From: Bacteroidaceae bacterium
GTDB lineage: Bacteria; Bacteroidota; Bacteroidia; Bacteroidales; Bacteroidaceae
DNA length: 64,000 nucleotides
Direction of reading: 5' to 3'
NCBI GenBank assembly: GCA_024684455.1
Contig: JAIKWU010000076.1
Coordinates: forward strand, 25,645-89,644
Notes under the pieces: model-generated
Databases searched by the model: none
What the model was told of the DNA's origin: nothing
What the model saw: only the letters and a program-made list of their open reading frames with translations
Position numbers and translations under genes: made by a program
Shown: positions 1-64,000 of the stretch, piece by piece
Position numbering within the stretch: the stretch's first letter is position 1
How the letters are laid out: each line of letters begins with the position of its first letter

Positions 1-649
1 TGAAGTCGGGCCAGTAGGTCTTGGTAAAGTAGAATTCACTATAGGCACACTGCCACAGCAGGAAGTTGCTGATGCGCTCCTCGCCGCCGGTGCGGATCAT
101 CAGTTCAGGGTCGGGGATACCGTGGGTATCGAGATGCTGGGCGATGGTCTCTTCGGTGATGTCCTCGGGTCGGAGCGTCCCAGCCTTCACTTCGCGGGCA
201 ATGTCCTGCGTCGCCTTCGTCAGTTCCCACTTGGAGGAATAACTCAGTGCCATCACCATACAGGTTTTCGTATTGTTCTTTGTCGATTCCTCGAGTTTGA
301 GGATGGCATCCTGTATCTCCGGTGAGAGACGGCTGCGGTCGCCGATGACACGGAAACGTGCGTCGTACTCCATGAAGAGTTTATCGACGAGGTTCTCCAT
401 GAGCAGCGACATCAATGCCTGTACTTCGGCGGCAGGGCGGTTCCAGTTCTCGGTCGAGAAGGTATAGAGAGTGACGTAGTCGATGCCGAGTTTGCCGGCA
501 GCCTTCACGACATCCTGCGCCGTCTGGGCGCCTGCATGGTGTCCGAACGTGCGTTCCTTGCCCTGCTTCTTGGCCCAGCGCCCATTGCCGTCCATGATAA
601 TGGCGATGTGGTGGGGAAGTCGAGTCTTATCTACTTGTTCAGTGTACAT
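1..649 (-). CDS. uppS: Isoprenyl transferase / undecaprenyl diphosphate synthase (3' end truncated by window)
   Basis: Minus-strand translation MYTEQVDKTRLPHHIAIIMDGNGRWAKKQGKERTFGHHAG...TLYTFSTENWNRP...RTGGEERISNFLLWQCAYSEFYFT has the UppS motifs. Confidence 0.96.
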   Translation of the reverse strand, partial: MYTEQVDKTRLPHHIAIIMDGNGRWAKKQGKERTFGHHAGAQTAQDVVKAAGKLGIDYVTLYTFSTENWNRPAAEVQALMSLLMENLVDKLFMEYDARFRVIGDRSRLSPEIQDAILKLEESTKNNTKTCMVMALSYSSKWELTKATQDIAREVKAGTLRPEDITEETIAQHLDTHGIPDPELMIRTGGEERISNFLLWQCAYSEFYFTKTYWPDF

Positions 650-656
650 ATAGTCG

Positions 657-1340
657 TTATTCGTTGTTACATTTTCGGTATTTCGGGCAGAGGTCGTACG
701 ACACGTAGAACATCAGCATGGAGTAACTGTCCTTGTTCTTGAACCCGCCGCTACTGATGCGGTAGGGGTCTTCGATGCCGTCGAGTTTGTCGCTGGTAGT
801 GAAGCGGACGCTGAAGTCGGCGCCACAGTTCCAGCGGGGTGCAAACTTATACTTGACGCCGATGCCCAGGGGGATGTTCAGTGCCACAGCCTTGTTGCAG
901 GCAGTCAGTCCGAGTCCCATCTGAATGTAGGGAGCAAGGCGGTGTGAACCTTTATAACTGCCTCCCGTACCGTAAGCCCAGAAGGACAGTTCGTACTGAC
1001 AGGCCACATCCACCAGCGGATTGCTGAACTTCCACTGCTGGGTGGGGTTGGCCGGAAACTTGTTGTCGCTCTTCATCGCGTCGCCGCTGACTTTTCCGTA
1101 GGCGACGTCGAACTTCAGTGCCATACGTTGGTTGAGGTTGTAGCGACCGAAGACGGCTGCCCCGACGTTCATGTTCTTGAAGGGTGATGTGTAGTTACCG
1201 TCGCCGTAGTAGGTCAACGGTCCGGCCATCACACCGAGTTCGAGGGCATACTCCAGTTCTTGAGCATAGACAGCGGTCAGCGGAAGCATCATCAGTATGC
1301 TCGCCACCACCCTATTCCGTATGTTCCCGACTATGCTCAT
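657..1340 (-). CDS. DUF6089-like outer-membrane beta-barrel protein
   Basis: Signal peptide plus beta-barrel-like sequence; position next to uppS is typical of Bacteroidales. Confidence 0.8.
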   Translation of the reverse strand: MSIVGNIRNRVVASILMMLPLTAVYAQELEYALELGVMAGPLTYYGDGNYTSPFKNMNVGAAVFGRYNLNQRMALKFDVAYGKVSGDAMKSDNKFPANPTQQWKFSNPLVDVACQYELSFWAYGTGGSYKGSHRLAPYIQMGLGLTACNKAVALNIPLGIGVKYKFAPRWNCGADFSVRFTTSDKLDGIEDPYRISSGGFKNKDSYSMLMFYVSYDLCPKYRKCNNE

Positions 1341-1346
1341 AAACCT

Positions 1347-2720
1347 TTATTTTTTACCTATCGTACCGCACCACACCTTTCCACCGCTTTGCAGCAGCCA
1401 GATTTTTCCGTTCACTACGACGGCCGAAACTGGCAGTGTGGGATTCTCGTTCAGTTCCTTCGGCAGGAGGATGCGCGTGGTGTGCGGCTGCCACGAAAGT
1501 CCGTTGTCGTCCGACGTATAGATTGTCTTGAATGCCTGTGCTGTGTCGCCCGTGTTGGGGTCGGCTCCGCCGAAAGCCACCAGTTGGTCACCGAGGCGTA
1601 CCATCGTCAGGCTCTCCATCACAGGAAGGACGTAGTCGCTGCCGGCAGGTGCAGGGAGGTGGTTCCACTGCTGGTTAAGGTCTTTGTCGGACGACGACAC
1701 TTTGTACCAGCACGTCGTGTTCCGCGTGGCCTCGTTCGTCAGGCCCAACATAACGACATGCTGCATTCCCGCATGGGTCTTGGTCTGGTAGTAGGCCGAC
1801 TGAACGGGTGCGACTGGCAGTTTGTCGAGGTCGGTCACTCCGTTAGCCGTCCATGTCAGCAGGTCGGACGACTGCACAATCTTGCTTCCGTCGTATGCAT
1901 ACAGATAGGTCGGGTCGGCGCAGAGCAGGCTCGTCAGCGTCACGTCGCCCGCCTGGGTCCACGCCACACCCTGCACGGCGGCATCCGAACTGTACAGATG
2001 TCCGTCGGCGGCAAGGGCATAGAACTTGTCGTTGAAGACGACGACCGTGCGGACGTCGAGCGTCGAGCCACAGCCTGTCAGCGCGGCGGGAGTCGTCCAT
2101 GCCGATTCTGTCGCCGTGTCGAACGACGTCACCGTCGGCGCACCGCCGTTGTCGGCAAACGCATAGATGCGGCTGCCGAGCGACACGCTACGATGCACAC
2201 CGCTAAGCGTCAGCGACGTCGAAGCCATGTCAGTCCAGTAGAGCGAATCGGCCACCAGTTTGGCCTTGTTCAGTTTAGCCTTGTAGATGCGATTGTTCTG
2301 TTGGTCGGTCGAAAACACCAGAAACTCAACATCCTGCGTGAAATCCACCGAATCGACACCTGACGTAAACGAATAGTAGTTGTCCCAACCACGCTGTTTG
2401 CAGAAGATGAGGCCCGTATAGGTAATCGTAGGCACGACACGACTGATGTCGGCCCAACCGATGATGGAATCGACCGACTCAATCTCGCCTTTCAACTGGT
2501 CGATGTTAAAGCCGATGGAACTGCCGTCAATCACACGCGTGTAGATGCTGTCGTACAGACCGTCGGACGTCTTCGTGTTGAAATAGGTGGTAATGTTGCC
2601 CACCGTGAACGACGTGATGGCGCACTGCGGATAGTTCACCACCTCCTTGTCCTTCAGACAGGAGACAACCGTCAGCAGCACTGCCACGAACAATCCAGCC
2701 TTCTTCAATATATTCTTCAT
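1347..2720 (-). CDS. DUF6242-like lipoprotein
   Basis: Lipobox (LLTVVSC) and beta-propeller-like repeats. Confidence 0.75.
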   Translation of the reverse strand: MKNILKKAGLFVAVLLTVVSCLKDKEVVNYPQCAITSFTVGNITTYFNTKTSDGLYDSIYTRVIDGSSIGFNIDQLKGEIESVDSIIGWADISRVVPTITYTGLIFCKQRGWDNYYSFTSGVDSVDFTQDVEFLVFSTDQQNNRIYKAKLNKAKLVADSLYWTDMASTSLTLSGVHRSVSLGSRIYAFADNGGAPTVTSFDTATESAWTTPAALTGCGSTLDVRTVVVFNDKFYALAADGHLYSSDAAVQGVAWTQAGDVTLTSLLCADPTYLYAYDGSKIVQSSDLLTWTANGVTDLDKLPVAPVQSAYYQTKTHAGMQHVVMLGLTNEATRNTTCWYKVSSSDKDLNQQWNHLPAPAGSDYVLPVMESLTMVRLGDQLVAFGGADPNTGDTAQAFKTIYTSDDNGLSWQPHTTRILLPKELNENPTLPVSAVVVNGKIWLLQSGGKVWCGTIGKK

Positions 2721-2808
2721 TCCTGTAGAGTCTTCAAAAATTATAGGCGCAGTATTTTACGATGCAAAAATACGAACAAATTTTGGGCTACGGAAATGAG
2801 AAAGTCAC

Positions 2809-2863
2809 TTTTAACGCATTTTATACCTATTTTACCGAGTTTTAAGCAGTTTTCACGTTTTTT
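2809..2863. other. Phased T-tract array (predicted intrinsic curvature)
   Basis: TTTT tracts at 2809, 2819, 2830, 2840, 2850 and a T6 at 2858, about 10 bp apart. Confidence 0.6.
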
Positions 2864-2920
2864 CAGACCACTGAAAGACATTCTTCGGCATAATCAGCAG
2901 AAAACCGCAGATAAAGAATG

Positions 2921-3004
2921 ACGCTAAGCACTTGGAAAAATCACGCTAAGCACTTGGCGTTCGAACGCTAAGCACTTGGCGTGTTTTTTCCAAGTGCTTA
3001 GATG
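2921..3004. repeat. Palindrome cluster A1: four 18-bp units at 22-bp period
   Basis: Unit starts 2921, 2943, 2965, 2987; core CCAAGYRCTTRG, e.g. ACGCTAAGCACTTGGCGT, with 4-bp spacers. Confidence 0.92.
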
Positions 3005-3033
3005 TATGTTCCGACAGTAGAAAAAAAGGGCGG

Positions 3034-3966
3034 CTACTGCACCGTGCAATGCCGCCATTCGTCTATCTGGTGATGACCGTATAGGGTTGTGTCACGCAGC
3101 GTGGCGTGGTGCAGTCGGGGGGCTGGCACGCCTTCGGCGTCGAGACGCAGCGGCCCTGTCTCGACGAAGGCTTCGTCCCAAAGGCCTGCATCGATGAAAC
3201 CCTGCAGCGTCTGGCATCCTCCTTCGACGAGCAGACTCTGCACGCCTTCCCGCCACATCGTCTGGAGCAAGGTCGGGATGTCGCCCGTCGTATGGCTGAG
3301 CACATAGCGTCGCGGATTTAGGCCTGCCCATCGGCGTACGTCGAGGCGCGGCTGGTCGAGTTCCCAGGTGCGCCGTCCCACGAGGATGGCTTCGTGTTCG
3401 GCACGTCGCTTGTGGCAGAGCATTTGGGTAAAATCATTGGAGATGATCAGGCGTTCGTGGGGGCTTCCTATAAAACCGTCGGAGGTTTGCGCCCATTTCA
3501 GCGTGATGAAAGGCCGATGCTGTTGGTGAAAGGTGAAGAAACGCTTGTTGAGTTCGCGGCACTCGGCTTCACACACGCCGACGGTGACCTCCACGCCGGC
3601 ATCGCGCAACTTCTGGATGCCACGTCCCTGCACTTGGGCAAAGGGGTCAATGGTGCCCACGACACACCGCCTGAGACCTTTGCGAATGATAAGGTCGGCA
3701 CAAGGCGGAGTCTTTCCGTAGTGGGAACAGGGTTCAAGACTGACGTAGATAGTGGATTTCGGCAGCAGAGCCACGTCGTCAGGACAGACTGATGCCAGTG
3801 CGTTCACTTCGGCATGGGCCTCGCCGCAACGCACGTGATAGCCCTCGCCGATGATGCGACCGTCACAAACGACAACGGCACCGACCATCGGGTTCGGTGC
3901 TGTGCTCATTCGTCCATTTTTCGCCAACTGAAGGCAGCGACGCATGTATTGCTCGTCGGCAGTCAT
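3034..3966 (-). CDS. ribD: Bifunctional diaminohydroxyphosphoribosylaminopyrimidine deaminase / reductase
   Basis: HAEVNAL and EPCSHYGKTPPCADLI deaminase motifs; C-terminal reductase domain. Confidence 0.95.
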   Translation of the reverse strand: MTADEQYMRRCLQLAKNGRMSTAPNPMVGAVVVCDGRIIGEGYHVRCGEAHAEVNALASVCPDDVALLPKSTIYVSLEPCSHYGKTPPCADLIIRKGLRRCVVGTIDPFAQVQGRGIQKLRDAGVEVTVGVCEAECRELNKRFFTFHQQHRPFITLKWAQTSDGFIGSPHERLIISNDFTQMLCHKRRAEHEAILVGRRTWELDQPRLDVRRWAGLNPRRYVLSHTTGDIPTLLQTMWREGVQSLLVEGGCQTLQGFIDAGLWDEAFVETGPLRLDAEGVPAPRLHHATLRDTTLYGHHQIDEWRHCTVQ

Positions 3967-4781
3967 TGTTCTATTACCACCAAATACCTGCCCGAGTCTT
4001 CCCAGGCATCAAGGAACTGCTCGACAGGATAGGTGTCGCGTTCGTTTTCGCTTTGTGGGTCATACACCTCGACGGTCTGTTTCGTCAGGTCCACCTGTGT
4101 GACCACGACGGCATGGTCGGGAATTTCGCCGATGTACTTATCCTCCATCCTTTCCATGTTGCGGTCGCCGACCAGTTCGCCACCATCGACCACGGCGATG
4201 ACATCCTTACCGTCGGCCTGCATCTGCTGCACATCGTCAAGAGTGTAGCCGAACTCCTTCGTCACGCGCAGACCGACCTTCTCCAAGACGTTGCCAATGT
4301 CGCCGATGCGAGTGCCTCCCTCTTGCAGCCAGCCGTTTTCGCGAGCCACATGGATGAGTTCTGCTTCGTCGAACACGATGCCGCGCCGACGCAACACAAA
4401 CTCTTCACAGTGCTGTCCGCACGAACTGCTTTCTTCGCCTTCCGTGGCAGCCATCGCCGTGAGCGGCAGACTCTTGACATCGCCGCTCCGCACCAGTTTC
4501 TCCACCACGTCATCAATCTCCGTCGCACGTTGCAACAAAGCCTGTAGCGTCGGGTTTTGGCGAGCCTCACGAATGACGCGCATCTGCAGGTCGGCACCAG
4601 CGTTGCCGTCGAGATAGGTGGCTATCTCTACGTCCGACAGACCGCCAGCCAATGCGACGATCGGCGTTTTCCGAGAGGTCAGCGGACGCTGGTGTCCGAG
4701 GTCCATGCCAATGATGTGCCAGGGATCAGCCACGTTCTTCATTTCCTGCTCGTCTTGTTTCTTCATGTATCTAATGCCCAT
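3963..4781 (-). CDS. C39-like/papain-like cysteine peptidase domain protein
   Basis: CGQHCEEFVLRRRGI...PDHAVVVTQVD...VYDPQ fits a Cys-His-Asp arrangement; overlaps ribD start and sigma-factor stop. Confidence 0.6.
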   Translation of the reverse strand: MGIRYMKKQDEQEMKNVADPWHIIGMDLGHQRPLTSRKTPIVALAGGLSDVEIATYLDGNAGADLQMRVIREARQNPTLQALLQRATEIDDVVEKLVRSGDVKSLPLTAMAATEGEESSSCGQHCEEFVLRRRGIVFDEAELIHVARENGWLQEGGTRIGDIGNVLEKVGLRVTKEFGYTLDDVQQMQADGKDVIAVVDGGELVGDRNMERMEDKYIGEIPDHAVVVTQVDLTKQTVEVYDPQSENERDTYPVEQFLDAWEDSGRYLVVIEQ

Positions 4782-5334
4782 ATTGTTGTTTGTCCTTGAG
4801 AGCGACTTCACTCAGTTGCGCCATAGCGCGGCGTTTGATGTTGTAGAGATTAGCAATGTTGATGTCCATCTCGCGCGCCAGTTCCTCGTTTGTATAGCCA
4901 TCGAGGGTCAGGCGGCGAAGTACGGTAGCATAACGCTGGTTTGGCATCTGCTGCAGAAGCCGCTCGACATCATCGCGCGCCGATGAGTCGGCTTCCACGG
5001 TTTCCTCCTCCGCAGCACGTTCATAAAGAGGCTCTTTCGACACAGAATCTATCACTATCGTGTCGGTCTTGGCCGTCAGATGGTGCAGTGCAACGATTTT
5101 CAGCCACTGATATAGCGAGCAACTGAACGTAAACGTGCGCAGGCGGCGTCCGTCGTCTGCAAGGAGCAAGGCATAGAGTTCGCTGACCACTTCGTCGTAC
5201 TCCCACCGCTGTCCGTCCCTGCCTAAGCGCTGAATGAGGCTCACGAGCAGCGGGCGCAGATTGCGGTAGAAGAACAGGCGAGTCACGAACGCATCGTGCC
5301 TCAACAACGCTTCCACTATCTGTCGGTCGTTCAT
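4771..5334 (-). CDS. RNA polymerase sigma factor, sigma-70 family
   Basis: Region 4-like helix-turn-helix LDGYTNEELAREMDINIANLYNIKRRAMAQL; start placed at MNDRQIVEALL. Confidence 0.85.
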   Translation of the reverse strand: MNDRQIVEALLRHDAFVTRLFFYRNLRPLLVSLIQRLGRDGQRWEYDEVVSELYALLLADDGRRLRTFTFSCSLYQWLKIVALHHLTAKTDTIVIDSVSKEPLYERAAEEETVEADSSARDDVERLLQQMPNQRYATVLRRLTLDGYTNEELAREMDINIANLYNIKRRAMAQLSEVALKDKQQYGH

Positions 5335-5342
5335 AATCAGGT

Positions 5343-5378
5343 GCAAAGGTACGATTAAGCGAGTGAAAAAGCAAATTT
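5343..5378 (-). promoter_or_regulatory. Bacteroidetes promoter within the dispersed promoter repeat
   Basis: Minus strand TTTGC-TTTTTCACTCGCTTAATCG-TACCTTTGC (-33 TTTG, -7 TAnnTTTG). Confidence 0.8.
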
Positions 5379-5390
5379 CTTTAACATTTC

Positions 5391-5428
5391 CTTTGCTTTG
5401 CACCCTTTTAGTCGTACCTTTGCAAAGA
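5391..5428 (+). promoter_or_regulatory. purD promoter
   Basis: TTTG-N19-TACCTTTG immediately upstream of purD, divergent from the sigma-factor promoter. Confidence 0.75.
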
Positions 5429-5446
5429 AAATAAAATGATTCAACA

Positions 5447-6760
5447 ATGAAACTCCTTCTCTTAGGCAGTGGCGGACGTGAACATGCGCTGGCATGGAAA
5501 ATCGCACAGAGTCCGCTCGTAGAAACACTCTTCATCGCTCCTGGTAATGCTGGAACGCGACAAGTAGGAACGAATGTTAACATCAAAGCCACCGACTTCG
5601 CAGCCATCCGGCAGTTTGTACTCAGCGAAGGTGTTGACATGGTGGTGGTCGGACCCGAAGCCCCCTTGGTGGAAGGCATTCAGGACTTCTTTCAGCAGGA
5701 CGAGGCTTTGCGACGCATACCCGTCATCGGTCCTTCGCAAGCCGGTGCACAACTCGAAGGCTCGAAGGACTTTGCAAAGGGTTTTATGCAGCGCCATACG
5801 ATTCCGACGGCTGCCTACCGCACTTTCACACCTGAGACGCTGGACGAGGGCAAGGCTTTCCTGCACACACTTCAGCCTCCCTACGTACTGAAAGCCGACG
5901 GGCTGTGTGCAGGCAAGGGAGTGCTGATTCTCGACACGCTCGAAGCGGCTGAACAGGAGTTGGAGGAGATGCTTGGAGGCATGTTTGGCGAGGCCAGCAG
6001 CCGTGTCGTCATTGAGGAGTTTCTCAGTGGCATTGAGTGCAGTGTCTTCGTGTTGACGGACAGTACCGACTATAAAATTCTGCCTGTGGCGAAGGACTAC
6101 AAGCGCATCGGCGAAGGCGACACGGGCCTCAACACCGGTGGTATGGGTAGTGTGTCGCCCGTACCGTTTGCCGATGCCACTTTCATGCAGAAGGTGGAAG
6201 AGCGCATCGTACGGCCTACGATTCAAGGCTTGAAAGAGGAGGGCATCGCCTATCGCGGCTTTATCTTCCTGGGACTCATCCGTGTCGATCGCACTTACTC
6301 TTGTGCCGAAGTCGGTGACCCCATGGTCATCGAATATAACGTCCGCATGGGCGACCCTGAGACGGAGAGCGTCATGCTACGCATCGAAAGCGACCTCGTC
6401 GATTTGCTTTGCGGTGTGGCTGAAGGAAATCTCGGCACCCGAGAACTCCGCATCGACCCTCGCACCGCCGTCAGTGTCATGCTGGTCAGCGGCGGCTATC
6501 CTGGACACTACGAGAAGGGGTTCCCCATCACCGGACTTGACACTGTAAAGGAGAGCATCGTCTTCCATGCCGGCACAAAACTGGTGAAGAAGGACAACGG
6601 CACGGCCATGGAACAGGTTGTTACCGACGGTGGACGTGTCATCGCCGTAAGCAGTTACGGAGCCGACCGCGCCGAAGCACTCGCCGCATCGTTCCGCTCC
6701 GCTCAGTGCATCCAGTTCGAAGGGAAATACTTCCGCCGCGACATAGGCAACGATTTGTAA
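5447..6760 (+). CDS. purD: Phosphoribosylamine--glycine ligase
   Basis: [23 protein letters not shown]...[10 protein letters not shown]...[11 protein letters not shown]. Confidence 0.98.
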
Positions 6761-6764
6761 GAAC

Positions 6765-7685
6765 ATGTTCCAAAAGTCAATCGCACAGGGACGCTTCACG
6801 CTGGCAGTCGTCGCACTGATTGCATTGGTCGCGTGGACGGTGTTGCCGCCCGACCTGTCTTGGCGGCTGCTGCTCGGCTTCCTGTCGTGTGCCGTCTGTG
6901 TCTATCTGTTGACGGAACTGAACAATGCCTTCGTGCTGTTGCGCATCAACAGCCGCATGATCGGAAGCACACTCGCCATCCTACTGGCTCCTGCCGTCAT
7001 GCTGCACGAACTGCAGACGGCCCACCTCATCCTCCTGTGCAGCGTCGTTGCCTACTATCCCCTCTTCGCTTCCTACCAACGCCCACACGCTACGGTGCTC
7101 AGTTACCTCGCGTTTCTTGCCATCGGCATCTCGTCAACGGTATTTCCCCAATTGCTCCACTTCGTACCCGTCTGCTGGATTGCACAGATTATGCTCCGCA
7201 CGATGAGTACTCGCATCTGGGTGGCTTCGCTGCTGGGCATTGTCACTCCCTATTGCTTTCTTTTCACCTACGGCTACTGCACCGACCAAATGGCGGTGCT
7301 GACCGACCGCTTCGTCGGGCTCATGCGCTTCGACCAGCCCGACTACACATCGTGGACGCTCATGCACTTCGTCGTCGCCTCGCTTGCCCTACTCCATTTT
7401 CTCATAGGCAGTATCGACTTCCTGCGCAACATCCATCTTGACAAGACTCGCACACGCTGCAACTACTACGTTGTCCTGCTCGTCGGTAGCCTGTCCTTCG
7501 CATGGCTTCTGCTGCAGCCTCAGCACGCACTGTTCATCCTGCCGCTCTGTCTGACCAACACAGCCATCATGAGTGGACACTTTAGTGCCCAATCCTACGG
7601 AAAAGTGCAAAACATCGTCGTCGTCATCCTTACCGTGCTCTCTCTCGGCGCCTGCCTCTTGCCCATTTTACCTTTTCACTTATAA
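6765..7685 (+). CDS. Multi-pass membrane protein, function unknown
   Basis: Highly hydrophobic 306-aa ORF directly after purD. Confidence 0.7.
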   Translation: MFQKSIAQGRFTLAVVALIALVAWTVLPPDLSWRLLLGFLSCAVCVYLLTELNNAFVLLRINSRMIGSTLAILLAPAVMLHELQTAHLILLCSVVAYYPLFASYQRPHATVLSYLAFLAIGISSTVFPQLLHFVPVCWIAQIMLRTMSTRIWVASLLGIVTPYCFLFTYGYCTDQMAVLTDRFVGLMRFDQPDYTSWTLMHFVVASLALLHFLIGSIDFLRNIHLDKTRTRCNYYVVLLVGSLSFAWLLLQPQHALFILPLCLTNTAIMSGHFSAQSYGKVQNIVVVILTVLSLGACLLPILPFHL

Positions 7686-7695
7686 CTTTTTCACT

Positions 7696-8151
7696 TTGGA
7701 AGCCTTCAACGAATTTTTCATCAACTACGGCTACTGGGGCATGGGCTTTGCCGCCTTTCTCGCCGGCTCGTTCATCCCTTTCAGCAGCGAGGCTGTCATG
7801 GCCGCACTGCTCGCCACGACTTCCATGAATCCGATTCTGCTGCTCGTCGCAGCCACCATCGGTAACACCGCTGGGTCGATGTTCAACTACAGCCTCGGAC
7901 TGCTCGGCGACGCCGAAACCGTCGGCCGATGGCTCAGAGTCAAGCCTCGACGGCTGGATCGCGCCAAACGATGGGTCGCCCGCTACGGCGGATGGATGGG
8001 GTTTATCACTTTCCTACCCGTCCTCGGCTCAGCCATCTCTATCGCCCTCGGCATCATGCGCGCCAACTGGCTCTTTGTCCTCGCCACTACCCTCACTGGC
8101 AAAACCCTCCGCTACATCCTCGTCGCCTACACTGTTCTTGCCCTTGTGTAA
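7696..8151 (+). CDS. DedA/VTT (YqaA-like) family membrane protein, probable TTG start
   Basis: LEAFNEFFINYGYWGMGFAAFLAGSFIPFSSEAVMAALL...NTAGSMFNYSLG; the only upstream ATG lies inside the previous CDS. Confidence 0.8.
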   Translation: MEAFNEFFINYGYWGMGFAAFLAGSFIPFSSEAVMAALLATTSMNPILLLVAATIGNTAGSMFNYSLGLLGDAETVGRWLRVKPRRLDRAKRWVARYGGWMGFITFLPVLGSAISIALGIMRANWLFVLATTLTGKTLRYILVAYTVLALV

Positions 8152-8185
8152 GCCGCTTTTCTACCACGAAATATGTGGTAAAAAA

Positions 8186-8211
8186 GCATCGCAGATATCT
8201 ATCTGCGATGC
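8186..8211 (+). terminator. Stem-loop after the DedA-like gene
   Basis: GCATCGCAGATATCTATCTGCGATGC. Confidence 0.6.
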
Positions 8212-8257
8212 TCTCTATATCATACCCCAGAATCAATGGACGAGAAACCCTTTCAAT

Positions 8258-8293
8258 GTCCAAAACGCAAGCACACGATGTGGCGTTTTGGAC
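8258..8293. repeat. Perfect 11-bp inverted repeat
   Basis: GTCCAAAACGC...GCGTTTTGGAC with inner CACA/TGTG pairing. Confidence 0.8.
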
Positions 8294-8369
8294 GATAATT
8301 TCAATGACAATGTCCAGTCCGTCATGTTTATGGATTAATCGAGGCCATCAGATAGGTGCCAAAATAAAA

Positions 8370-8413
8370 GACGTTGAAGGATACGGAACCTCCGAATCCT
8401 TCACGTCTTTTTC
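8370..8413 (+). terminator. Terminator-like hairpin
   Basis: GACGTTGAAGGAT...ATCCTTCACGTC followed by a T-tract. Confidence 0.55.
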
Positions 8414-8459
8414 TGTTGATTTACAGCCTATTTCACAAGGTCGTGACGAGCCAAAAATT

Positions 8460-8500
8460 GCACCGCAGTCGAAATAAATTTACACTGCGGTGCGTTTTTT
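8460..8500 (+). terminator. Terminator-like hairpin
   Basis: GCACCGCAGT...ACTGCGGTGC followed by G plus T6. Confidence 0.6.
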
Positions 8501-8655
8501 GACGTATTTTTTAGGCTGTTGACATGACGAATTCTCAAACAGCCCAAGTTTTTGATTGTCTGTAGGGGCATAACCCGTCTATGCCCTTTCCACAACAGGG
8601 CTTAGACAAGCTAAGCCCCTACAAGGAAACAGGAAATAAGGAGATATATGTATTA

Positions 8656-8784
8656 GTGACCCCTCCGCCCTTGCAGGGCACCTCCCCTTTCCGGGGAGGA
8701 GTTTTTCACGACAGCCATTAAGATGGATGTACCAGGAACTCCTCCCCGGAAAGGGGAGGAGGCGCGAAGCGACGGAGGGGTCAC
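8656..8784. repeat. Large imperfect inverted repeat (CTCCCC/GGGGAG type)
   Basis: Ends GTGACCCCTCCG.../...CGGAGGGGTCAC; inner CCTCCCCTTTCCGGGGAGGAGTT versus AACTCCTCCCCGGAAAGGGGAGG. Confidence 0.85.
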
Positions 8785-8788
8785 AAAA

Positions 8789-9235
8789 TTACAATGCCAT
8801 CTTGTCAAGGTTATTAATGGCATTCTGAACTTCGCTTGTCACTCTAAAGAAACCTGACAAATTACCCGTCTTAATATCAGTAAGAATCAATTGATTTTCG
8901 ATAACAGAATACTTGAAAGATTGCCCGTCAACCGTAACTATATTGTCTGAGATGACAAGAGGATAGTTTTCTACTGTCTTATGCACATTGCTCATTGTTC
9001 CAGTAGTTTTATCCATATCTTTCCCCTTAACAGTATATAGAATTATCTGAACATGGTTCTCACTTATATTCATAACAATTACTTTTAATTCCGTCGCAGA
9101 ACTATTCAACAGGTCTCTATACCAAGACCCAACATACTCTGGAGTAGAATTATCATCTTTACTACACGAATTGATGGCCATCGCCATACACATAAGAACA
9201 ATCGTGAGCGAACAGATTTTAATTAATTTATCCAT
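8789..9235 (-). CDS. Small lipoprotein, function unknown
   Basis: Signal peptide with lipobox (AMAINSC); AT-rich relative to neighbours. Confidence 0.7.
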   Translation of the reverse strand: MDKLIKICSLTIVLMCMAMAINSCSKDDNSTPEYVGSWYRDLLNSSATELKVIVMNISENHVQIILYTVKGKDMDKTTGTMSNVHKTVENYPLVISDNIVTVDGQSFKYSVIENQLILTDIKTGNLSGFFRVTSEVQNAINNLDKMAL

Positions 9236-9252
9236 ATTGGTAAATGAATATA

Positions 9253-9285
9253 GAACCGCAGATTACAGGGTGCAATCTGCGGTTC
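9253..9285 (-). terminator. Stem-loop after sdhB
   Basis: GAACCGCAGATT...AATCTGCGGTTC. Confidence 0.65.
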
Positions 9286-9304
9286 TTACTATTGATAAAT
9301 ACCG

Positions 9305-10063
9305 TTAGTCGGCGAGTTTTGCCTTGATGAACTCGCGGTTGAGGCGGGCGATGTTGGCAATGGTCTCGTTCTTCGGGCAGACGGCTTCGCAGGCACGGGT
9401 GTTGGTGCAGTTGCCGAAGCCGAGTTCGTCCATCTTGGCGACCATGGCCTTGGCACGCTTGGCGGCTTCGGGACGGCCTTGTGGAAGAAGAGCGAGTTGG
9501 CTGACTTTCGAGGATACGAAGAGCATGGCGGAGCCGTTCTTGCAGGCTGCTACGCAGGCACCGCAACCGATGCACGATGCGCAGTCCATGGCTTCGTCGG
9601 CGTCCTGCTTCGGAATGAGGATGGCGTTGGCATCCTGGGGAGCACCCGTGCGGACGGTGGTGTAGCCGCCAGCCTGGATAATCTTGTCGAAGGCGCCGCG
9701 GTCAACCATGCAGTCCTTGATGACGGGGAAACCAGCACTGCGCCAGGGCTCGACGGTGATGGTTTCACCGTCCTTGAAACGACGCATGTAGAGTTGGCAG
9801 GTGGTGGCGCCGCGCTCAGTCTTGCCGTGGGGTGTTCCGTTGACATAGAGCGAGCACATGCCGCAGATGCCTTCGCGACAGTCATGGTCGAACACGAAAG
9901 GCTCCTTGCCCTCCTCAACAAGTTGTTCGTTGAGAATGTCGAGCATCTCAAGGAATGAGGTGTCATCAGGAATGTCCTTCATTTCTCTTTCATCAAAATG
10001 GCCTTTGTCCTTAGGTCCATTCTGTTTCCAATAACGGATTTTGAAACTTATATTCTTAGCCAT
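9305..10063 (-). CDS. sdhB: Succinate dehydrogenase/fumarate reductase iron-sulfur subunit
   Basis: DHDCREGICGMCSLYVNG and CASCIGCGACVAAC Fe-S motifs. Confidence 0.97.
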   Translation of the reverse strand: MAKNISFKIRYWKQNGPKDKGHFDEREMKDIPDDTSFLEMLDILNEQLVEEGKEPFVFDHDCREGICGMCSLYVNGTPHGKTERGATTCQLYMRRFKDGETITVEPWRSAGFPVIKDCMVDRGAFDKIIQAGGYTTVRTGAPQDANAILIPKQDADEAMDCASCIGCGACVAACKNGSAMLFVSSKVSQLALLPQGRPEAAKRAKAMVAKMDELGFGNCTNTRACEAVCPKNETIANIARLNREFIKAKLAD

Positions 10064-10068
10064 AATGA

Positions 10069-12051
10069 TTAGTTTTTGTAGTTACGTGTTTGAACCTTGA
10101 TTGCTTCGTATTCGAGGGGCTCCTTGATGAGTTCGGGAGCCTTGTCATCGGAGCCTTGGTATTCCCAGCAGCCGACGTAGAAGTAGTTCTTGTCGTCGCG
10201 CTTGGCTTCGCCTTCCTCCGTCTGGTACTCCTCGCGGAAGTGACCACCGCACGATTCGTTGCGTGAGAGTGCGTCGTAGGCGATGAGTTTGCCCATGGTG
10301 ATGAAGTCGTCGAGGTGGATGGCCTTGTCGAGTTCGACGTTCAGTCCGTCACGCCCGCCTGGAATGAAGAGGTTGGTCTCGAACTCCTTGCGCAGTTCGT
10401 CAATCTTCTTGATACCTGTCTCCAGGCCTTCCTTCGTGCGACCCATGCCGATGTATTCCCAGCAGATATGTCCGAGTTCCTTGTGGATGCTATCGACAGA
10501 ACGCTTGCCCTTGATGTTGAGCAACTTCTGGATGCGTTCCTCGGTGGCTTTCTCAACCTTAGCAAACTCTTCGTGATCAGTGGAGATGCGTGGCCAGATG
10601 GCCTGGTCGGCGAGGTAGTTCTGAATCGTATAAGGTAGCACGAAGTAACCGTCGGCAAGTCCCTGCATAAGGGCACTGGCACCGAGACGGTTGGCGCCGT
10701 GGTCCGAGAAGTTGCACTCTCCGATGGCGAAGAGACCTGGAATCGAGGTCTGCAGTTCGTAGTCGACCCAAATGCCGCCCATGGTATAGTGGATGGCGGG
10801 GAAGATCATCATCGGCTTGTAATACTTCACGCCGTTGATTTCGTTCGCCATGTCGCCAGGGAATACGTCGGTAATTTCTTCATACATCTCGAAGAGGTTG
10901 CCGTAGCGCTGCATGATAACGTCGAGACCGAGTCGGTTGATGCTCTCCGAGAAGTCAAGGAAGACAGCGAGACCTGTGTTGTTCACACCGAAGCCCTTGT
11001 CGCAGCGTTCCTTGGCAGCACGCGAAGCGACGTCGCGTGGTACGAGGTTACCGAAAGCGGGATAGCGGCGCTCGAGGTAGTAGTCGCGGTCTTCTTCGGG
11101 AATTTCCCAACCTTGCTTCGTGCCTGCCTGCAGTGCCTTGGCGTCTTCAATCTTCTTGGGTACCCAGATACGTCCGTCGTTGCGTAGCGACTCCGACATG
11201 AGCGTGAGTTTCGACTGCTTGTCACCATGAACAGGAATACAAGTGGGATGAATCTGCACGTAACAGGGATTTGCGAAGTAAGCACCCTTGCGATAGCACG
11301 ACATCGCAGCCGTCACGTTGCAGCCCATGGCATTGGTCGAGAGAAAGTAGGTGTTGCCATAGCCACCCGTGGCTATCACGACGGCGTTGGCACTGAAACG
11401 TTCCAGTTTGCCAGTCACGAGGTTCTTGGCGATGATACCGCGGGCACGTCCGTCGATCATTACCACGTCCAGCATTTCATAGCGTGTGTAAAGTTTCACC
11501 TTGCCTGCCTGTACCTGTGCACTGAGGGCACTGTAGGCACCGAGCAGCAGTTGCTGACCCGTCTGTCCTTTGGCATAGAACGTACGGCTCACCTGTGCAC
11601 CACCGAATGAGCGGTTGGCCAGTGTGCCGCCATATTCACGGGCAAAGGGAACGCCCTGAGCCACGCACTGGTCGATAATGTTGTTCGACACTTCGGCCAG
11701 ACGATACACGTTGGCTTCGCGGGCACGGTAGTCACCACCCTTCACGGTGTCGTAGAAGAGGCGATAGACCGAGTCACCGTCGTTCTGATAGTTCTTTGCC
11801 GCATTGATACCACCCTGTGCAGCGATGGAGTGAGCACGGCGCGGAGAGTCCTGGATGCAGAAGTTGAGCACGTTGAAGCCCATTTCGCCGAGCGAGGCAG
11901 CGGCCGAGGCACCAGCCAAACCTGTACCGACGACGATGACATCAAGTTTCAGTTTGTTCTTCGGGTTCACGAGGCGTTGGTGAGCCTTATAGTTGGTCCA
12001 CTTCTCCGCCACGGGTCCTTCAGGTATTCTTGAATTAATCTGTTTAGCCAT
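10069..12051 (-). CDS. sdhA: Succinate dehydrogenase/fumarate reductase flavoprotein subunit
   Basis: [43 protein letters not shown]. Confidence 0.98.
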
Positions 12052-12090
12052 AACAAATGAATGATATTATAGGTGATAAATTAGAATATC

Positions 12091-12984
12091 CTATCCTTCG
12101 CTGTCCTTTTTATCCTGGCAGGTGCAGGGACCTTCGCAGGGGCAGGCTTCGCCACATTCGCACTGACCTTCCAGTTTGCAATTACCATCGCAGGAGTCGC
12201 AAGTGCAGGGGTCGCAGGCACAAGCCTCATCGGTACAAGCAGCATCGGCGCAGGCCTTCTCGCATTCATGCTGCTCCATGCCACAGCACTGCTCTGTCTG
12301 CTGAGCGCAGCAGAGCGACGGAGCCGTCTTGGTGAAGAACATCACGGGCACGGCAAGGAACATCAGCATGACGATGGTCACATAGGTGATGCCGATGATG
12401 CGCCAGCGCTTGAACCAGATGTGTCCGCTCCATCCCAGCGTCTGGATAGCAGACCAGAAACCGTGGGTGAGGTGGAACCAGATGGCCAGCAGCCAAATCA
12501 CGTAGATGACTACATACACCCAGCACGAGAACGTCTGCTGAATGTAGCCGAAGCCGTCGGCAGGAGCAGGTGTTACCTCCCAGCCCATGAGTTCGGCGAA
12601 CATCATGTTGTACCAGAAGTTGTAGAGGTGAAGCAAGAGGCCCAGCAGCACGATGATGCCCAGCACCAGCATGTTCTGGCTTGCCCACTCTACCTTCTCA
12701 GGCTTGTCCGTCACAGCATAGCGGTTCGAACCGCGTGCCCTACGGTTTTGGAACGTCAGGATGAACGCATACACGAAATGAAGCGCACAGAGTGCACCAA
12801 GCGCCACCGTGGCAGCCACAGCATACCAGTTGGCGCCAAGCAGTTCACAGATCGTGTTGTACGCCTCCTTCGAAAACAACGCTACCACGTTCATACAGCC
12901 GTGGAACGTCAGGAAGAGAATCAATGCAAGTCCTGTGACGGACATGATGACTTTCTTTCCGATGGAAGAATTACATAACCACAT
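12091..12984 (-). CDS. sdhC: Succinate dehydrogenase cytochrome b subunit with Cys-rich C-terminal extension
   Basis: SIGKKVIMSVTGLALILFLTFHGCMN...WFHLTHGFWSAIQTLGW; tail of about 73 aa with 19 Cys. Confidence 0.93.
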   Translation of the reverse strand: MWLCNSSIGKKVIMSVTGLALILFLTFHGCMNVVALFSKEAYNTICELLGANWYAVAATVALGALCALHFVYAFILTFQNRRARGSNRYAVTDKPEKVEWASQNMLVLGIIVLLGLLLHLYNFWYNMMFAELMGWEVTPAPADGFGYIQQTFSCWVYVVIYVIWLLAIWFHLTHGFWSAIQTLGWSGHIWFKRWRIIGITYVTIVMLMFLAVPVMFFTKTAPSLCCAQQTEQCCGMEQHECEKACADAACTDEACACDPCTCDSCDGNCKLEGQCECGEACPCEGPCTCQDKKDSEG

Positions 12985-13320
12985 AAAGTAAGAATTAAGA
13001 ATTAATAATTAAATATGATATTCTACTTATTAAAGAACATAACGAGTCTGACTGACAAAGATAAAGGATTTTTAACAGATAAACAAAATTTATGCGAAAA
13101 ACTCTCTGTCCGACCGTTATTTTTTCAGTATCCAACCTTTAATGTTCAATGATTTGTCATCCATTCTGTACATTTTCTTCTCTGAAGTATTGTTTTTCTG
13201 CGGAAAAAGGGCTACGAAATCCGCACTGCGAAGTGATTTTTCAAAGAGGGTATGAGCGGACTGGAGCGTTCCGTCAGCGACACTTCGGAAGCCCTCTTAC
13301 AAAACTGTGAAAGGGCGCGG

Positions 13321-15717
13321 TTATTCTTGTACGAAAACTTTCTGGACGCGCTGCGAGATGCCGGTAAGCACTTCATAGGGAATGGTGCCGATGGCATCGC
13401 TGAGGACGGTAACGGGGATATCGGCACCGAAGATGGTGACAATGTCACCTTCACGAGCATCGGGAATGTCGGTGACGTCGATCATACACACGTCCATGCA
13501 GATGTTGCCGAGGTAGGGGGCTCGTTGTCCGTGCACGAGACAATAGCAATTGCGGTTGCCGAGCCGCCGGTTCAATCCGTCGGCATAGCCGATGGGGATT
13601 GCTGCCACGCGTGAGGGCCGACTGACAGTGGTGCGGCGGCTGTAACCAATGCTGTCACCGGCAGGCACGTCGCGCACTTGAAGGATGGTGGTCTTGAGTG
13701 TGGCCACGTTGTTGATGACCTGATTCGTGCGGGGGTTGATTCCATAGAGTCCCAGGCCGAGCCGCACCATGTCGAGGTGGTACTGCGGGAAATGTTCGAT
13801 GCCGGCAGAGTTGCAGATATGTCGAAGGATTTTGTGGCTGTAAGCGGCCTGTAACTTTTGTGAGGCGACATCGAAGAGGCGGAACTGTTCGCGCGAGAAA
13901 TCGTCGAAGCCGTCGTCGTCGGAGCCTACGAAATGACTAAACACACTGCGTGGCAGCAAGGCGGTCTGACAACTGAGACGGTCGATGAGTCGGGGGAGGT
14001 CGATGACAGGATGGAAGCCCAGGCGGTGCATCCCTGTGTCAAGTTTGATGTGTACAGGAAAACCTGTGATACCCTCACGCTCTGCGGCATGTATGAGGGC
14101 TTCGAGGAGGTCGAAGTTATAGACTTCGGGCTCGAGGCTGTGATCGAAAAGGAGTCGGAACGAAGTCATCTCAGGGTTCATCACCATGATGTTGGTGGTG
14201 ATGCCTGCCTGACGCAGGGTGGCTCCTTCGTCGGCAACGGCAACAGCGAGGTAATCAACACCATGCTCCTGGAGAGTCTTGGACGCTTCGATGGCTCCAA
14301 TGCCGTATGCGTCGGCCTTGACCATACAGACCATCTTGACTTCAGGCCGCTTGAACTGGCGGTAGTAGTTGAGGTTGTCAACGAGGGCGTTAAGGTTAAC
14401 CTCAAGGATGGTTTGGTGGACTTTCTGGGTAAGCGCTTCGGACAGACGGTCGAAGTGGAAGCAGCGGGCTCCCTTGATGAGGATGAACTCATCGTGAAGT
14501 TGGCTGAAGAGTGGGCTCTGGAGCAGTTCATCTGTCGTGCGGAAGAAGTGGCTTTCCATCGGGAAGTAGGCGGCACACTGCACAATTTCGTCGCCCACGC
14601 CAATGAGTTTCTGGATGCCACGCAACTGGGCCGTCTGTGCCACACGGCTATAAAGCGACCGTGGCGACTCACCGCTCTGGAGGATATCGCTGAGAATTAG
14701 GGTGCGCGTCTTTCCCTCCATGTCGGGACGCCGTGCCATGAAGTCGAGGGCGATGTCGAGCGAGTGGACGTCGGAGTTGTAGGTATCGTTGATGAGGGTA
14801 CATCCGTCACGGCCTTCCTTGACCTCAAGACGCATGGCCACAGGTTCGAGGCGGGCCATGCGACGGGCGATGTCATCGATGTTGACGTGGAGAGTCAAGC
14901 AGGTGGTAAAACAGGTGAGTGAGTTTTCGATGGCTGCATCGTCGATGAAGGGTATCGTGTATTGACCGAGTTCGTTACGGTACTCATACTTAATGGTGGC
15001 TGTGGTAGTGTCCTTCTCCACTTCGCGCAGACGGAAACCCTCGACCTGACGATTCACGATGGCGGTTTCGGCACCGTCGAGCAGCAGTCGCTTCTCGGCT
15101 TCTTTCTCGGCCATCGAAGTAAAGTTTTCCTGATGGGCCTGCCCGATGTTAGTGATGACGGCGGTGGTGGGATGAATCATGTCGCGCAACACTGCCATTT
15201 CGCCTGGCTGAGAGATGCCTGCCTCGATGAGGGCGAGGTCAGTATGTGTGTTGATAAGCCACAGGGAGAGGGGGACCCCAATCTGTGAGTTGTAACTGCG
15301 CGGTGACCGCACTACGTTCATGTCGGGCGAGAGCAGTTGGTAGAGCCATTCCTTGACAGTAGTCTTGCCGTTGGAGCCCGTAATGGCAACAATGGGAATG
15401 TTGAATCGTCTGCGATGGGCTGCACAGAGAGCCTGTAAGGCTTTCAGCGTGTCAGGAACGACAATGTACGAGGCCTCCGCACCTCGGGACATGGTTGGGG
15501 GAAGGCTGCTGACCACGAAGTGGTGGACACCTCGCTGGCGGAGGTCATCGATGTAGCGGTGACCGTCGTTGCGCGAAGTCGTAAGCGCAAAGAAGAGGGT
15601 CTGTTCTGGAAATGAGAGGGAACGGGAGTCGGTAAGCAACAGACTGACGGTCTGCGTTCCATCGCCGTGGAGCGTGCCGCCCACGATGCGGTTTATTTCT
15701 TCAAGAGTGTATGGCAT
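13321..15717 (-). CDS. murF-alr: Bifunctional UDP-MurNAc-tripeptide:D-Ala-D-Ala ligase / alanine racemase fusion
   Basis: N-terminal MurF (AITGSNGKTTVKEWL), C-terminal alanine racemase (VKADAYGIGA, GLGLYGINPR). Confidence 0.96.
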   Translation of the reverse strand: MPYTLEEINRIVGGTLHGDGTQTVSLLLTDSRSLSFPEQTLFFALTTSRNDGHRYIDDLRQRGVHHFVVSSLPPTMSRGAEASYIVVPDTLKALQALCAAHRRRFNIPIVAITGSNGKTTVKEWLYQLLSPDMNVVRSPRSYNSQIGVPLSLWLINTHTDLALIEAGISQPGEMAVLRDMIHPTTAVITNIGQAHQENFTSMAEKEAEKRLLLDGAETAIVNRQVEGFRLREVEKDTTTATIKYEYRNELGQYTIPFIDDAAIENSLTCFTTCLTLHVNIDDIARRMARLEPVAMRLEVKEGRDGCTLINDTYNSDVHSLDIALDFMARRPDMEGKTRTLILSDILQSGESPRSLYSRVAQTAQLRGIQKLIGVGDEIVQCAAYFPMESHFFRTTDELLQSPLFSQLHDEFILIKGARCFHFDRLSEALTQKVHQTILEVNLNALVDNLNYYRQFKRPEVKMVCMVKADAYGIGAIEASKTLQEHGVDYLAVAVADEGATLRQAGITTNIMVMNPEMTSFRLLFDHSLEPEVYNFDLLEALIHAAEREGITGFPVHIKLDTGMHRLGFHPVIDLPRLIDRLSCQTALLPRSVFSHFVGSDDDGFDDFSREQFRLFDVASQKLQAAYSHKILRHICNSAGIEHFPQYHLDMVRLGLGLYGINPRTNQVINNVATLKTTILQVRDVPAGDSIGYSRRTTVSRPSRVAAIPIGYADGLNRRLGNRNCYCLVHGQRAPYLGNICMDVCMIDVTDIPDAREGDIVTIFGADIPVTVLSDAIGTIPYEVLTGISQRVQKVFVQE

Positions 15718-16694
15718 AGAGCAATTTCGGCCTCCAAGTCGAGCGAAGGATGAGCCTGTTTGAGTTGTTGTATTTGTTCAAGGGTGTTGTATAAAAACTG
15801 CTGATGCTGCTGACTGTCAGCATGGAAGGGCCGATGATTGAGGGCACGCTGAATGTGGCGGCATTGTTCCGACAATGTCTGCTCGGCCGGCGTGACGAAT
15901 GTGTCACAAAAGCGTTGATAGATGTAGTCGGCAGCCAGAGAAGAAGGATGAACAAGGTCGTCGGCGTAGAAACGGTAGTCGCGCAACTCGTCCAGCAACA
16001 GTTCGTAGGCAGGAAAGTAGAGAGGCTGAGCGTAGAGGGTTGAGCGTTGGGAGAGTGTGTCCGTTGCCAAAAGCAGTTCTGACTTGCTCAACTGATTCTC
16101 ATGCAGACCATCGCGGCGGTGGCGGATGGGTGAGACAGTAAAGACGATGTGAAGTCTTGGATTGACCGCACCAAGCAGTTGCAGGGCCGTGCGCCACATA
16201 TCGACAATATCGACGGCAGCCATGCGCTGGCGCACAAAGAGTCCATCGGGTTGCTTATGGCAGTTCGCCACAAGTAGGTCGGTTGTTTTCAAACGATAAA
16301 TGTAGGAGGTTCCAAATGTGAGCAACAGCCAGTCGGCGTTACGCAGGCGTTCGGCCGTCATGTGCAGGGCGGTGTTCATGCGACGGAGCAATTCGTCGCG
16401 GTCGTCGCAAGAGAAAGAGCCGTGGTGCATCCAACTGTGCCAAATCCCTTCTGTCTCAACGAGTTCGGGCGAATCGGCAGCGTATTCGCGTTCGGAGAGG
16501 CAGCGCAAGAGATGGGCACATATCGAAGCAGGATTGTAGAGCGTACCCATCGGATTGACAAGGGCATCGAACTTGTCACGGCAGAGGCGTTCACCGATTT
16601 CGTCGGCAAAGCATGAACCGAGCAAGAGTAGCCGATGTTCGTGACCGATATGATCCGTACTTTTCGGAATGTCGATACGTGTGGTCAGTTCCAT
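15693..16694 (-). CDS. GSCFA domain-containing protein
   Basis: N-terminal LLLGSCFADEIGERL; LLLTFGTSYIYR. Confidence 0.88.
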   Translation of the reverse strand: MELTTRIDIPKSTDHIGHEHRLLLLGSCFADEIGERLCRDKFDALVNPMGTLYNPASICAHLLRCLSEREYAADSPELVETEGIWHSWMHHGSFSCDDRDELLRRMNTALHMTAERLRNADWLLLTFGTSYIYRLKTTDLLVANCHKQPDGLFVRQRMAAVDIVDMWRTALQLLGAVNPRLHIVFTVSPIRHRRDGLHENQLSKSELLLATDTLSQRSTLYAQPLYFPAYELLLDELRDYRFYADDLVHPSSLAADYIYQRFCDTFVTPAEQTLSEQCRHIQRALNHRPFHADSQQHQQFLYNTLEQIQQLKQAHPSLDLEAEIALCHTLLKK

Positions 16695-16742
16695 TTCACT
16701 GCAAAGTTAAGCATAAATTCTTCACAGACGAAATAAAAAGCA

Positions 16743-16772
16743 AAAAAAACCCGCCGACGGTACGTCTGCGGG
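16743..16772 (-). terminator. Terminator after the sigma/anti-sigma-like pair
   Basis: CCCGCCGACGGTACGTCTGCGGG; minus strand continues into a T8 run. Confidence 0.65.
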
Positions 16773-16906
16773 CTTTTTCCGTACTTTCACCAGCACGGCA
16801 AAAGCACTGTTGGTTTTCGAGAGAATTGAAACTTCACAGCCTCAATTTCGAGGGTTTGTTTTTAAGTAGCAGAATTTGATGTTATTTAGTAAAAGTAAAA
16901 GTTTCC

Positions 16907-17437
16907 TTATTCGTTTTCGACAGCGGGCTCGACTGGCAGGACTGCGTGTGCGAGGGTGTCGGTATTCTGTATCGTAGCGGTGGCATCGGTGGTATGCTCG
17001 GGCTGAATCACAGCCTCGACTTCGCTGCTGCGCACGTAGGTGTCGGTGAGGACAGGTTGTGTAGCGTTGTCGTCTGAATGGCTGCCGACAATGGCGCGTT
17101 CGGTAGCGGTGCCGATGGTGAAGATAACGGCAACGACGGCTGCTGCCTTGAGCAGCGGAGCCACTCGACGGCTGAGCGTGAGACGGCGTGCGTGGGTACG
17201 GCGCATAGCCTGCTGTTCATCTTCGACAGCAAGCAGTTGTCCGAAGCGTGAGTCGAAGTCGTCGGATACATGCATCTGCTGCTCCTCGCGGACGAAGTCA
17301 AAGAGTGGCGCGTACTGTGCAAGATGTTGCGGAAGGTCGTGCTGACTGAAAAAGGAACGAAGGATTTGCTCTTCTTCTGCCGTTGTGTGACACTCCCAGT
17401 AGCGGTCGAGCAGTTGTTCTATGTACTTGTAATCCAC
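16907..17437 (-). CDS. Single-pass membrane protein, putative anti-sigma factor
   Basis: Cytoplasmic helical region, TM LLKAAAVVAVIFTIG, C-terminal tail; directly downstream of an ECF sigma gene. Confidence 0.6.
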   Translation of the reverse strand: MDYKYIEQLLDRYWECHTTAEEEQILRSFFSQHDLPQHLAQYAPLFDFVREEQQMHVSDDFDSRFGQLLAVEDEQQAMRRTHARRLTLSRRVAPLLKAAAVVAVIFTIGTATERAIVGSHSDDNATQPVLTDTYVRSSEVEAVIQPEHTTDATATIQNTDTLAHAVLPVEPAVENE

Positions 17438-17475
17438 CTGATGTATTGTTAATTGAAAATAATAAATTGCTTGCG

Positions 17476-17979
17476 TTAATTTTTCCTTTGCTGGAGGTGC
17501 TCTCTGATAGCACGTCGGGCACGGAATATGTTCACCTTGACATCGCTTTCGCTGATTTGCATGACTTCTGCAATTTCGCGGTAAGTGTGGCCTTCGATAT
17601 CGCGCAGTTGCATGGCAGTGCGCTGTTTCTCGGGCAGAGTGTTGAGGAGAGCATTGAGGAGTGCTGTCTGCTCCGAACGGACGATATCTTCGTAGGGCGA
17701 ATGTGTGGCGTCGGGACGGTCGTGCAACTCTTCGTCGAAGGTAACATTCTGCTGTTCGCGGCGTGCTGTCAAATCGAGGCAGAGGTTGCGACAGACGGTA
17801 AGTGCAAAAGCGTCAATGTTGTCAATCTGCGTCCCGTCTTGCAGCGTTTTCCACACACGGATGAGCGTTTCCTGAACCATGTCCTCGGCATCTTCGCGGA
17901 CGAGCGTGATGCGCATTGCCAGACGGTACAGACGGTCCTTCAGCGGCAAGACATCGTTGCGGAAACTCAGTTCTTTCAT
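17476..17979 (-). CDS. ECF-type RNA polymerase sigma factor
   Basis: EDAEDMVQETLIRVWK, LPEKQRTAMQLRDIEGHTYREIAEVMQISESDVKVNIFRARRAI. Confidence 0.93.
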   Translation of the reverse strand: MKELSFRNDVLPLKDRLYRLAMRITLVREDAEDMVQETLIRVWKTLQDGTQIDNIDAFALTVCRNLCLDLTARREQQNVTFDEELHDRPDATHSPYEDIVRSEQTALLNALLNTLPEKQRTAMQLRDIEGHTYREIAEVMQISESDVKVNIFRARRAIREHLQQRKN

Positions 17980-18029
17980 CGCTCTCTAAATGTTAAGACG
18001 GATTCGCAGTAGAAAAAGTTACAGAAAAC

Positions 18030-19283
18030 TCACAATAAATTTCTTTTTTGCAGTACGTAGAGGCGGTCATTGGGTCGCACACGCTCGTTGACTTTGATGC
18101 TGATGTGCTGTCCACGCTCTGCTTTAGCAACGGGGGCGAGGTCGAAGCGGATTTCATCTACCTGCTGGATGAGTGCACCCGTCGTCGTACCTGTCACGAG
18201 AATCTTGTCGCCGACGCTGAGCGGTTCGTTCTCGATGAGGAACTCAGCCACTCCAAGACGGCTGAAATACTTGATGCACTTGCCTGAATACACCTTTTTC
18301 TCGGTGGCTTTCGACCCATAGACTTCGCACCATTCGCCGAGTCGAGCACCCTGATAGTAGCCATCCCAGAAACCACGGTTGAACACGGTGGCGAGTTCGG
18401 CATCCCAGCGGTCCTGGCGCGTTTCGTCTTGATGGAAAGTGCCGTCCAACACGGCACGAATGGCTTCATCGTAGGCTCGTACCACCGTCGCAACGTATTC
18501 AGGTCCACGCGCCCTACCCTCTATCTTGAAGACGCGCACGCCAGCGTTCATCATCACGTCGATGAAGCGGATGGTCTTCAGGTCGCGTGGCGACATGATG
18601 TACTTGTTGTCAATAGCGAGTTCGGTGCCCGTTTCCAGGTCACGCACTTCGTAGCCGCGCCGACAGATCTGCACGCATTCGCCGCGATTGGCACTGCGTC
18701 CGGCGTTCTGGAGGCTGAGGTAGCACTTGCCGCTGACAGCCATACAGAGGGCTCCGTGGCAGAACATTTCGATGCGTACCAGTTCGCCCGACGGCCCGCA
18801 GATGTGCTCACGCTCAATGGCCTCGTAGATGTCGCGTACCTGCCAAAGGTTCAGTTCGCGGGCGAGGACGACGACGTCGGCAAACTGAGCATAAAACTTC
18901 AGTGCCTCCACGTTGGAGATATTGAGTTGGGTGCTCAGGTGTACCTCCTGCCCTACTCTACGGCAGTACTGCATGACCGCCACGTCGCTGGCGATGACGG
19001 CACTGATGCCCGCCGCTTTGGCAGCATCGACCATTTCGTGCATGGTCTCCATGTCTTCGCCGTAGATGACGGTGTTGAGTGTCAGGTAACTTTGGATGCC
19101 ATGACGGTGGCACTGCTCGGCAATGTCGCGCAGGTCGTCGATGCTGAAGTCGCAGGCTGAGTGTGCACGCATGTTCAGCCGTCCGATGCCAAAGTAGATG
19201 CTGTTTGCACCTGCCTTGATAGCGGCGGCAAGGCTTTCGCGCGACCCGACGGGCGCCATGATTTCGTAGTCCTTTCGTTGCAT
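18030..19283 (-). CDS. Peptidase U32 family protein
   Basis: EIMAPVGSRESLAAAIKAGANSIYFG...CHGALCMAVSGKCYLS...NRGECVQICRR. Confidence 0.95.
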   Translation of the reverse strand: MQRKDYEIMAPVGSRESLAAAIKAGANSIYFGIGRLNMRAHSACDFSIDDLRDIAEQCHRHGIQSYLTLNTVIYGEDMETMHEMVDAAKAAGISAVIASDVAVMQYCRRVGQEVHLSTQLNISNVEALKFYAQFADVVVLARELNLWQVRDIYEAIEREHICGPSGELVRIEMFCHGALCMAVSGKCYLSLQNAGRSANRGECVQICRRGYEVRDLETGTELAIDNKYIMSPRDLKTIRFIDVMMNAGVRVFKIEGRARGPEYVATVVRAYDEAIRAVLDGTFHQDETRQDRWDAELATVFNRGFWDGYYQGARLGEWCEVYGSKATEKKVYSGKCIKYFSRLGVAEFLIENEPLSVGDKILVTGTTTGALIQQVDEIRFDLAPVAKAERGQHISIKVNERVRPNDRLYVLQKRNLL

Positions 19284-19299
19284 AACGGTGGTTCTTTCT

Positions 19300-19334
19300 G
19301 CAAAGTTACGATTAAGCGAGCGCAATGCAAAATG
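19300..19334 (-). promoter_or_regulatory. Dispersed promoter repeat copy upstream of the U32 gene
   Basis: GCAAAGTTACGATTAAGCGAGCGCAATGCAAAATG. Confidence 0.75.
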
Positions 19335-19438
19335 AAAATCAATAAATCTTCATTTTGCATTGCCGAGTGGGAGTAACTTCGGCCGAAGGTCAAAGTTACG
19401 AAAAATCACCGTAACATCGCCACTCAAGACGAAAAAAA

Positions 19439-19465
19439 GCACCGCTCCGTGTGGGGGAGCGGTGC
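19439..19465 (-). terminator. Terminator after the 956-aa secreted protein gene
   Basis: GCACCGCTCC/GGGAGCGGTGC stem, T-run on minus strand. Confidence 0.75.
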
Positions 19466-19490
19466 TTTTCATATAGAGATTGCGTGTCGA

Positions 19491-22361
19491 TTACTTGCGC
19501 AGCATCTTGGTCGTCTTGGTCGAACCGTTGGCCATCTGAGCCACGCGGATGACAACACCCTTGGCGTCGGCAGTTACCTGACGGCCCTGGAGGTCGTAGA
19601 ACTTCACGCTCTTAGCATCAGCAGCGGTGATGTCTTCGATACCTACAGCCTCCCAGTATTCGGTGAGGTCTTCCCAAACGATGTTCGACTCATGACGTTC
19701 GCCACCACCGTAGTAAACGCTCTGAATACCAATCTTCTTCCATGCGGTGAAGTCTTCGGCGTCAGTATAAACATAGAGTTTGTTCGGGTAGATGTCCCAA
19801 TTGTCGGCGAAGGTAGAAGGAATCTCTGTCAAGTCCTCATCAAGATTCTCGTAAACACCAGCCACGCAGGTGTACTGGCTCTGACCTTCCTCGGTCTCAA
19901 CCCAGAAGATGTAGGCGAGTTTGCTGGTGAGGATGGTGTTGCCTTCCGTGTCAACGGTCGGGATTTCGTAACGAACTAACGGATAGTTCGTTTCATTAAC
20001 GTCGAGATTCCAACCTGTGAAGTAAGGATCAGCCGGAGTAGCGGCAACATCGTTAATCTTCGTGATGACAACATCGGCATATTCTTCGTATGCACCCAGC
20101 GACTCACCGCCATAATAAGCACTAACCGTAAGGCTTGAAGTCGTGAACTCATCCTTTTCGGGATCGTAGTTGATAACGACTTTGTCAATCGCCATATCAA
20201 ATGTGTACATCTCCATTGCCTCCCAGTCGATGTATTCATACTCGCCCAGGTATTCAACAGGGATGGTGAGCACATTGTCTGTCATCGTGCCGACAGCCCA
20301 ACCGTCAGGACAAACCTCGCTCAGACCCTGGATGTAAACCTGATCGTCAACGAAGGCAACAAATACGGGGCGCTCAACCTCTTCGGTCACAATCTCTGTC
20401 TCGCCAGTTTCTTCACCGGTTTCTTCATCATAAACTGGTTGTTCATAGGAAACGGTTGCGACGAACTTGTACTCGTCAACGGTAGCACCATCGGGCAGTT
20501 CGATGAGTTCGAGTACGAGCTGAGGCATAGCGTAGTAAACGGAGATGGCTACAATGTAAGCCTGACCTGCAGGTGTGAGGCCTTGAGGAACATCGAATAC
20601 CACTTCGTTGGCTTCGCCTTCCCAGGTAGCAATGCTGGTTTCTTCGTCATAGGTTAATACGCCTTCTTCCGAAGCCAGTTCGAAATCAACGCGGCTGCCG
20701 AGTGTCACTTCAATTTTCTCGATGGGATACTCTGAAGAACTGATGGTCAGGGTGTTTCCGGCATACATGCGGACTGCCTCGCCCTTCGTGTTGTAAAACT
20801 TCGGAGTGTTGGTGCCGGTGCCTGCTGCCTGTGCGAAGACACCGCTGATGCCGTCTTCCTCGCTGATGCTGATGTTGGTCACTTCCTCTGTATTCTCATA
20901 ACCCTGCTCAGCGGCTACCCACTGGGCTTCGATCAGTTCGCTGGGCTCTGGAACATACCAGAAAATCTCCGTTGCGTTGACTTCGCCACCACCATAGTAG
21001 ATGCTCTGCACACCCATGGTGTCGTAGTCAAATTCGAAGTTCAGATAGACCACCTTGTAGCCATCGTCTGTGATATCAAAGTCATAATTGTCGTTGAGGG
21101 TGTAGGGAATCTCAGTAAGGTCTTCATCAAGGTTTTTATAGAGGTCGGCAGGATAGGTAATCTTCGTGATTTCACCATCCTTCTGTCCGTAAATGACATA
21201 GAACAGTTTGCCTTCTTTAATCAGGTTACCCTCAGTGTCAACGTTGGGAACGTCAACTACGATTGAGCCATATCCTTTAGACTCTTTGTAAGGATTGATG
21301 CGGATGACCGAAGGATCGGCTGGCATGGCAGGAACGTCCTCGATGACGGGGAACTCGAACTCACTGCCGTCGGTGAGAGTGATGGTGGTTGAACTCCAAA
21401 GGCCATAGATGCTGGTACCCGCATAGATGCACCAATTTCCATCAAATGTCAGGACATTGGCTGCACCAACACCTGTTACAGTTTCCAGATAATAATCTGG
21501 TGTAAGTCCTGAGAAATAGACTATGCCAATACTGCTTCCTCCATATACAAAAGCCTGCTCTGGAGCCACAAAGATATTATCCTCCTTCATCTGAATATCA
21601 ATAGCAGATGCATAGTCAGAACCACCAAAGTTGAATACTGTGGTGATATAACTCTGTGTGTCTGGATAGATGAAAACAGGGTTGTTTTCCTCTGTACCTG
21701 AGGAGTTAGTAGAGGTCTGGACACCGTTAGGCTCAGCGATGAGCGGAGTATAGTAGTAATTGGTGTAGGGGTAACCAGCATAGTCACCTTCGGTAAGGAG
21801 ACCACACCAGAATTCGTTGATTGAAGCACTGCCGTCCTCGTAGAACTGACCTGTCAGAGGGGCCTCAGGGTCGAAGGCATTCGTTAGAACCACAGGACCA
21901 TAGGTGTCGTTTGTCATCAACGTCTGACCAGCAGGAATCTCGAAAGTTCCATCTTCAAGGTTCACTGTTGCCAAGATAGGCTCATCGGCTCCAACATACA
22001 AACCAACGATACTGATTGTGGTCTCGTCCACCTGGTTGAGTGTGGCCACAGCAGATGCATAAGGAATCTCATTAGCCGACAGTTCACCTGCATCACTGAT
22101 GTCATAGGAGTAACTGCACACAATGGCAGTCATAGGCCACGTGATGTCAGACAGGCCCACCTTCTTCGGAGCCTTCTTTGCCTTCAGGGCAGTCGTCTTG
22201 GTTGCCTGAGACTTAGCGACCGTCTGGAAGGGCTTGATGCTCGGAGTGCGCTGTGTCAGAGTCTGTTGCTGCATAGCAAGCGGCTGACGCTTCACAGGCT
22301 GAGCAAAACTCGTTACGGCTACAAGAGCCGCAAGAAGCATAAGAGTAAATCTTTTCTTCAT
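19491..22361 (-). CDS. Large secreted protein with internal duplication and C-terminal sorting-like domain
   Basis: Signal peptide; VKFYDLQGRQVTADAKGVVIRVAQMANGSTKTTKMLRK C-terminus; two copies of an IQSxYYGGGE module. Confidence 0.8.
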   Translation of the reverse strand: MKKRFTLMLLAALVAVTSFAQPVKRQPLAMQQQTLTQRTPSIKPFQTVAKSQATKTTALKAKKAPKKVGLSDITWPMTAIVCSYSYDISDAGELSANEIPYASAVATLNQVDETTISIVGLYVGADEPILATVNLEDGTFEIPAGQTLMTNDTYGPVVLTNAFDPEAPLTGQFYEDGSASINEFWCGLLTEGDYAGYPYTNYYYTPLIAEPNGVQTSTNSSGTEENNPVFIYPDTQSYITTVFNFGGSDYASAIDIQMKEDNIFVAPEQAFVYGGSSIGIVYFSGLTPDYYLETVTGVGAANVLTFDGNWCIYAGTSIYGLWSSTTITLTDGSEFEFPVIEDVPAMPADPSVIRINPYKESKGYGSIVVDVPNVDTEGNLIKEGKLFYVIYGQKDGEITKITYPADLYKNLDEDLTEIPYTLNDNYDFDITDDGYKVVYLNFEFDYDTMGVQSIYYGGGEVNATEIFWYVPEPSELIEAQWVAAEQGYENTEEVTNISISEEDGISGVFAQAAGTGTNTPKFYNTKGEAVRMYAGNTLTISSSEYPIEKIEVTLGSRVDFELASEEGVLTYDEETSIATWEGEANEVVFDVPQGLTPAGQAYIVAISVYYAMPQLVLELIELPDGATVDEYKFVATVSYEQPVYDEETGEETGETEIVTEEVERPVFVAFVDDQVYIQGLSEVCPDGWAVGTMTDNVLTIPVEYLGEYEYIDWEAMEMYTFDMAIDKVVINYDPEKDEFTTSSLTVSAYYGGESLGAYEEYADVVITKINDVAATPADPYFTGWNLDVNETNYPLVRYEIPTVDTEGNTILTSKLAYIFWVETEEGQSQYTCVAGVYENLDEDLTEIPSTFADNWDIYPNKLYVYTDAEDFTAWKKIGIQSVYYGGGERHESNIVWEDLTEYWEAVGIEDITAADAKSVKFYDLQGRQVTADAKGVVIRVAQMANGSTKTTKMLRK

Positions 22362-22697
22362 AAGCGTTAAATAATTAAATGTGAAACAATAAAATGAATT
22401 ATACTTTTTCTTCTACTAATACTCTCTCCTTACCTTATATACGCGCGTACGCGAGTAGGGAATTGGCATATTCAAGGTCTGCAAAAACCTGAAAAACAGA
22501 TGCAAAGTTACGACTTTTCAATAAAACCACCAAAAAAAATACAAAAATATCAACTTTTTTGTATGATTTACTGCATAATTATAAGATAAGAAGGCTCAAA
22601 CTGATAGGTCAATGGACACAAAAAAACATAATATATCCATTGTCTTCTTTTATAAATAACAACGCCCTGCGGGGGTGCCAGGATTCTGCCACCTGTT

Positions 22698-23231
22698 TCA
22701 AACGAGCAACGATGTCAGTTCGTCGAGCGTCGTGACACGGCTCATCAGGTCGTTCCACGGACGCCCTACGACACCCTTCGCCACCAGTCCGTCGAGCCAG
22801 GCGAACAGTCCGTCGTAGAAGCCGTTGACGTTCCAGAATATCGTCCGCTTGTTGTGCATACCGACCATGCAGCCTGCCATTGTCGTGAAGGCTTCGTCGA
22901 GCGTACCCACGCTGCCTGGCAACACCACAAGCACGTCGCTTTCCTGCACGAGCCATGTCTTGCGGTCGGTCAGGTCGTCGCACCAAAGGGTCACGTCAAT
23001 GGCATCGCTCGGTCCAGTTTTGAGTTTCAGGCCTTTGGGCACCACACCATACACCGTGCCGCCATTCTGTTTGACGGCTTGTGCCACGGTCTCCATCAGT
23101 CCGCAACCGATGCCGCCATACACAAGCGTCTTGCCTTTGCGGCCCATCCACTCGCCAAGCCGACGTGCCTCGTCGTAGTATCTGCGTTCCATGCCGTCGG
23201 ACGAAGCACAATAGATTCCTATCTTCTGCAT
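22698..23231 (-). CDS. TIGR00730/LOG family Rossmann-fold protein
   Basis: MQKIGIYCASSDG...LVYGGIGCGLM...LPGSVGTLDEAFTTMA. Confidence 0.92.
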   Translation of the reverse strand: MQKIGIYCASSDGMERRYYDEARRLGEWMGRKGKTLVYGGIGCGLMETVAQAVKQNGGTVYGVVPKGLKLKTGPSDAIDVTLWCDDLTDRKTWLVQESDVLVVLPGSVGTLDEAFTTMAGCMVGMHNKRTIFWNVNGFYDGLFAWLDGLVAKGVVGRPWNDLMSRVTTLDELTSLLV

Positions 23232-23345
23232 CTTACCGTAAATTTTTGCAAAGATAGTATAAAAATGTGATTCTTTCATTACGAATGACGCGAATTTTGA
23301 TTTCTACACCGAGTGGCACAAGGTAAAAAGGTGTACTAAATGTAA

Positions 23346-25397
23346 CTAAAAACGCCAGTTCAACTGGATTTGAAGGTCTTCGCGGTGCGACTGAGGGATG
23401 AGGTCGAGCCCTGTACCGATTGACGTGCGACGGAAGTAATGTGTACTGCCTATTTTGGCCAAAAGACTGATGCGGTGAGGCAGATGCACCGTCGCCAACA
23501 GTACAGCACGCCACCCCTCGTCGAAGAGCGATGTCATACCAAACGTGTAAAGCAGCGACGGCTCATAGGTGTAGAGGCGCGTGGCATAGTCGGTTGTATG
23601 GAAACAAGTAAGCATGGCTGTCAATCGCAACCAACGCAGACGTTGCCACGAAAGGGTTTCACTCAGCCCCCACCCTACCCTGCTGCCCGTGTCGTCGCGG
23701 CTGACCAGCGTACCCTGTAGCAAGGACTTCAGCCGCCACTCGGACGAAGGTGCATAGACATGCATGAGACGGACCGTGTGCTGTGCTTGCTGCTGAAGCA
23801 CTGTCTGTAAGGCAGCATCGCGCTTCCAATCCAACTCCTTGGTTCTCAGTCGATAGCGGAGGCTCCAAAGGTGTGTATCGGAGGGTGTATAAGTGAGTTG
23901 TGCCATCGTCTCAAAGGCATAGGACGACTGGCTGACCTGATATTTGAGCCACGGAAAATACATCGCATCGGCATAGGCCTCAACTTTCAGACGGCGCGAC
24001 AGGGGGTGTTGCCAACCGACATAGACACCACTCTCGTTCTGCGGACGGCTGTTGGCACTGAAGGTCTTCCCGTTGATGCTCACATAATCGGCTGAATAAT
24101 AGCGCTGTATGAGTGTCAGCCGATGAGTTCCGAGTTCGGTCTGAAGCATGTTGAGGGTAGCAATGCCGCCGTCGGCAGTCGAAGCCGTCTCGCCGCTCAG
24201 CGTGAAGCCCTGCGCCACATAGCGATAGGCAAGGCTGTAGGCGGTGAAGTCAGTGCCAGTAGCGTTGTAGAGTCGGTAATAGGACGCTGGCGTGTCATGC
24301 TTGGGACTGAGCGGCAGGGAAAAGCGCGTGTGGACGGCAGTGGCCGACAGGCGCAGACGTGTTCCCTGCCAGGCGACGTTGCCGCCCCAGTCAGTCTTCG
24401 TGAGGTTGCCACGCTTGCTGTATTCCAGAAAGGTGCGGTGCAGGCCATCGGTCTTCACACTGCTCACACCGCTGCCATCAGCCAACAGCGTACCATCTGC
24501 ACGACGTTGGGAAAAGAAAGCCGAAAGTTGCCAGTTGCCAAAATGCAACGTTGTCGCTGCACCGCTCAGATAACCGCTCTCCTGCATCGACGAATGCCGA
24601 CGGATGCCTCGGTCCATACGCTCCACGGTACTGAGCATCATGGTCTTGCCAAAGCCGCTGGACGTGTTGACGACCAGCCCGTGACCGAACATGAGACGAT
24701 AGTCGCCCACAGCCAACGCATCGACGGCCCCGACATGGCGCAGAAGGGCATAGGCTGCCCAGTAATCGACGCCGCTCTCCCCAGGGTCTTTCTCCAACTG
24801 GAAGCCTGCTTCGAGATGGTTGAGGCTCTCCAGGCTGTAACGCGCCGAAAGGTAGGGCTGACTACCGCGATACACTTTGTTTGGACTTGTAGCCAACACG
24901 CTGGCAGGGTAATCTGCATAGCCCATACGGGTGTAAAGTGGCACATCGGTACGCAAGGTGAAGTCGCTATGGCTACGTTGCAGCAAGTCCTTGAACGTGA
25001 GGCGTTCAGCAGGCACATCACCTGCGTAGGTAAACAACTGAAGCAGCCTGCGCGTGGTGTAATCGAGAGAGGTTAGGCTCATAAGTTCGCCCGTCGAAAG
25101 CATGGGACGGTGACGCTCGGCGTAATCGACGATGTCACCCACCTGCACCGCCGTAAGAAAGGGCAACTGGGAGAGTTGCCCTTCATCCAAATCGTTGAGG
25201 TTCAACGGATGGCAGTACATTTCGTAAAGGTCTTCCATCTGCTCACTCCCCCACTCTTCTTCGTCATCGTCGCCCGTTACGTCTGCCATCATCTCAACAA
25301 ACGCATCGAAGTCGTCACGCTGCACCTGCGCCTGAAGTGAACAGCACGTGCAGAGAGTGAGAAGAAGCAGACTGAATGTCGAGCGAATCGTGAACAT
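23346..25397 (-). CDS. Secreted helix-hairpin-helix (ComEA-like) protein with beta-barrel-like C-terminus
   Basis: Signal peptide; HPLNLNDLDEGQLSQLPFLTAVQVGDIVDYAERH; aromatic-rich alternating strands. Confidence 0.75.
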   Translation of the reverse strand: MFTIRSTFSLLLLTLCTCCSLQAQVQRDDFDAFVEMMADVTGDDDEEEWGSEQMEDLYEMYCHPLNLNDLDEGQLSQLPFLTAVQVGDIVDYAERHRPMLSTGELMSLTSLDYTTRRLLQLFTYAGDVPAERLTFKDLLQRSHSDFTLRTDVPLYTRMGYADYPASVLATSPNKVYRGSQPYLSARYSLESLNHLEAGFQLEKDPGESGVDYWAAYALLRHVGAVDALAVGDYRLMFGHGLVVNTSSGFGKTMMLSTVERMDRGIRRHSSMQESGYLSGAATTLHFGNWQLSAFFSQRRADGTLLADGSGVSSVKTDGLHRTFLEYSKRGNLTKTDWGGNVAWQGTRLRLSATAVHTRFSLPLSPKHDTPASYYRLYNATGTDFTAYSLAYRYVAQGFTLSGETASTADGGIATLNMLQTELGTHRLTLIQRYYSADYVSINGKTFSANSRPQNESGVYVGWQHPLSRRLKVEAYADAMYFPWLKYQVSQSSYAFETMAQLTYTPSDTHLWSLRYRLRTKELDWKRDAALQTVLQQQAQHTVRLMHVYAPSSEWRLKSLLQGTLVSRDDTGSRVGWGLSETLSWQRLRWLRLTAMLTCFHTTDYATRLYTYEPSLLYTFGMTSLFDEGWRAVLLATVHLPHRISLLAKIGSTHYFRRTSIGTGLDLIPQSHREDLQIQLNWRF

Positions 25398-25406
25398 CGT
25401 ACCGTA

Positions 25407-28313
25407 TCAATGCGCCTCAAGCCAGTTCGTACCCCATCCGCAGTCGGCAACCAGCGGAACAGACATCTTGTAGGCACGCTCCATCTCTTCGATGACGAGA
25501 CGCTGCAACTGTTCCTTCTCTTCGGGCACAACGCTGAAGTTGAGTTCGTCGTGTACCTGTAAAATCATCTTGGAACGCAACTTCTCTTCCTGCATACGGC
25601 GGTCGATGCGCACCATCGCCACCTTGATGATATCAGCAGCCGTGCCTTGAATCGGGGCGTTGATGGCGTTACGTTCGGCGATGCCACGCACTGTAGCGTT
25701 GTGCGAATTGATGTCGGGCAGATGGCAGCGACGTCCGAGAAGGGTTTCGGTGTAGCCATGCTCACGTGCCTTGGCAATGCTCAGGTCCATGTACTGCTTC
25801 ACCTTCGGATAAGTGGCAAAATACTCGTCGATGAGTTCCTTCGCCTCACTGCGACTCACCTCCATGCGCTCGGCAAGTCCGAAGGCCGAGATACCGTAGA
25901 TGATGCCAAAGTTGGCTGTTTTGGCCTTGCGACGCTGCTCCGGCGTAACCTCCTCCATCCGCTCCTTATACACTTTCGCCGCCGTGGCACGGTGGATGTC
26001 ATGCCCTTCGCGAAAGGCTTCAAGCATATTCTCGTCGCCACTCAGATGTGCCATGATGCGCAGTTCAATCTGACTGTAGTCGGCACTGAAAAACTCATTG
26101 CCTGGCTCGGGAATGAAGGCACGACGTACCTCCTTTCCGTTCTCGTCACGAATGGGAATGTTCTGCAGATTAGGGTTCGACGAAGACAGACGTCCTGTGG
26201 TGGTCACCGCCTGATTGTACGACGTGTGGATGTGCCCTGTCTGAGGATTGATCAGTTGAGGAAGCGCATCGACATAGGTACCAAGCAGTTTCTTGTAGCC
26301 TCTGTAATCAAGGATTTTCTCCACTATCGGATGCTTCGAACGGAGGTTCTGCAGCACATTCTCCGATGTGACATACTGCCCTGTCTTTGTCTTTTTGGGC
26401 TTGTCGATGATGTGCATCTGTCCAAAAAGAATGTCTCCGACCTGACGGGGAGAACTGATATTGAAAGGCTGTCCGGCCAACTGGTGAATTTCCTTCTCCA
26501 GAACCGCCATACGTTCAGTGAACTCCACAGAGGTCTGTTCGAGACTGTCCGTATCAATCATCACTCCGTTGCGCTCCATGCGGCACAGCACTGGCACCAG
26601 CGGCATTTCGACCTGTTCGAAGAGTTTCTTCAAACGCGGCTCTGCCTTCAGTTCCGCTTTCAACACCTTGTAAAGCCGCAGCGTCACGTCGGCATCTTCG
26701 GCAGCGTACTCATACACCTCGGAAGGCAACAGGTCGCGCATGGACTTCTGATTCTTACCACGCGCACCAATCAATTCGTCGATGTGAATCGTCTGATAGT
26801 TCAGATAAATCTCTGCCAGATAGTCCATGCCATGATGCAGTTCGGGATGGAGCACATAGTGGGCGAGCATGGTGTCGAACATCGGACCGCGCACCTCGAT
26901 ACCATAGTTTGCCAATACCGTCATGTCGTACTTCAGATTCTGACCAACCTTCAAAATCGTCGCGTCTTCATACAACGGACGGAACAGTTCGACCAGTCGG
27001 GTGGCTTTTTCCCGATCCGACGGAATGGGGACATAATACGCTTCGTTCTCCTTCACCGAAAAACTCAAACCGACCAATTCGGCTTGCATCGCCTCGGTCG
27101 ATGTGGTCTCTGTGTCTAAACTGAGAATTTTCTTAGACAAGAATTTTTGGCAAATTTTAGCCATTTTCTCCTCAGTATCAATCAGATAGTATTTGTGTGG
27201 AGTTGATTTAAGGCTCGTGAGAATTGATTTTTCTGCACTTCCTGCCCCCTCGTCGGCAAATAACGAAGTCTCAAGCGGCACATTTTGCACATTTTCGCCA
27301 TTTTGTGCAATCGGCTGTGGAGTAGCGTCTGTTTCAGAGTCACCACCAAACAAATCTGCCATGCCTGAAAATTTTTGCTGCTCACGTTGCTGACGTCGGG
27401 TGAGGGTAGGGGGCTCGACTGATTGACGCTCGGCAGGTGCATTCTCCAAACCAAGCACTCGCGCAGTCAAACTGCGGAACTCCAACTCATCGAACAGACT
27501 GCGCAGACGTTCTGCATCGACGGGTTCACGTTTCAACTGTTCGAGGGTAATATCAACAGGCACGTCGGTCTTGATGGTCACCAAAAACTTCGAGAAAAGT
27601 ATCTGTTCACGATTTTCCTCTACCTTCTTTTTTAGAGCACCCTTCAGTTCATCTGTTCGTTGAAGTAAATGCTCAATATCGCCGAATTCATCAACTAATT
27701 TCACGGCTGTCTTCTCTCCGACGCCTGGACATCCTGGAACATTGTCCGAAGCGTCTCCCATGAGACCCAAAAGGTCGATGACTTGGGAGGTTTTCTGCAA
27801 TCCGTACTTAGCGCATATCTCCTTTTCACCAAGCACCTCAAATCCATTTTCGCGAGTATGAGGCTTGTACATCCACACATTGGGCCGTACCAACTGTCCG
27901 TAATCTTTGTCGGGTGTCATCATAAAAACCGCCATTTCATCGGAAGAAAACAGCCAGGCCAGCGTGCCGATGACGTCGTCGGCTTCGAAGCCTGGAACCT
28001 CTAACACAGGGATGTGATAGGCCTCTAAAATCTTCTTGATGTACGGCACGGCAAAACGGATTCCCTCTGGAGTCTCTTCACGCTGCGCCTTGTAGGCAGG
28101 ATAAGCCTCGTGACGGAACGTTCCGCCCTTGGGGTCAAACGCCACACCAATATAATCTGGATTCTCCTTTCGAAGCACCTCCTCAAGTGTGTTGACAAAG
28201 CCCAACACCGCCGAGGTGTTTTCCCCACGACTGTTAAACCGAGGAGCGTGTATGAAAGCATAGTAAGCGCGATAAATCAGTGCGTATGCATCAAGAAGAA
28301 ACAGTTTTTTCAT
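25407..28313 (-). CDS. polA: DNA polymerase I
   Basis: MKKLFLLDAYALIYRAYYAFI...FFSADYSQIELRIMAHLSGD...LQVHDELNFSV; long upstream ORF extension rejected. Confidence 0.98.
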   Translation of the reverse strand: MKKLFLLDAYALIYRAYYAFIHAPRFNSRGENTSAVLGFVNTLEEVLRKENPDYIGVAFDPKGGTFRHEAYPAYKAQREETPEGIRFAVPYIKKILEAYHIPVLEVPGFEADDVIGTLAWLFSSDEMAVFMMTPDKDYGQLVRPNVWMYKPHTRENGFEVLGEKEICAKYGLQKTSQVIDLLGLMGDASDNVPGCPGVGEKTAVKLVDEFGDIEHLLQRTDELKGALKKKVEENREQILFSKFLVTIKTDVPVDITLEQLKREPVDAERLRSLFDELEFRSLTARVLGLENAPAERQSVEPPTLTRRQQREQQKFSGMADLFGGDSETDATPQPIAQNGENVQNVPLETSLFADEGAGSAEKSILTSLKSTPHKYYLIDTEEKMAKICQKFLSKKILSLDTETTSTEAMQAELVGLSFSVKENEAYYVPIPSDREKATRLVELFRPLYEDATILKVGQNLKYDMTVLANYGIEVRGPMFDTMLAHYVLHPELHHGMDYLAEIYLNYQTIHIDELIGARGKNQKSMRDLLPSEVYEYAAEDADVTLRLYKVLKAELKAEPRLKKLFEQVEMPLVPVLCRMERNGVMIDTDSLEQTSVEFTERMAVLEKEIHQLAGQPFNISSPRQVGDILFGQMHIIDKPKKTKTGQYVTSENVLQNLRSKHPIVEKILDYRGYKKLLGTYVDALPQLINPQTGHIHTSYNQAVTTTGRLSSSNPNLQNIPIRDENGKEVRRAFIPEPGNEFFSADYSQIELRIMAHLSGDENMLEAFREGHDIHRATAAKVYKERMEEVTPEQRRKAKTANFGIIYGISAFGLAERMEVSRSEAKELIDEYFATYPKVKQYMDLSIAKAREHGYTETLLGRRCHLPDINSHNATVRGIAERNAINAPIQGTAADIIKVAMVRIDRRMQEEKLRSKMILQVHDELNFSVVPEEKEQLQRLVIEEMERAYKMSVPLVADCGWGTNWLEAH

Positions 28314-28465
28314 GACAAAAATACGATGTTTGGTTGTTTTTTCATGTTTATTTTGCGTAAAGTTAGTTAAATTATTCCAAGTCACAAGTTTATTTTGTAA
28401 TTTTGTAGTCGATTTTGTGCAAAAATGCCCACCGAGTGGGGCAGAAACCCTAAAATCAGAGTCAA

Positions 28466-29440
28466 ATGACAAGCATTCAGCACATCAGTCAACCCGTCAG
28501 CGAGGAATTGGATTTGTGTCGTCAACGTTTTGATTCGTTCATGACGTACAACAACGTGCTTCTGAACGAAGTGCTTCAGCGTGTGGCCAGCAGAAAAGGC
28601 AAAATGATGAGGCCGCTGCTCACTCTGTTGAGTGCAAAATTGCTCGGTGAAATCGGCGAAAACACCATTCTCGCAGCCCTTACTTTTGAGTTTTTCCATA
28701 CGGCTTCGCTCATTCACGACGACATCGTCGATGAAAGCGGAGTACGGCGTGGTGAAACCTCTGTCAACGAAGCATACAACAACAAGGTGGCAGTCCTCGT
28801 CGGCGACTTCATTCTTGCCAACTCGCTGGACACCGCCTCACAGGTAAATGATCCCCGTCTCGTTGCCATCCTCAGCAAAACGGCCAAACATCTGGCAGAC
28901 GGTGAACTGCTCCAACTGCATAATATCGAAAATCGGGAACTCTCGACGTCAGTCTATTTCGAAATCATCAAGAGAAAGACGGCTGCCCTGTTTGCTGCCT
29001 GTGCCGAGGCTGGAACGATGTCAGTCACCAACCAATCAGCAGACATCGAACGCCTTCGTCAATTTGGTGAAATTGCAGGCATTTGTTTCCAGATTCGCGA
29101 CGACATTTTCGACTATGTTTCAGGCAGCGAAATCGGCAAACCAACAGGCAACGACTTACGAGAAGGTAAGGTCACTTTACCGCTTTTACATGCCCTAAAT
29201 GTTACAAATGATGCACAAATGTTACATTTAGTGCACATGGTCAAAGAGGGTAGGGCAGACAACAGCCACATCGCCACCCTTGTAAAATTTGCAGTGAATC
29301 ATGGAGGTATTGAGCACGCAAAACAGACGATGATACACTATGCCGAGTTGGCACATCAACTGCTAAACAACTACCCCGACTCTCCTGTTCGCCAGGCACT
29401 GCACGACTACCTTGACTATGTCATTTCGCGCAGCCACTAA
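28466..29440 (+). CDS. Polyprenyl synthetase family protein
   Basis: LIHDDIVDESGVRRG and QIRDDIFDYVS Asp-rich motifs. Confidence 0.95.
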   Translation: MTSIQHISQPVSEELDLCRQRFDSFMTYNNVLLNEVLQRVASRKGKMMRPLLTLLSAKLLGEIGENTILAALTFEFFHTASLIHDDIVDESGVRRGETSVNEAYNNKVAVLVGDFILANSLDTASQVNDPRLVAILSKTAKHLADGELLQLHNIENRELSTSVYFEIIKRKTAALFAACAEAGTMSVTNQSADIERLRQFGEIAGICFQIRDDIFDYVSGSEIGKPTGNDLREGKVTLPLLHALNVTNDAQMLHLVHMVKEGRADNSHIATLVKFAVNHGGIEHAKQTMIHYAELAHQLLNNYPDSPVRQALHDYLDYVISRSH

Positions 29441-29463
29441 CTCCCAATAATTTTTCCATTTTC

Positions 29464-29547
29464 GTACCACCGCAGTGAAACAATAGTACCACCGCAGTGG
29501 TACAACTGTTTCAACGCAGTGGTACAACTGTTTCAGCGCAGTGGTAC
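29464..29547. repeat. Palindrome cluster B1: four 18-bp units at 22-bp period
   Basis: Units at 29464, 29486, 29508, 29530: GTACCACCGCAGTGAAAC, GTACCACCGCAGTGGTAC, GTTTCAACGCAGTGGTAC, GTTTCAGCGCAGTGGTAC; spacers AATA, AACT, AACT. Confidence 0.95.
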
Positions 29548-29570
29548 GAAAATTTCATAGAAGTGACCCA

Positions 29571-30533
29571 TCAGAAGAACTTCACCTCCTCGCCCGTCAC
29601 CTCGCTCAGCAACTTATTAGCGAGTGAACTGGTACCAAGACGAAGCCACTGATTGGTCAGCCAACGTTCACCTAGAACTTCTTTCACAATTGTATAATAG
29701 GTGAGCGCATCCTCAACCGTCTTCATGCCGCCGGCAGGCTTGAAACCCACCTGAATACCAGTCTTTTCAAAGTATTCCTTAATGGCCTGGCACATTACAT
29801 AAGCAGCAAACGGAGTGGCAGCAGGTTCCAATTTACCTGTAGAGGTCTTGATGTAGTCGGCACCTGCATACATTGACAAAACACTGGCTTTCTTGATATT
29901 AGCAGCGGACTTCAGGCAACCTGTCTCCAAAATGACTTTCATCTTCTTAGGCCCACAAACGGCTTTCAGTTCACTGATTTCGTCTGCCACACCTTCGTAA
30001 TCCCCAACAAGGAACTTTCCGACTGGCATCACGATGTCAATCTCGGTGGCTCCGTCTTTTAAAGCCAATGCTGTTTCGGCAATTTTAACCTCCAAGAACG
30101 ACTGCGATGAAGGGAAACAAGCACTTACGCAAGCAATCTCTACGTTTTCATTTTCAAGCGTATCGTGACAGATTTTTGCAAAGTTCGGATAGACACACAC
30201 CGTAGCGACATGGCCGAGTTCTGGATATTTGTCATCAAACTCGTTGACTTTCTCCACAAACTTCAGCACACTGTCCTCGCTGTCGGTTGTCTTCAGGGTG
30301 GTCAGTTCAACACTGTTTAGCAGAAACTTCTTGACTTCCAGCGTGTTATTCTCTTGCAGATGCTTCGAAAGAAGAGCATCAACTTCTTTCTGTACCTGAG
30401 CATCGTCCAGATCGCAATTGTACAATGCAAGTGCCTGTTCGTACTTCGAGGTCATAGCCTCGTCCTCATGATGATGGTGGCCGCAGTGGCATTCCTCACT
30501 GTGCTCATGGTGGTGATGATGATCGTGAATCAT
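29571..30533 (-). CDS. deoC: Deoxyribose-phosphate aldolase, optionally with His-rich N-terminal extension
   Basis: VCVYPNF, EIDIVMPVGKFL, KVILETGCL, KTSTGK; N-terminus MIHDHHHHHEHSEECHCGHHHH. Confidence 0.93.
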   Translation of the reverse strand: MIHDHHHHHEHSEECHCGHHHHEDEAMTSKYEQALALYNCDLDDAQVQKEVDALLSKHLQENNTLEVKKFLLNSVELTTLKTTDSEDSVLKFVEKVNEFDDKYPELGHVATVCVYPNFAKICHDTLENENVEIACVSACFPSSQSFLEVKIAETALALKDGATEIDIVMPVGKFLVGDYEGVADEISELKAVCGPKKMKVILETGCLKSAANIKKASVLSMYAGADYIKTSTGKLEPAATPFAAYVMCQAIKEYFEKTGIQVGFKPAGGMKTVEDALTYYTIVKEVLGERWLTNQWLRLGTSSLANKLLSEVTGEEVKFF

Positions 30534-30566
30534 GGTTTTTTGGGTTTTAAGTTATTGATAATCTGT

Positions 30567-31019
30567 TTATTCTCTATTCTTTGTATCCATACAAATGGTA
30601 ACAGGACCGTCGTTGAGGAGTTCCACCTTCATGTTGGCGCCGAACTCTCCCGTCTGAACTGGCTTACCCAACTGTTCACTGAGTTGGGCACAAAAGCGTT
30701 CATAAAGCGGTATAGTCACTTCGTGGCTGCCTGCGCGTAGATAGGAAGGGCGGTTTCCTTTCTTATAGGAAGCCCAGAGCGTGAATTGGCTTACTACAAG
30801 GATCTCACCATCTATATCCTTCACGCTACGGTTCATCACGCCTTGCTCATCGTCGAACACTCTAAGGTTCACGATTTTATTGCACAGCCACTGTATATCT
30901 TGTTCATTATCAGCGTTTTCACAGCCAACAAGCACAAGCAGGCCCGTCTGTATTGCTGCAGTCTGCTCACCATTGATGGTGACAGATGATCTAGTAACTC
31001 GCTGGATAACTGTACGCAT
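30567..31019 (-). CDS. dtd: D-aminoacyl-tRNA deacylase
   Basis: MRTVIQRVTRSSVTINGE...VSQFTLWASYKKGNRPSY. Confidence 0.96.
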   Translation of the reverse strand: MRTVIQRVTRSSVTINGEQTAAIQTGLLVLVGCENADNEQDIQWLCNKIVNLRVFDDEQGVMNRSVKDIDGEILVVSQFTLWASYKKGNRPSYLRAGSHEVTIPLYERFCAQLSEQLGKPVQTGEFGANMKVELLNDGPVTICMDTKNRE

Positions 31020-31076
31020 AAGGTTCTCTTTCTTTTGCAAATATACAATGAAACGCGCAAAATACAAAATTCTGAT

Positions 31077-32897
31077 TTATTTTTCTTTCAAAGCATCCTT
31101 AATCAGCCGTGCCTTGGCAATACCAACAACATCGGCTATGTCTTCCAAAGTGGCTTCTTTCAGACGTTTTACACTTCTGAATTGCTTGAGTAACAACGTT
31201 TTAGTTACTTCTCCAACTCCCTTTATCTGATCTAACTCACTATGCAGTTGATGCTTGCTACGTTTGTCACGATGGAAAGTAATAGCATAACGGTGAACCT
31301 CATCTTGAATGCGCGTAAGAAGTTGGAACAGAGGACTATTCAATTCTATTCCTATCGTTCGGGGAGGAAAGCCAAAGAGAAATTCGGAAGTACGATGCCG
31401 ATTATCTTTAGCCAGGCCGGCAATAGGAATTTCGAGGTGGAGAATATCTTCTACTACATGCCTGACGACCTCCATCTGTCCCTTTCCGCCATCTGTAATA
31501 ATAAGGTCGGGGAGGGGAGTGCCTTCCTCAATAAAACGAGTGTAACGTCGTTGAACCACTTCGGCCATTGAAGCGTAGTCATCAGGACCCTCAACAGTCT
31601 TAATATTATACTTTCGATAGTCTGCCTTACTCGGCTTTGCCTTCTTAAACACCACACAACCAGCAACTGCATCCGAACCTTGTATGTTTGAATTGTCAAA
31701 GCACTCTATTGTCATAGGTAACTTACTGAGTCCCAGTTTCTTTTGCAGTTCCTTCATCAAATTTACACTACGTTGCTCTGGATTGAGTTTCTCGGCTTGT
31801 TTCATCTTATCGAAGCGATACTGTCGCACATTTGCTTGAGACAAATCGAGCAAATGCTTCTTTTCGCCACGCTGAGGTATAGTGATCGTGACGTCCTTCA
31901 GTTCTGTATCAATGGGAAAAGGCAAAACGATTTCGCGCGACTTACTGTTATAGCGTTCTCGCATCTCAACGATGGCAAGTGAAAGCAAGTTTTCGGCGGT
32001 TTCATCGACTCTTTTCTTATATTCAAACGTAAAGGCCTGATTGATGCAGCCATTCGTGACATGAAGGAAATTGACGTAAGCACACTTTTCCTCATCGGCT
32101 ATGCTGAAAACGTCGATATCATGCTCGTAATTGGCGATTACTTCGCTTTTTTCGACAAACTCCAACGCTAAATCATACTTTCTTTTCAGCAACATTGCTT
32201 CCTCAAACCTCATCTCTGCCGATAATTGCTGCATCTCTTTCAGCATTTTTTGACAGACAATGCGCGTGTTTCCTTTGAGGATTTCTCTGATTTCATCAAT
32301 ACTTTTCAAATAATCAGAACGTGATTGCTTACCTACGCACGGTGCAAGACAATTCTTGATGTGATACTCTAAACATGTTTTGAACTTTCCATTATCAATC
32401 ATTTCTTGCGTCATCGGCATCCGGCAACGACGGATCTGGTACATCTTTCCGATGAGTTCGAGCATATTGTTCAGTGTTCCAGCATGAGAAAAAGGACCAT
32501 AATACGTACCCCATTTACTATTGATAGTACGTGTTTTGAACACACGCGGAAACTCTTCGTTCGTCACACAGACCGAAGGATACGTCTTATCATCCTTCAG
32601 CAAAATGTTGTAGCGAGGCTTGTATTTCTTAATCAGGTTGTTCTCCAACAACAGTGCATCCTCATCGGTGGGGACGACGACGTAATTAATGTCTTCGATT
32701 TTGGAAACGAGAATCTGCGTTTTGCGCGTCTGCACAGTTTTGTTGAAATACGACGAAACCCTACGTTTCAGGTTTTTGGCCTTTCCAACGTAGATAATTG
32801 TGCCGCTGTCATCGAAATACTGATAGCAACCAGGCGATTCTGGCAAGTTCAGCACAATGTTTTTTAGGCGCTTGAGGCGCTCTTCGTCTTTCGTCAT
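31077..32897 (-). CDS. uvrC: Excinuclease ABC subunit C
   Basis: LPESPGCYQYFDDSGTIIYVGKAKNLKRRVSSYF; central UVR and C-terminal HhH regions. Confidence 0.97.
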   Translation of the reverse strand: MTKDEERLKRLKNIVLNLPESPGCYQYFDDSGTIIYVGKAKNLKRRVSSYFNKTVQTRKTQILVSKIEDINYVVVPTDEDALLLENNLIKKYKPRYNILLKDDKTYPSVCVTNEEFPRVFKTRTINSKWGTYYGPFSHAGTLNNMLELIGKMYQIRRCRMPMTQEMIDNGKFKTCLEYHIKNCLAPCVGKQSRSDYLKSIDEIREILKGNTRIVCQKMLKEMQQLSAEMRFEEAMLLKRKYDLALEFVEKSEVIANYEHDIDVFSIADEEKCAYVNFLHVTNGCINQAFTFEYKKRVDETAENLLSLAIVEMRERYNSKSREIVLPFPIDTELKDVTITIPQRGEKKHLLDLSQANVRQYRFDKMKQAEKLNPEQRSVNLMKELQKKLGLSKLPMTIECFDNSNIQGSDAVAGCVVFKKAKPSKADYRKYNIKTVEGPDDYASMAEVVQRRYTRFIEEGTPLPDLIITDGGKGQMEVVRHVVEDILHLEIPIAGLAKDNRHRTSEFLFGFPPRTIGIELNSPLFQLLTRIQDEVHRYAITFHRDKRSKHQLHSELDQIKGVGEVTKTLLLKQFRSVKRLKEATLEDIADVVGIAKARLIKDALKEK

Positions 32898-32916
32898 ACA
32901 AAGAAATGCGCGGTAT

Positions 32917-32932
32917 TGTTCCACGTGAAACA
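32917..32932. other. parS-like site (15/16)
   Basis: TGTTCCACGTGAAACA, one mismatch to TGTTTCACGTGAAACA. Confidence 0.7.
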
Positions 32933-32955
32933 ATCCGCGCTATAATTCTTTATAA

Positions 32956-33486
32956 TTAGCACTCAATCAGTGTGGTCACTTCAATGTCTGGACCGATATT
33001 CTCTCTACCATGCAGGCCTTCGTCACGAATCTCGATGATAAAGTTCATGTAGCATTTCTTCGGGTTGAATTTTTTGACGAGTTCCCAAGCAGCAATCATC
33101 GTGCCTCCTGTTGCAAGCAGATCATCGTGAAGGAGCACTACGTCATTTTCGTTAATGGCGTCCTTATGAATTTCGAGTGTGTCGAGGCCATATTCCTTTT
33201 CAAAACTCTGGCTGATGGTTTCGGCGGGCAACTTTCCTGGTTTGCGAGCCATGACGAGACCAGCACCCAGTCGGCGTGCCAGACAAGCGCCCATGATGAA
33301 GCCGCGCGACTCGATGCCCACGACTTTGGTGATGCCTTTGTCTTTGTAGAGTTCATAGAGTTCGTCATCCATGATTTCGATGCACTTGGCATCTTTGAAC
33401 AGTGTGGTGACGTCACGAAAGTAGATTCCTTGTTTGGGAAAGTCTTCGATGCTGCGAAGATGCTTCATTAGGTATTCGTTGTTCAT
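32956..33486 (-). CDS. apt: Adenine phosphoribosyltransferase
   Basis: IEDFPKQGIYFRDVTTLFKD, VVLLHDDLLATGGTM. Confidence 0.97.
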   Translation of the reverse strand: MNNEYLMKHLRSIEDFPKQGIYFRDVTTLFKDAKCIEIMDDELYELYKDKGITKVVGIESRGFIMGACLARRLGAGLVMARKPGKLPAETISQSFEKEYGLDTLEIHKDAINENDVVLLHDDLLATGGTMIAAWELVKKFNPKKCYMNFIIEIRDEGLHGRENIGPDIEVTTLIEC

Positions 33487-33522
33487 GTGTCTGAAATGTG
33501 TAAATTATATGGTTAACAATGT

Positions 33523-33538
33523 TGTTTCACGTGAAACA
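33523..33538. other. parS: parS centromere site (perfect 16-bp consensus)
   Basis: TGTTTCACGTGAAACA. Confidence 0.88.
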
Positions 33539-33539
33539 T

Positions 33540-35426
33540 TTAGTGTCGCATCAGGACGAGAAGGACGTTGATGTCGCTCGGCGAAACACCAGGTATGCGT
33601 GATGCCTGAGCAAGGGTCTCTGGCTGAATGGCAGTAAGTTTCTGTCGCGCTTCGATGGTGATGGAGTTCATTGACAAATAGTCAAACCTTCCTTTGATGC
33701 GGATGTTCTCAAGCCGTTGCATCCGTTCCGCCATTTGGCGTTCACGGAAGATGTAGCCCTTATACTTGATGCGTACCTCTGCAGCCTCGATAAGTTCGTT
33801 GCGCTGGTTGGCGGAGAGCCCATCGCAAAGTCGGTCGATTTCCTTGCGGAAAGGAGCGATGTGGGGTAGGAGGTTTTGAATGGTGAGTTGTGGACGTCCC
33901 AGCAGTTCTTCCAGTTTACAACCTCGCTGGAGTGGGGTAGTGCCCAATGCTTCCAAGACGGGGTTGATGAGCGCAGCGCGTACTGAGAAACTTTCTGAAA
34001 ATGAGACAATTGCATCGATTTTCTCACGTTTTTTCAGCATTCGATCATAACGTTCAAGTGATGCCAAACCGATGTGAAAACTCCGCTCTGTCAGTCGCAT
34101 ATCCGCATCGTCCTGACGGAGGAGGATGCGATACTCAGCACGTGAAGTGAACATGCGATAGGGTTCGTCAACGCCCTTAGTGACAAGGTCGTCAATCAGA
34201 ACACCGATGTAGGCCTCGTCGCGACGGAGGATGAACTCACCTTCGTTGCGTACACGCAATGCAGCGTTGATACCGGCGACGATGCCCTGTCCCGCCGCCT
34301 CTTCGTACCCCGTCGTTCCATTCACCTGTCCAGCAAAGAACAAGTTACGGACGACTTTCGACTCCAGCGTGTGCCGAAGTTGTGTCGGGTCAAAATAGTC
34401 GTACTCGATGGCATAGCCAGGACGATAGCAACGTACGTTTCGTAGCGCAGGAATTTGCTGTAAAGCCTTGATCTGTACGTCCATAGGCAGCGACGAGGAG
34501 AAACCGTTGAGGTACATCTCGTTTGTTTTTTCGCCTTCGGGCTCGAGAAACAGAAGGTGCTGGTCACGGTCGGGAAACGTATGTAATTTCGTCTCGATGC
34601 TGGGGCAGTAACGAGGTCCGATACTCTGGATTTGACCGTTGAAAAGGGGCGAGTCGGCAAAACCTGTCCGCAAAACCTCGTGCACTTTCTCATTCGTATA
34701 ACAAATCCAGCATGGCAGTTGCTTCATCGTTCGCGCTTCGGAGAGGTAGGAGAACGTGTGGAAGTCTGTTTCGCCATCCTGCCGCTCCATCAGCGAAAAA
34801 TCCACGCTGCGGCGGTCGATACGCACGGGTGTCCCCGTCTTCATGCGTCCGTAGCGAATGCCGTGGGCTGCGATGCTCTCGGTCAGGCCCTTGGATGCAG
34901 GCTCCGACATGCGACCGCCTTGCACACGGGTGCGCCCCACGTGCATCAGTCCGTTGAGAAAGGTGCCTGCTGTGATGATGACGCACTGTGCGCGAAACTC
35001 TGCACCGAGCATCGTGTTCACACCAACGATGCTGCCGCAATCGACGACCACTTCCGTCGCCATGTCCTGCCAGATGTCCAGGTTCGGAGTCTCATCGAGC
35101 ATTTCGCGCCAAGTCCAAATAAACTTTTCACGGTCGCACTGGGCTCGAGGGCTCCACATCGCAGGACCTTTCGAGCGGTTGAGCATACGGAACTGAAGCG
35201 CACAGCGGTCGGTCACGATGCCCATCATACCTCCGAGGGCATCGACCTCGCGTACAATCTGGCCTTTGGCGATACCTCCGACAGCAGGATTGCAACTCAT
35301 CTGCGCAATTTTGTTCATGTCGATGGTCATCAGACAGGTGCGCACACCCATCCGTGCTGCAGCCGATGCCGCCTCACAGCCTGCATGGCCTGCGCCGATG
35401 ACGAGGACGTCGTACTGGAATGTCAT
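33540..35426 (-). CDS. mnmG: tRNA uridine-5-carboxymethylaminomethyl modification enzyme
   Basis: MTFQYDVLVIGAGHAGCEAASAAARMG...CNPAVGGIAKGQIVREVDALGG. Confidence 0.97.
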   Translation of the reverse strand: MTFQYDVLVIGAGHAGCEAASAAARMGVRTCLMTIDMNKIAQMSCNPAVGGIAKGQIVREVDALGGMMGIVTDRCALQFRMLNRSKGPAMWSPRAQCDREKFIWTWREMLDETPNLDIWQDMATEVVVDCGSIVGVNTMLGAEFRAQCVIITAGTFLNGLMHVGRTRVQGGRMSEPASKGLTESIAAHGIRYGRMKTGTPVRIDRRSVDFSLMERQDGETDFHTFSYLSEARTMKQLPCWICYTNEKVHEVLRTGFADSPLFNGQIQSIGPRYCPSIETKLHTFPDRDQHLLFLEPEGEKTNEMYLNGFSSSLPMDVQIKALQQIPALRNVRCYRPGYAIEYDYFDPTQLRHTLESKVVRNLFFAGQVNGTTGYEEAAGQGIVAGINAALRVRNEGEFILRRDEAYIGVLIDDLVTKGVDEPYRMFTSRAEYRILLRQDDADMRLTERSFHIGLASLERYDRMLKKREKIDAIVSFSESFSVRAALINPVLEALGTTPLQRGCKLEELLGRPQLTIQNLLPHIAPFRKEIDRLCDGLSANQRNELIEAAEVRIKYKGYIFRERQMAERMQRLENIRIKGRFDYLSMNSITIEARQKLTAIQPETLAQASRIPGVSPSDINVLLVLMRH

Positions 35427-35549
35427 GCTCAGAGAATAGTCGTGAAAAAGTTTTCGGATGACAAAGGTACGAATTTTTTTTCTCAAAACTTCCTTCAACC
35501 TAAAAAAAAGATACTGAACTCAGGAAAATGAAAAATGTACTGAAAAGGT

Positions 35550-35633
35550 CATCCAAGTGCTTGGAAAAATATCTCCAAGTGCTTAGCGTACGAACGCCAA
35601 GTGCTTAGCGTGAATTTTCCAAGCACTTGGAGG
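35550..35633. repeat. Palindrome cluster A2: four 18-bp units at 22-bp period
   Basis: Unit starts 35550, 35572, 35594, 35616; cores CCAAGTGCTTGG, CCAAGTGCTTAG, CCAAGTGCTTAG, CCAAGCACTTGG. Confidence 0.92.
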
Positions 35634-35767
35634 TGCATCTGTGGTTCGGTGCGCGTATTTCGATAAAATATGTTAATTTATTTTGCTGTGCAGTGCGTAT
35701 TGATTATCTTTGCATGGTAAAAATGCTAACTAATACTCACATTATTTTTAATATAATAAAACTACGT

Positions 35768-38218
35768 ATGACAACCATCAAGAGAGTTTTCTTTATTGCT
35801 CTTTTTGTTGTCGGACTTGGCAGTCTGGCACATGCACAGAGCGACAAGTCGGGCTATCCCATTACGCCCGTGCCGTTTACGGCTGTAAAAGTAACCCCTG
35901 GCACGTTCTGGGGACAGCGTCTGCAAGCCAGCCGTGAAGTGACCATTCCGCTTGCCTTCAGCAAGTGTGAGAGCGAACGCCGCTACACCAACTTCTCGCA
36001 GGCAGCCGAGCATCTGAAAGACCCGTCGAAGGTGTTCAATGTGGACGGTGTGATGGGCTATTCGTTCGACGACACCGACCCGTACAAGACATTGGAGGGT
36101 GCAGCCTACTTGTTGCAGACCTATCCCAATGCGCAGTTCAAGGGGAAGAGCCTCAACGCCTATTGCGACAGCGTCATCGCCGTGATTGCCTCGGCACAGG
36201 AGCCCGACGGCTATCTGTACACGGCTCGCACGCAGAACCCCGAGCATCCGCACGGATGGGCCGGCGACCGCCGCTGGTCGAAGGTCGAGGACCTGAGCCA
36301 CGAGTTCTACAACCTGGGCCACCTGTGTGAGGCCGCCGTCGCCCACTACAATGCGACGGGCAAGAAAAACCTGCTCAACATCGCCATCAAGTTTGCCGAC
36401 TGTGTCTGCCGTGAAGTCGGACCCAACCCAGGTCAGGCTTGCGTCGTGCCTGGTCACCAGATTGCCGAGATGGGCTTGGCCAAATTGTATCTCGCCACGG
36501 GCAACAAGAAATACCTCGAGCAGGCGAAGTTCTTCCTCGACTATCGTGGGAAGACCACCATCAAGACCGAGTATTCGCAGAGCCACAAGCCTGTGCTCGA
36601 ACAGGATGAAGCCGTCGGTCACGCCGTCCGCGCCGGCTACATGTATGCCGGTATGGCCGACGTGGCTGCGCTGACGGGCGACCAAGGCTATATTGATGCC
36701 ATCGACCGCATCTGGGACAACATCATCCAGAAAAAGTACTACATCACGGGTGGCGTCGGTGCCACTTCGTCGGGTGAGGCCTTCGGACGCAACTACCAAC
36801 TGCCCAATATGTCAGCCTACTGCGAAACCTGCGCCGCCATCGCTCAGGTCTATCTCAACTACCGACTCTTCCTGCTGCACGGCGACAGTAAATACTATGA
36901 TGCCCTGGAGCGTACGCTCTATAACGGTGTCATCAGCGGCATCTCGATTGACGGCGGACGTTTCTTCTATCCCAACCCCCTGCAGTCGATGGGCCAGCAT
37001 CAGCGTCAGGCATGGTTCGGCTGCGCCTGCTGCCCATCGAACGCCGCACGCTTCATCCCTTCGCTGCCTCAGTACATCTATGCCGTCAAGGATAATTCTT
37101 TCTACGTGAACCTCTTTGCAGGCAATGAGACACAGGTGAAGGTAGGTGGCAAGAAAATCACGTTCGAGCAGAAGACCAACTACCCGTGGGACGGCGACGT
37201 GGAAATGACGATGAAAAAGGCCAGCGGCCAGTTCGCCCTCAACATCCGCATCCCGGGCTGGGTACGCGGCGAAGTCGTACCGAGCGACCTCTACACTTAC
37301 ATCGATGGCAAACACCTCGGCTACAGCGTGAAGGTCAACGGCCAGGAAGTGAAGAGCGCACTGAAGGACGGCTACTTCATCATCGACCGCAAGTGGAAGA
37401 GCGGCGACAAGGTGCAGGTTCACTTCGACATGGAGCCACGTCTCGTCAAGGCCAACGGTCGCGTACAGGCCGACAAGGGACGTGCCGAAATCGAGCGCGG
37501 ACCGCTGGTTTACTGCGCTGAATGGCCCGACAACACGTGCGACGTACTCAGCGTCCTGCTCAACCAAGAACCACAGTTCACGATGGGCACCAAAGACATC
37601 ATGAACACGACGGTGCAGACTCTGACCACTGATGCACAGACGCTCACATTCGACGAGCGTGGTCGTCTAACTGCCAAAGACGAGCGACTGACCCTCATTC
37701 CTTATTATGCATGGGCACACCGTGGCTCTGGCAACATGGCAGTCTGGCTGCCCATCGACCTGAGTGCCACGACACCTGCCCTGCCGCCCAGTCTGGCCAG
37801 CGAAAGTAAGGTCGAGGCCTCGTCGCGCCGTATGCCTGCCCTGTCGGCCGTCAACGACCGCCTCGTGCCTGCAGATGCCGACGACCGCAGCGTTCCTTAT
37901 ACCCACTGGTGGCCGAAGAACAACTCGACCGAGTGGCTTTCGTACACCTTCAAGGAACCTGCCACCATCTCCAGCAGCACGGTTTACTGGTACGACGACC
38001 AGCCATGGCAGGGCTGCAAGGTGCCCGACGCATGGAAACTGTACTACAAGAACGACGCTGGCGAATGGGTAGAGGTGCAGAACCCCACCAACTACGGAAC
38101 GGTGAAGGGTGCCGCCAACACCGTCAACTTCACGCCGGTACGCACCACCGCCGTGAAACTCGAAATTGTTCAGCCCGCCGACAAGTCTTGCGGCGTGTAT
38201 GAGTGGAGCGTGAAGTAA
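35768..38218 (+). CDS. Glycoside hydrolase family 127 (beta-L-arabinofuranosidase-like), secreted
   Basis: Signal peptide; FTAVKVTPGTFWGQRLQASREVTIP; GCACCPSNAAR motif typical of GH127/DUF1680. Confidence 0.88.
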   Translation: MTTIKRVFFIALFVVGLGSLAHAQSDKSGYPITPVPFTAVKVTPGTFWGQRLQASREVTIPLAFSKCESERRYTNFSQAAEHLKDPSKVFNVDGVMGYSFDDTDPYKTLEGAAYLLQTYPNAQFKGKSLNAYCDSVIAVIASAQEPDGYLYTARTQNPEHPHGWAGDRRWSKVEDLSHEFYNLGHLCEAAVAHYNATGKKNLLNIAIKFADCVCREVGPNPGQACVVPGHQIAEMGLAKLYLATGNKKYLEQAKFFLDYRGKTTIKTEYSQSHKPVLEQDEAVGHAVRAGYMYAGMADVAALTGDQGYIDAIDRIWDNIIQKKYYITGGVGATSSGEAFGRNYQLPNMSAYCETCAAIAQVYLNYRLFLLHGDSKYYDALERTLYNGVISGISIDGGRFFYPNPLQSMGQHQRQAWFGCACCPSNAARFIPSLPQYIYAVKDNSFYVNLFAGNETQVKVGGKKITFEQKTNYPWDGDVEMTMKKASGQFALNIRIPGWVRGEVVPSDLYTYIDGKHLGYSVKVNGQEVKSALKDGYFIIDRKWKSGDKVQVHFDMEPRLVKANGRVQADKGRAEIERGPLVYCAEWPDNTCDVLSVLLNQEPQFTMGTKDIMNTTVQTLTTDAQTLTFDERGRLTAKDERLTLIPYYAWAHRGSGNMAVWLPIDLSATTPALPPSLASESKVEASSRRMPALSAVNDRLVPADADDRSVPYTHWWPKNNSTEWLSYTFKEPATISSSTVYWYDDQPWQGCKVPDAWKLYYKNDAGEWVEVQNPTNYGTVKGAANTVNFTPVRTTAVKLEIVQPADKSCGVYEWSVK

Positions 38219-38231
38219 AAAGGAACTTATA

Positions 38232-38278
38232 TACAAAAAAAGGGCTACCTTGTCATGTTGAGGTAGTCCTTTTTGTAT
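38232..38278. terminator. Bidirectional terminator between convergent genes
   Basis: A7-GGGCTACCT...AGGTAGTCC-T5. Confidence 0.75.
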
Positions 38279-38289
38279 GTAAGTCTGTC

Positions 38290-40287
38290 TTACTTGCTGA
38301 ATTTAGCACTGCGTGTCTTTCCGCTCACATTCCACGACACGATATAGATGCCAGTGGGAAGGTCGGCAACGGAGAGAGTTTCGCTGGCGCGGAAAGAGCG
38401 CAGACGTGTGCCGTCGGCTGCATAGACGGTTGCTGTGAAGGTAAGTTGAGCGGGGTCTTCTGCAGCGAAATGCAGTTGATGGAGCAGGGGGTTGTAGGCC
38501 ATTGCATAGGCTTCGGGCTCGGTCACGCTGGCGATGTCTGTTTCGGGTCCGTCGTCGGGAAGAGGCTCTGTTGGGGTGATTCGCCACAGCCGGTTGCCAC
38601 TCGATGAATTGGCAGCATTGGTGGTGTAACTGAGGATGGGCGTACCGTTGGCTGAACCGCCACCGCTGAGATTGGCTGTGTGTTCTGTAGCAGGATTGAT
38701 GAGGTTGTACAGTCCGTCGGTTCCTTGTGGACGGAGTGTCCAAAGTTGCCGCATATCAGTGCTGTCAGGAGTTGCTACACAGAGTTGAGTACCTACGTTG
38801 GTAGTTGCCGTCGATTCACCTTCGGTGGGGTCGCAAAGTGCCAGTCCGTCCATTCGGCTTTGGATGAAGAAATAGTCGCCGACAGGTGTTATGGTCCATT
38901 CCTGTGTCAGACGTTCTTTGTCGTCGGCCCATCCGCACACGTTGTCGTCGTTGCGGTCGAAGAGCGTCGATGTGCGTGAGTTGCGAATGGTGTAATAGTA
39001 GCGTTCAGCGTGGAAGGGTGGGGTAGGTTCTTTCACTCTCTTCGACTCAAATGCCGTTGCAAGCCAGTCGATGTGCTGGTCGATAAAATTCTTCAGGTCG
39101 GTGATGTACTGGTCGTACGACGAATAGAGCACTATTTCGTGGTACATGCGCGTCTGAATACCCCATTTCCGATAGTTGAGTTGCTGTGATTCTTGCAACA
39201 ATTCGGTGAGACTGTCAATCTTCTCAAAGAGAAAACCTTTCATGTTGCCGTCAACCACCTCTTTGAATCGGTTGCAGACAAGTCGCCCAAACCAAGGGTC
39301 CTGCCACATTCGGTTCACCCATTCCTTCATGTCTCCGTAGCCGTCGTTCGACATAAGGCGGCGCACGTTGCCGCTGATACGATAGTCATTGTCGTATGCG
39401 ATGTCGTAGTCCCACAATGGGCCGAAATATAAGGTGCTATCTTGACGGTCTTTATAGAAATAGGTGCTGTAGTAGCCGTCGATGTTCGCCGACACTTCGG
39501 TGGCAATCAACCAGTTGACAAGCGAAAGGGAATCGACCCAGTGGTGGTAGCCTTTCTCCGGATCGGTAAAGTCGTCACCGAAGAGCACCGTCTCAAAGTT
39601 ATTGATATAGTCGCGGATATATTGGTTTTGGCTCGAAGCGATTTCTTCTTCGTCAGGATAGTGTATTCGCACGGGCAGTCCGTGGCTCGACCAGAACGTG
39701 TTGCCGTCGGCAAAACCATCGACTTCGAGCAGGTAGCCTCCCGTGATGTCACTTGTCTCGGTGAGTGGATAGTCCTGCTCGGCGATGTTCACACGATGGG
39801 CCCTTACTTCCACCTGGTCGCTGATTTGGTAGTTGCCCTGGAATGTGCCATTGAGGGTAAGGTCGGCAAATATGGCTGCTGGGTTGTTTTTGAGTCCGAG
39901 CCATTCGCCCATCTCACGAGTGACGGCGTTGCGTATCAGTGTCTTGTCGGCAGCATTGGCCAGCAGCGTCCACTTCTTGGCACGTGCGTAACCCTTGCCC
40001 AGAAATTTCTGCTTGATAGGAAACTTGATCCTGTACGGCTTCTTCGCCAGCGACCACGTGGAATTGCCGCGTCCACGTATCGACACCGAATCGTAGCGCA
40101 CAACATTGTCCGTCTCGTTGACATACCACAGTGTCGAATTGATGTATTGTTCCTTGCTCGTGATGGCACGTCCATTTTCGGTCTGGATGTAGATATGGGG
40201 CAGGTTTGTCACACGTTCGTATGTCTGTCCGTGCATCTTAATTCCTGTCAACAGGCACAAAAGGAGCAGTATTTGGATTTTCTTCAT
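38290..40287 (-). CDS. CotH kinase family secreted protein with ricin-like region and C-terminal sorting-like domain
   Basis: SVSIRGRGNSTWSLAKKPYRIKF; WDYDIAYDND; RLWRITP...; ADLPTGIYIVSWNVSGKTRSAKFSK. Confidence 0.85.
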   Translation of the reverse strand: MKKIQILLLLCLLTGIKMHGQTYERVTNLPHIYIQTENGRAITSKEQYINSTLWYVNETDNVVRYDSVSIRGRGNSTWSLAKKPYRIKFPIKQKFLGKGYARAKKWTLLANAADKTLIRNAVTREMGEWLGLKNNPAAIFADLTLNGTFQGNYQISDQVEVRAHRVNIAEQDYPLTETSDITGGYLLEVDGFADGNTFWSSHGLPVRIHYPDEEEIASSQNQYIRDYINNFETVLFGDDFTDPEKGYHHWVDSLSLVNWLIATEVSANIDGYYSTYFYKDRQDSTLYFGPLWDYDIAYDNDYRISGNVRRLMSNDGYGDMKEWVNRMWQDPWFGRLVCNRFKEVVDGNMKGFLFEKIDSLTELLQESQQLNYRKWGIQTRMYHEIVLYSSYDQYITDLKNFIDQHIDWLATAFESKRVKEPTPPFHAERYYYTIRNSRTSTLFDRNDDNVCGWADDKERLTQEWTITPVGDYFFIQSRMDGLALCDPTEGESTATTNVGTQLCVATPDSTDMRQLWTLRPQGTDGLYNLINPATEHTANLSGGGSANGTPILSYTTNAANSSSGNRLWRITPTEPLPDDGPETDIASVTEPEAYAMAYNPLLHQLHFAAEDPAQLTFTATVYAADGTRLRSFRASETLSVADLPTGIYIVSWNVSGKTRSAKFSK

Positions 40288-40497
40288 AACATTTTGCGGT
40301 TTAACGGTTTAACGGTTTTGCATTTGTTGCATCACGCTGTAGTTGCCGCCTCGCATCACTGCATCTTGGGATGGCAAAGTTCGCCATTTTTTTTCAAATA
40401 ATGTGCACGCCCAGACGAAAAAGTATGATTTTCAGCGATTTTCATGCTTAAACAGAATTATTTTCGTACCTTTGCAGCGAACAAAAAGGTAAAAAGT

Positions 40498-42420
40498 ATG
40501 ACATTTGAACAGTTGGGCGTGTCGGAGGAGATACGCCGTGCGATTGAAGAACTGGGGTATGTAGAACCTATGCCCGTGCAAGAGCAAGTGATTCCCTACC
40601 TGCTCGGCAATAACAACGACGTAGTGGCTCTTGCCCAGACAGGAACAGGCAAGACGGCTGCTTACGGACTGCCACTGCTGCAGAAAATCAGCCTGAATGA
40701 AGGCATCGAGGAAACCAAATACGAAGGTATCCGTGTGCAGGCACTCATCCTCTCGCCTACACGCGAACTCTGTCTGCAAATCACCGACGACCTCAAGTCG
40801 TATTCTAAATACATTGACGGACTTCATGTCCTCGCTGTCTATGGAGGTGCAAGCATCGAGTCGCAGATACGCCAGTTGAAAAAAGGCGTGCAGGTTATCG
40901 TCGCCACGCCTGGCCGACTGGTTGATCTCATGGAGCGCGGTGTGGCACGTCTCGACCACGTAGAGAACGTCGTGCTCGACGAAGCCGACGAGATGTTGTC
41001 AATGGGCTTCTCCGAAAGCATCGACACCATTCTCGAACGTGTACCCAAAGAGCGAAACACCCTGCTCTTCTCCGCCACCATGAGCCGCGAAATCGAGCGC
41101 ATCAGCAAGAACTATCTGCACGATGCAAAGGAAATCGTCGTCGGCAGTCGCAATGAAGGCGCTGAAAACGTCAACCACATCTATTATCTCGTGCAGGCAC
41201 GCGACAAGTACAATGCCCTTAAGCGTATTGCTGACTATTATCCCGAAATCTATGCCATCATCTTCTGCCGTACACGCATGGAGACACAGGAAATCGCCGA
41301 CAAACTCATTCGCGACGGCTACAACGCCGAGTCGCTTCACGGTGAACTCTCGCAGGCACAACGCGACCTAACGATGGGAAAGTTCCGCAACCACCATATC
41401 CAGTTGCTCGTCGCTACTGACGTAGCAGCCCGCGGACTTGATGTCGATAGCCTCACCCATGTCATCAACTATGGCCTGCCCGACGACATAGAAAGTTATA
41501 CACACCGCTCAGGACGAACGGGACGTGCCGGCAAGACGGGAACGAGCATCTGCATCATTCACGTAAAGGAACGCCACAAAGTACGCGCCATCGAAAAGCA
41601 GATTGGAAAGGAATTTGTCGCAGGTAACCTACCGTCGGCACAGGAAATCTGCCAGAAGCAATTGATGAAAGTCATCGACGACATTGAGAAGGTGGAAATC
41701 AATGAAGAGATGATTGCACCCTTCCTGCCCGACATCTACCGTAAGTACGAACTCATGGAGAAAGACGACATCGTCAAGAAAATGGTATCAATGGAATTCA
41801 ACAAGTTCCTCAACTACTATAAAAACGCACCTGAAATCATTCAGCCGACGGGCAACGGACGTGAACAAGCCGATGTTGTTTCCAAGCGACGTAAAGGCGG
41901 TGAGCGACGCAGCGAAGGTCGCCAGCGCAGCGGTGAGGCTGAACCAGGCTACACACGCCTCTTCATCAACATCGGCAAAATGGACCGCCTCACCCCACGC
42001 GCCTTCATGGGATTCCTCAATCGCGTCAGCCGCGGTCAGCAGTTCCAAATAGGCCGCATCGACCTGATGAAGACGTTCTCCTTCTTCGAAGTGCCCAGTG
42101 AACAGGCACAGGCTGTTCTCCACACCCTCAACCACGCTGAATACGATGGCCGTCCCGTCAACGTCGAAATCACCGAGAAGTCAGGCGGTGGAAAAGCACA
42201 AAGTTTCAGGCGTAGCGAACGTCAGCAGCATCCAGCCGAACGTCGTATGGAGAAAAAATCAAAGCGCCAGCCACGCCAGCAGGACGACAATCCGTTTCCA
42301 CCCGACTATCCCTTCCCCAAGAACAAAAAAGGCCGTCCAGAGTGGGCACAATTCTTTGAAGGACAAGTAGAAGAACAACCCTTCTACGGACAATTCACCA
42401 AAAGGAAAAAGAAAAAATAA
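40498..42420 (+). CDS. deaD: DEAD/DEAH box RNA helicase with C-terminal RNA-binding domain
   Basis: AQTGTGKTAAYGLPLL, VLDEADEMLSMGF, HRSGRTGRAGKTG; DbpA-like RNA-binding C-terminus and basic tail. Confidence 0.94.
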   Translation: MTFEQLGVSEEIRRAIEELGYVEPMPVQEQVIPYLLGNNNDVVALAQTGTGKTAAYGLPLLQKISLNEGIEETKYEGIRVQALILSPTRELCLQITDDLKSYSKYIDGLHVLAVYGGASIESQIRQLKKGVQVIVATPGRLVDLMERGVARLDHVENVVLDEADEMLSMGFSESIDTILERVPKERNTLLFSATMSREIERISKNYLHDAKEIVVGSRNEGAENVNHIYYLVQARDKYNALKRIADYYPEIYAIIFCRTRMETQEIADKLIRDGYNAESLHGELSQAQRDLTMGKFRNHHIQLLVATDVAARGLDVDSLTHVINYGLPDDIESYTHRSGRTGRAGKTGTSICIIHVKERHKVRAIEKQIGKEFVAGNLPSAQEICQKQLMKVIDDIEKVEINEEMIAPFLPDIYRKYELMEKDDIVKKMVSMEFNKFLNYYKNAPEIIQPTGNGREQADVVSKRRKGGERRSEGRQRSGEAEPGYTRLFINIGKMDRLTPRAFMGFLNRVSRGQQFQIGRIDLMKTFSFFEVPSEQAQAVLHTLNHAEYDGRPVNVEITEKSGGGKAQSFRRSERQQHPAERRMEKKSKRQPRQQDDNPFPPDYPFPKNKKGRPEWAQFFEGQVEEQPFYGQFTKRKKKK

Positions 42421-42426
42421 ACCGAC

Positions 42427-43389
42427 ATGAAAGTTTTTTAGCACGTACAAGACCTCGGCGACCTCAGCGCAGCCCTGAAGGAAGCCCAGCATATCAAGCA
42501 AGATCGTTTTCAGTATCAGCACCTCGGACGCAACAAGACTGCCCTGCTCATCTTCTTCAACAACAGCCTCCGTACCCGTCTTTCCACTCAGAAGGCTGCT
42601 ATGAACCTCGGCATGAACGTCATTGTGCTCGACGTTAACCAAGGCGCTTGGAAACTTGAAACAGAGCGAGGTGTCATCATGGATGGCGACAAGAGCGAAC
42701 ACCTGCTCGAAGCCATTCCCGTCATGGGCAGTTACTGCGACCTTATCGGTGTGCGTTCCTTCGCCACGTTCGAGAGCCGAAAGGACGACTACGAAGAGAA
42801 AATACTTAACCAGTTCATCCGCTACAGCGGCCGACCCGTCTTCTTCATGGAAAGTGCCACAGTACATCCGCTGCAGGCCTTTGCCGACCTGATCACCATC
42901 GAAGAATACAAGCGTAGCCAACGTCCCAAAGTTGTACTGACGTGGGCACCTCATCCCAAGGCACTGCCGCAAGCCGTGCCCAATTCCTTTGCCGAATGGA
43001 TGCGGGCAGCCGACGTAGATTTCGTCGTCACACATCCTAAAGGCTACGAACTCGACCCACAATTCGTCGGTGACGCCCGTGTCGAATACGATCAGATGCG
43101 TGCCTTCGAGGGTGCCGACTTCATTTACGCGAAAAACTGGAGTTGTCCAGGAGTGACACGCCCCGAGGACTATGGCAAAGTTCTCTCCACCGACAGTTCG
43201 TGGACCGTAGATGCCGCCCACATGGCAGTGACCAACAATGCCTTCTTCATGCATTGTCTGCCTGTGCGCCGCAACATGATTGTCAGCGATGACGTCATCG
43301 AGGCACCCACCAGCATAGTCATTCCTGAAGCAGCCAACCGCGAAATTTCCGCACAGGTAGTCCTGAAACGGATGCTGGAAACGCTCTAA
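42427..43389 (+). pseudogene. argF': N-acyl (acetyl/succinyl) ornithine carbamoyltransferase with in-frame TAG at codon 5
   Basis: Frame-continuous MKVF*HVQDLGDLSAALKEAQHIKQDRFQYQHLGRNKTALLIFFNNSLRTRLSTQKAAMNLGMNVIVLD...; TAG at 42439-42441. Confidence 0.8.
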
Positions 43390-44637
43390 ATGATCGAGTC
43401 TTTCTCCACACACACCTTCTCCAACGGTCTTCGTCTCATTCACATGCCAAGTCCAACCGACGTGGCCTACTGTGGCATGGCCATCGATGCCGGAACGCGC
43501 GACGAAGAACCTTCGGAATATGGTATGGCTCACTTCTGTGAGCACATGCTCTTCAAAGGTACTCAGCACCGCCGAGCCTGGCACATCCTCAATCGTATGG
43601 AGGCAATAGGCGGCGACCTCAATGCCTACACGACCAAGGAGGAGACCTTCGTCTATGCTGCCTTCATGCGTCAGCATCTGCAACGTGCCGTTAATCTCGT
43701 CATGGACATAGTCTTCAACAGTACCTTTCCACAGCATGAGATTGACAAAGAGGTCGAAGTCATCACCGAAGAAATAGACAGTTACAAAGATACGCCTTCT
43801 GAACTTATCTTCGACGACTTTGAAAACATACTTTTTCCGCAGCATCCTCTCGGTCACGATATACTCGGTCAGCCCAATCACGTGCGTAATTTCCGCACCG
43901 ACGATGCCCTGCGATACTACCATCGCTACTATCGGCCTGACCGAATGGTGCTATTCGTTTTCGGACGTTATGACTTCAAAACATTAGTGCGCATCGTTAC
44001 TCGTGAACTGGAACATGCAACGTCTCATCTACAATTCCCTGATTCTTCGTACTTCGTACGCCCGATTACCTCTATTTTGCCCATTCATCCCATTACTAAG
44101 ACCATCGACAAACACACTCACCAGTCGCACGTCATGATGGGATGTCGTGGGTATGCCAGTGACGACCCACGCCGCATCGCACTCTATTTTCTGAACAATC
44201 TTATCGGAGGTCCTGGCATGAACTCGTTGCTCAATGTCAGCCTACGTGAACACAAAGGACTCGTCTATACCGTCGAGAGTACGCTGACCAATTATACCGA
44301 CACTGCCACGTTCAGTATCTATTTTGGCTGCGACAAAGACGATGTCGAACATTGCGTTGCACTTGTTCGGAAAGAACTCATCCGTCTGGCAGAGACACCG
44401 CTTACTCAGCACCGCTTCGATGCTGCTATTCGACAAATTCGTGGACAAATCGGTGTGGCTTGCGACAACTTCGAAAACTATGCCCTCGACATGGCAAAAT
44501 CATACCTACACTACAACCGTTTTGAAAACCTCGACGACATCTATAGCCATTTGGCATGTCTCACGCCTTTGCAACTGCAACAGGTAGCAAAAGAACTATT
44601 CACCGACGACAATCTTTCTCTGTTAGTCTATCAATAA
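43390..44637 (+). CDS. M16 (insulinase) family peptidase
   Basis: GMAHFCEHMLFKGT (HxxEH), downstream glutamate region. Confidence 0.94.
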   Translation: MIESFSTHTFSNGLRLIHMPSPTDVAYCGMAIDAGTRDEEPSEYGMAHFCEHMLFKGTQHRRAWHILNRMEAIGGDLNAYTTKEETFVYAAFMRQHLQRAVNLVMDIVFNSTFPQHEIDKEVEVITEEIDSYKDTPSELIFDDFENILFPQHPLGHDILGQPNHVRNFRTDDALRYYHRYYRPDRMVLFVFGRYDFKTLVRIVTRELEHATSHLQFPDSSYFVRPITSILPIHPITKTIDKHTHQSHVMMGCRGYASDDPRRIALYFLNNLIGGPGMNSLLNVSLREHKGLVYTVESTLTNYTDTATFSIYFGCDKDDVEHCVALVRKELIRLAETPLTQHRFDAAIRQIRGQIGVACDNFENYALDMAKSYLHYNRFENLDDIYSHLACLTPLQLQQVAKELFTDDNLSLLVYQ

Positions 44638-44672
44638 TTAGACAAATAAGATGATAATATAAGGTAAAAACA

Positions 44673-46352
44673 ATGAAATACTTACATTTTCAACCCAAAA
44701 TAGTACAGTGTCTGCAGAATTATAGCAAGCAGAAGTTCACCGCTGACCTCATGGCAGGCATCATTGTCGGCATCGTTGCCCTGCCACTCGCCATCGCTTT
44801 CGGTATTGCGTCTGGCGTGTCGCCCGAGAAAGGCATCATAACGGCCATCGTAGCAGGATTTGCCATTAGTGCCTTCGGTGGTAGCCGCGTACAGATTGGT
44901 GGCCCCACAGGCGCGTTTATCATTATCATCTATGGCATCATCCAGCAGTATGGACTCGAGGGTTTAGCCATCGCCACCGTACTCGCTGGAATTTTCCTCA
45001 TCCTCCTCGGCATTACCCGTTTGGGCACCATCATCCGCTACATCCCTTATCCCATTGTGGTAGGCTTCACCAGCGGTATTGCACTGACCATCTTCACCAC
45101 GCAAATTAAAGACCTTTTCGGTTTGCAGATTACAGGAGAAGTGCCTGCAGACTTTATCTCTAAATGGGTCGTCTATGCCCAGAATTTCAGTACGATTGAT
45201 GTTGCCACCACGCTCATCGGCATCTTCTCGGTGGTCATCATTGCCCTGATGCCTATGATATCGAAGAAAGTACCAGGATCACTCGTAACCATTATTGTGA
45301 TGACCATCGTCGGTGTTATTCTCACCAACTACTTCGGCATTCATGTCGATACTATCGGCGACCGCTTCAAGATTGACCCGAGTGTGCCTGAGGCCGTTGT
45401 ACCTGAACTCACATGGGAGCGTATGAAAGGCCTTGTCACGCCAGCCATCACCATCGCCATTCTCGGTGCCATCGAGAGTCTGCTTTCGGCTACCGTCGCT
45501 GATGGTGTCATCGGTCACCGTCACAATAGCAACCAAGAACTCATCGGACAGGGCATTGCCAACATACTTTCGCCCATTTTCGGCGGTATTCCCGCAACGG
45601 GTGCCATTGCACGCACGATGACCAATATCAACAATGGTGGAAAAACGCCCGTGGCTGGCATCATTCACGCCATCGTCCTGCTGCTCATCTACTTCTTCCT
45701 CATGCCTCTGGCCGCCTATATTCCTATGGCTTGTCTGGCCGGTGTACTCGTGATGGTCAGTTACAACATGAGTGGCTGGCGCACTATTCGACAACTGATG
45801 CGCAATCCCAAGAGCGATATCATTGTCTTGTGGCTCACCTTCCTGCTCACCGTTATCTTTGACCTCACCGTAGCCATCGAAGTGGGTATCATCCTGGCCT
45901 GCTTCCTCTGTATGCGTCGTATGGCCGAAACTACACAAGTGAGCGTACTCACCGAGGAAATCGACCCCAATGAGGAAAACGAAATCAATCCGCTCAACCT
46001 CGAGCACCTCAGCATCCCGAAGGGTGTCGAAGTGTACGAAATCAACGGACCATACTTCTTCGGTGTGGCTTCAAAGTTTGAAGACATGATGGTACGCATG
46101 AAGGAAAAGCCTCGTGTCCGCATCATCCGAATGCGCAAAGTGCCCTTCATCGACTCCACTGGTATGCACAATCTGCAGAACCTCATCGAACAGAGCCACC
46201 GCATGGGTATCACCATTATCCTTTCAGGTGTAAATGAGCGTGTACGTTCCGTACTTGAACACAACCGCTTCGACAGCCTTATTGGTACAGAACACATCTG
46301 CGCCGATATCAACATCGCACTGGACGTTGCAAAGGAAAAATTAAAAATTTAA
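44673..46352 (+). CDS. SulP family inorganic anion transporter with STAS domain
   Basis: FTADLMAGIIVGIVALPLAIAFGIASGVSPEKGI; C-terminal STAS VPFIDSTGMHNL. Confidence 0.96.
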   Translation: MKYLHFQPKIVQCLQNYSKQKFTADLMAGIIVGIVALPLAIAFGIASGVSPEKGIITAIVAGFAISAFGGSRVQIGGPTGAFIIIIYGIIQQYGLEGLAIATVLAGIFLILLGITRLGTIIRYIPYPIVVGFTSGIALTIFTTQIKDLFGLQITGEVPADFISKWVVYAQNFSTIDVATTLIGIFSVVIIALMPMISKKVPGSLVTIIVMTIVGVILTNYFGIHVDTIGDRFKIDPSVPEAVVPELTWERMKGLVTPAITIAILGAIESLLSATVADGVIGHRHNSNQELIGQGIANILSPIFGGIPATGAIARTMTNINNGGKTPVAGIIHAIVLLLIYFFLMPLAAYIPMACLAGVLVMVSYNMSGWRTIRQLMRNPKSDIIVLWLTFLLTVIFDLTVAIEVGIILACFLCMRRMAETTQVSVLTEEIDPNEENEINPLNLEHLSIPKGVEVYEINGPYFFGVASKFEDMMVRMKEKPRVRIIRMRKVPFIDSTGMHNLQNLIEQSHRMGITIILSGVNERVRSVLEHNRFDSLIGTEHICADINIALDVAKEKLKI

Positions 46353-46401
46353 TTATTAGTAGTTAAAGGTACGAATGTATCTCCTGTAGGGACGGTTGTT
46401 T

Positions 46402-46507
46402 GTACCACCGCAGAGGTACTTTAGTTTCACTGCGGTGGAACTTTTGTATCGGCGCAGTGAAATTTTAGTACCACCGCAGTGAAACAACTGTACCACTGCG
46501 GTGAGGA
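46402..46507. repeat. Palindrome cluster B2: five 18-bp units at 22-bp period
   Basis: Starts 46402, 46424, 46446, 46468, 46490: GTACCACCGCAGAGGTAC, GTTTCACTGCGGTGGAAC, GTATCGGCGCAGTGAAAT, GTACCACCGCAGTGAAAC, GTACCACTGCGGTGAGGA; degenerate sixth half-unit TTGGTAC. Confidence 0.95.
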
Positions 46508-46701
46508 CACTTTGGTACAAAAGTTTATTGTTCAGGAATGATGGATTTCCTCCATTGCTTTGCGTATATCGAACTCACCTTAAATAATAATTATATTTTT
46601 TTCTTTTTTAAATTCTTTATTGATGTTGTTAAGTTGTTGATAGTGCGGAAAACTTTTTACGTATTTCTTTGGTCGTTCAGTTATTGTTTTGAGAGTCAGA
46701 G

Positions 46702-46978
46702 TTATCCACATTATTATCAACAAAATTGATTGATTCAAATTACTGATAATTAGACTGATATAAGTATTTATCAACACCCTGTTGAAAATTGTATCTGTGT
46801 ATAAAAAAACACGTTTTCGGGTGTTGAAAACCTTTTGAAAACGTGTGGAAAAGTGAATGAAAAAAAACGGTAATTATTTTTGGTCGTCTTTTTTAAATGT
46901 CGGTATAGATTTTTTGCTGAAAAATGCAAGAATAATTTTTCAAAACTTATCAACAGTTTATTGACAGGGTTATCAACA
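46702..46978. other. oriC: Candidate replication origin: DnaA-box-like cluster in AT-rich DNA
   Basis: TTATCCACA at 46702; TTATCAACA at 46714, 46768, 46947, 46970; TGTGGAAAA (reverse TTTTCCACA) at 46844. Confidence 0.55.
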
Positions 46979-46979
46979 A

Positions 46980-47174
46980 CTACGATCGGATAAGTTGCAT
47001 GAATTTGTCGTGAAGTCGGGCGACTTCGTCGTCGCTGAAACTTGAAAATTCTTCCTTAATGAGTTGCAGAAATGCTTGCTCGGCACGAGTTCGCATCTGG
47101 GCTTTACCTGCTCGCAAACCTGCGCTGAGTTCGTTTTTCGGAAGTAGTTGTCGGTTGAAGTTGCCGTCGCTCAT
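46980..47174 (-). CDS. Small conserved-looking protein, function unknown
   Basis: 64-aa ORF MSDGNFNRQLLPKNELSAGLRAGKAQMRTRAEQAFLQLIKEEF. Confidence 0.6.
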   Translation of the reverse strand: MSDGNFNRQLLPKNELSAGLRAGKAQMRTRAEQAFLQLIKEEFSSFSDDEVARLHDKFMQLIRS

Positions 47175-47341
47175 CTTGATAAGGTTTTATCAATGGTCAA
47201 TTAACAATTTGAAAGGAAGTTATGGGGACGAATGATTGAGGTGCTCAAAAGTATTGTCCCTATAACTACCCTATAAATTCTAAAATATAACAATGAACAA
47301 TTAACAATCCTCCCCCTTGGGGGAGTTAGAGGGGGTCTTGA

Positions 47342-48199
47342 TCAGAGTTGGATTCGCTGAACATCAATGTGTATTCCCGAACTTCGTTCGCCTACCCGTA
47401 ACCTTTCATTGTCGAGGAAGAGTGCTGCCTGTTCGCGGAATCGGGTTGGCGACTCGGTCGTGAAGAACTCACAGGTGCTGCCTGTAGAAAGACGGGCATC
47501 GAGGTCGGTGTGTCGCTTGAGATAGTCGTCAAGTGCTGCAGCAACGTATTCACCTTGAGGTACGAGGCGAATGTGAGGTGGTACGAATTTCTTGATTTTA
47601 TGGAGCAGGAGTGGATAGTGGGTGCAGCCGAGGATAATGGTGTCGATGACAGGGTCGAGTGCAAGCAACTGCTGAAGGCTGTCGCGAACGAAGAAATCGG
47701 CTCCAGGGCGGTCGTATTCTCCGTTTTCCACCAGACTTACCCACATCGGTGCAGCCAGTCCAGTGACAACAGCATCGGGCCACAATTTATGGATTTCGAG
47801 GTCGTAACTCTCGCTGCGGATGGTACCTTCGGTGGCAAGTACGCCTATGTGGTGGTTGTGAGAGAGTGTGCCGACGACTTCGGCTGTGGGTCGTATGACA
47901 CCGAGCACGCGGCAGTCGGGTCGTTCGTTGGCAATAAAGGTCTGCTGGATAGTGCGCAGTGCTTTGGCCGAGGCGGTGTTACATGCAAGGATGATGAGCG
48001 GACAATCCATGTCGATGAGTCGCTTCACGGCTTGCAACGTAAACTCATAGACTACGTCGAACGAGCGTGTTCCATAGGGAGCACGGGCGTTGTCACCGAG
48101 ATATGCATAATCGTACCTTGGCAGACGACGGCGCAACTGTCCGAGAATGGTCAGTCCGCCGTAACCGCTGTCGAAGACTCCAATTTTGCCCATTTTCAT
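47342..48199 (-). CDS. murI: Glutamate racemase
   Basis: IGVFDSGYGGLTIL; LACNTASAKALR; LGCTHYPLL. Confidence 0.97.
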   Translation of the reverse strand: MKMGKIGVFDSGYGGLTILGQLRRRLPRYDYAYLGDNARAPYGTRSFDVVYEFTLQAVKRLIDMDCPLIILACNTASAKALRTIQQTFIANERPDCRVLGVIRPTAEVVGTLSHNHHIGVLATEGTIRSESYDLEIHKLWPDAVVTGLAAPMWVSLVENGEYDRPGADFFVRDSLQQLLALDPVIDTIILGCTHYPLLLHKIKKFVPPHIRLVPQGEYVAAALDDYLKRHTDLDARLSTGSTCEFFTTESPTRFREQAALFLDNERLRVGERSSGIHIDVQRIQL

Positions 48200-48735
48200 T
48201 TCAAGTGATTGAGCACGTCGGCCGATACGTCGGTGCCGATGCTGCCGTTGATGAATGGATAGGCATTTTGGTCGGTGTTGACGATAAAGGCATATCCTTG
48301 CTTCATGCCGACCTGTTGAATTGCCTCGTTGAGTTTTTCGTACAAGGGCGACATCACTGACTTTTCATTTTCTTCAAGCAGTTCACGGGCTTCTTTCTTG
48401 AATTGCATCGCTTGTTCCATCAATGTCTGCAGTTCCTTTTGACGTTTCAGCAAGATGTTTTCGGGAAAGGTCTGCTGTCCTTCGACATATTCGGCATAGG
48501 CTTTAGCAAACTGCTCTTCGCTGCGGTTGAGTTCGTTCTGATAGGCAGCACGCAGTTCGTCAATCCGATGCTGAGCCTGCTGATAGGCAGGCATGGCATG
48601 GAGGACTTCGTCGTAAGAAAGATAACCGAAACGGACAGGTTGCTGAACTGCTGTCTGTGGTGCAGTTTCAGTCTGTGCATACATAGGGCTCAGACAGCCC
48701 ATGCACAAGATGAGTATCAAGATTTTTTTCATCAT
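48196..48735 (-). CDS. OmpH/Skp family periplasmic chaperone
   Basis: Signal peptide; FGYLSYDEVLHAMPAYQQAQHRIDELRAAYQNEL...; C-terminal YAFIVNTDQNAYPFINGSIGTDVS. Confidence 0.88.
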   Translation of the reverse strand: MMKKILILILCMGCLSPMYAQTETAPQTAVQQPVRFGYLSYDEVLHAMPAYQQAQHRIDELRAAYQNELNRSEEQFAKAYAEYVEGQQTFPENILLKRQKELQTLMEQAMQFKKEARELLEENEKSVMSPLYEKLNEAIQQVGMKQGYAFIVNTDQNAYPFINGSIGTDVSADVLNHLK

Positions 48736-48737
48736 AG

Positions 48738-49337
48738 TCATTCGTCTCCCCATTCGATTTTTTCTGTTTTCTCTTTTGTGAGTATGAGTTTACCATCCTT
48801 CCATTCGTAGCTCTGGGTAGTAAAGTGGTCTGGGCCGTTACGACCAGTACTTGTAATACAGTGATTCTCATTGTCGATGAAGGGTTCACCGATGCTTGAA
48901 TATATGTCAACGTGGTCGAAACAGGCTTTTTCGACATTCCATACATAGGCGTCGTAGAACGATGCTACTTGTCCCCAAGCCTGCAGACCTATGTAAATCA
49001 AAAGGTCGGGCACACCATCGAAGTTGATGTCCGTTTCCGAAATCCATCCTTCGCCGTCAGGCTCCTTGTCCTTCGGTTCTACGAGGTTGCAGCAGCAACT
49101 AAATGCAAGGGTTTTCTTCTTGACCCAGCCTTCAACGTTGATGTAGGCGTATTGGCCTTCATCGTCTTTCGAAAACGAATACCTGAACTTGTAATCCTTG
49201 CGCTTGAAGGGCTTTTTTGCCTTTTGATCAGAAACTACCTTCGACAAGGTTTTCTGCTGGTTCATGTTCTGCCCCATCACGTTAGTAGCATAAGACAAAA
49301 TAATCATTACCAGCGACAGGTAGAAAAATTTTTTCAT
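48738..49337 (-). CDS. Secreted protein with FG-GAP/VCBS-like segment
   Basis: Signal peptide; ETDINFDGVPDLLIYIG. Confidence 0.65.
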   Translation of the reverse strand: MKKFFYLSLVMIILSYATNVMGQNMNQQKTLSKVVSDQKAKKPFKRKDYKFRYSFSKDDEGQYAYINVEGWVKKKTLAFSCCCNLVEPKDKEPDGEGWISETDINFDGVPDLLIYIGLQAWGQVASFYDAYVWNVEKACFDHVDIYSSIGEPFIDNENHCITSTGRNGPDHFTTQSYEWKDGKLILTKEKTEKIEWGDE

Positions 49338-49350
49338 ATGGATAATTTTT

Positions 49351-49460
49351 GCAAAGTTACGATTAAGTGAGCGAAAAAGCAAACTTGTTTGCATTTTTCC
49401 GAACGGAAGTAATTTCGACGCAGTCAAAGTTACGATTAAGTGAGCGAAAAAGCAAACTTT
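49351..49460 (-). promoter_or_regulatory. Two tandem copies of the dispersed promoter repeat
   Basis: GCAAAGTTACGATTAAGTGAGCGAAAAAGCAAACTT at 49351-49386; same sequence lacking the leading G at 49425-49459. Confidence 0.85.
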
Positions 49461-49586
49461 GGAGCAGTGAGTGTAAAAAAACAATTTGTATTTGCCGAGT
49501 TGCAACAATTATCTGAAAAAAACACTCGCCCCTGCAACACGAGGAAGTATCGCAGGGACGAGAGTTTCAGGCTGTGAAGTAGTTGG

Positions 49587-50246
49587 TCAGAACAAGAGTT
49601 GGAGCCACTCGGAGAGTTCATCATCGCCTGTCACATAGACGCTGTGCGAGCCGTCGGGCTGTGCTGAGCCGATGATGCCGATGAGTTCGAGTTGACGAAT
49701 CACAGTGGCCGCATCGGCGTCGTTGAGTTTCAGCATTGACGTGAGTGCAACTGTTGAGGCAGTGCGCTGATGGACAGCCAACTTCGCTGCATCGCTCAGA
49801 CGGGGATGCAGCGGTTGCAACTCGGGCAAGGTCTTCAGGCGGTCGCTGATTTGTGCGCGCTGCGACTCGCTCAGATGAGGCCTTTCCCCATCTTCCTCCG
49901 AAAGAGAGGGGGCTTGCTTTTCGGCAGGCTTCGTTGTCTTTTCCACAACAGGTTCATCCGCCTTATTCTTCTTGCGGTTGCGGAAGTAGGTGACGATGAG
50001 GTAGATGACCGCCAGTCCGATGCCTACATAGATGAGCCATTCGAAGCCCTGGACATAATAGCCGACAGCAAAGCAGATTGCGGCCAGCGTCAGGAAAATG
50101 CTGCTCGATGCCTTGCCGCCTGTAAGACCGCCGACGGTGGGACGGCGGCTTCGACGACGTGTAGTGGTGCCAGCGATGCCGCCGAGGATGTCCTCAAGTG
50201 GGGAATTAGACGAAGTGGTTCTCCTTTTTCTGCGCGTAGTTGCCAT
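49587..50246 (-). CDS. Membrane protein, function unknown
   Basis: Basic N-terminus, TM segments, C-terminal winged-helix-like region. Confidence 0.6.
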   Translation of the reverse strand: MATTRRKRRTTSSNSPLEDILGGIAGTTTRRRSRRPTVGGLTGGKASSSIFLTLAAICFAVGYYVQGFEWLIYVGIGLAVIYLIVTYFRNRKKNKADEPVVEKTTKPAEKQAPSLSEEDGERPHLSESQRAQISDRLKTLPELQPLHPRLSDAAKLAVHQRTASTVALTSMLKLNDADAATVIRQLELIGIIGSAQPDGSHSVYVTGDDELSEWLQLLF

Positions 50247-50247
50247 A

Positions 50248-51090
50248 TTACTTCAAGTCGGTGATTTTGTAGAAATCCTGATCGCCATAGTCCTGGTTCT
50301 CACCGCCCATGCCCCAGATAAACGTGTAGTTCGAGGTGGCAGCAGCCGAGTGGATGGACCATTCGGGCGAAAGCACGGCCTGGTCGCCTTTCATCCAGAT
50401 GTGGCGCGTCTCGTCGATCTCACCCATGAAGTGGCAGACAGCCTGGTCTTCAGGCACTTCGAAGTAGAAGTAGGCTTCCATGCGACGACTGTGAACGTGG
50501 GCAGGCATCGTGTTCCACACGCTACCTGGTTTAAGTTCGGTCATACCCATCTGCAACTGGCAGGAGTCGAGCACTTTCTGCACAATCATACGGTTGATGA
50601 CACGGTCGTTCGAACCCTCCAGCGAACCGAGCGCCAAGATGTCGGCATCGGCCTTGGTGACCTTCTTGGTTGGGTATTCCTTGTGGGCAGTCGTGGAGTT
50701 GATGTAGAACTTCGCAGGCTTCGACGGGTCGGCACTGACAAAGATGACGTCACGCTCACCGCAACCGATGTAGAGGACTTCCTTGTAGTCGAGTTCATAG
50801 ACCTCGTCGCCCACCTTCACACAGCCCTTACCGCCGACATTGAAGATGCCTATTTCACGGCGTGTGGTGAAATGCGGAGCCTTCAGCGGGTCGATAGCCT
50901 CAAGCAGGAGTTCCTCCTTGACAGGCATCGCACCGCCCACAATCATGCGGTCGTACATGGAGTAAACCAGGTTTACTTCGTCGGCCGAGAACACTTTTTC
51001 GATGAGAAAATCACGGCGCAGGCGCTTCGTGTCATAACTTTTCGCATCTTCAGGATGCGCCGCATAGCGGATTTCATAATTTGTCTTCAT
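50248..51090 (-). CDS. kduI: 5-dehydro-4-deoxy-D-glucuronate isomerase
   Basis: [48 protein letters not shown]. Confidence 0.97.
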
Positions 51091-51327
51091 ATGGTCAGAT
51101 TAATATAAATGTGTGAATAAATTCCTTTCGACTTCAAAGGTACACAAAAAAACTCAATAATCGTTTGTGCAAACGTCAAAAAATAAAAAAAGCAGAGAAA
51201 AACTCCGCTTAAACTGCAAAAAAGACCAAAATTGTTTGAAAAGCAACAGATTATGCGTAACTTTGTCGTCTGTCACGTTCTTTATAACACAGAAATATAG
51301 ATAACAAAATAACTAAAATATAACATT

Positions 51328-54291
51328 ATGAAAAAACATCAACTAACTCATCTACGTTGGCTCATCCTGAGCCTTCTGCTCGCGACAGGAGTCGGGAGCG
51401 CGTGGGGACAAACGACTGACACGTACACGTTTACGAGTAAAGCGTGGGCTGCCACACTGAACGGCAATGCGGCTAACTGGACCAGTGGAAAAGACGGCAA
51501 CCAAATGACCTCCGGCCGAGGCGTTCAAGTGACGACAGGCGCAAGCGGTGCCAATGGCACATCCCCAACTTTATTCAGTAATGTTTCCCAAGTCGTTGTT
51601 ACCTATTCCACAAATGCTAATGCCGGAGCAGGTAGCATTGCCATTCAAGTCGGCAGCAATACGGCTGTTTCACAAAATGTCACAAAAACAGGTGGAACAA
51701 CCGACCGAACGCTGACTTATAATTTTTCGCCTCTACAGTCGGGCAATGTGAAGATAACCGTCACCTGTACCACAAACTCCATTTATGTAAAAAGCATTGC
51801 CATCACTCATAACATTGCTTCCAAGACGGAGACTAAGGTGACATTCCCACAAGCCTCTTATTCTACAACATATCCAGGTTTTTTCTCTGCTCCGACAGCA
51901 ACGGTCAAAAACAAAAATACCGACGCAACCATTTCTGGCGCGACGGTATCTTACACAAGTAGTAACACGGCTGTTGCTACCGTAAATAATACAACAGGAG
52001 CCGTAACGCTCGTTGGTGTCGGAACAACCAGCATCACCGCTACCTATGCTGGCAACAGTACCTACGAAGGCAGCACAGGCTCATACAACCTCACCGTTAC
52101 GGACGGACGCAGCGAAACAAATGTATCGTTTCCGCAGGACACCTATATTGCCATTTTGGGAGAGAGTTTCGCATCACCCACAGCAACCTTGTCACCCAGT
52201 GGAATAGGCAGTTTGACCTATAATAGCAGCAATACTGATGTAGCAACAGTCAATCCCTCCACGGGTGCTGTCACCATTAATGCAGTAGGTACAACCAATA
52301 TCACTGCGTCTTACGCTGGCAACAGTACCTATAAGCCCAGCAGTGCCACCTACGCGTTGACTGTCAGCAATTCGAGTAGTAGTAACTCCTTCACTTGGGA
52401 TTTGAGTACCAACTCCTATTCGTCAGCAACGACAAATCAAGTTGTTTGGAGTAGTGATTATGCCACGATGACATCCGATAAGAATACTTCTAGTACTAGT
52501 GCTAATAATTATCTGGGTGGAGATGCTAACAATAGGACCAGTTCACGCTTTTACAAAGATTTTACACTTACCATTGCTCCAGCCTCTGGTTACAAAATAA
52601 CAAGCATTGAATTTACAGCAACAACAGAAAGTTATGCATCTGCCTTGAAAAACAGCACATGGACCAATGCAACGGCAACTGTTAGTAGCAAAACCGTTAC
52701 CGTCACACCTACGGATGGAACATCCAATGTCGGTGCAACGATTGGTGCCACTTGCGGATTCACAGGTGTCACTGTTTACTATGAACAGACGAGCAGCACA
52801 GCACCCAATGCTCCGACCCTTACTGCATCACGCACCTTCTGGCCTAAGACAACAGAAGCCGCTTCGATGGTTGTGACTATCGCACCAACCACCGCAGGAT
52901 CATACGTCCGATATACCACCGATGGAACAGAACCTTCAACTTCAAACGGCACGTTAGTGATTTCTTCACAGAACGTGACCATCACAGGCACAACCACTGT
53001 CAAGGCAATCGCCTACGTAGGTGCAGCCACCAGCACCATTGCCACTGCCACCTACACGCTCGGTCAGACCGTCAATTCGATAGCAGCATTTAAGGCACTG
53101 ACTATAGGAAAAGAGGCAAGGCTGTATCTTGACCCCGCAAACGATGCCCGTGTGCTCCATGCGAGCGGCAGTGAGATTTACGTCCGCGACAATACGGGCG
53201 CTATCTGCCTCTTCCTCAACAGTAACCTGCAGAATCCTGTACCTCAGCACGACTGGCACGTCGCCGGCTGGATTATTGGTAAGTATCAGCCTTACAACGG
53301 ACTGCCTGAGATGTTGGCCACCAGCAATACAACCACCAACTACATGGCGTTCGCCGCTCCTGTGACAGAGACACCGACAGAGCCTGTCGCCATCAATCCC
53401 AACGACTTCGACAACTACAAGGCCGACTGGGTGACGATTACTGACTTGCGTGCCGAAAGTAACAACAATGTCACGGATGATGCTGGGAACACCTTCAAGG
53501 TATATAACAAGTACGGTCTCAATGCGGACAGTCACTATCAAGACCTCTACGACTACGCTCTGGTTGACCTGACAGGTCTGGCCGTTCCTTACGGTAATGA
53601 CAAAGAGATTGTGCCGATTTACTACAACGACGTCCGTCCCATCGTCTATGTCATCGATGAGAACAAAAATTTCACGTCGCCAGACAATGACATTCAGAAC
53701 GTGACTGTACGACTTGTCCGCACGCTGTCTGCCAGCAACTGGAATACGTTTGCTATTCCCTTTAACATTCCCGATTTCAATGGCAGAGTTCGTAAGTACG
53801 AACATGCAGAAGGCACGACGATGGTATTTGTCGATGATTACATCGAGGCAGGCAAACCCTACCTTGTCAAGCCTGACGAGAGCATCGTCAATCCTGTCTT
53901 TACCAACGTGACACTCTCTGCCACTCCTCCACAGAATGTGGAAGATGTGGAAGGCGGTTACAGTTTCAACGCCATCTACTCGCCGACGAACATCTACTCT
54001 GCCGACAGAACGAACCGCTTCCTCAAGACCGACGGCTATCTCTACTATCCGACGGATGAAGATGCCGGCCGTCTGAAAGGTATGCGAGCCTACTTCGTCG
54101 TGCCTGAAGGTGCATCGAACATCAAGGTCAACCCCGACGGCACTGCTACTGCGATTGATGACCTCGTCATCATGAACGACTTGAGAGACAACAAGGTCTA
54201 TGACGTCAGCGGCCGCATGGTCAGCAGCGACCTGCGAAACCTGCCGCGCGGCATCTACATCGTGAATGGGAAAAAGATGGTTATACGCTAA
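51328..54291 (+). CDS. Large secreted protein with Ig-like repeats, chitobiase C-terminal-like domain and sorting-like tail
   Basis: Signal peptide; two Ig-like repeats (SSNTAVATVN..GTTSITATYAGNSTY); YVRYTTDGTEPS; DNKVYDVSGRMV...GIYIVNGKKMVIR. Confidence 0.85.
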   Translation: MKKHQLTHLRWLILSLLLATGVGSAWGQTTDTYTFTSKAWAATLNGNAANWTSGKDGNQMTSGRGVQVTTGASGANGTSPTLFSNVSQVVVTYSTNANAGAGSIAIQVGSNTAVSQNVTKTGGTTDRTLTYNFSPLQSGNVKITVTCTTNSIYVKSIAITHNIASKTETKVTFPQASYSTTYPGFFSAPTATVKNKNTDATISGATVSYTSSNTAVATVNNTTGAVTLVGVGTTSITATYAGNSTYEGSTGSYNLTVTDGRSETNVSFPQDTYIAILGESFASPTATLSPSGIGSLTYNSSNTDVATVNPSTGAVTINAVGTTNITASYAGNSTYKPSSATYALTVSNSSSSNSFTWDLSTNSYSSATTNQVVWSSDYATMTSDKNTSSTSANNYLGGDANNRTSSRFYKDFTLTIAPASGYKITSIEFTATTESYASALKNSTWTNATATVSSKTVTVTPTDGTSNVGATIGATCGFTGVTVYYEQTSSTAPNAPTLTASRTFWPKTTEAASMVVTIAPTTAGSYVRYTTDGTEPSTSNGTLVISSQNVTITGTTTVKAIAYVGAATSTIATATYTLGQTVNSIAAFKALTIGKEARLYLDPANDARVLHASGSEIYVRDNTGAICLFLNSNLQNPVPQHDWHVAGWIIGKYQPYNGLPEMLATSNTTTNYMAFAAPVTETPTEPVAINPNDFDNYKADWVTITDLRAESNNNVTDDAGNTFKVYNKYGLNADSHYQDLYDYALVDLTGLAVPYGNDKEIVPIYYNDVRPIVYVIDENKNFTSPDNDIQNVTVRLVRTLSASNWNTFAIPFNIPDFNGRVRKYEHAEGTTMVFVDDYIEAGKPYLVKPDESIVNPVFTNVTLSATPPQNVEDVEGGYSFNAIYSPTNIYSADRTNRFLKTDGYLYYPTDEDAGRLKGMRAYFVVPEGASNIKVNPDGTATAIDDLVIMNDLRDNKVYDVSGRMVSSDLRNLPRGIYIVNGKKMVIR

Positions 54292-54309
54292 AGCATGGAG
54301 GACAGAACA

Positions 54310-55773
54310 ATGAAAAAGAACTATATCATTCCCGAAACGATGAAACAAGTGAACCTACATACAGATACTTACCTACAAGCAGCCAGTGACCCTCACATCA
54401 ACGACGACGGCGATGTCGTAATACCAGGTGAGGGCGGAGGCGGCAATGCCGACGATGGCTGCGCCAAGGAGCGCAACGCTTGGGAGAGTGGCGGCCTATG
54501 GGCGTTCCTGCTCATGCTGCTGTTCTTTGCAGCACCCAACATGAGCCTACGGGCACAAGTCACCGACGGTGAACCCGATGCTACGAAGACAGTAGAAAGC
54601 ATTACTTTCGTACAGTTGAATGGTACTACCGTCACATACGCTTCAGGTACGTTTGACGATGTGACCGTCCTTCCAGGTGTCGGTCTGAAGATCTATGCCA
54701 CCGGCAGCACGACGTCGGTGGACTACCTCTTCTGCCAGATGTCGAGTATTACTTATACCTACAATGGTGGCGTCTCCCCTGTTGACAACAACGTCAACGC
54801 CAACTGGAACATTGCGGGCAAGAACATACCAGAAAGTGGTCCACACAACTGGGGTACAGATGGCTATTTCAAGTCTTCAACAGATTACAATGCTTCGACC
54901 GATGACTGGGCATGGCGACTTGAATATCCGCATATCAGCGAGAGCAGTAACTGTCAGCGTGTAGTGAAAGCGTGTGGTCAATATGGCATTACCTACTCCC
55001 TCGAATGGGACAACTCGAAGAGAGGCAACCGCTGGACGGTCTATACCATGTGCGCAGCAAACAACGCCAGCAACGTGGACCGCACTAACACCTTCTATAC
55101 CGACCCTGCTGTGACTAATTCACCTGCAAATAGTTACACTCAAAGTAGTACATACAGCCGTGGTCACCTTTGCCCGAGTGCCGACCGTTTGGCTTCGACG
55201 GCACAGAACAAGCAGACGTTCTTCATGACCAACATGCAACCGCAGTACCAAAACCACAACGGCGGTGTATGGGGTACACTTGAAGGCTATGTGAGAACCA
55301 AATGGCAACCAACCAACTCGAACGACACGCTCTATGTCGTGAAGGCTGCAACCATCGAGAACGTAACACTGAACGGCTCCACCCAGTCGGGCGTCATCAC
55401 GACGACTACCGACGGCGACGGCAACACCCTCCAAGTGCCGAAGTATTTCTACATGGCCTTCCTGTACTACACAAAGTCAACCAACTCCTACAAGGCATTC
55501 GCCCTCTGGACGGAGCAGAAGTCATCAAACAACGACAGTGCCGCCACCATCATCAGCAACAAAATCAGCATCGACGAACTTGAACTCCGCACAGGCATCG
55601 ACTTCTTCTGCAACCTGCCTGACGACATTGAGGCAACTGTCGAAGCCACGGCTACCTACTGGGACAATAGCAGCAACAGCGCGAAGGAGCGTCTTTACGA
55701 CATTCCCGAGCCAGCCGATGATGACACCATCAACATCGAGGACATCGAAGGCGCAGAGATAGCCGCGATGTAA
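54310..55773 (+). CDS. DNA/RNA non-specific endonuclease with unusual N-terminal leader
   Basis: SRGHLCPSADR...FFMTNMQPQYQNHNGGVWGTLE; N-terminus MKKNYIIPETMKQVNLHT...GGGGNADDG. Confidence 0.85.
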   Translation: MKKNYIIPETMKQVNLHTDTYLQAASDPHINDDGDVVIPGEGGGGNADDGCAKERNAWESGGLWAFLLMLLFFAAPNMSLRAQVTDGEPDATKTVESITFVQLNGTTVTYASGTFDDVTVLPGVGLKIYATGSTTSVDYLFCQMSSITYTYNGGVSPVDNNVNANWNIAGKNIPESGPHNWGTDGYFKSSTDYNASTDDWAWRLEYPHISESSNCQRVVKACGQYGITYSLEWDNSKRGNRWTVYTMCAANNASNVDRTNTFYTDPAVTNSPANSYTQSSTYSRGHLCPSADRLASTAQNKQTFFMTNMQPQYQNHNGGVWGTLEGYVRTKWQPTNSNDTLYVVKAATIENVTLNGSTQSGVITTTTDGDGNTLQVPKYFYMAFLYYTKSTNSYKAFALWTEQKSSNNDSAATIISNKISIDELELRTGIDFFCNLPDDIEATVEATATYWDNSSNSAKERLYDIPEPADDDTINIEDIEGAEIAAM

Positions 55774-55831
55774 ACCATCCGACACATAACATAAGAAAAA
55801 CCTCAAAAGTGATAAAGTGAAGAGGCGGCCC

Positions 55832-56059
55832 TTACGAGCCGCCTCTTCTCAGTCTGCGGAAGAGATTCGTGATCTTTTCGTTCATCAGCACGTCGATGCC
55901 GACGAACGACCCTGCACAGATGAAGCATTGAGCCGTGAACATCAGGACGGATTCGGAGATGCTACCCGACGGCTCAACGCAGAAACCTGCGACTGCCATG
56001 CCCACGCCTGCGAGTAGCAAGAAGGCAGCCGCAAGCATTCGGAACTTTGCATTCGTCAT
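55832..56059 (-). CDS. Small two-TM membrane protein
   Basis: 75-aa ORF with two hydrophobic segments upstream of a hairpin. Confidence 0.55.
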   Translation of the reverse strand: MTNAKFRMLAAAFLLLAGVGMAVAGFCVEPSGSISESVLMFTAQCFICAGSFVGIDVLMNEKITNLFRRLRRGGS

Positions 56060-56074
56060 ACTTGCGGCTACGGA

Positions 56075-56500
56075 TTAGGGTTCGGGCTCGTCGCCGCCTT
56101 CGTCCTCGTCCTCGGGCTTCGGGGTGGTGTCCTGCAGGCTGACGGCCTGGAGGTTGCGCCAGAGGTCCTTGTTCGGGGTGTAGACGATTTTGCGGCGATA
56201 GACGAGTTCTGCAGCCGATTCGGGCTGTTCGTCCGATGCTTTCGCGTTGACGGCGAAGCGGAAGGAGCCGATTTCAGGCACCTCGACCGAGTGGCCGTTC
56301 ATCAGGAAGTTCTTGAACTCGTTGCACAGCGCATCGACCGCTGCGTAGAAGACGCCGCGACGCACGCCCGAGTTGTCGGCTGCACGCGCCAGGAGATAGT
56401 CCTTGTCGATGCGCGGCAGGGTGACGCTGCGGGTCACGTAGGCGTTCTTCTTCTTCATTGCCAACTTCTGGAGTTTGGACTTAAGCCATACTTTTGCCAT
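56075..56500 (-). CDS. HU-like DNA-binding protein (Bacteroidales type)
   Basis: VTLPRIDKDYLLARAADNSGVRRGVFYAAVDALCNEFKNFLMNGHSVEVPEIGSFRFAV; acidic tail. Confidence 0.85.
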   Translation of the reverse strand: MAKVWLKSKLQKLAMKKKNAYVTRSVTLPRIDKDYLLARAADNSGVRRGVFYAAVDALCNEFKNFLMNGHSVEVPEIGSFRFAVNAKASDEQPESAAELVYRRKIVYTPNKDLWRNLQAVSLQDTTPKPEDEDEGGDEPEP

Positions 56501-56676
56501 AGTTGTGTTTCAATTAACAATTAATAATGAACAATTAACAATCTCTCACTCTTCTCCTTTGCGCGCCGAGGATAGGGGTGTTTGTCTTTCGACGGTGCAA
56601 AAGTAGATAATCCAAAATAAAGAAAGAGGGAAATCGGGGGTGTGCGAACGTGAAGTGATAAACTTTAACATTACAG

Positions 56677-56709
56677 AGTGCCCCGCTGCACAGTAGGCAG
56701 CGGGGCACT
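56677..56709 (-). terminator. 13-bp stem hairpin downstream of tdk
   Basis: AGTGCCCCGCTGC...GCAGCGGGGCACT. Confidence 0.7.
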
Positions 56710-56779
56710 TACCTTATTATTTAATGCACGCGTATGCGCGCGCATGAACAAAAGTATGTGTAATCAGGATGGCCTGCGG

Positions 56780-57364
56780 CTATGGCTCTTGCATGGCCTG
56801 CTTGTAGCATTCGCGGCAGAGGGGTTCGTACTCCTTGGTCTCGCCGAGCATGACCTGTCGGTCGCCCTCGACGATGCGGTGGCTGACGTAGGCGAGTGAG
56901 CCGCAGCGCATACAGATGGCGTGCACTTTCAGTACGTCGTCGGCAATGGCGAGCAGTCGGGGCATGGGTCCGAAGGGTTCGCCTCGGAAGTCGAGGTCGA
57001 GGCCTGCGACGATGACGCGGACGCCGCGGTTGGCGAGTTCGTTGCAGACGGCGACGATGCCGTCGTCGAAGAACTGTGCTTCGTCGATGCCGATGACCTG
57101 TGAGTCGCCGCAGAGCAGGAGGATGCTCTGTGAGGAATCGACGGGGGTGGACATGATGCTGGTGCCTTCGTGGCTGACGACTTCTTCTTCGCTGTATCGG
57201 ACGTCGATGGAGGGTTTGAAGATCTGGACGCGCTGGCGTGCGAACTGGGCTCGGCGCATACGGCGGATGAGTTCTTCGGTCTTTCCCGAGAACATGGAGC
57301 CGCAGATGACTTCGACGCGGCCTGCGCGTATCATTTCGCCGCTTCTGAAATTGAGTTCTGCCAT
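56780..57364 (-). CDS. tdk: Thymidine kinase
   Basis: [30 protein letters not shown]. Confidence 0.97.
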
Positions 57365-57924
57365 GGTGATGGAGTTATGGTGGTGTGATTCAGTTTGAAG
57401 AATTCCCAGATGACGATGCCGGCGGTGGTGGAGACGTTGAGCGAGTGCTTCGTGCCGAACTGGGGGAGTTCGAGGCATCCGTCGCAGAGGTCAACGACGC
57501 TTTGCTGCACGCCTTTCACTTCGTTGCCGAAGATGACGGCCATCTTTCTGCTCTGGGCTTTGTACTGTGTGGCTTGCAGACGGCTCAGGTCGATGCTGTC
57601 TTCGGCCTGTTCGACGGCAAGGACGGTGTAGCCATCGGCCTTGAGCCGTGTTACTGCCTCGTGGGCATCGGCGCAGTAGGTCCAGGCGACGGATTCTTCG
57701 GCTCCGAGGGCGGTCTTGTGTATCTCGGGGTGGGGTGGACGGCCTGTGATGCCGCAGAGGACGATGCGTTCGACGCGGTAGGCGTCGCTGGTGCGAAACA
57801 CGCTGCCGACGTTGTACATCGACCGCACGTTGTCGAGTACGACGACGAGCGGCATTTTCTCGGCTCGGCGGAACTCCTCGACCGTGAGGCGTCCCATCTC
57901 AGTGACTTTCAACTTACGTCCCAT
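57331..57924 (-). CDS. TrmH/SpoU family RNA methyltransferase
   Basis: [46 protein letters not shown]. Confidence 0.94.
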
Positions 57925-57931
57925 CGCCGTC

Positions 57932-58882
57932 TCATTGAAGTTGTTTTCTCTTTGCGCGTACCATGAAGAAGATGCCGATGAGCACAAAGGGAATGCTCAG
58001 CATCTGTCCCATGTCGAGCGGCAGCGTACCGTCGTCAACGCCGCCCTGCACTTCTTTCAGAAATTCGATGAAGAAACGGAACGTGAAGATGGATGCGAGG
58101 CAGAAGCCGAAGTAGAAGCCGCTGCCGGCACGACGCCATTTCTTATAAATGAGATAGGCGATGAGGAAGATGACGATGTAGGCCAGCGCCTCGTACAGTT
58201 GGGAGGGATGACGCGGCACGAGTTGGTCGCCCACCATCGCTTCCTGCGTATGGAACAGGAATGCCCAGGGCACGTCGGTCTGGCTGCCTATGATTTCGGA
58301 GTTCATCAGGTTGCCCAGACGGATAAATGCGGCAGGCATGGCGGCCGTCACACCAAAGATGTCGAGCACCTGCATCGTCGGCAGTTTCGTGCGTCGGAGA
58401 TAGAGCACGATGGCCAGGAACAGGCCGATGGTGCCACCGTGCGACGCCAGACCTGCGTAGCCGGTGTAGTGCCATTCGGACGGGAAGGTGTCATACTTAA
58501 TGGGCAGCAGCATTTCAATCCAGCCTTGTGTGCTCGTCAGGTAGTAGTCGGGTTCGTAGAACAGGCAGTGACCGAGCCGTGCACCGATGATGATGCCGAA
58601 GAAGCAGTAGAAAAGCAGCGGGTCGAACTTGCCCGTCGGCTGCAACTTCCCCCGTTTGTCGGGCGCAGGGTCAATCTGCTCTTGGCGGTACATCCAGCGC
58701 ACGAAGAGGAAGCCCGACAGGATGGCCAGCACCCAGCACAGCGCATACCAGCGCACCGTGACGGGACCTATGCTGAACGCCTCGACCGAGGGTTGCCAGT
58801 CGATGAAGAGCGGGAGCCCCACCCCCCTGACCCTCCCTACGAGGGAGGGGAGTATATAGTTCAATGTGAATAAGAAATTCAT
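57932..58882 (-). CDS. lgt: Prolipoprotein diacylglyceryl transferase with repeat-derived N-terminal insertion
   Basis: FSIGPVTVRWYALCWVLAI; ARLGHCLFYEPDYYL; HGGTIGLFLA; RPS-like HPSQLYEA. Confidence 0.96.
   Translation of the reverse strand: MNFLFTLNYILPSLVGRVRGVGLPLFIDWQPSVEAFSIGPVTVRWYALCWVLAILSGFLFVRWMYRQEQIDPAPDKRGKLQPTGKFDPLLFYCFFGIIIGARLGHCLFYEPDYYLTSTQGWIEMLLPIKYDTFPSEWHYTGYAGLASHGGTIGLFLAIVLYLRRTKLPTMQVLDIFGVTAAMPAAFIRLGNLMNSEIIGSQTDVPWAFLFHTQEAMVGDQLVPRHPSQLYEALAYIVIFLIAYLIYKKWRRAGSGFYFGFCLASIFTFRFFIEFLKEVQGGVDDGTLPLDMGQMLSIPFVLIGIFFMVRAKRKQLQ
58817..58856. repeat. Repeat copy inside the lgt coding sequence
   Basis: CCCCACCCCCCTGACCCTCCCTACGAGGGAGGGGAGTATA; inverted partner at 58918-58957. 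Confidence 0.85.
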
Positions 58883-58917
58883 CTGTATAAAGAAATAAAG
58901 GTCAATGAAAAGAAGTA

Positions 58918-58957
58918 TCTACTCCCCTCCCTCGCAGGGAGGGGCAGGGGGGTGGGT
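58918..58957. repeat. Inverted repeat copy upstream of the lgt start
   Basis: Reverse complement ACCCACCCCCCTGCCCCTCCCTGCGAGGGAGGGGAGTAGA; close match to 58817-58856. Confidence 0.85.
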
Positions 58958-58966
58958 CTGCTGTTT

Positions 58967-60070
58967 TCAGACATTAAACCTAAAGTGCATAATATCGCCG
59001 TCCTGGACGACATAGTCCTTTCCTTCGACGCCCATTTTGCCTGCCTCGCGCACGGCGGCTTCGCTGCCGTAACGGATATAGTCGTCATACTTGATGACTT
59101 CGGCACGGATGAAGCCTTTCTCGAAGTCGGTGTGGATGACGCCGGCACACTGCGGAGCCTTCCAGCCGCGCTTGTAGGTCCATGCCTTCACTTCCATCGG
59201 GCCGGCGGTGATGAATGTCTCGAGGTTGAGCAGATGGTAGATGGCCTTGATGAGGCGGTCACAGCCGCTCTCGGTGAGGCCCATGTCCTCGAGGAACATT
59301 TGCTTCTCCTCGTACGACTCGAGTTCGGCGATGTCGGCCTCGGTCTGTGCCGAGATGATCATCAGTTCGGCTTCCTCGTCCTTGATGGCCTCGCGCACCT
59401 GGGCGACGTACTCGTTTCCGTTGGCAGCCGAGGCGTCATCGACGTTGCAGACGTACAGGACGGGTTTGGTCGTGAGCAGGAACATCTGCTTGGCACAGGT
59501 GACTTCTTCGTCGTTCTGAAGTTCGACGGTGCGGGCGCTGCGGCCTTGTTCGAGGGCTTCTTTGTAGCGGAGCAGCAGGCCGAGTTCGACCTTTGCCATC
59601 TTGTCGCCGCCTACATTGGCTTGTTTCTCGACACGCTTGATGCGGTTTTCGACCGTCTCGAGGTCCTTCAGTTGCAGTTCCGTGTCGATGATTTCCTTGT
59701 CGCGGACAGGATCGACGGAGCCATCGACGTGGACGACGTTGTCGTTGTCGAAACAGCGCAGCACGTGGATGATGGCGTCACATTCGCGGATGTTGCCCAG
59801 GAACTGGTTGCCCAGGCCTTCGCCCTGGCTCGCCCCCTTGACGAGTCCGGCGATGTCAACGATGTCGCAGACGGCAGGGACGATGCGTCCAGGATGCACC
59901 AGTTCTGCGAGTTTCGTGAGGCGTTCGTCGGGTACGGACACCTGTCCCATCTGTGCGTCGATGGTGCAGAAAGGAAAGTTGGCTGCCTGCGCCTTTGCGC
60001 TCGACAGACAGTTGAACAGTGTTGATTTTCCCACGTTGGGAAGGCCTACAATGCCTGCTTTCAATGCCAT
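58967..60070 (-). CDS. ychF: Redox-regulated ATPase YchF
   Basis: MALKAGIVGLPNVGKSTLFNCLSSAKAQAANFPFCTI; DIAGLVKGASQGEGLGNQFL. Confidence 0.98.
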   Translation of the reverse strand: MALKAGIVGLPNVGKSTLFNCLSSAKAQAANFPFCTIDAQMGQVSVPDERLTKLAELVHPGRIVPAVCDIVDIAGLVKGASQGEGLGNQFLGNIRECDAIIHVLRCFDNDNVVHVDGSVDPVRDKEIIDTELQLKDLETVENRIKRVEKQANVGGDKMAKVELGLLLRYKEALEQGRSARTVELQNDEEVTCAKQMFLLTTKPVLYVCNVDDASAANGNEYVAQVREAIKDEEAELMIISAQTEADIAELESYEEKQMFLEDMGLTESGCDRLIKAIYHLLNLETFITAGPMEVKAWTYKRGWKAPQCAGVIHTDFEKGFIRAEVIKYDDYIRYGSEAAVREAGKMGVEGKDYVVQDGDIMHFRFNV

Positions 60071-60094
60071 AATTATGGAGAATTTATGGGGGAG

Positions 60095-61024
60095 TTATAG
60101 GGAATGTATATATTTTTTAGCCCAGTCGCTTGAGATACTGTTCTGGAGCGTCTGACACACTTCGGTGGCGAGGTCGATGCCGTGCTGTACGACGGCAGCC
60201 CAGCGTTGCTCGTCCAGCGTGTCGAGGTCGTTGCGGCGGATGCCGTTGCGGATGAGTCCGTAGATGATGCCGGCGTTGAAGTTGTCGCCGGCACCGATGG
60301 TGCTGACGGTCTCGACCTTCTGTACGGGGAAACTCAGGCGGCCGCTGGGCGTAAGCACAGAGACTTCACCGCCTGCGTCGGTCGAGAGCATCTGCCGGCA
60401 GTGGAAGGAGATTTCGCGACGATAGACCGCCTCGGCGTCGGTCGAGCCGAAGAGGTTGTCCAGGTCTTCGGTCGAGCCGCGCACGATGTCAGCAAAGTCG
60501 AGGTTCTCAAGCATGTCGGCATAGATTTTCACGACTTCGTGACGGTGGCTCGAACGGAAGTTCAGGTCGTAGTAGATGAGGGCGCCGCGTTGGCGTGCAT
60601 ACTGCAGAAACTCGCGTACGCGCGGCCGCAGGGCTGCGTTGAGCACGAAGTAGGAGCCCATCATCACGATGTCGTCGGCCTGGATGTCGGGCCAATCGAC
60701 CTCGAAGCGTGCGGCGGGATAGTCCTTGTAGAACATGTATTCGGCATCGTTCCGCTCGTTGAGGAATGCGAGCGAGATGGCGCTGCGCCCGTTCTGATAG
60801 ACGGCTACGTGGCGGTTGTCGATGCCGTTCTGAGCCATGAAGTCGAGGATGTGGCGTCCGACACGGTCGTTGCCTGTCTCGCTGAGCATTGTGACGGGCA
60901 GTCCGAGGCGTGCGAGCGACACCACTCCGTTGAACACGCTGCCGCCTGGCACAGCCGCCGTCGGTTGTCCCTGTTGGAAGATGATGTCCATGATGGTCTC
61001 GCCGATACCGATGATCTTGCGCAT
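60095..61024 (-). CDS. PfkB family carbohydrate kinase
   Basis: GGSVFNGVVSLARLG; VSTIGAGDNFNAGIIYGL. Confidence 0.92.
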   Translation of the reverse strand: MRKIIGIGETIMDIIFQQGQPTAAVPGGSVFNGVVSLARLGLPVTMLSETGNDRVGRHILDFMAQNGIDNRHVAVYQNGRSAISLAFLNERNDAEYMFYKDYPAARFEVDWPDIQADDIVMMGSYFVLNAALRPRVREFLQYARQRGALIYYDLNFRSSHRHEVVKIYADMLENLDFADIVRGSTEDLDNLFGSTDAEAVYRREISFHCRQMLSTDAGGEVSVLTPSGRLSFPVQKVETVSTIGAGDNFNAGIIYGLIRNGIRRNDLDTLDEQRWAAVVQHGIDLATEVCQTLQNSISSDWAKKYIHSL

Positions 61025-61051
61025 GATTCCTATGTTTTTGAGTTTTGTTTT

Positions 61052-61087
61052 GCAAAGGTACGATTAAGTGAGCGAAAATCCAAACTT
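61052..61087 (-). promoter_or_regulatory. Dispersed promoter repeat copy upstream of the PfkB kinase
   Basis: GCAAAGGTACGATTAAGTGAGCGAAAATCCAAACTT. Confidence 0.8.
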
Positions 61088-61207
61088 GTTTGACTTTTTC
61101 CAAGCGTGAGCACGATACCACAGTTCATTCCCCACCATTCCCCCTGCCATTCTTCGCCATTCTTCACCGAAAAGATACCCCTGCCGAACATCAAAATCAT
61201 CCAATCC

Positions 61208-61315
61208 GCAGTTGAAACTCAAAATTTAACTTAAATTCCCATAAATATAACTTAAATTTATGTAAATTTAACTTGAATTTGTATAAACATAAGTTAAATT
61301 TTGAGTTTCAACTGC
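61208..61315. repeat. Palindrome cluster C: four 17-bp units at 21-bp period within a perfect 25-bp inverted repeat
   Basis: Arms GCAGTTGAAACTCAAAATTTAACTT (61208-61232) and AAGTTAAATTTTGAGTTTCAACTGC (61291-61315); units centred 61230, 61251, 61272, 61293. Confidence 0.92.
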
Positions 61316-61318
61316 AGT

Positions 61319-61384
61319 GTGGTGATGTTTGTGCTGGAGCGTGGTGATGTTTGTGGTGGAGAGGTGTGATTTTTTTGGTGCCGT
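61319..61384. repeat. 22-bp direct repeat, about three copies
   Basis: GTGGTGATGTTTGTGCTGGAGC / GTGGTGATGTTTGTGGTGGAGA / GGTGTGATTTTTTTGGTGCCGT. Confidence 0.8.
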
Positions 61385-61537
61385 GTGCCGACGGACGGAG
61401 TGCAAAGGCGGTTTTTGCGGATAATTTCATGCATTTGAATGATTTTTGATAGGAAATGAAACATTTTTTGAAGGTTTTGTTCCAAATAATCTCTAACTTT
61501 GCAGCCGAATATCGCATCTAATTAACTTTAACTCACT

Positions 61538-64000
61538 ATGAAAAGAATGAAATGTATGGCGGCTCTTGGGCTGGCCCTTTGTTCCCTGACTACACAGGCT
61601 CAGGTAACCCTGAATTTCGATATGGGCAGTCGCGGCCAGAAAGTGACCGAGGACCATTACGGAATCTTCTACGAGGAAATCAACCATGCGGGCGACGGCG
61701 GTCTGTATGCCGAACTGATTCAAAACCGCTCGTTCGAGGACAACGCCGGCAATCCCGATAAATGGTGGACGGTGGGCAATGCGTCGATGTCTATTGCCAC
61801 CGACAACATGCTCAACATGGTGCAGGAACATGCCCTGCGCCTCAAGATTAATGCCAACGGAGGTGGTGTGCGCAACGAAGGTTTCTGGGGCATTAACATC
61901 GTCAATGGCTGCCAGTACCAACTGTCGTTCTGGATGCGTGCCGACGACACGTATGACGGCACGATTATCGCTGAGTTGCAGAGCGAGGGTGGCAGCAGTC
62001 TTGGACGTGCCAACATCCGCGTCAATGCCACGAAGGAATGGCAGAAATATACCGCCACCATCACCGCTACGGGTAACGATACGAAGGGATGGCTGGCACT
62101 GAAAGGCAATACGGCCGGAACGGTGGTCATCGACGTGGTGAGCCTCTTCCCGCCGACGTTCAAGAACCGTCCCAACGGTTGCCGTCCCGACCTGGCACAG
62201 AAGTTGGCCGACCTGAAGCCGCAGTTCATGCGTTTCCCTGGCGGCTGCTTCATCGAAGGTGCCTTCTGGGGTGGACAGACCAACCGCTTCGAGTGGAAGA
62301 AGACGGTGGGCCCCATTGAGGAGCGTCCTGGACACCTGAACCGCAACTGGGGCTATCGCGTTTCAGACGGACTCGGTTATCATGAGATGCTGCAACTGGC
62401 CGAGGACCTCGGTGCTGCGTCGATGTTCGTCGTCAACATCGGTATCGGCCACGATTGGCGTGTCAGTGATACGGAAATCGAGCCCTACGTCCAGGAAGCC
62501 CTCGATGCCATCGAGTATGCCATGGGCGGCACCGATACTTTCTACGGACGTATGCGCGCGGAGAACGGACATCCAGAGCCCTTCAACCTGAAGTACATGG
62601 AAATCGGCAACGAGCAGGAATTCATGCTCAACCGCGAGGACTACCTGAAGCGCTATATGCAGTTCTACAACGTCATCAAGGCGCGCTGGCCTGAGATTCA
62701 CCTCATTGCCGACAACTACTGGTTTGACTCTGTGACCGAACCTGTTGAACTGCGTGACGAACACTTCTACGACACGCCCGAGTTCTTCATCGACAACTAT
62801 CACCGCTACGACAACCTGGCCAACTCGACCACCCACAGTTATGTCGGCGAATATGCCGTGACGAAGGACTGCGGCTGGTGGGGCAACCAGAACGCCGCCA
62901 TCGGCGAGGCTGTCTTCATGCAGGGCTGCGAGAACAACAGCAGCACCGTCACCATGATGAGTTATGCGCCTATCTTCACACACGAAGAGAACTATGCCTG
63001 GCATCCCGACATGATTCGTTTCAACGCATCGATGAGTTACGGCACACCTTCGTACTACGTTCAGCGCATGTTTGCCAACAACATCGGTAAGGAGAACATC
63101 CGCTGGACCGAATCAGGCAACGCTCCGTCGTTCGACATGTCGAAAGGCTCTGTCGGAGTGGGCACCTGGGCCACCAGTGCCACGTTCACAGGACTTACCG
63201 TCACAGCCAGTGACACGACCTTCCGTGCCGAAAACCTGAAGAAGGACGACTGGATGACCAGAAACGGCACTTGGACGCTCAGCGACACCACTTTCCGTCA
63301 GACAAACACCACCTCTGGCGACGTCACCTGTGTGCTCAAGAAGCAGTTCACCACCACCAACGTCGATATGACAGTTCATGCCACGAAGAACGGCGGTTCG
63401 GAAGGCTTCCTCATCATCTTCGACTATAAGGACGAGCAGAACTACTCATGGCTCAACCTCGGTGGATGGGGCAACTCGAAACATGCCATCGAGCAGTGTA
63501 AGAACGGTTCCAAATCGACGCTGGCCGACGCTGCAGGCAAACTGACCACAGGAAAGACCTACACCATCCGTGTCAGAAAGCAAGGTCAGAAGGTGACCTG
63601 CTACCTCGACGGCGAACAGATTCTCGAGACCAACCTCAAGAACTATGCCGCTCAGTTGGTTTACACCAGCGCCAACATCGATGACGACACGAACACCCTC
63701 TACGTCAAACTCGTCAACCCGCAGGCCACCGCTGCTGAGACTACACTTTCGTTCACCAACGGACGCGCCGTCTCGGGCGAGGTCGAAGTGCTCTCTTCGC
63801 CCAACGGCACCGATGAAAACACCATTGGCAGCCCCTACTACATCACGCCGAAGACGCAGAACATCACCGTGGCCGACGATGGCAAAATCGTCTTCAACTG
63901 CGTGCCCTACTCTGTCAATGTGCTCCGTCTGAACGTCGCCGACGTTGAGGCTCCCGTGCTGGAGCCCCTGCCCGAAGCACGTCTGTCGTACACCTTCAGC
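61538..64000 (+). CDS. Secreted GH51 alpha-L-arabinofuranosidase with embedded concanavalin-like domain (3' truncated by window)
   Basis: Signal peptide; YGIFYEEINHAGDGGLYAELIQNRSFE; FMRFPGGCFIEG; LKYMEIGNEQ; runs open to window end. Confidence 0.92.
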   Translation, partial: MKRMKCMAALGLALCSLTTQAQVTLNFDMGSRGQKVTEDHYGIFYEEINHAGDGGLYAELIQNRSFEDNAGNPDKWWTVGNASMSIATDNMLNMVQEHALRLKINANGGGVRNEGFWGINIVNGCQYQLSFWMRADDTYDGTIIAELQSEGGSSLGRANIRVNATKEWQKYTATITATGNDTKGWLALKGNTAGTVVIDVVSLFPPTFKNRPNGCRPDLAQKLADLKPQFMRFPGGCFIEGAFWGGQTNRFEWKKTVGPIEERPGHLNRNWGYRVSDGLGYHEMLQLAEDLGAASMFVVNIGIGHDWRVSDTEIEPYVQEALDAIEYAMGGTDTFYGRMRAENGHPEPFNLKYMEIGNEQEFMLNREDYLKRYMQFYNVIKARWPEIHLIADNYWFDSVTEPVELRDEHFYDTPEFFIDNYHRYDNLANSTTHSYVGEYAVTKDCGWWGNQNAAIGEAVFMQGCENNSSTVTMMSYAPIFTHEENYAWHPDMIRFNASMSYGTPSYYVQRMFANNIGKENIRWTESGNAPSFDMSKGSVGVGTWATSATFTGLTVTASDTTFRAENLKKDDWMTRNGTWTLSDTTFRQTNTTSGDVTCVLKKQFTTTNVDMTVHATKNGGSEGFLIIFDYKDEQNYSWLNLGGWGNSKHAIEQCKNGSKSTLADAAGKLTTGKTYTIRVRKQGQKVTCYLDGEQILETNLKNYAAQLVYTSANIDDDTNTLYVKLVNPQATAAETTLSFTNGRAVSGEVEVLSSPNGTDENTIGSPYYITPKTQNITVADDGKIVFNCVPYSVNVLRLNVADVEAPVLEPLPEARLSYTFS

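Follow-up and report, generated by a model that had tools for sequence, protein, structure and literature searches.

What is the run of four near-palindromes that separates two convergent genes of a Bacteroidales genome, and what keeps its sequence in place? Within the stretch of DNA that we analysed (64,000 nucleotides, hereafter the window), positions 29464..29547 hold an array, B1, of four 18-bp dyads with a period of 22 bp (units at 29464, 29486, 29508 and 29530; like all arrays described here, it is given without strand). It is flanked by a polyprenyl synthetase gene (28466-29440, + strand) and, convergent with it, a DeoC aldolase gene (29571-30533, - strand); the array lies 23 bp from the stop codon on both sides. 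Genes were called with a simple codon-usage method, which makes start positions, and the gene context in some cases, approximate. Each unit is laid out as 7+CGCA+7, the 4-bp linkers read AATA, AACT and AACT, and arms of two types, GTACCAC and GTTTCA(C/A/G), are mixed across the units. An earlier note on this DNA had claimed four units at an exact 22-bp period between convergent ispB-like and deoC genes, arm-CGCA-arm units with two interchangeable arm types, and symmetric outer flanks. All of this is borne out by the letters, the flanks being TTTTC (29459..29463) and its inverted copy GAAAA (29548..29552). The expression "four 18-bp palindromes" is accurate for unit 2, the sole full palindrome with 7/7 arm pairs, but generous for units 1, 3 and 4, which pair 5, 4 and 4 of 7. 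GTGAAAC of unit 1 was said to pair elsewhere than within its own unit, and the predicted fold indeed places it opposite the GTTTC arm of unit 4.

If dyad symmetry were the only criterion, B1 would be unremarkable (24/36, the best of 60 simulated windows scoring 23); it is certain because it is repeated across the genome. In the window, a degenerate unit pattern matched 23 times, compared to 6.2 ± 2.7 times in shuffles, none of which reached 23. The adjacent DeoC carries an N-terminal extension rich in His and Cys (MIHDHHHHHEHSEECHCGHHHHEDEA), and alignments to it begin at residue 1-3 in G019 (RUG733), G084 and G045 and at 28-29 in five other congeners.

B1 belongs to a scattered repeat with about 150 copies (families A and B taken together) in this Bacteroidales genome. 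Across the assembly from which the window comes (98 contigs totalling 2.79 Mb, 87.6% complete), single degenerate B units gave 107+92 matches versus 2+1 for a reversed control, and blastn detected tens of arrays, most with four good units and all with units 22 bp apart. A sequence-blind scan was applied to the window, to 400 kb of the genome and to parts of related genomes, scoring runs of four dyads for every period between 16 and 40; it revealed an excess at period 22 and its alias 33, and at no other period. The scan also uncovered a second family, A, with ACGCYAA-GYRC-TTRGCGT units, mostly four per array, that follow the same 7-4-7-4 grammar as B. Family A arrays are found in the window at 2921..3004 (ACGCTAA.gcac.TTGGCGT type, four units, 22-bp period) and, between mnmG/gidA and a GH127 gene, at 35550..35633, a gap that contains a TTTCGTC-type array in the sister species RUG733. 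The 29 A and 21 B arrays counted in 864 kb correspond, for a whole genome, to roughly 100 and 50-70 arrays, respectively, and two to four arm alphabets occur side by side in one genome.

A subfamily, B2, comprises 15 copies of 88-94% identity at unrelated sites. The window copy (46402..46525) has, besides its four units, a divergent fifth one and an end module that terminates in TTTGGTACAAA. At most sites B2 is embedded in a longer repeat of about 200-400 bp, whereas the window copy and one other are bare (131 bp), which is evidence that B2 spread as a unit. As regards the features of a MITE, its copies start with TTTGTWCCA and finish with TGGTACAAA at unrelated sites, with neither a target duplication nor a parent element seen. 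Many B arrays bear an extra end module, GTACCAA-N-TTTGGTAC. The assembly is fragmented because contigs end at B2 copies, as seen for contigs C76, C24 and C95 (L074, L075 and L071).

Of the 301 genomes searched from the same bacterial family, 8 contained a two-unit B pattern, with 47 matches in the genome of the window, 53 in RUG733 and 0 or 1 in eleven other congeners. Family A units matched 532 times in the former, 23 times in RUG733, 8 times in G084 and never in five congeners. When a collection of 85,000 genomes was searched with a core-free pattern, at least 104 stretches were obtained, where simple arithmetic predicts about 0.5 by chance. Among the matches listed, nearly all belonged to Bacteroidota (Parabacteroides, Bacteroides, Phocaeicola, Prevotella, Mediterranea, Porphyromonas, Chryseobacterium and Kaistella) and one to Cryobacterium. 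The same 22-bp geometry occurs with other letters in Prevotellaceae, Bacteroides, Parabacteroides, Phocaeicola, Porphyromonas and Flavobacteriales. Each lineage has its own arm alphabets, some of which have multiplied into many intergenic gaps. A phage origin was rejected, since no viral contig of IMG/VR carried the two-unit pattern. At three loci (L237, L282 and L235), non-palindromic 22-bp direct repeats run into palindromic arrays from upstream.

Which features of the arrays are constrained? Read unconditioned on spacing, the distance to the next unit was 22 bp in 81/82 cases for A and in 63/63 close pairs for B in the genome of the window. T-family distances in RUG733 were all 22 or 44 bp (B distances in that genome were partly selected by the search pattern), and the junctions of hybrid T/B arrays were in phase in 11/11 cases within 70 bp. 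From one unit to the next, linkers differed at 49% of bases and the 18-mers at 25%. Variability was compared within three sets of near-identical queC-queF arrays: arms were variable at 1/168, cores at 10/48 and linkers at 5/36 (jointly 15/84; arms versus cores and linkers, p 3e-7), and flanks at 31/180 (arms versus flanks, p 7e-9). Arm positions that do not pair were conserved as well (0/44 variable for local pairing, 0/24 for the long hairpin), and lengths did not change within these sets except for one whole unit lost in L347 (versus L348). The conserved letters are thus the arms, while cores and linkers (4 bp each) vary freely in sequence at a fixed length. These results support the family of modular arrays with exact 22-bp spacing and interchangeable arms that the earlier note had proposed. 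It had named independent arms together with no preference for 22-bp spacing as evidence against its claim; the arms did prove independent, but the preference for 22 bp is near absolute.

Every array tested folds as one long hairpin on both strands (z -7 to -10), which follows from the alternating-arm grammar, and the folds of B1 are very stable (-46.7 and -58.4 kcal/mol, z about -9). The arrays could accordingly be read as RNA elements, each a long hairpin (stem of about 44-46 bp) or several hairpins in succession, which would lie at the 3' end of an mRNA or between the genes of an operon and terminate transcription or stabilise the upstream mRNA. Besides the folds, this would agree with the enrichment of B-type arrays of other genomes in convergent gaps (22/62 versus 35/164 for all gaps including them), with conserved stems and variable loops, which are also typical of RNA hairpins, and with the position of B1 23 bp from both stops: in this ispB-deoC gap, G084 has an ordinary terminator only and RUG733 a TTTCGTC array beside an ordinary terminator. 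Yet we consider it unlikely. The covariation check suggested by the earlier note was run on 29 B and also on 26 A arrays and gave no positive covariation at any hairpin register or centre; dyad-related positions within units were instead anti-complementary (B positions 8-11, z -9.6; A positions 9-10, z -7.9). The better-pairing strand showed no sense-strand bias, and arms are conserved where unpaired. Despite the stable folds, these covariation, strand and unpaired-position tests led us to reject hairpins, local or long, kept by selection, and leave the idea of an RNA with arms pairing between units unsupported. Nor does G-U wobble on the sense strand account for the arms, given the lack of strand bias and mismatches of the C-C/G-G kind (TCCACAC/TCGACAC). 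The arrays have no consistent U-tract (B1 contains one marginal terminator site, in unit 2 on the - strand), they also occupy operon-internal and divergent gaps (11/28 for family A), and the same operon gap in relatives can be without an array. An intrinsic terminator, that is, a hairpin with a U-tract at transcript ends, was therefore rejected, and the earlier statement that B1 is not a simple terminator stands. A structured RNA family was likewise dismissed, as covariation was lacking in any register and Rfam gave no match at threshold; the hits below threshold were to miRNAs only, and their letters or geometry do not fit. The arrays' avoidance of perfect self-complementarity would fit a shielding of large palindromes against SbcCD-type clearance, which has been argued for REP heterodimers (PMC3733652).

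Turning to position, we compared gene pairs with RUG733 (45 shared gaps; its sample was partly picked for B arrays, inflating its array count). RUG733 had an array of another alphabet in the same gap for 5/5 arrays of our genome, as against 5/40 gaps without such an array (Fisher 2e-4 with all 45 included; 0.006 when only those of at least 100 bp are counted); in one example, A units are replaced by TTTCGTC-CGCA-GACGAAA in RUG733. This is what one would expect of ancestral regulatory or nucleoid-structuring sites with fixed positions and little or no mobility, the letters of which track a fast-evolving binding protein, and invariant spacing and arm conservation suit such sites too. But arrays come and go, operon interiors included. 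Three RUG733 arrays lie in tandem gaps that measure only 11, 22 and 23 bp here, and the queC-queF gap of another genus is 15-76 bp in most genomes, whereas 9/10 such gaps exceeding 200 bp carry an array of period 22, with several different alphabets represented. An exact empty site with target duplication was not seen, the flanks of the compared species being too diverged. Together with 20-fold copy-number differences among congeners, several alphabets within one genome and near-identical B2 copies at unrelated sites, this gain and loss makes immobile ancestral sites improbable. We give very little credence to a minisatellite by-product, a functionless 22-bp tandem repeat growing and shrinking by slippage, even though same-parity arms are alike within an array, the close relatives L347 and L348 differ by exactly one unit, and, in one Prevotellaceae genome, arrays stand next to plain 22-bp direct repeats. 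Unit number is near-constant at four in the genome of the window, spacing is invariant despite the linker divergence, different alphabets are fused in phase, and dyads are kept across lineages; the conservation of arms relative to flanks already strains the slippage reading.

On balance, we lean towards B1 being a copy of a dispersed, non-coding intergenic REP/BIME-like repeat that acts as double-stranded DNA, as a lattice of half-sites for a predicted protein, and that has spread by copying. This reading is favoured by the fixed spacing, the conserved arms (unpaired ones included), the lack of covariation and of strand bias, the gain and loss in operons, the lineage-specific multiplication, the near-identical B2 copies at unrelated sites and the geometry shared across Bacteroidota in other letters; the 5/5 correspondence with RUG733 counts against it, as it could mean inherited positions rather than insertion. 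The lattice would consist of 7-bp half-sites whose orientation flips every 11 bp (arm-4-arm-4), with 22 bp per dyad and, here, usually four dyads. Each dyad may be bound by a protein dimer or by two subunits of an oligomer, and the fixed spacing would bring successive subunits onto nearly the same helix face, favouring cooperative binding. Because two helical turns of B-DNA span 21 bp rather than 22, a series of four units would not be perfectly phased, which weakens this picture. The arrays would spread as non-autonomous elements aided by a putative protein, and effects on nearby transcription or mRNA could arise as side effects rather than being what keeps the sequence. It also counts against this reading that neither the neighbours of the longest arrays nor searches for Y1 genes yielded a binding protein or transposase for the arrays; the genes beside the longest arrays are ordinary, with nothing consistent among them, save a Y1 gene in RUG733. 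A bolder extension, which we put forward tentatively and with more doubt than confidence, is a lattice common to the Bacteroidota: a putative conserved assembly would read half-sites at an 11-bp pitch, its letter preference shifting fast between lineages, with genome-wide array sets rewritten or replaced in the same slots between genes and the 22-bp geometry fixed.

A literature search found no description of such 22-bp dyad arrays. We file them as dispersed extragenic palindromic repeats, REP/BIME-like, of a variant that we have not seen described; they show the many dispersed copies, extragenic location, imperfect palindromes and species specificity of this broad class. REPs and REPINs (RAYT, TnpA-REP, Y1 HUH transposase) are short extragenic palindromes with tens to hundreds of copies and species-specific letters (PMC3116915, PMC3733652), features that the arrays share along with imperfect symmetry and several families per genome. 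However, the arrays form a strict lattice, usually of four dyads at 22 bp, whereas REPs are singlets or doublets. A GTAG/CGTC tag at the palindrome foot is missing, as linkers and flanks are mostly AAAA, AACT and GAAA; CGTC occurs in 5 A linkers, and GTAG is absent from the common ones. No Y1 (HUH) transposase was detected in the genome of the window (87.6% complete), nor in the complete genomes G248 and G292, both of which have queC-queF arrays. With Y1_Tnp missing in these carriers and the tag absent, RAYT mobilisation and REP membership were rejected. RUG733 has one Y1_Tnp gene, with a motif, YIINQKQHH, that resembles subclass 1.2, described as not REP-associated (PMC6006769). A family A array of nine units (contig C6, L153 1165-1990) lies 125 bp from this gene. 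RUG733 has about five A arrays, and the proximity may be accidental or may hint at the way in which A arrays spread. In G404, a Y1 transposase gene (L360) has nearby single hairpins, CCAGGGT-gtaa-ACCCTGG, of the same 7-4-7 size; these look like an ordinary REP/RAYT locus and do not resemble the period-22 arrays that this genome also carries.

BIMEs of Enterobacteria, at least as outlined in PMC2817692, are mosaics of regularly spaced palindromic units, and the mixing of unit types in one array is a likeness; the array units are far shorter (18 bp at 22 bp) and alternate at the level of half-sites. BrickBuilt of Porphyromonas gingivalis, a minisatellite-MITE with tandem 23-nt repeats and predicted stem-loops (PMC4596501), is also a dispersed intergenic tandem repeat of Bacteroidota. 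In contrast to the arrays, its repeat (AGAYCATARTATCCTCTCRTRTG) is 23 nt long and non-palindromic, with up to 18 or more units and IS-like terminal repeats, and it was rejected because the published consensus shares neither letters nor length with them (PMC4596501). The half-site of parS (ParB), GTTTCAC/GTGAAAC, equals one B arm, but parS half-sites abut, those of the arrays lie 4 bp apart, and GTACCAC, ACGCCAA and TTTCGTC arms do not match. Identity with parS was thus rejected, and the window has true parS sites at other positions: a perfect one (TGTTTCACGTGAAACA) at 33523-33538, between an apt-like gene and mnmG/gidA, and one with a single mismatch at 32917-32932, overlapping the start of a uvrC-like gene.

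The arrays fill a good share of intergenic gaps in some species and are present in common gut genera. They confound term-seq, small-RNA and regulatory-motif surveys of Bacteroidota by mimicking terminators or structured RNAs, and their phylum-shared geometry, with letters that differ between sister species, points to a putative DNA-binding or mobilising machinery. The window also contains other repeats. At 61216-61316, an AT-rich repeat with inverted ends (CAGTTGAAACTCAAAATTTAACTTA ... TAAGTTAAATTTTGAGTTTCAACTG) and an internal period of 21/42 has a similar copy at C15 near 85200 and is probably a third dispersed repeat family. Directly after it, at 61312-61380, follows a G-rich 22-bp direct repeat (CTGGAGCGTGGTGATGTTTGTG) that has the same period and no dyad.

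Follow-up and report, generated by a model that had tools for sequence, protein, structure and literature searches.

Between the divergent genes for MnmG/GidA and a GH127 beta-L-arabinofuranosidase lies a short cluster of palindromes, array A2, and its position raises the question of whether it regulates either gene or belongs to something distributed more widely in the genome. The window analyzed here was a 64,000-nucleotide stretch of a 2.79-Mb draft genome of a Bacteroidaceae bacterium (98 contigs, 87.6% complete). A similar array, A1, was present near ribD, and the identities of mnmG, the GH127 gene and ribD were confirmed by Pfam.

Layout of array A2 and its relation to A1

The features at the two loci were as follows (coordinates are those of the window).

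35550..35633, no strand assigned: array A2, four imperfect 18-bp palindromes with a 22-bp period and 4-bp linkers
35550..35567, no strand assigned: A2 unit 1, CATCCAAGTGCTTGGAAA, with a right half-site of the TTTCC type
35572..35589, no strand assigned: A2 unit 2, TCTCCAAGTGCTTAGCGT
35594..35611, no strand assigned: A2 unit 3, ACGCCAAGTGCTTAGCGT
35616..35633, no strand assigned: A2 unit 4, TTTCCAAGCACTTGGAGG, with a left half-site of the TTTCC type
35682..35712, plus strand: candidate GH127 promoter, TTTG (-33), 19 bp and TATCTTTG (-7), starting about 49 bp past A2
35462..35469, minus strand: candidate mnmG -7 box, TACCTTTG, about 80 bp from A2
2921..3004, no strand assigned: array A1 of family A, inverted relative to A2, about 30 bp past the ribD stop codon

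A2 is 84 bp in size, with 4-bp gaps between its 18-mer units, and the letters from 35550 to 35633 are, in order, CAT CCAAGTGCTTGG AAAAATATCT CCAAGTGCTTAG CGTACGAACG CCAAGTGCTTAG CGTGAATTTT CCAAGCACTTGG AGG. A sequence-only reading of this DNA had placed the units at 35550, 35572, 35594 and 35616, joined by a GGAAAAAT junction, a GCGT-ACGA-ACGC centre and a TTTTCC junction, and each of these was found in the sequence. The same reading had described A2 as the second copy of family A, with spacing identical to that of A1 and with TAAG/CAAG swaps in the half-sites. The family and the spacing held, but the number of copies is about 130 rather than two. The half-site differences were as described, but were largely an effect of orientation: the two arrays were identical at 70 of 84 positions when one was inverted (reverse complement) and at 60 of 84 when compared directly. 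On this alignment, A2 is best read as A1 inverted.

Abundance and placement of the arrays

Across the genome, the family A two-unit pattern had 313 matches per strand, compared with none for a reversed control. Array statistics were drawn from 1.06 Mb (38% of the genome), in which 49 family A arrays were found, or one per 21.7 kb, which extrapolates to about 130 per genome. With a tolerant unit definition, 34 of the 49 had exactly four units. Palindrome arrays of the A2 type are far more numerous than chance allows.

Thirty-one four-unit family A arrays, oriented by their inner units, aligned without gaps over 84 bp. The 12-bp core, C(C/T)AAG-NN-CTT(A/G)G, held 1.69 bits per position, a value somewhat inflated because the arrays were seeded by strict core matches, while the three adjoining bases (ACG/CGT), which are outside the core match, held 1.31 bits and the four bases at the linker centre 0.32 bits. 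The cores were separated by 10-bp spaces and the units were variable, with two recurrent half-site types: an internal one, ACGCYAAG, and another, TTTCCAAG or TCTCCAAG, that is mostly on the inward-facing side of an outer unit. Beyond the array ends, information dropped away over about 10 bp, and the flanks contained neither conserved sequence nor mirror identity (0.336 within vs 0.345 between). Because the most similar family A arrays, which were 90-95% alike, had unrelated flanks, the arrays appear to disperse as units.

Genes were called heuristically. On these calls, 45 of 48 arrays were clearly intergenic, and the remaining three overlapped predicted gene ends. Their orientation relative to genes and transcription was random, with no preferred direction. 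In 13 of the 19 tandem gene pairs that could be tested, the array followed the stop codon within the first quarter of the spacer (p ~0.0009), and there were 36 Bacteroidetes-type -7 boxes between arrays and downstream starts where 2.8 were expected. A2 followed this placement rule: it is upstream of the recognizable GH127 promoter, in which TTTG begins at 35682 and TATCTTTG at 35705, and overlaps neither this promoter nor the mnmG -7 box. Apart from GH127, which reflects a bias of the search, and large proteins that are secreted or on the surface, no gene recurred beside the arrays. The nearest named relatives by GH127 protein were mostly rumen Prevotellaceae/Bacteroidaceae, and no alignable mnmG-GH127 spacer was obtained from named close relatives.

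Another motif, GCAAAGTTACGATTAAGTGAGCGAAAA, was repeated at window positions 5339, 19296, 49347, 49420 and 61048. Its complement, CGCTCACTTAATCGTAACTTTG, which was also seen in L237 and L171, resembles an extended -7 promoter element in the genus.

The location of A2 between two divergent promoters had been taken to raise a regulatory possibility, and would suit a specific operator for mnmG and/or the GH127 gene. However, the roughly 130 copies are found beside functionally unrelated genes and outside promoters, divergent spacers account for only 15 of the 45 arrays classified, and A2 itself misses both core promoters. Nothing marks out mnmG or GH127 among the neighbors of the arrays, and there is no support for a role of A2 in local regulation; a dedicated operator is very improbable, though an indirect influence of A2 on the two genes is conceivable.

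Probable double-stranded sites and further families

When folded as RNA, A2 had a predicted energy of -41.4 kcal/mol (z = -8.3), a strong fold that is due to its palindromes. This fold, and the frequent location of arrays after stop codons, would be expected of an RNA or single-strand hairpin element, such as a REP/REPIN, a bidirectional terminator or an mRNA 3'-end stabilizer. However, compensatory covariation was absent from the 31-array alignment at both levels, as covariation in the unit hairpins was not above that of shuffles (330 of 500 shuffles were as high) and the array-long hairpin paired worse than 500 of 500 shuffles. C..A mismatches were frequent in family A units, and in the favored unit, CTAAGCACTTGG, and its complement, one strand has a T.G pair where the other has a C.A mismatch. 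The lack of covariation, this asymmetry and the random orientation indicate that the units look like double-stranded protein sites. The third of the arrays that occupy divergent spacers and the absence of an Rfam match also argue against RNA. These data favor double-stranded DNA over RNA, and the hairpin reading, already disfavored, is improbable.

Arrays were also sought with a de novo detector that called for four units with a period of 20-24, mutually alike and palindromic, and that required no set sequence. Many arrays of unrelated sequence were detected, both in this genome, where they belong to families A, B, E-like and C, and in its relatives. Shuffled DNA (1.66 Mb) and E. coli sequence (150 kb) yielded no arrays. 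The convincing arrays had periods of 21-23; counts for individual relatives are approximate because some of the arrays detected there were simple tandem repeats. In other words, four-dyad arrays are a class and not a single family. The window includes the following members of other families.

29464..29547, no strand assigned: family B array of the GTACCACCGCAGTGGTAC type, with the same architecture as A2
46402..46523, no strand assigned: family B array, one of 15 full-length 123-bp copies
61139..61384 (outer limits approximate), no strand assigned: family C composite, with four 21-bp AT-rich dyads at 61222-61301

The other 14 full-length family B copies were 89-93% identical to the one at 46402-46523. 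Family C also had 15 copies, and its inner arrays of four 21-bp dyads aligned without gaps over 158 bp. On each side these dyads are flanked by approximately four inverted 22-bp units, after which conservation falls sharply. The outer inverted repeats were considered as covarying RNA stems, a reading that was rejected (identity 0.585 within vs 0.560 between elements); they are further 22-bp units. Both families have inverted-repeat ends, and the extra conserved flanks on their copies show that some elements extend beyond their four-unit array.

Several further observations were made on these repeats. On one side, three family B copies share about 100 bp of additional conserved sequence, so that they look like parts of a longer mobile element. 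The inner A-tracts of the family C element at 61139-61384 recur about once per helical turn, which suggests that the DNA is curved. A 21-bp tetrad family, ATGGAAAACTTTTCCAT, found at L063:1279, L063:21716 and L194:12036, has about 25 conserved bases on its 5' side and about 80 on its 3' side; judging by these flanks, some tetrads are inside longer repeated elements. A separate palindrome family consists of long G+C-rich inverted repeats (CTCCCC...GGGGAGGAG) at window positions 58815-58959 and 8653-8787, and similar sequence was seen in sister species G009 (L237).

Turnover between species and comparison with known systems

Family A was found in 4 of 13 genomes of the genus, and a narrower family A pattern in 6 of 301 genomes of the family, across two genera. 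The genomes compared were incomplete drafts, and the orthologous comparisons, made with species whose flanking DNA was about 75-95% identical, were few: they involved this genome (G000) and sister species G008 and G009. Some orthologous sites were filled, and others were empty, decayed or switched. Of the family A arrays in this genome, three were absent from the orthologous sites in G008 or G009, one G009 array was absent from its site here, and one G008 array was partly deleted and decayed at its site here.

The dominant family differed by species, with CYAAG(CA/TG)CTTRG in this genome, CYGAGCGCTCRG in G009 and AATATCANTGATATT in G008. This genome had 313 pairs of the A-type CYAAGYRCTTRG and none of the CYGAG-type CYGAGYRCTCRG; G009 had 13 and 99, respectively. 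G008 had nine and five, and the 21-bp AATATCANTGATATT family dominated its sampled 316 kb. In one spacer with conserved flanking genes, the arrays of G000 and G009 aligned in register, with different unit sequences, which may represent either one changed array or two insertions.

Neither a phage nor a plasmid origin was indicated, as family A matched a single one of 2.9 million viral contigs and no plasmid, and the family B pattern had 0 matches in the corresponding check. No mobilizing enzyme for the arrays was found in this genome, which, at 87.6% completeness, had no match to the Y1 (RAYT) transposase (PF01797). In G009 (L179:1160-1360 and 1481-1960), an A array that has expanded to about nine units is about 130 bp from a gene for a Y1 (IS200/RAYT-like) transposase, but this gene is flanked by its own, different palindrome, CACCCTGAAGGGGTG, and mobilization of the RAYT/REPIN type was rejected.

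In population behavior, the closest analogue is the REPIN (PMC3116915). Like REP/BIME and REPIN-RAYT elements, the arrays are palindromic, extragenic and species-specific, approximately 100 bp long and of high copy number in a single genome (hundreds of copies for the known elements), with sequence that drifts between species (PMC3116915). Unlike REPINs, which consist of two inverted REPs kept as a hairpin, the arrays here are four tandem dyads with a strict 22-bp period, and they pair less well than all 500 shuffles. The arrays also differ from CRISPRs, which have identical repeats and long unique spacers, since the units vary and the spaces are 10 bp.

The BrickBuilt MITE of Porphyromonas gingivalis, also of the Bacteroidales, is likewise intergenic, scattered through the genome and built of 23-nt repeats, but it contains 1 to 22.8 direct repeats with a leader and tail and has 19 copies (PMC4596501). 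Family A mostly has exactly four 22-bp dyads and about 130 copies, without conserved flanks and without direct repeats set between a leader and a tail. As for the features of MITEs, insertion sites had no clear target-site duplications, boundaries were not clean enough to show them, and family A flanks had no mirror identity; families B and C have inverted-repeat ends.

BrickBuilt is nevertheless a precedent (PMC4596501) for a passive selfish repeat, MITE- or minisatellite-like, that spreads without host function and whose units are conserved through recent copying or the needs of its own transposase. The restriction to the genus, high copy number, extragenic location, gain and loss, and the 15 near-identical family B copies are all consistent with such a repeat. 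Against it, the linker centres of families A and C are nearly randomized while units and spacing are fixed in the gap-free alignments of 31 A and 15 C arrays, which argues for continuing constraint rather than recent copying alone. A passive selfish repeat is unlikely.

In architecture, the closest working analogue is provided by the Lrp-type regulators. Archaeal and bacterial Lrp-type dimers bind clustered 13-17-bp inverted repeats whose centres are separated by two or three helical turns, and DNA is wrapped by the higher oligomers (PMC2995911). The arrays resemble the regions bound by Lrp/AsnC octamers, in which four dimers and wrapping are matched to clustered dyads at two-turn spacing (PMC2995911), in having four units with a period of 22. 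Their copy number and their sequence turnover between sister species are not described for Lrp sites in the available part of that source (PMC2995911). This genome has only two Lrp genes, compared with at least four array families. At the 3' end of one of the two is a CGC-type A array, which is decayed in G000 and intact at the same place in G008. Such arrays were considered as a sign of autoregulation, which looked promising at this locus, but array density near 26 Lrp genes was no higher than background. No cognate Lrp, or other array-binding protein, was found.

The best explanation is that A2 is a double-stranded DNA element of about 84-90 bp, made up almost wholly of four dyad sites two helical turns apart. 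It is probably a member of an amplified, REPIN-like extragenic element whose units are predicted to dock a multimer of about four dimers. Each dyad would be bound by a dimeric DNA-binding protein, and the four dimers, all on the same helical face, would form a single complex, as in an Lrp/AsnC-type octamer. This complex would bend or wrap some 84 bp of the spacer DNA that separates transcription units and may affect chromosome topology or neighboring transcription. The array would spread within the genome through a copying process, and its recognition sequence would change along with the binder from species to species.

No description of a four-dyad array architecture was found in the open-access literature searched. 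More tentatively, the "tetrad array" could be an undescribed class of bacterial intergenic element, with four dyads two helical turns apart, whose architecture is conserved across rumen Prevotella/Bacteroidaceae relatives, whose recognition sequence changes between sister species in a concerted way across the genome, and whose sites might co-evolve with a multimeric DNA-wrapping protein. Dispersed extragenic palindromes are already known; a fixed four-site build that outlasts full replacement of its sequence is unusual. The approximately 130 arrays per genome, and the sister species with switched specificity, are natural replicates that could be used to find the binder, to test chromosome organization between operons, and to study how the specificity of one protein and a hundred sites may change jointly.
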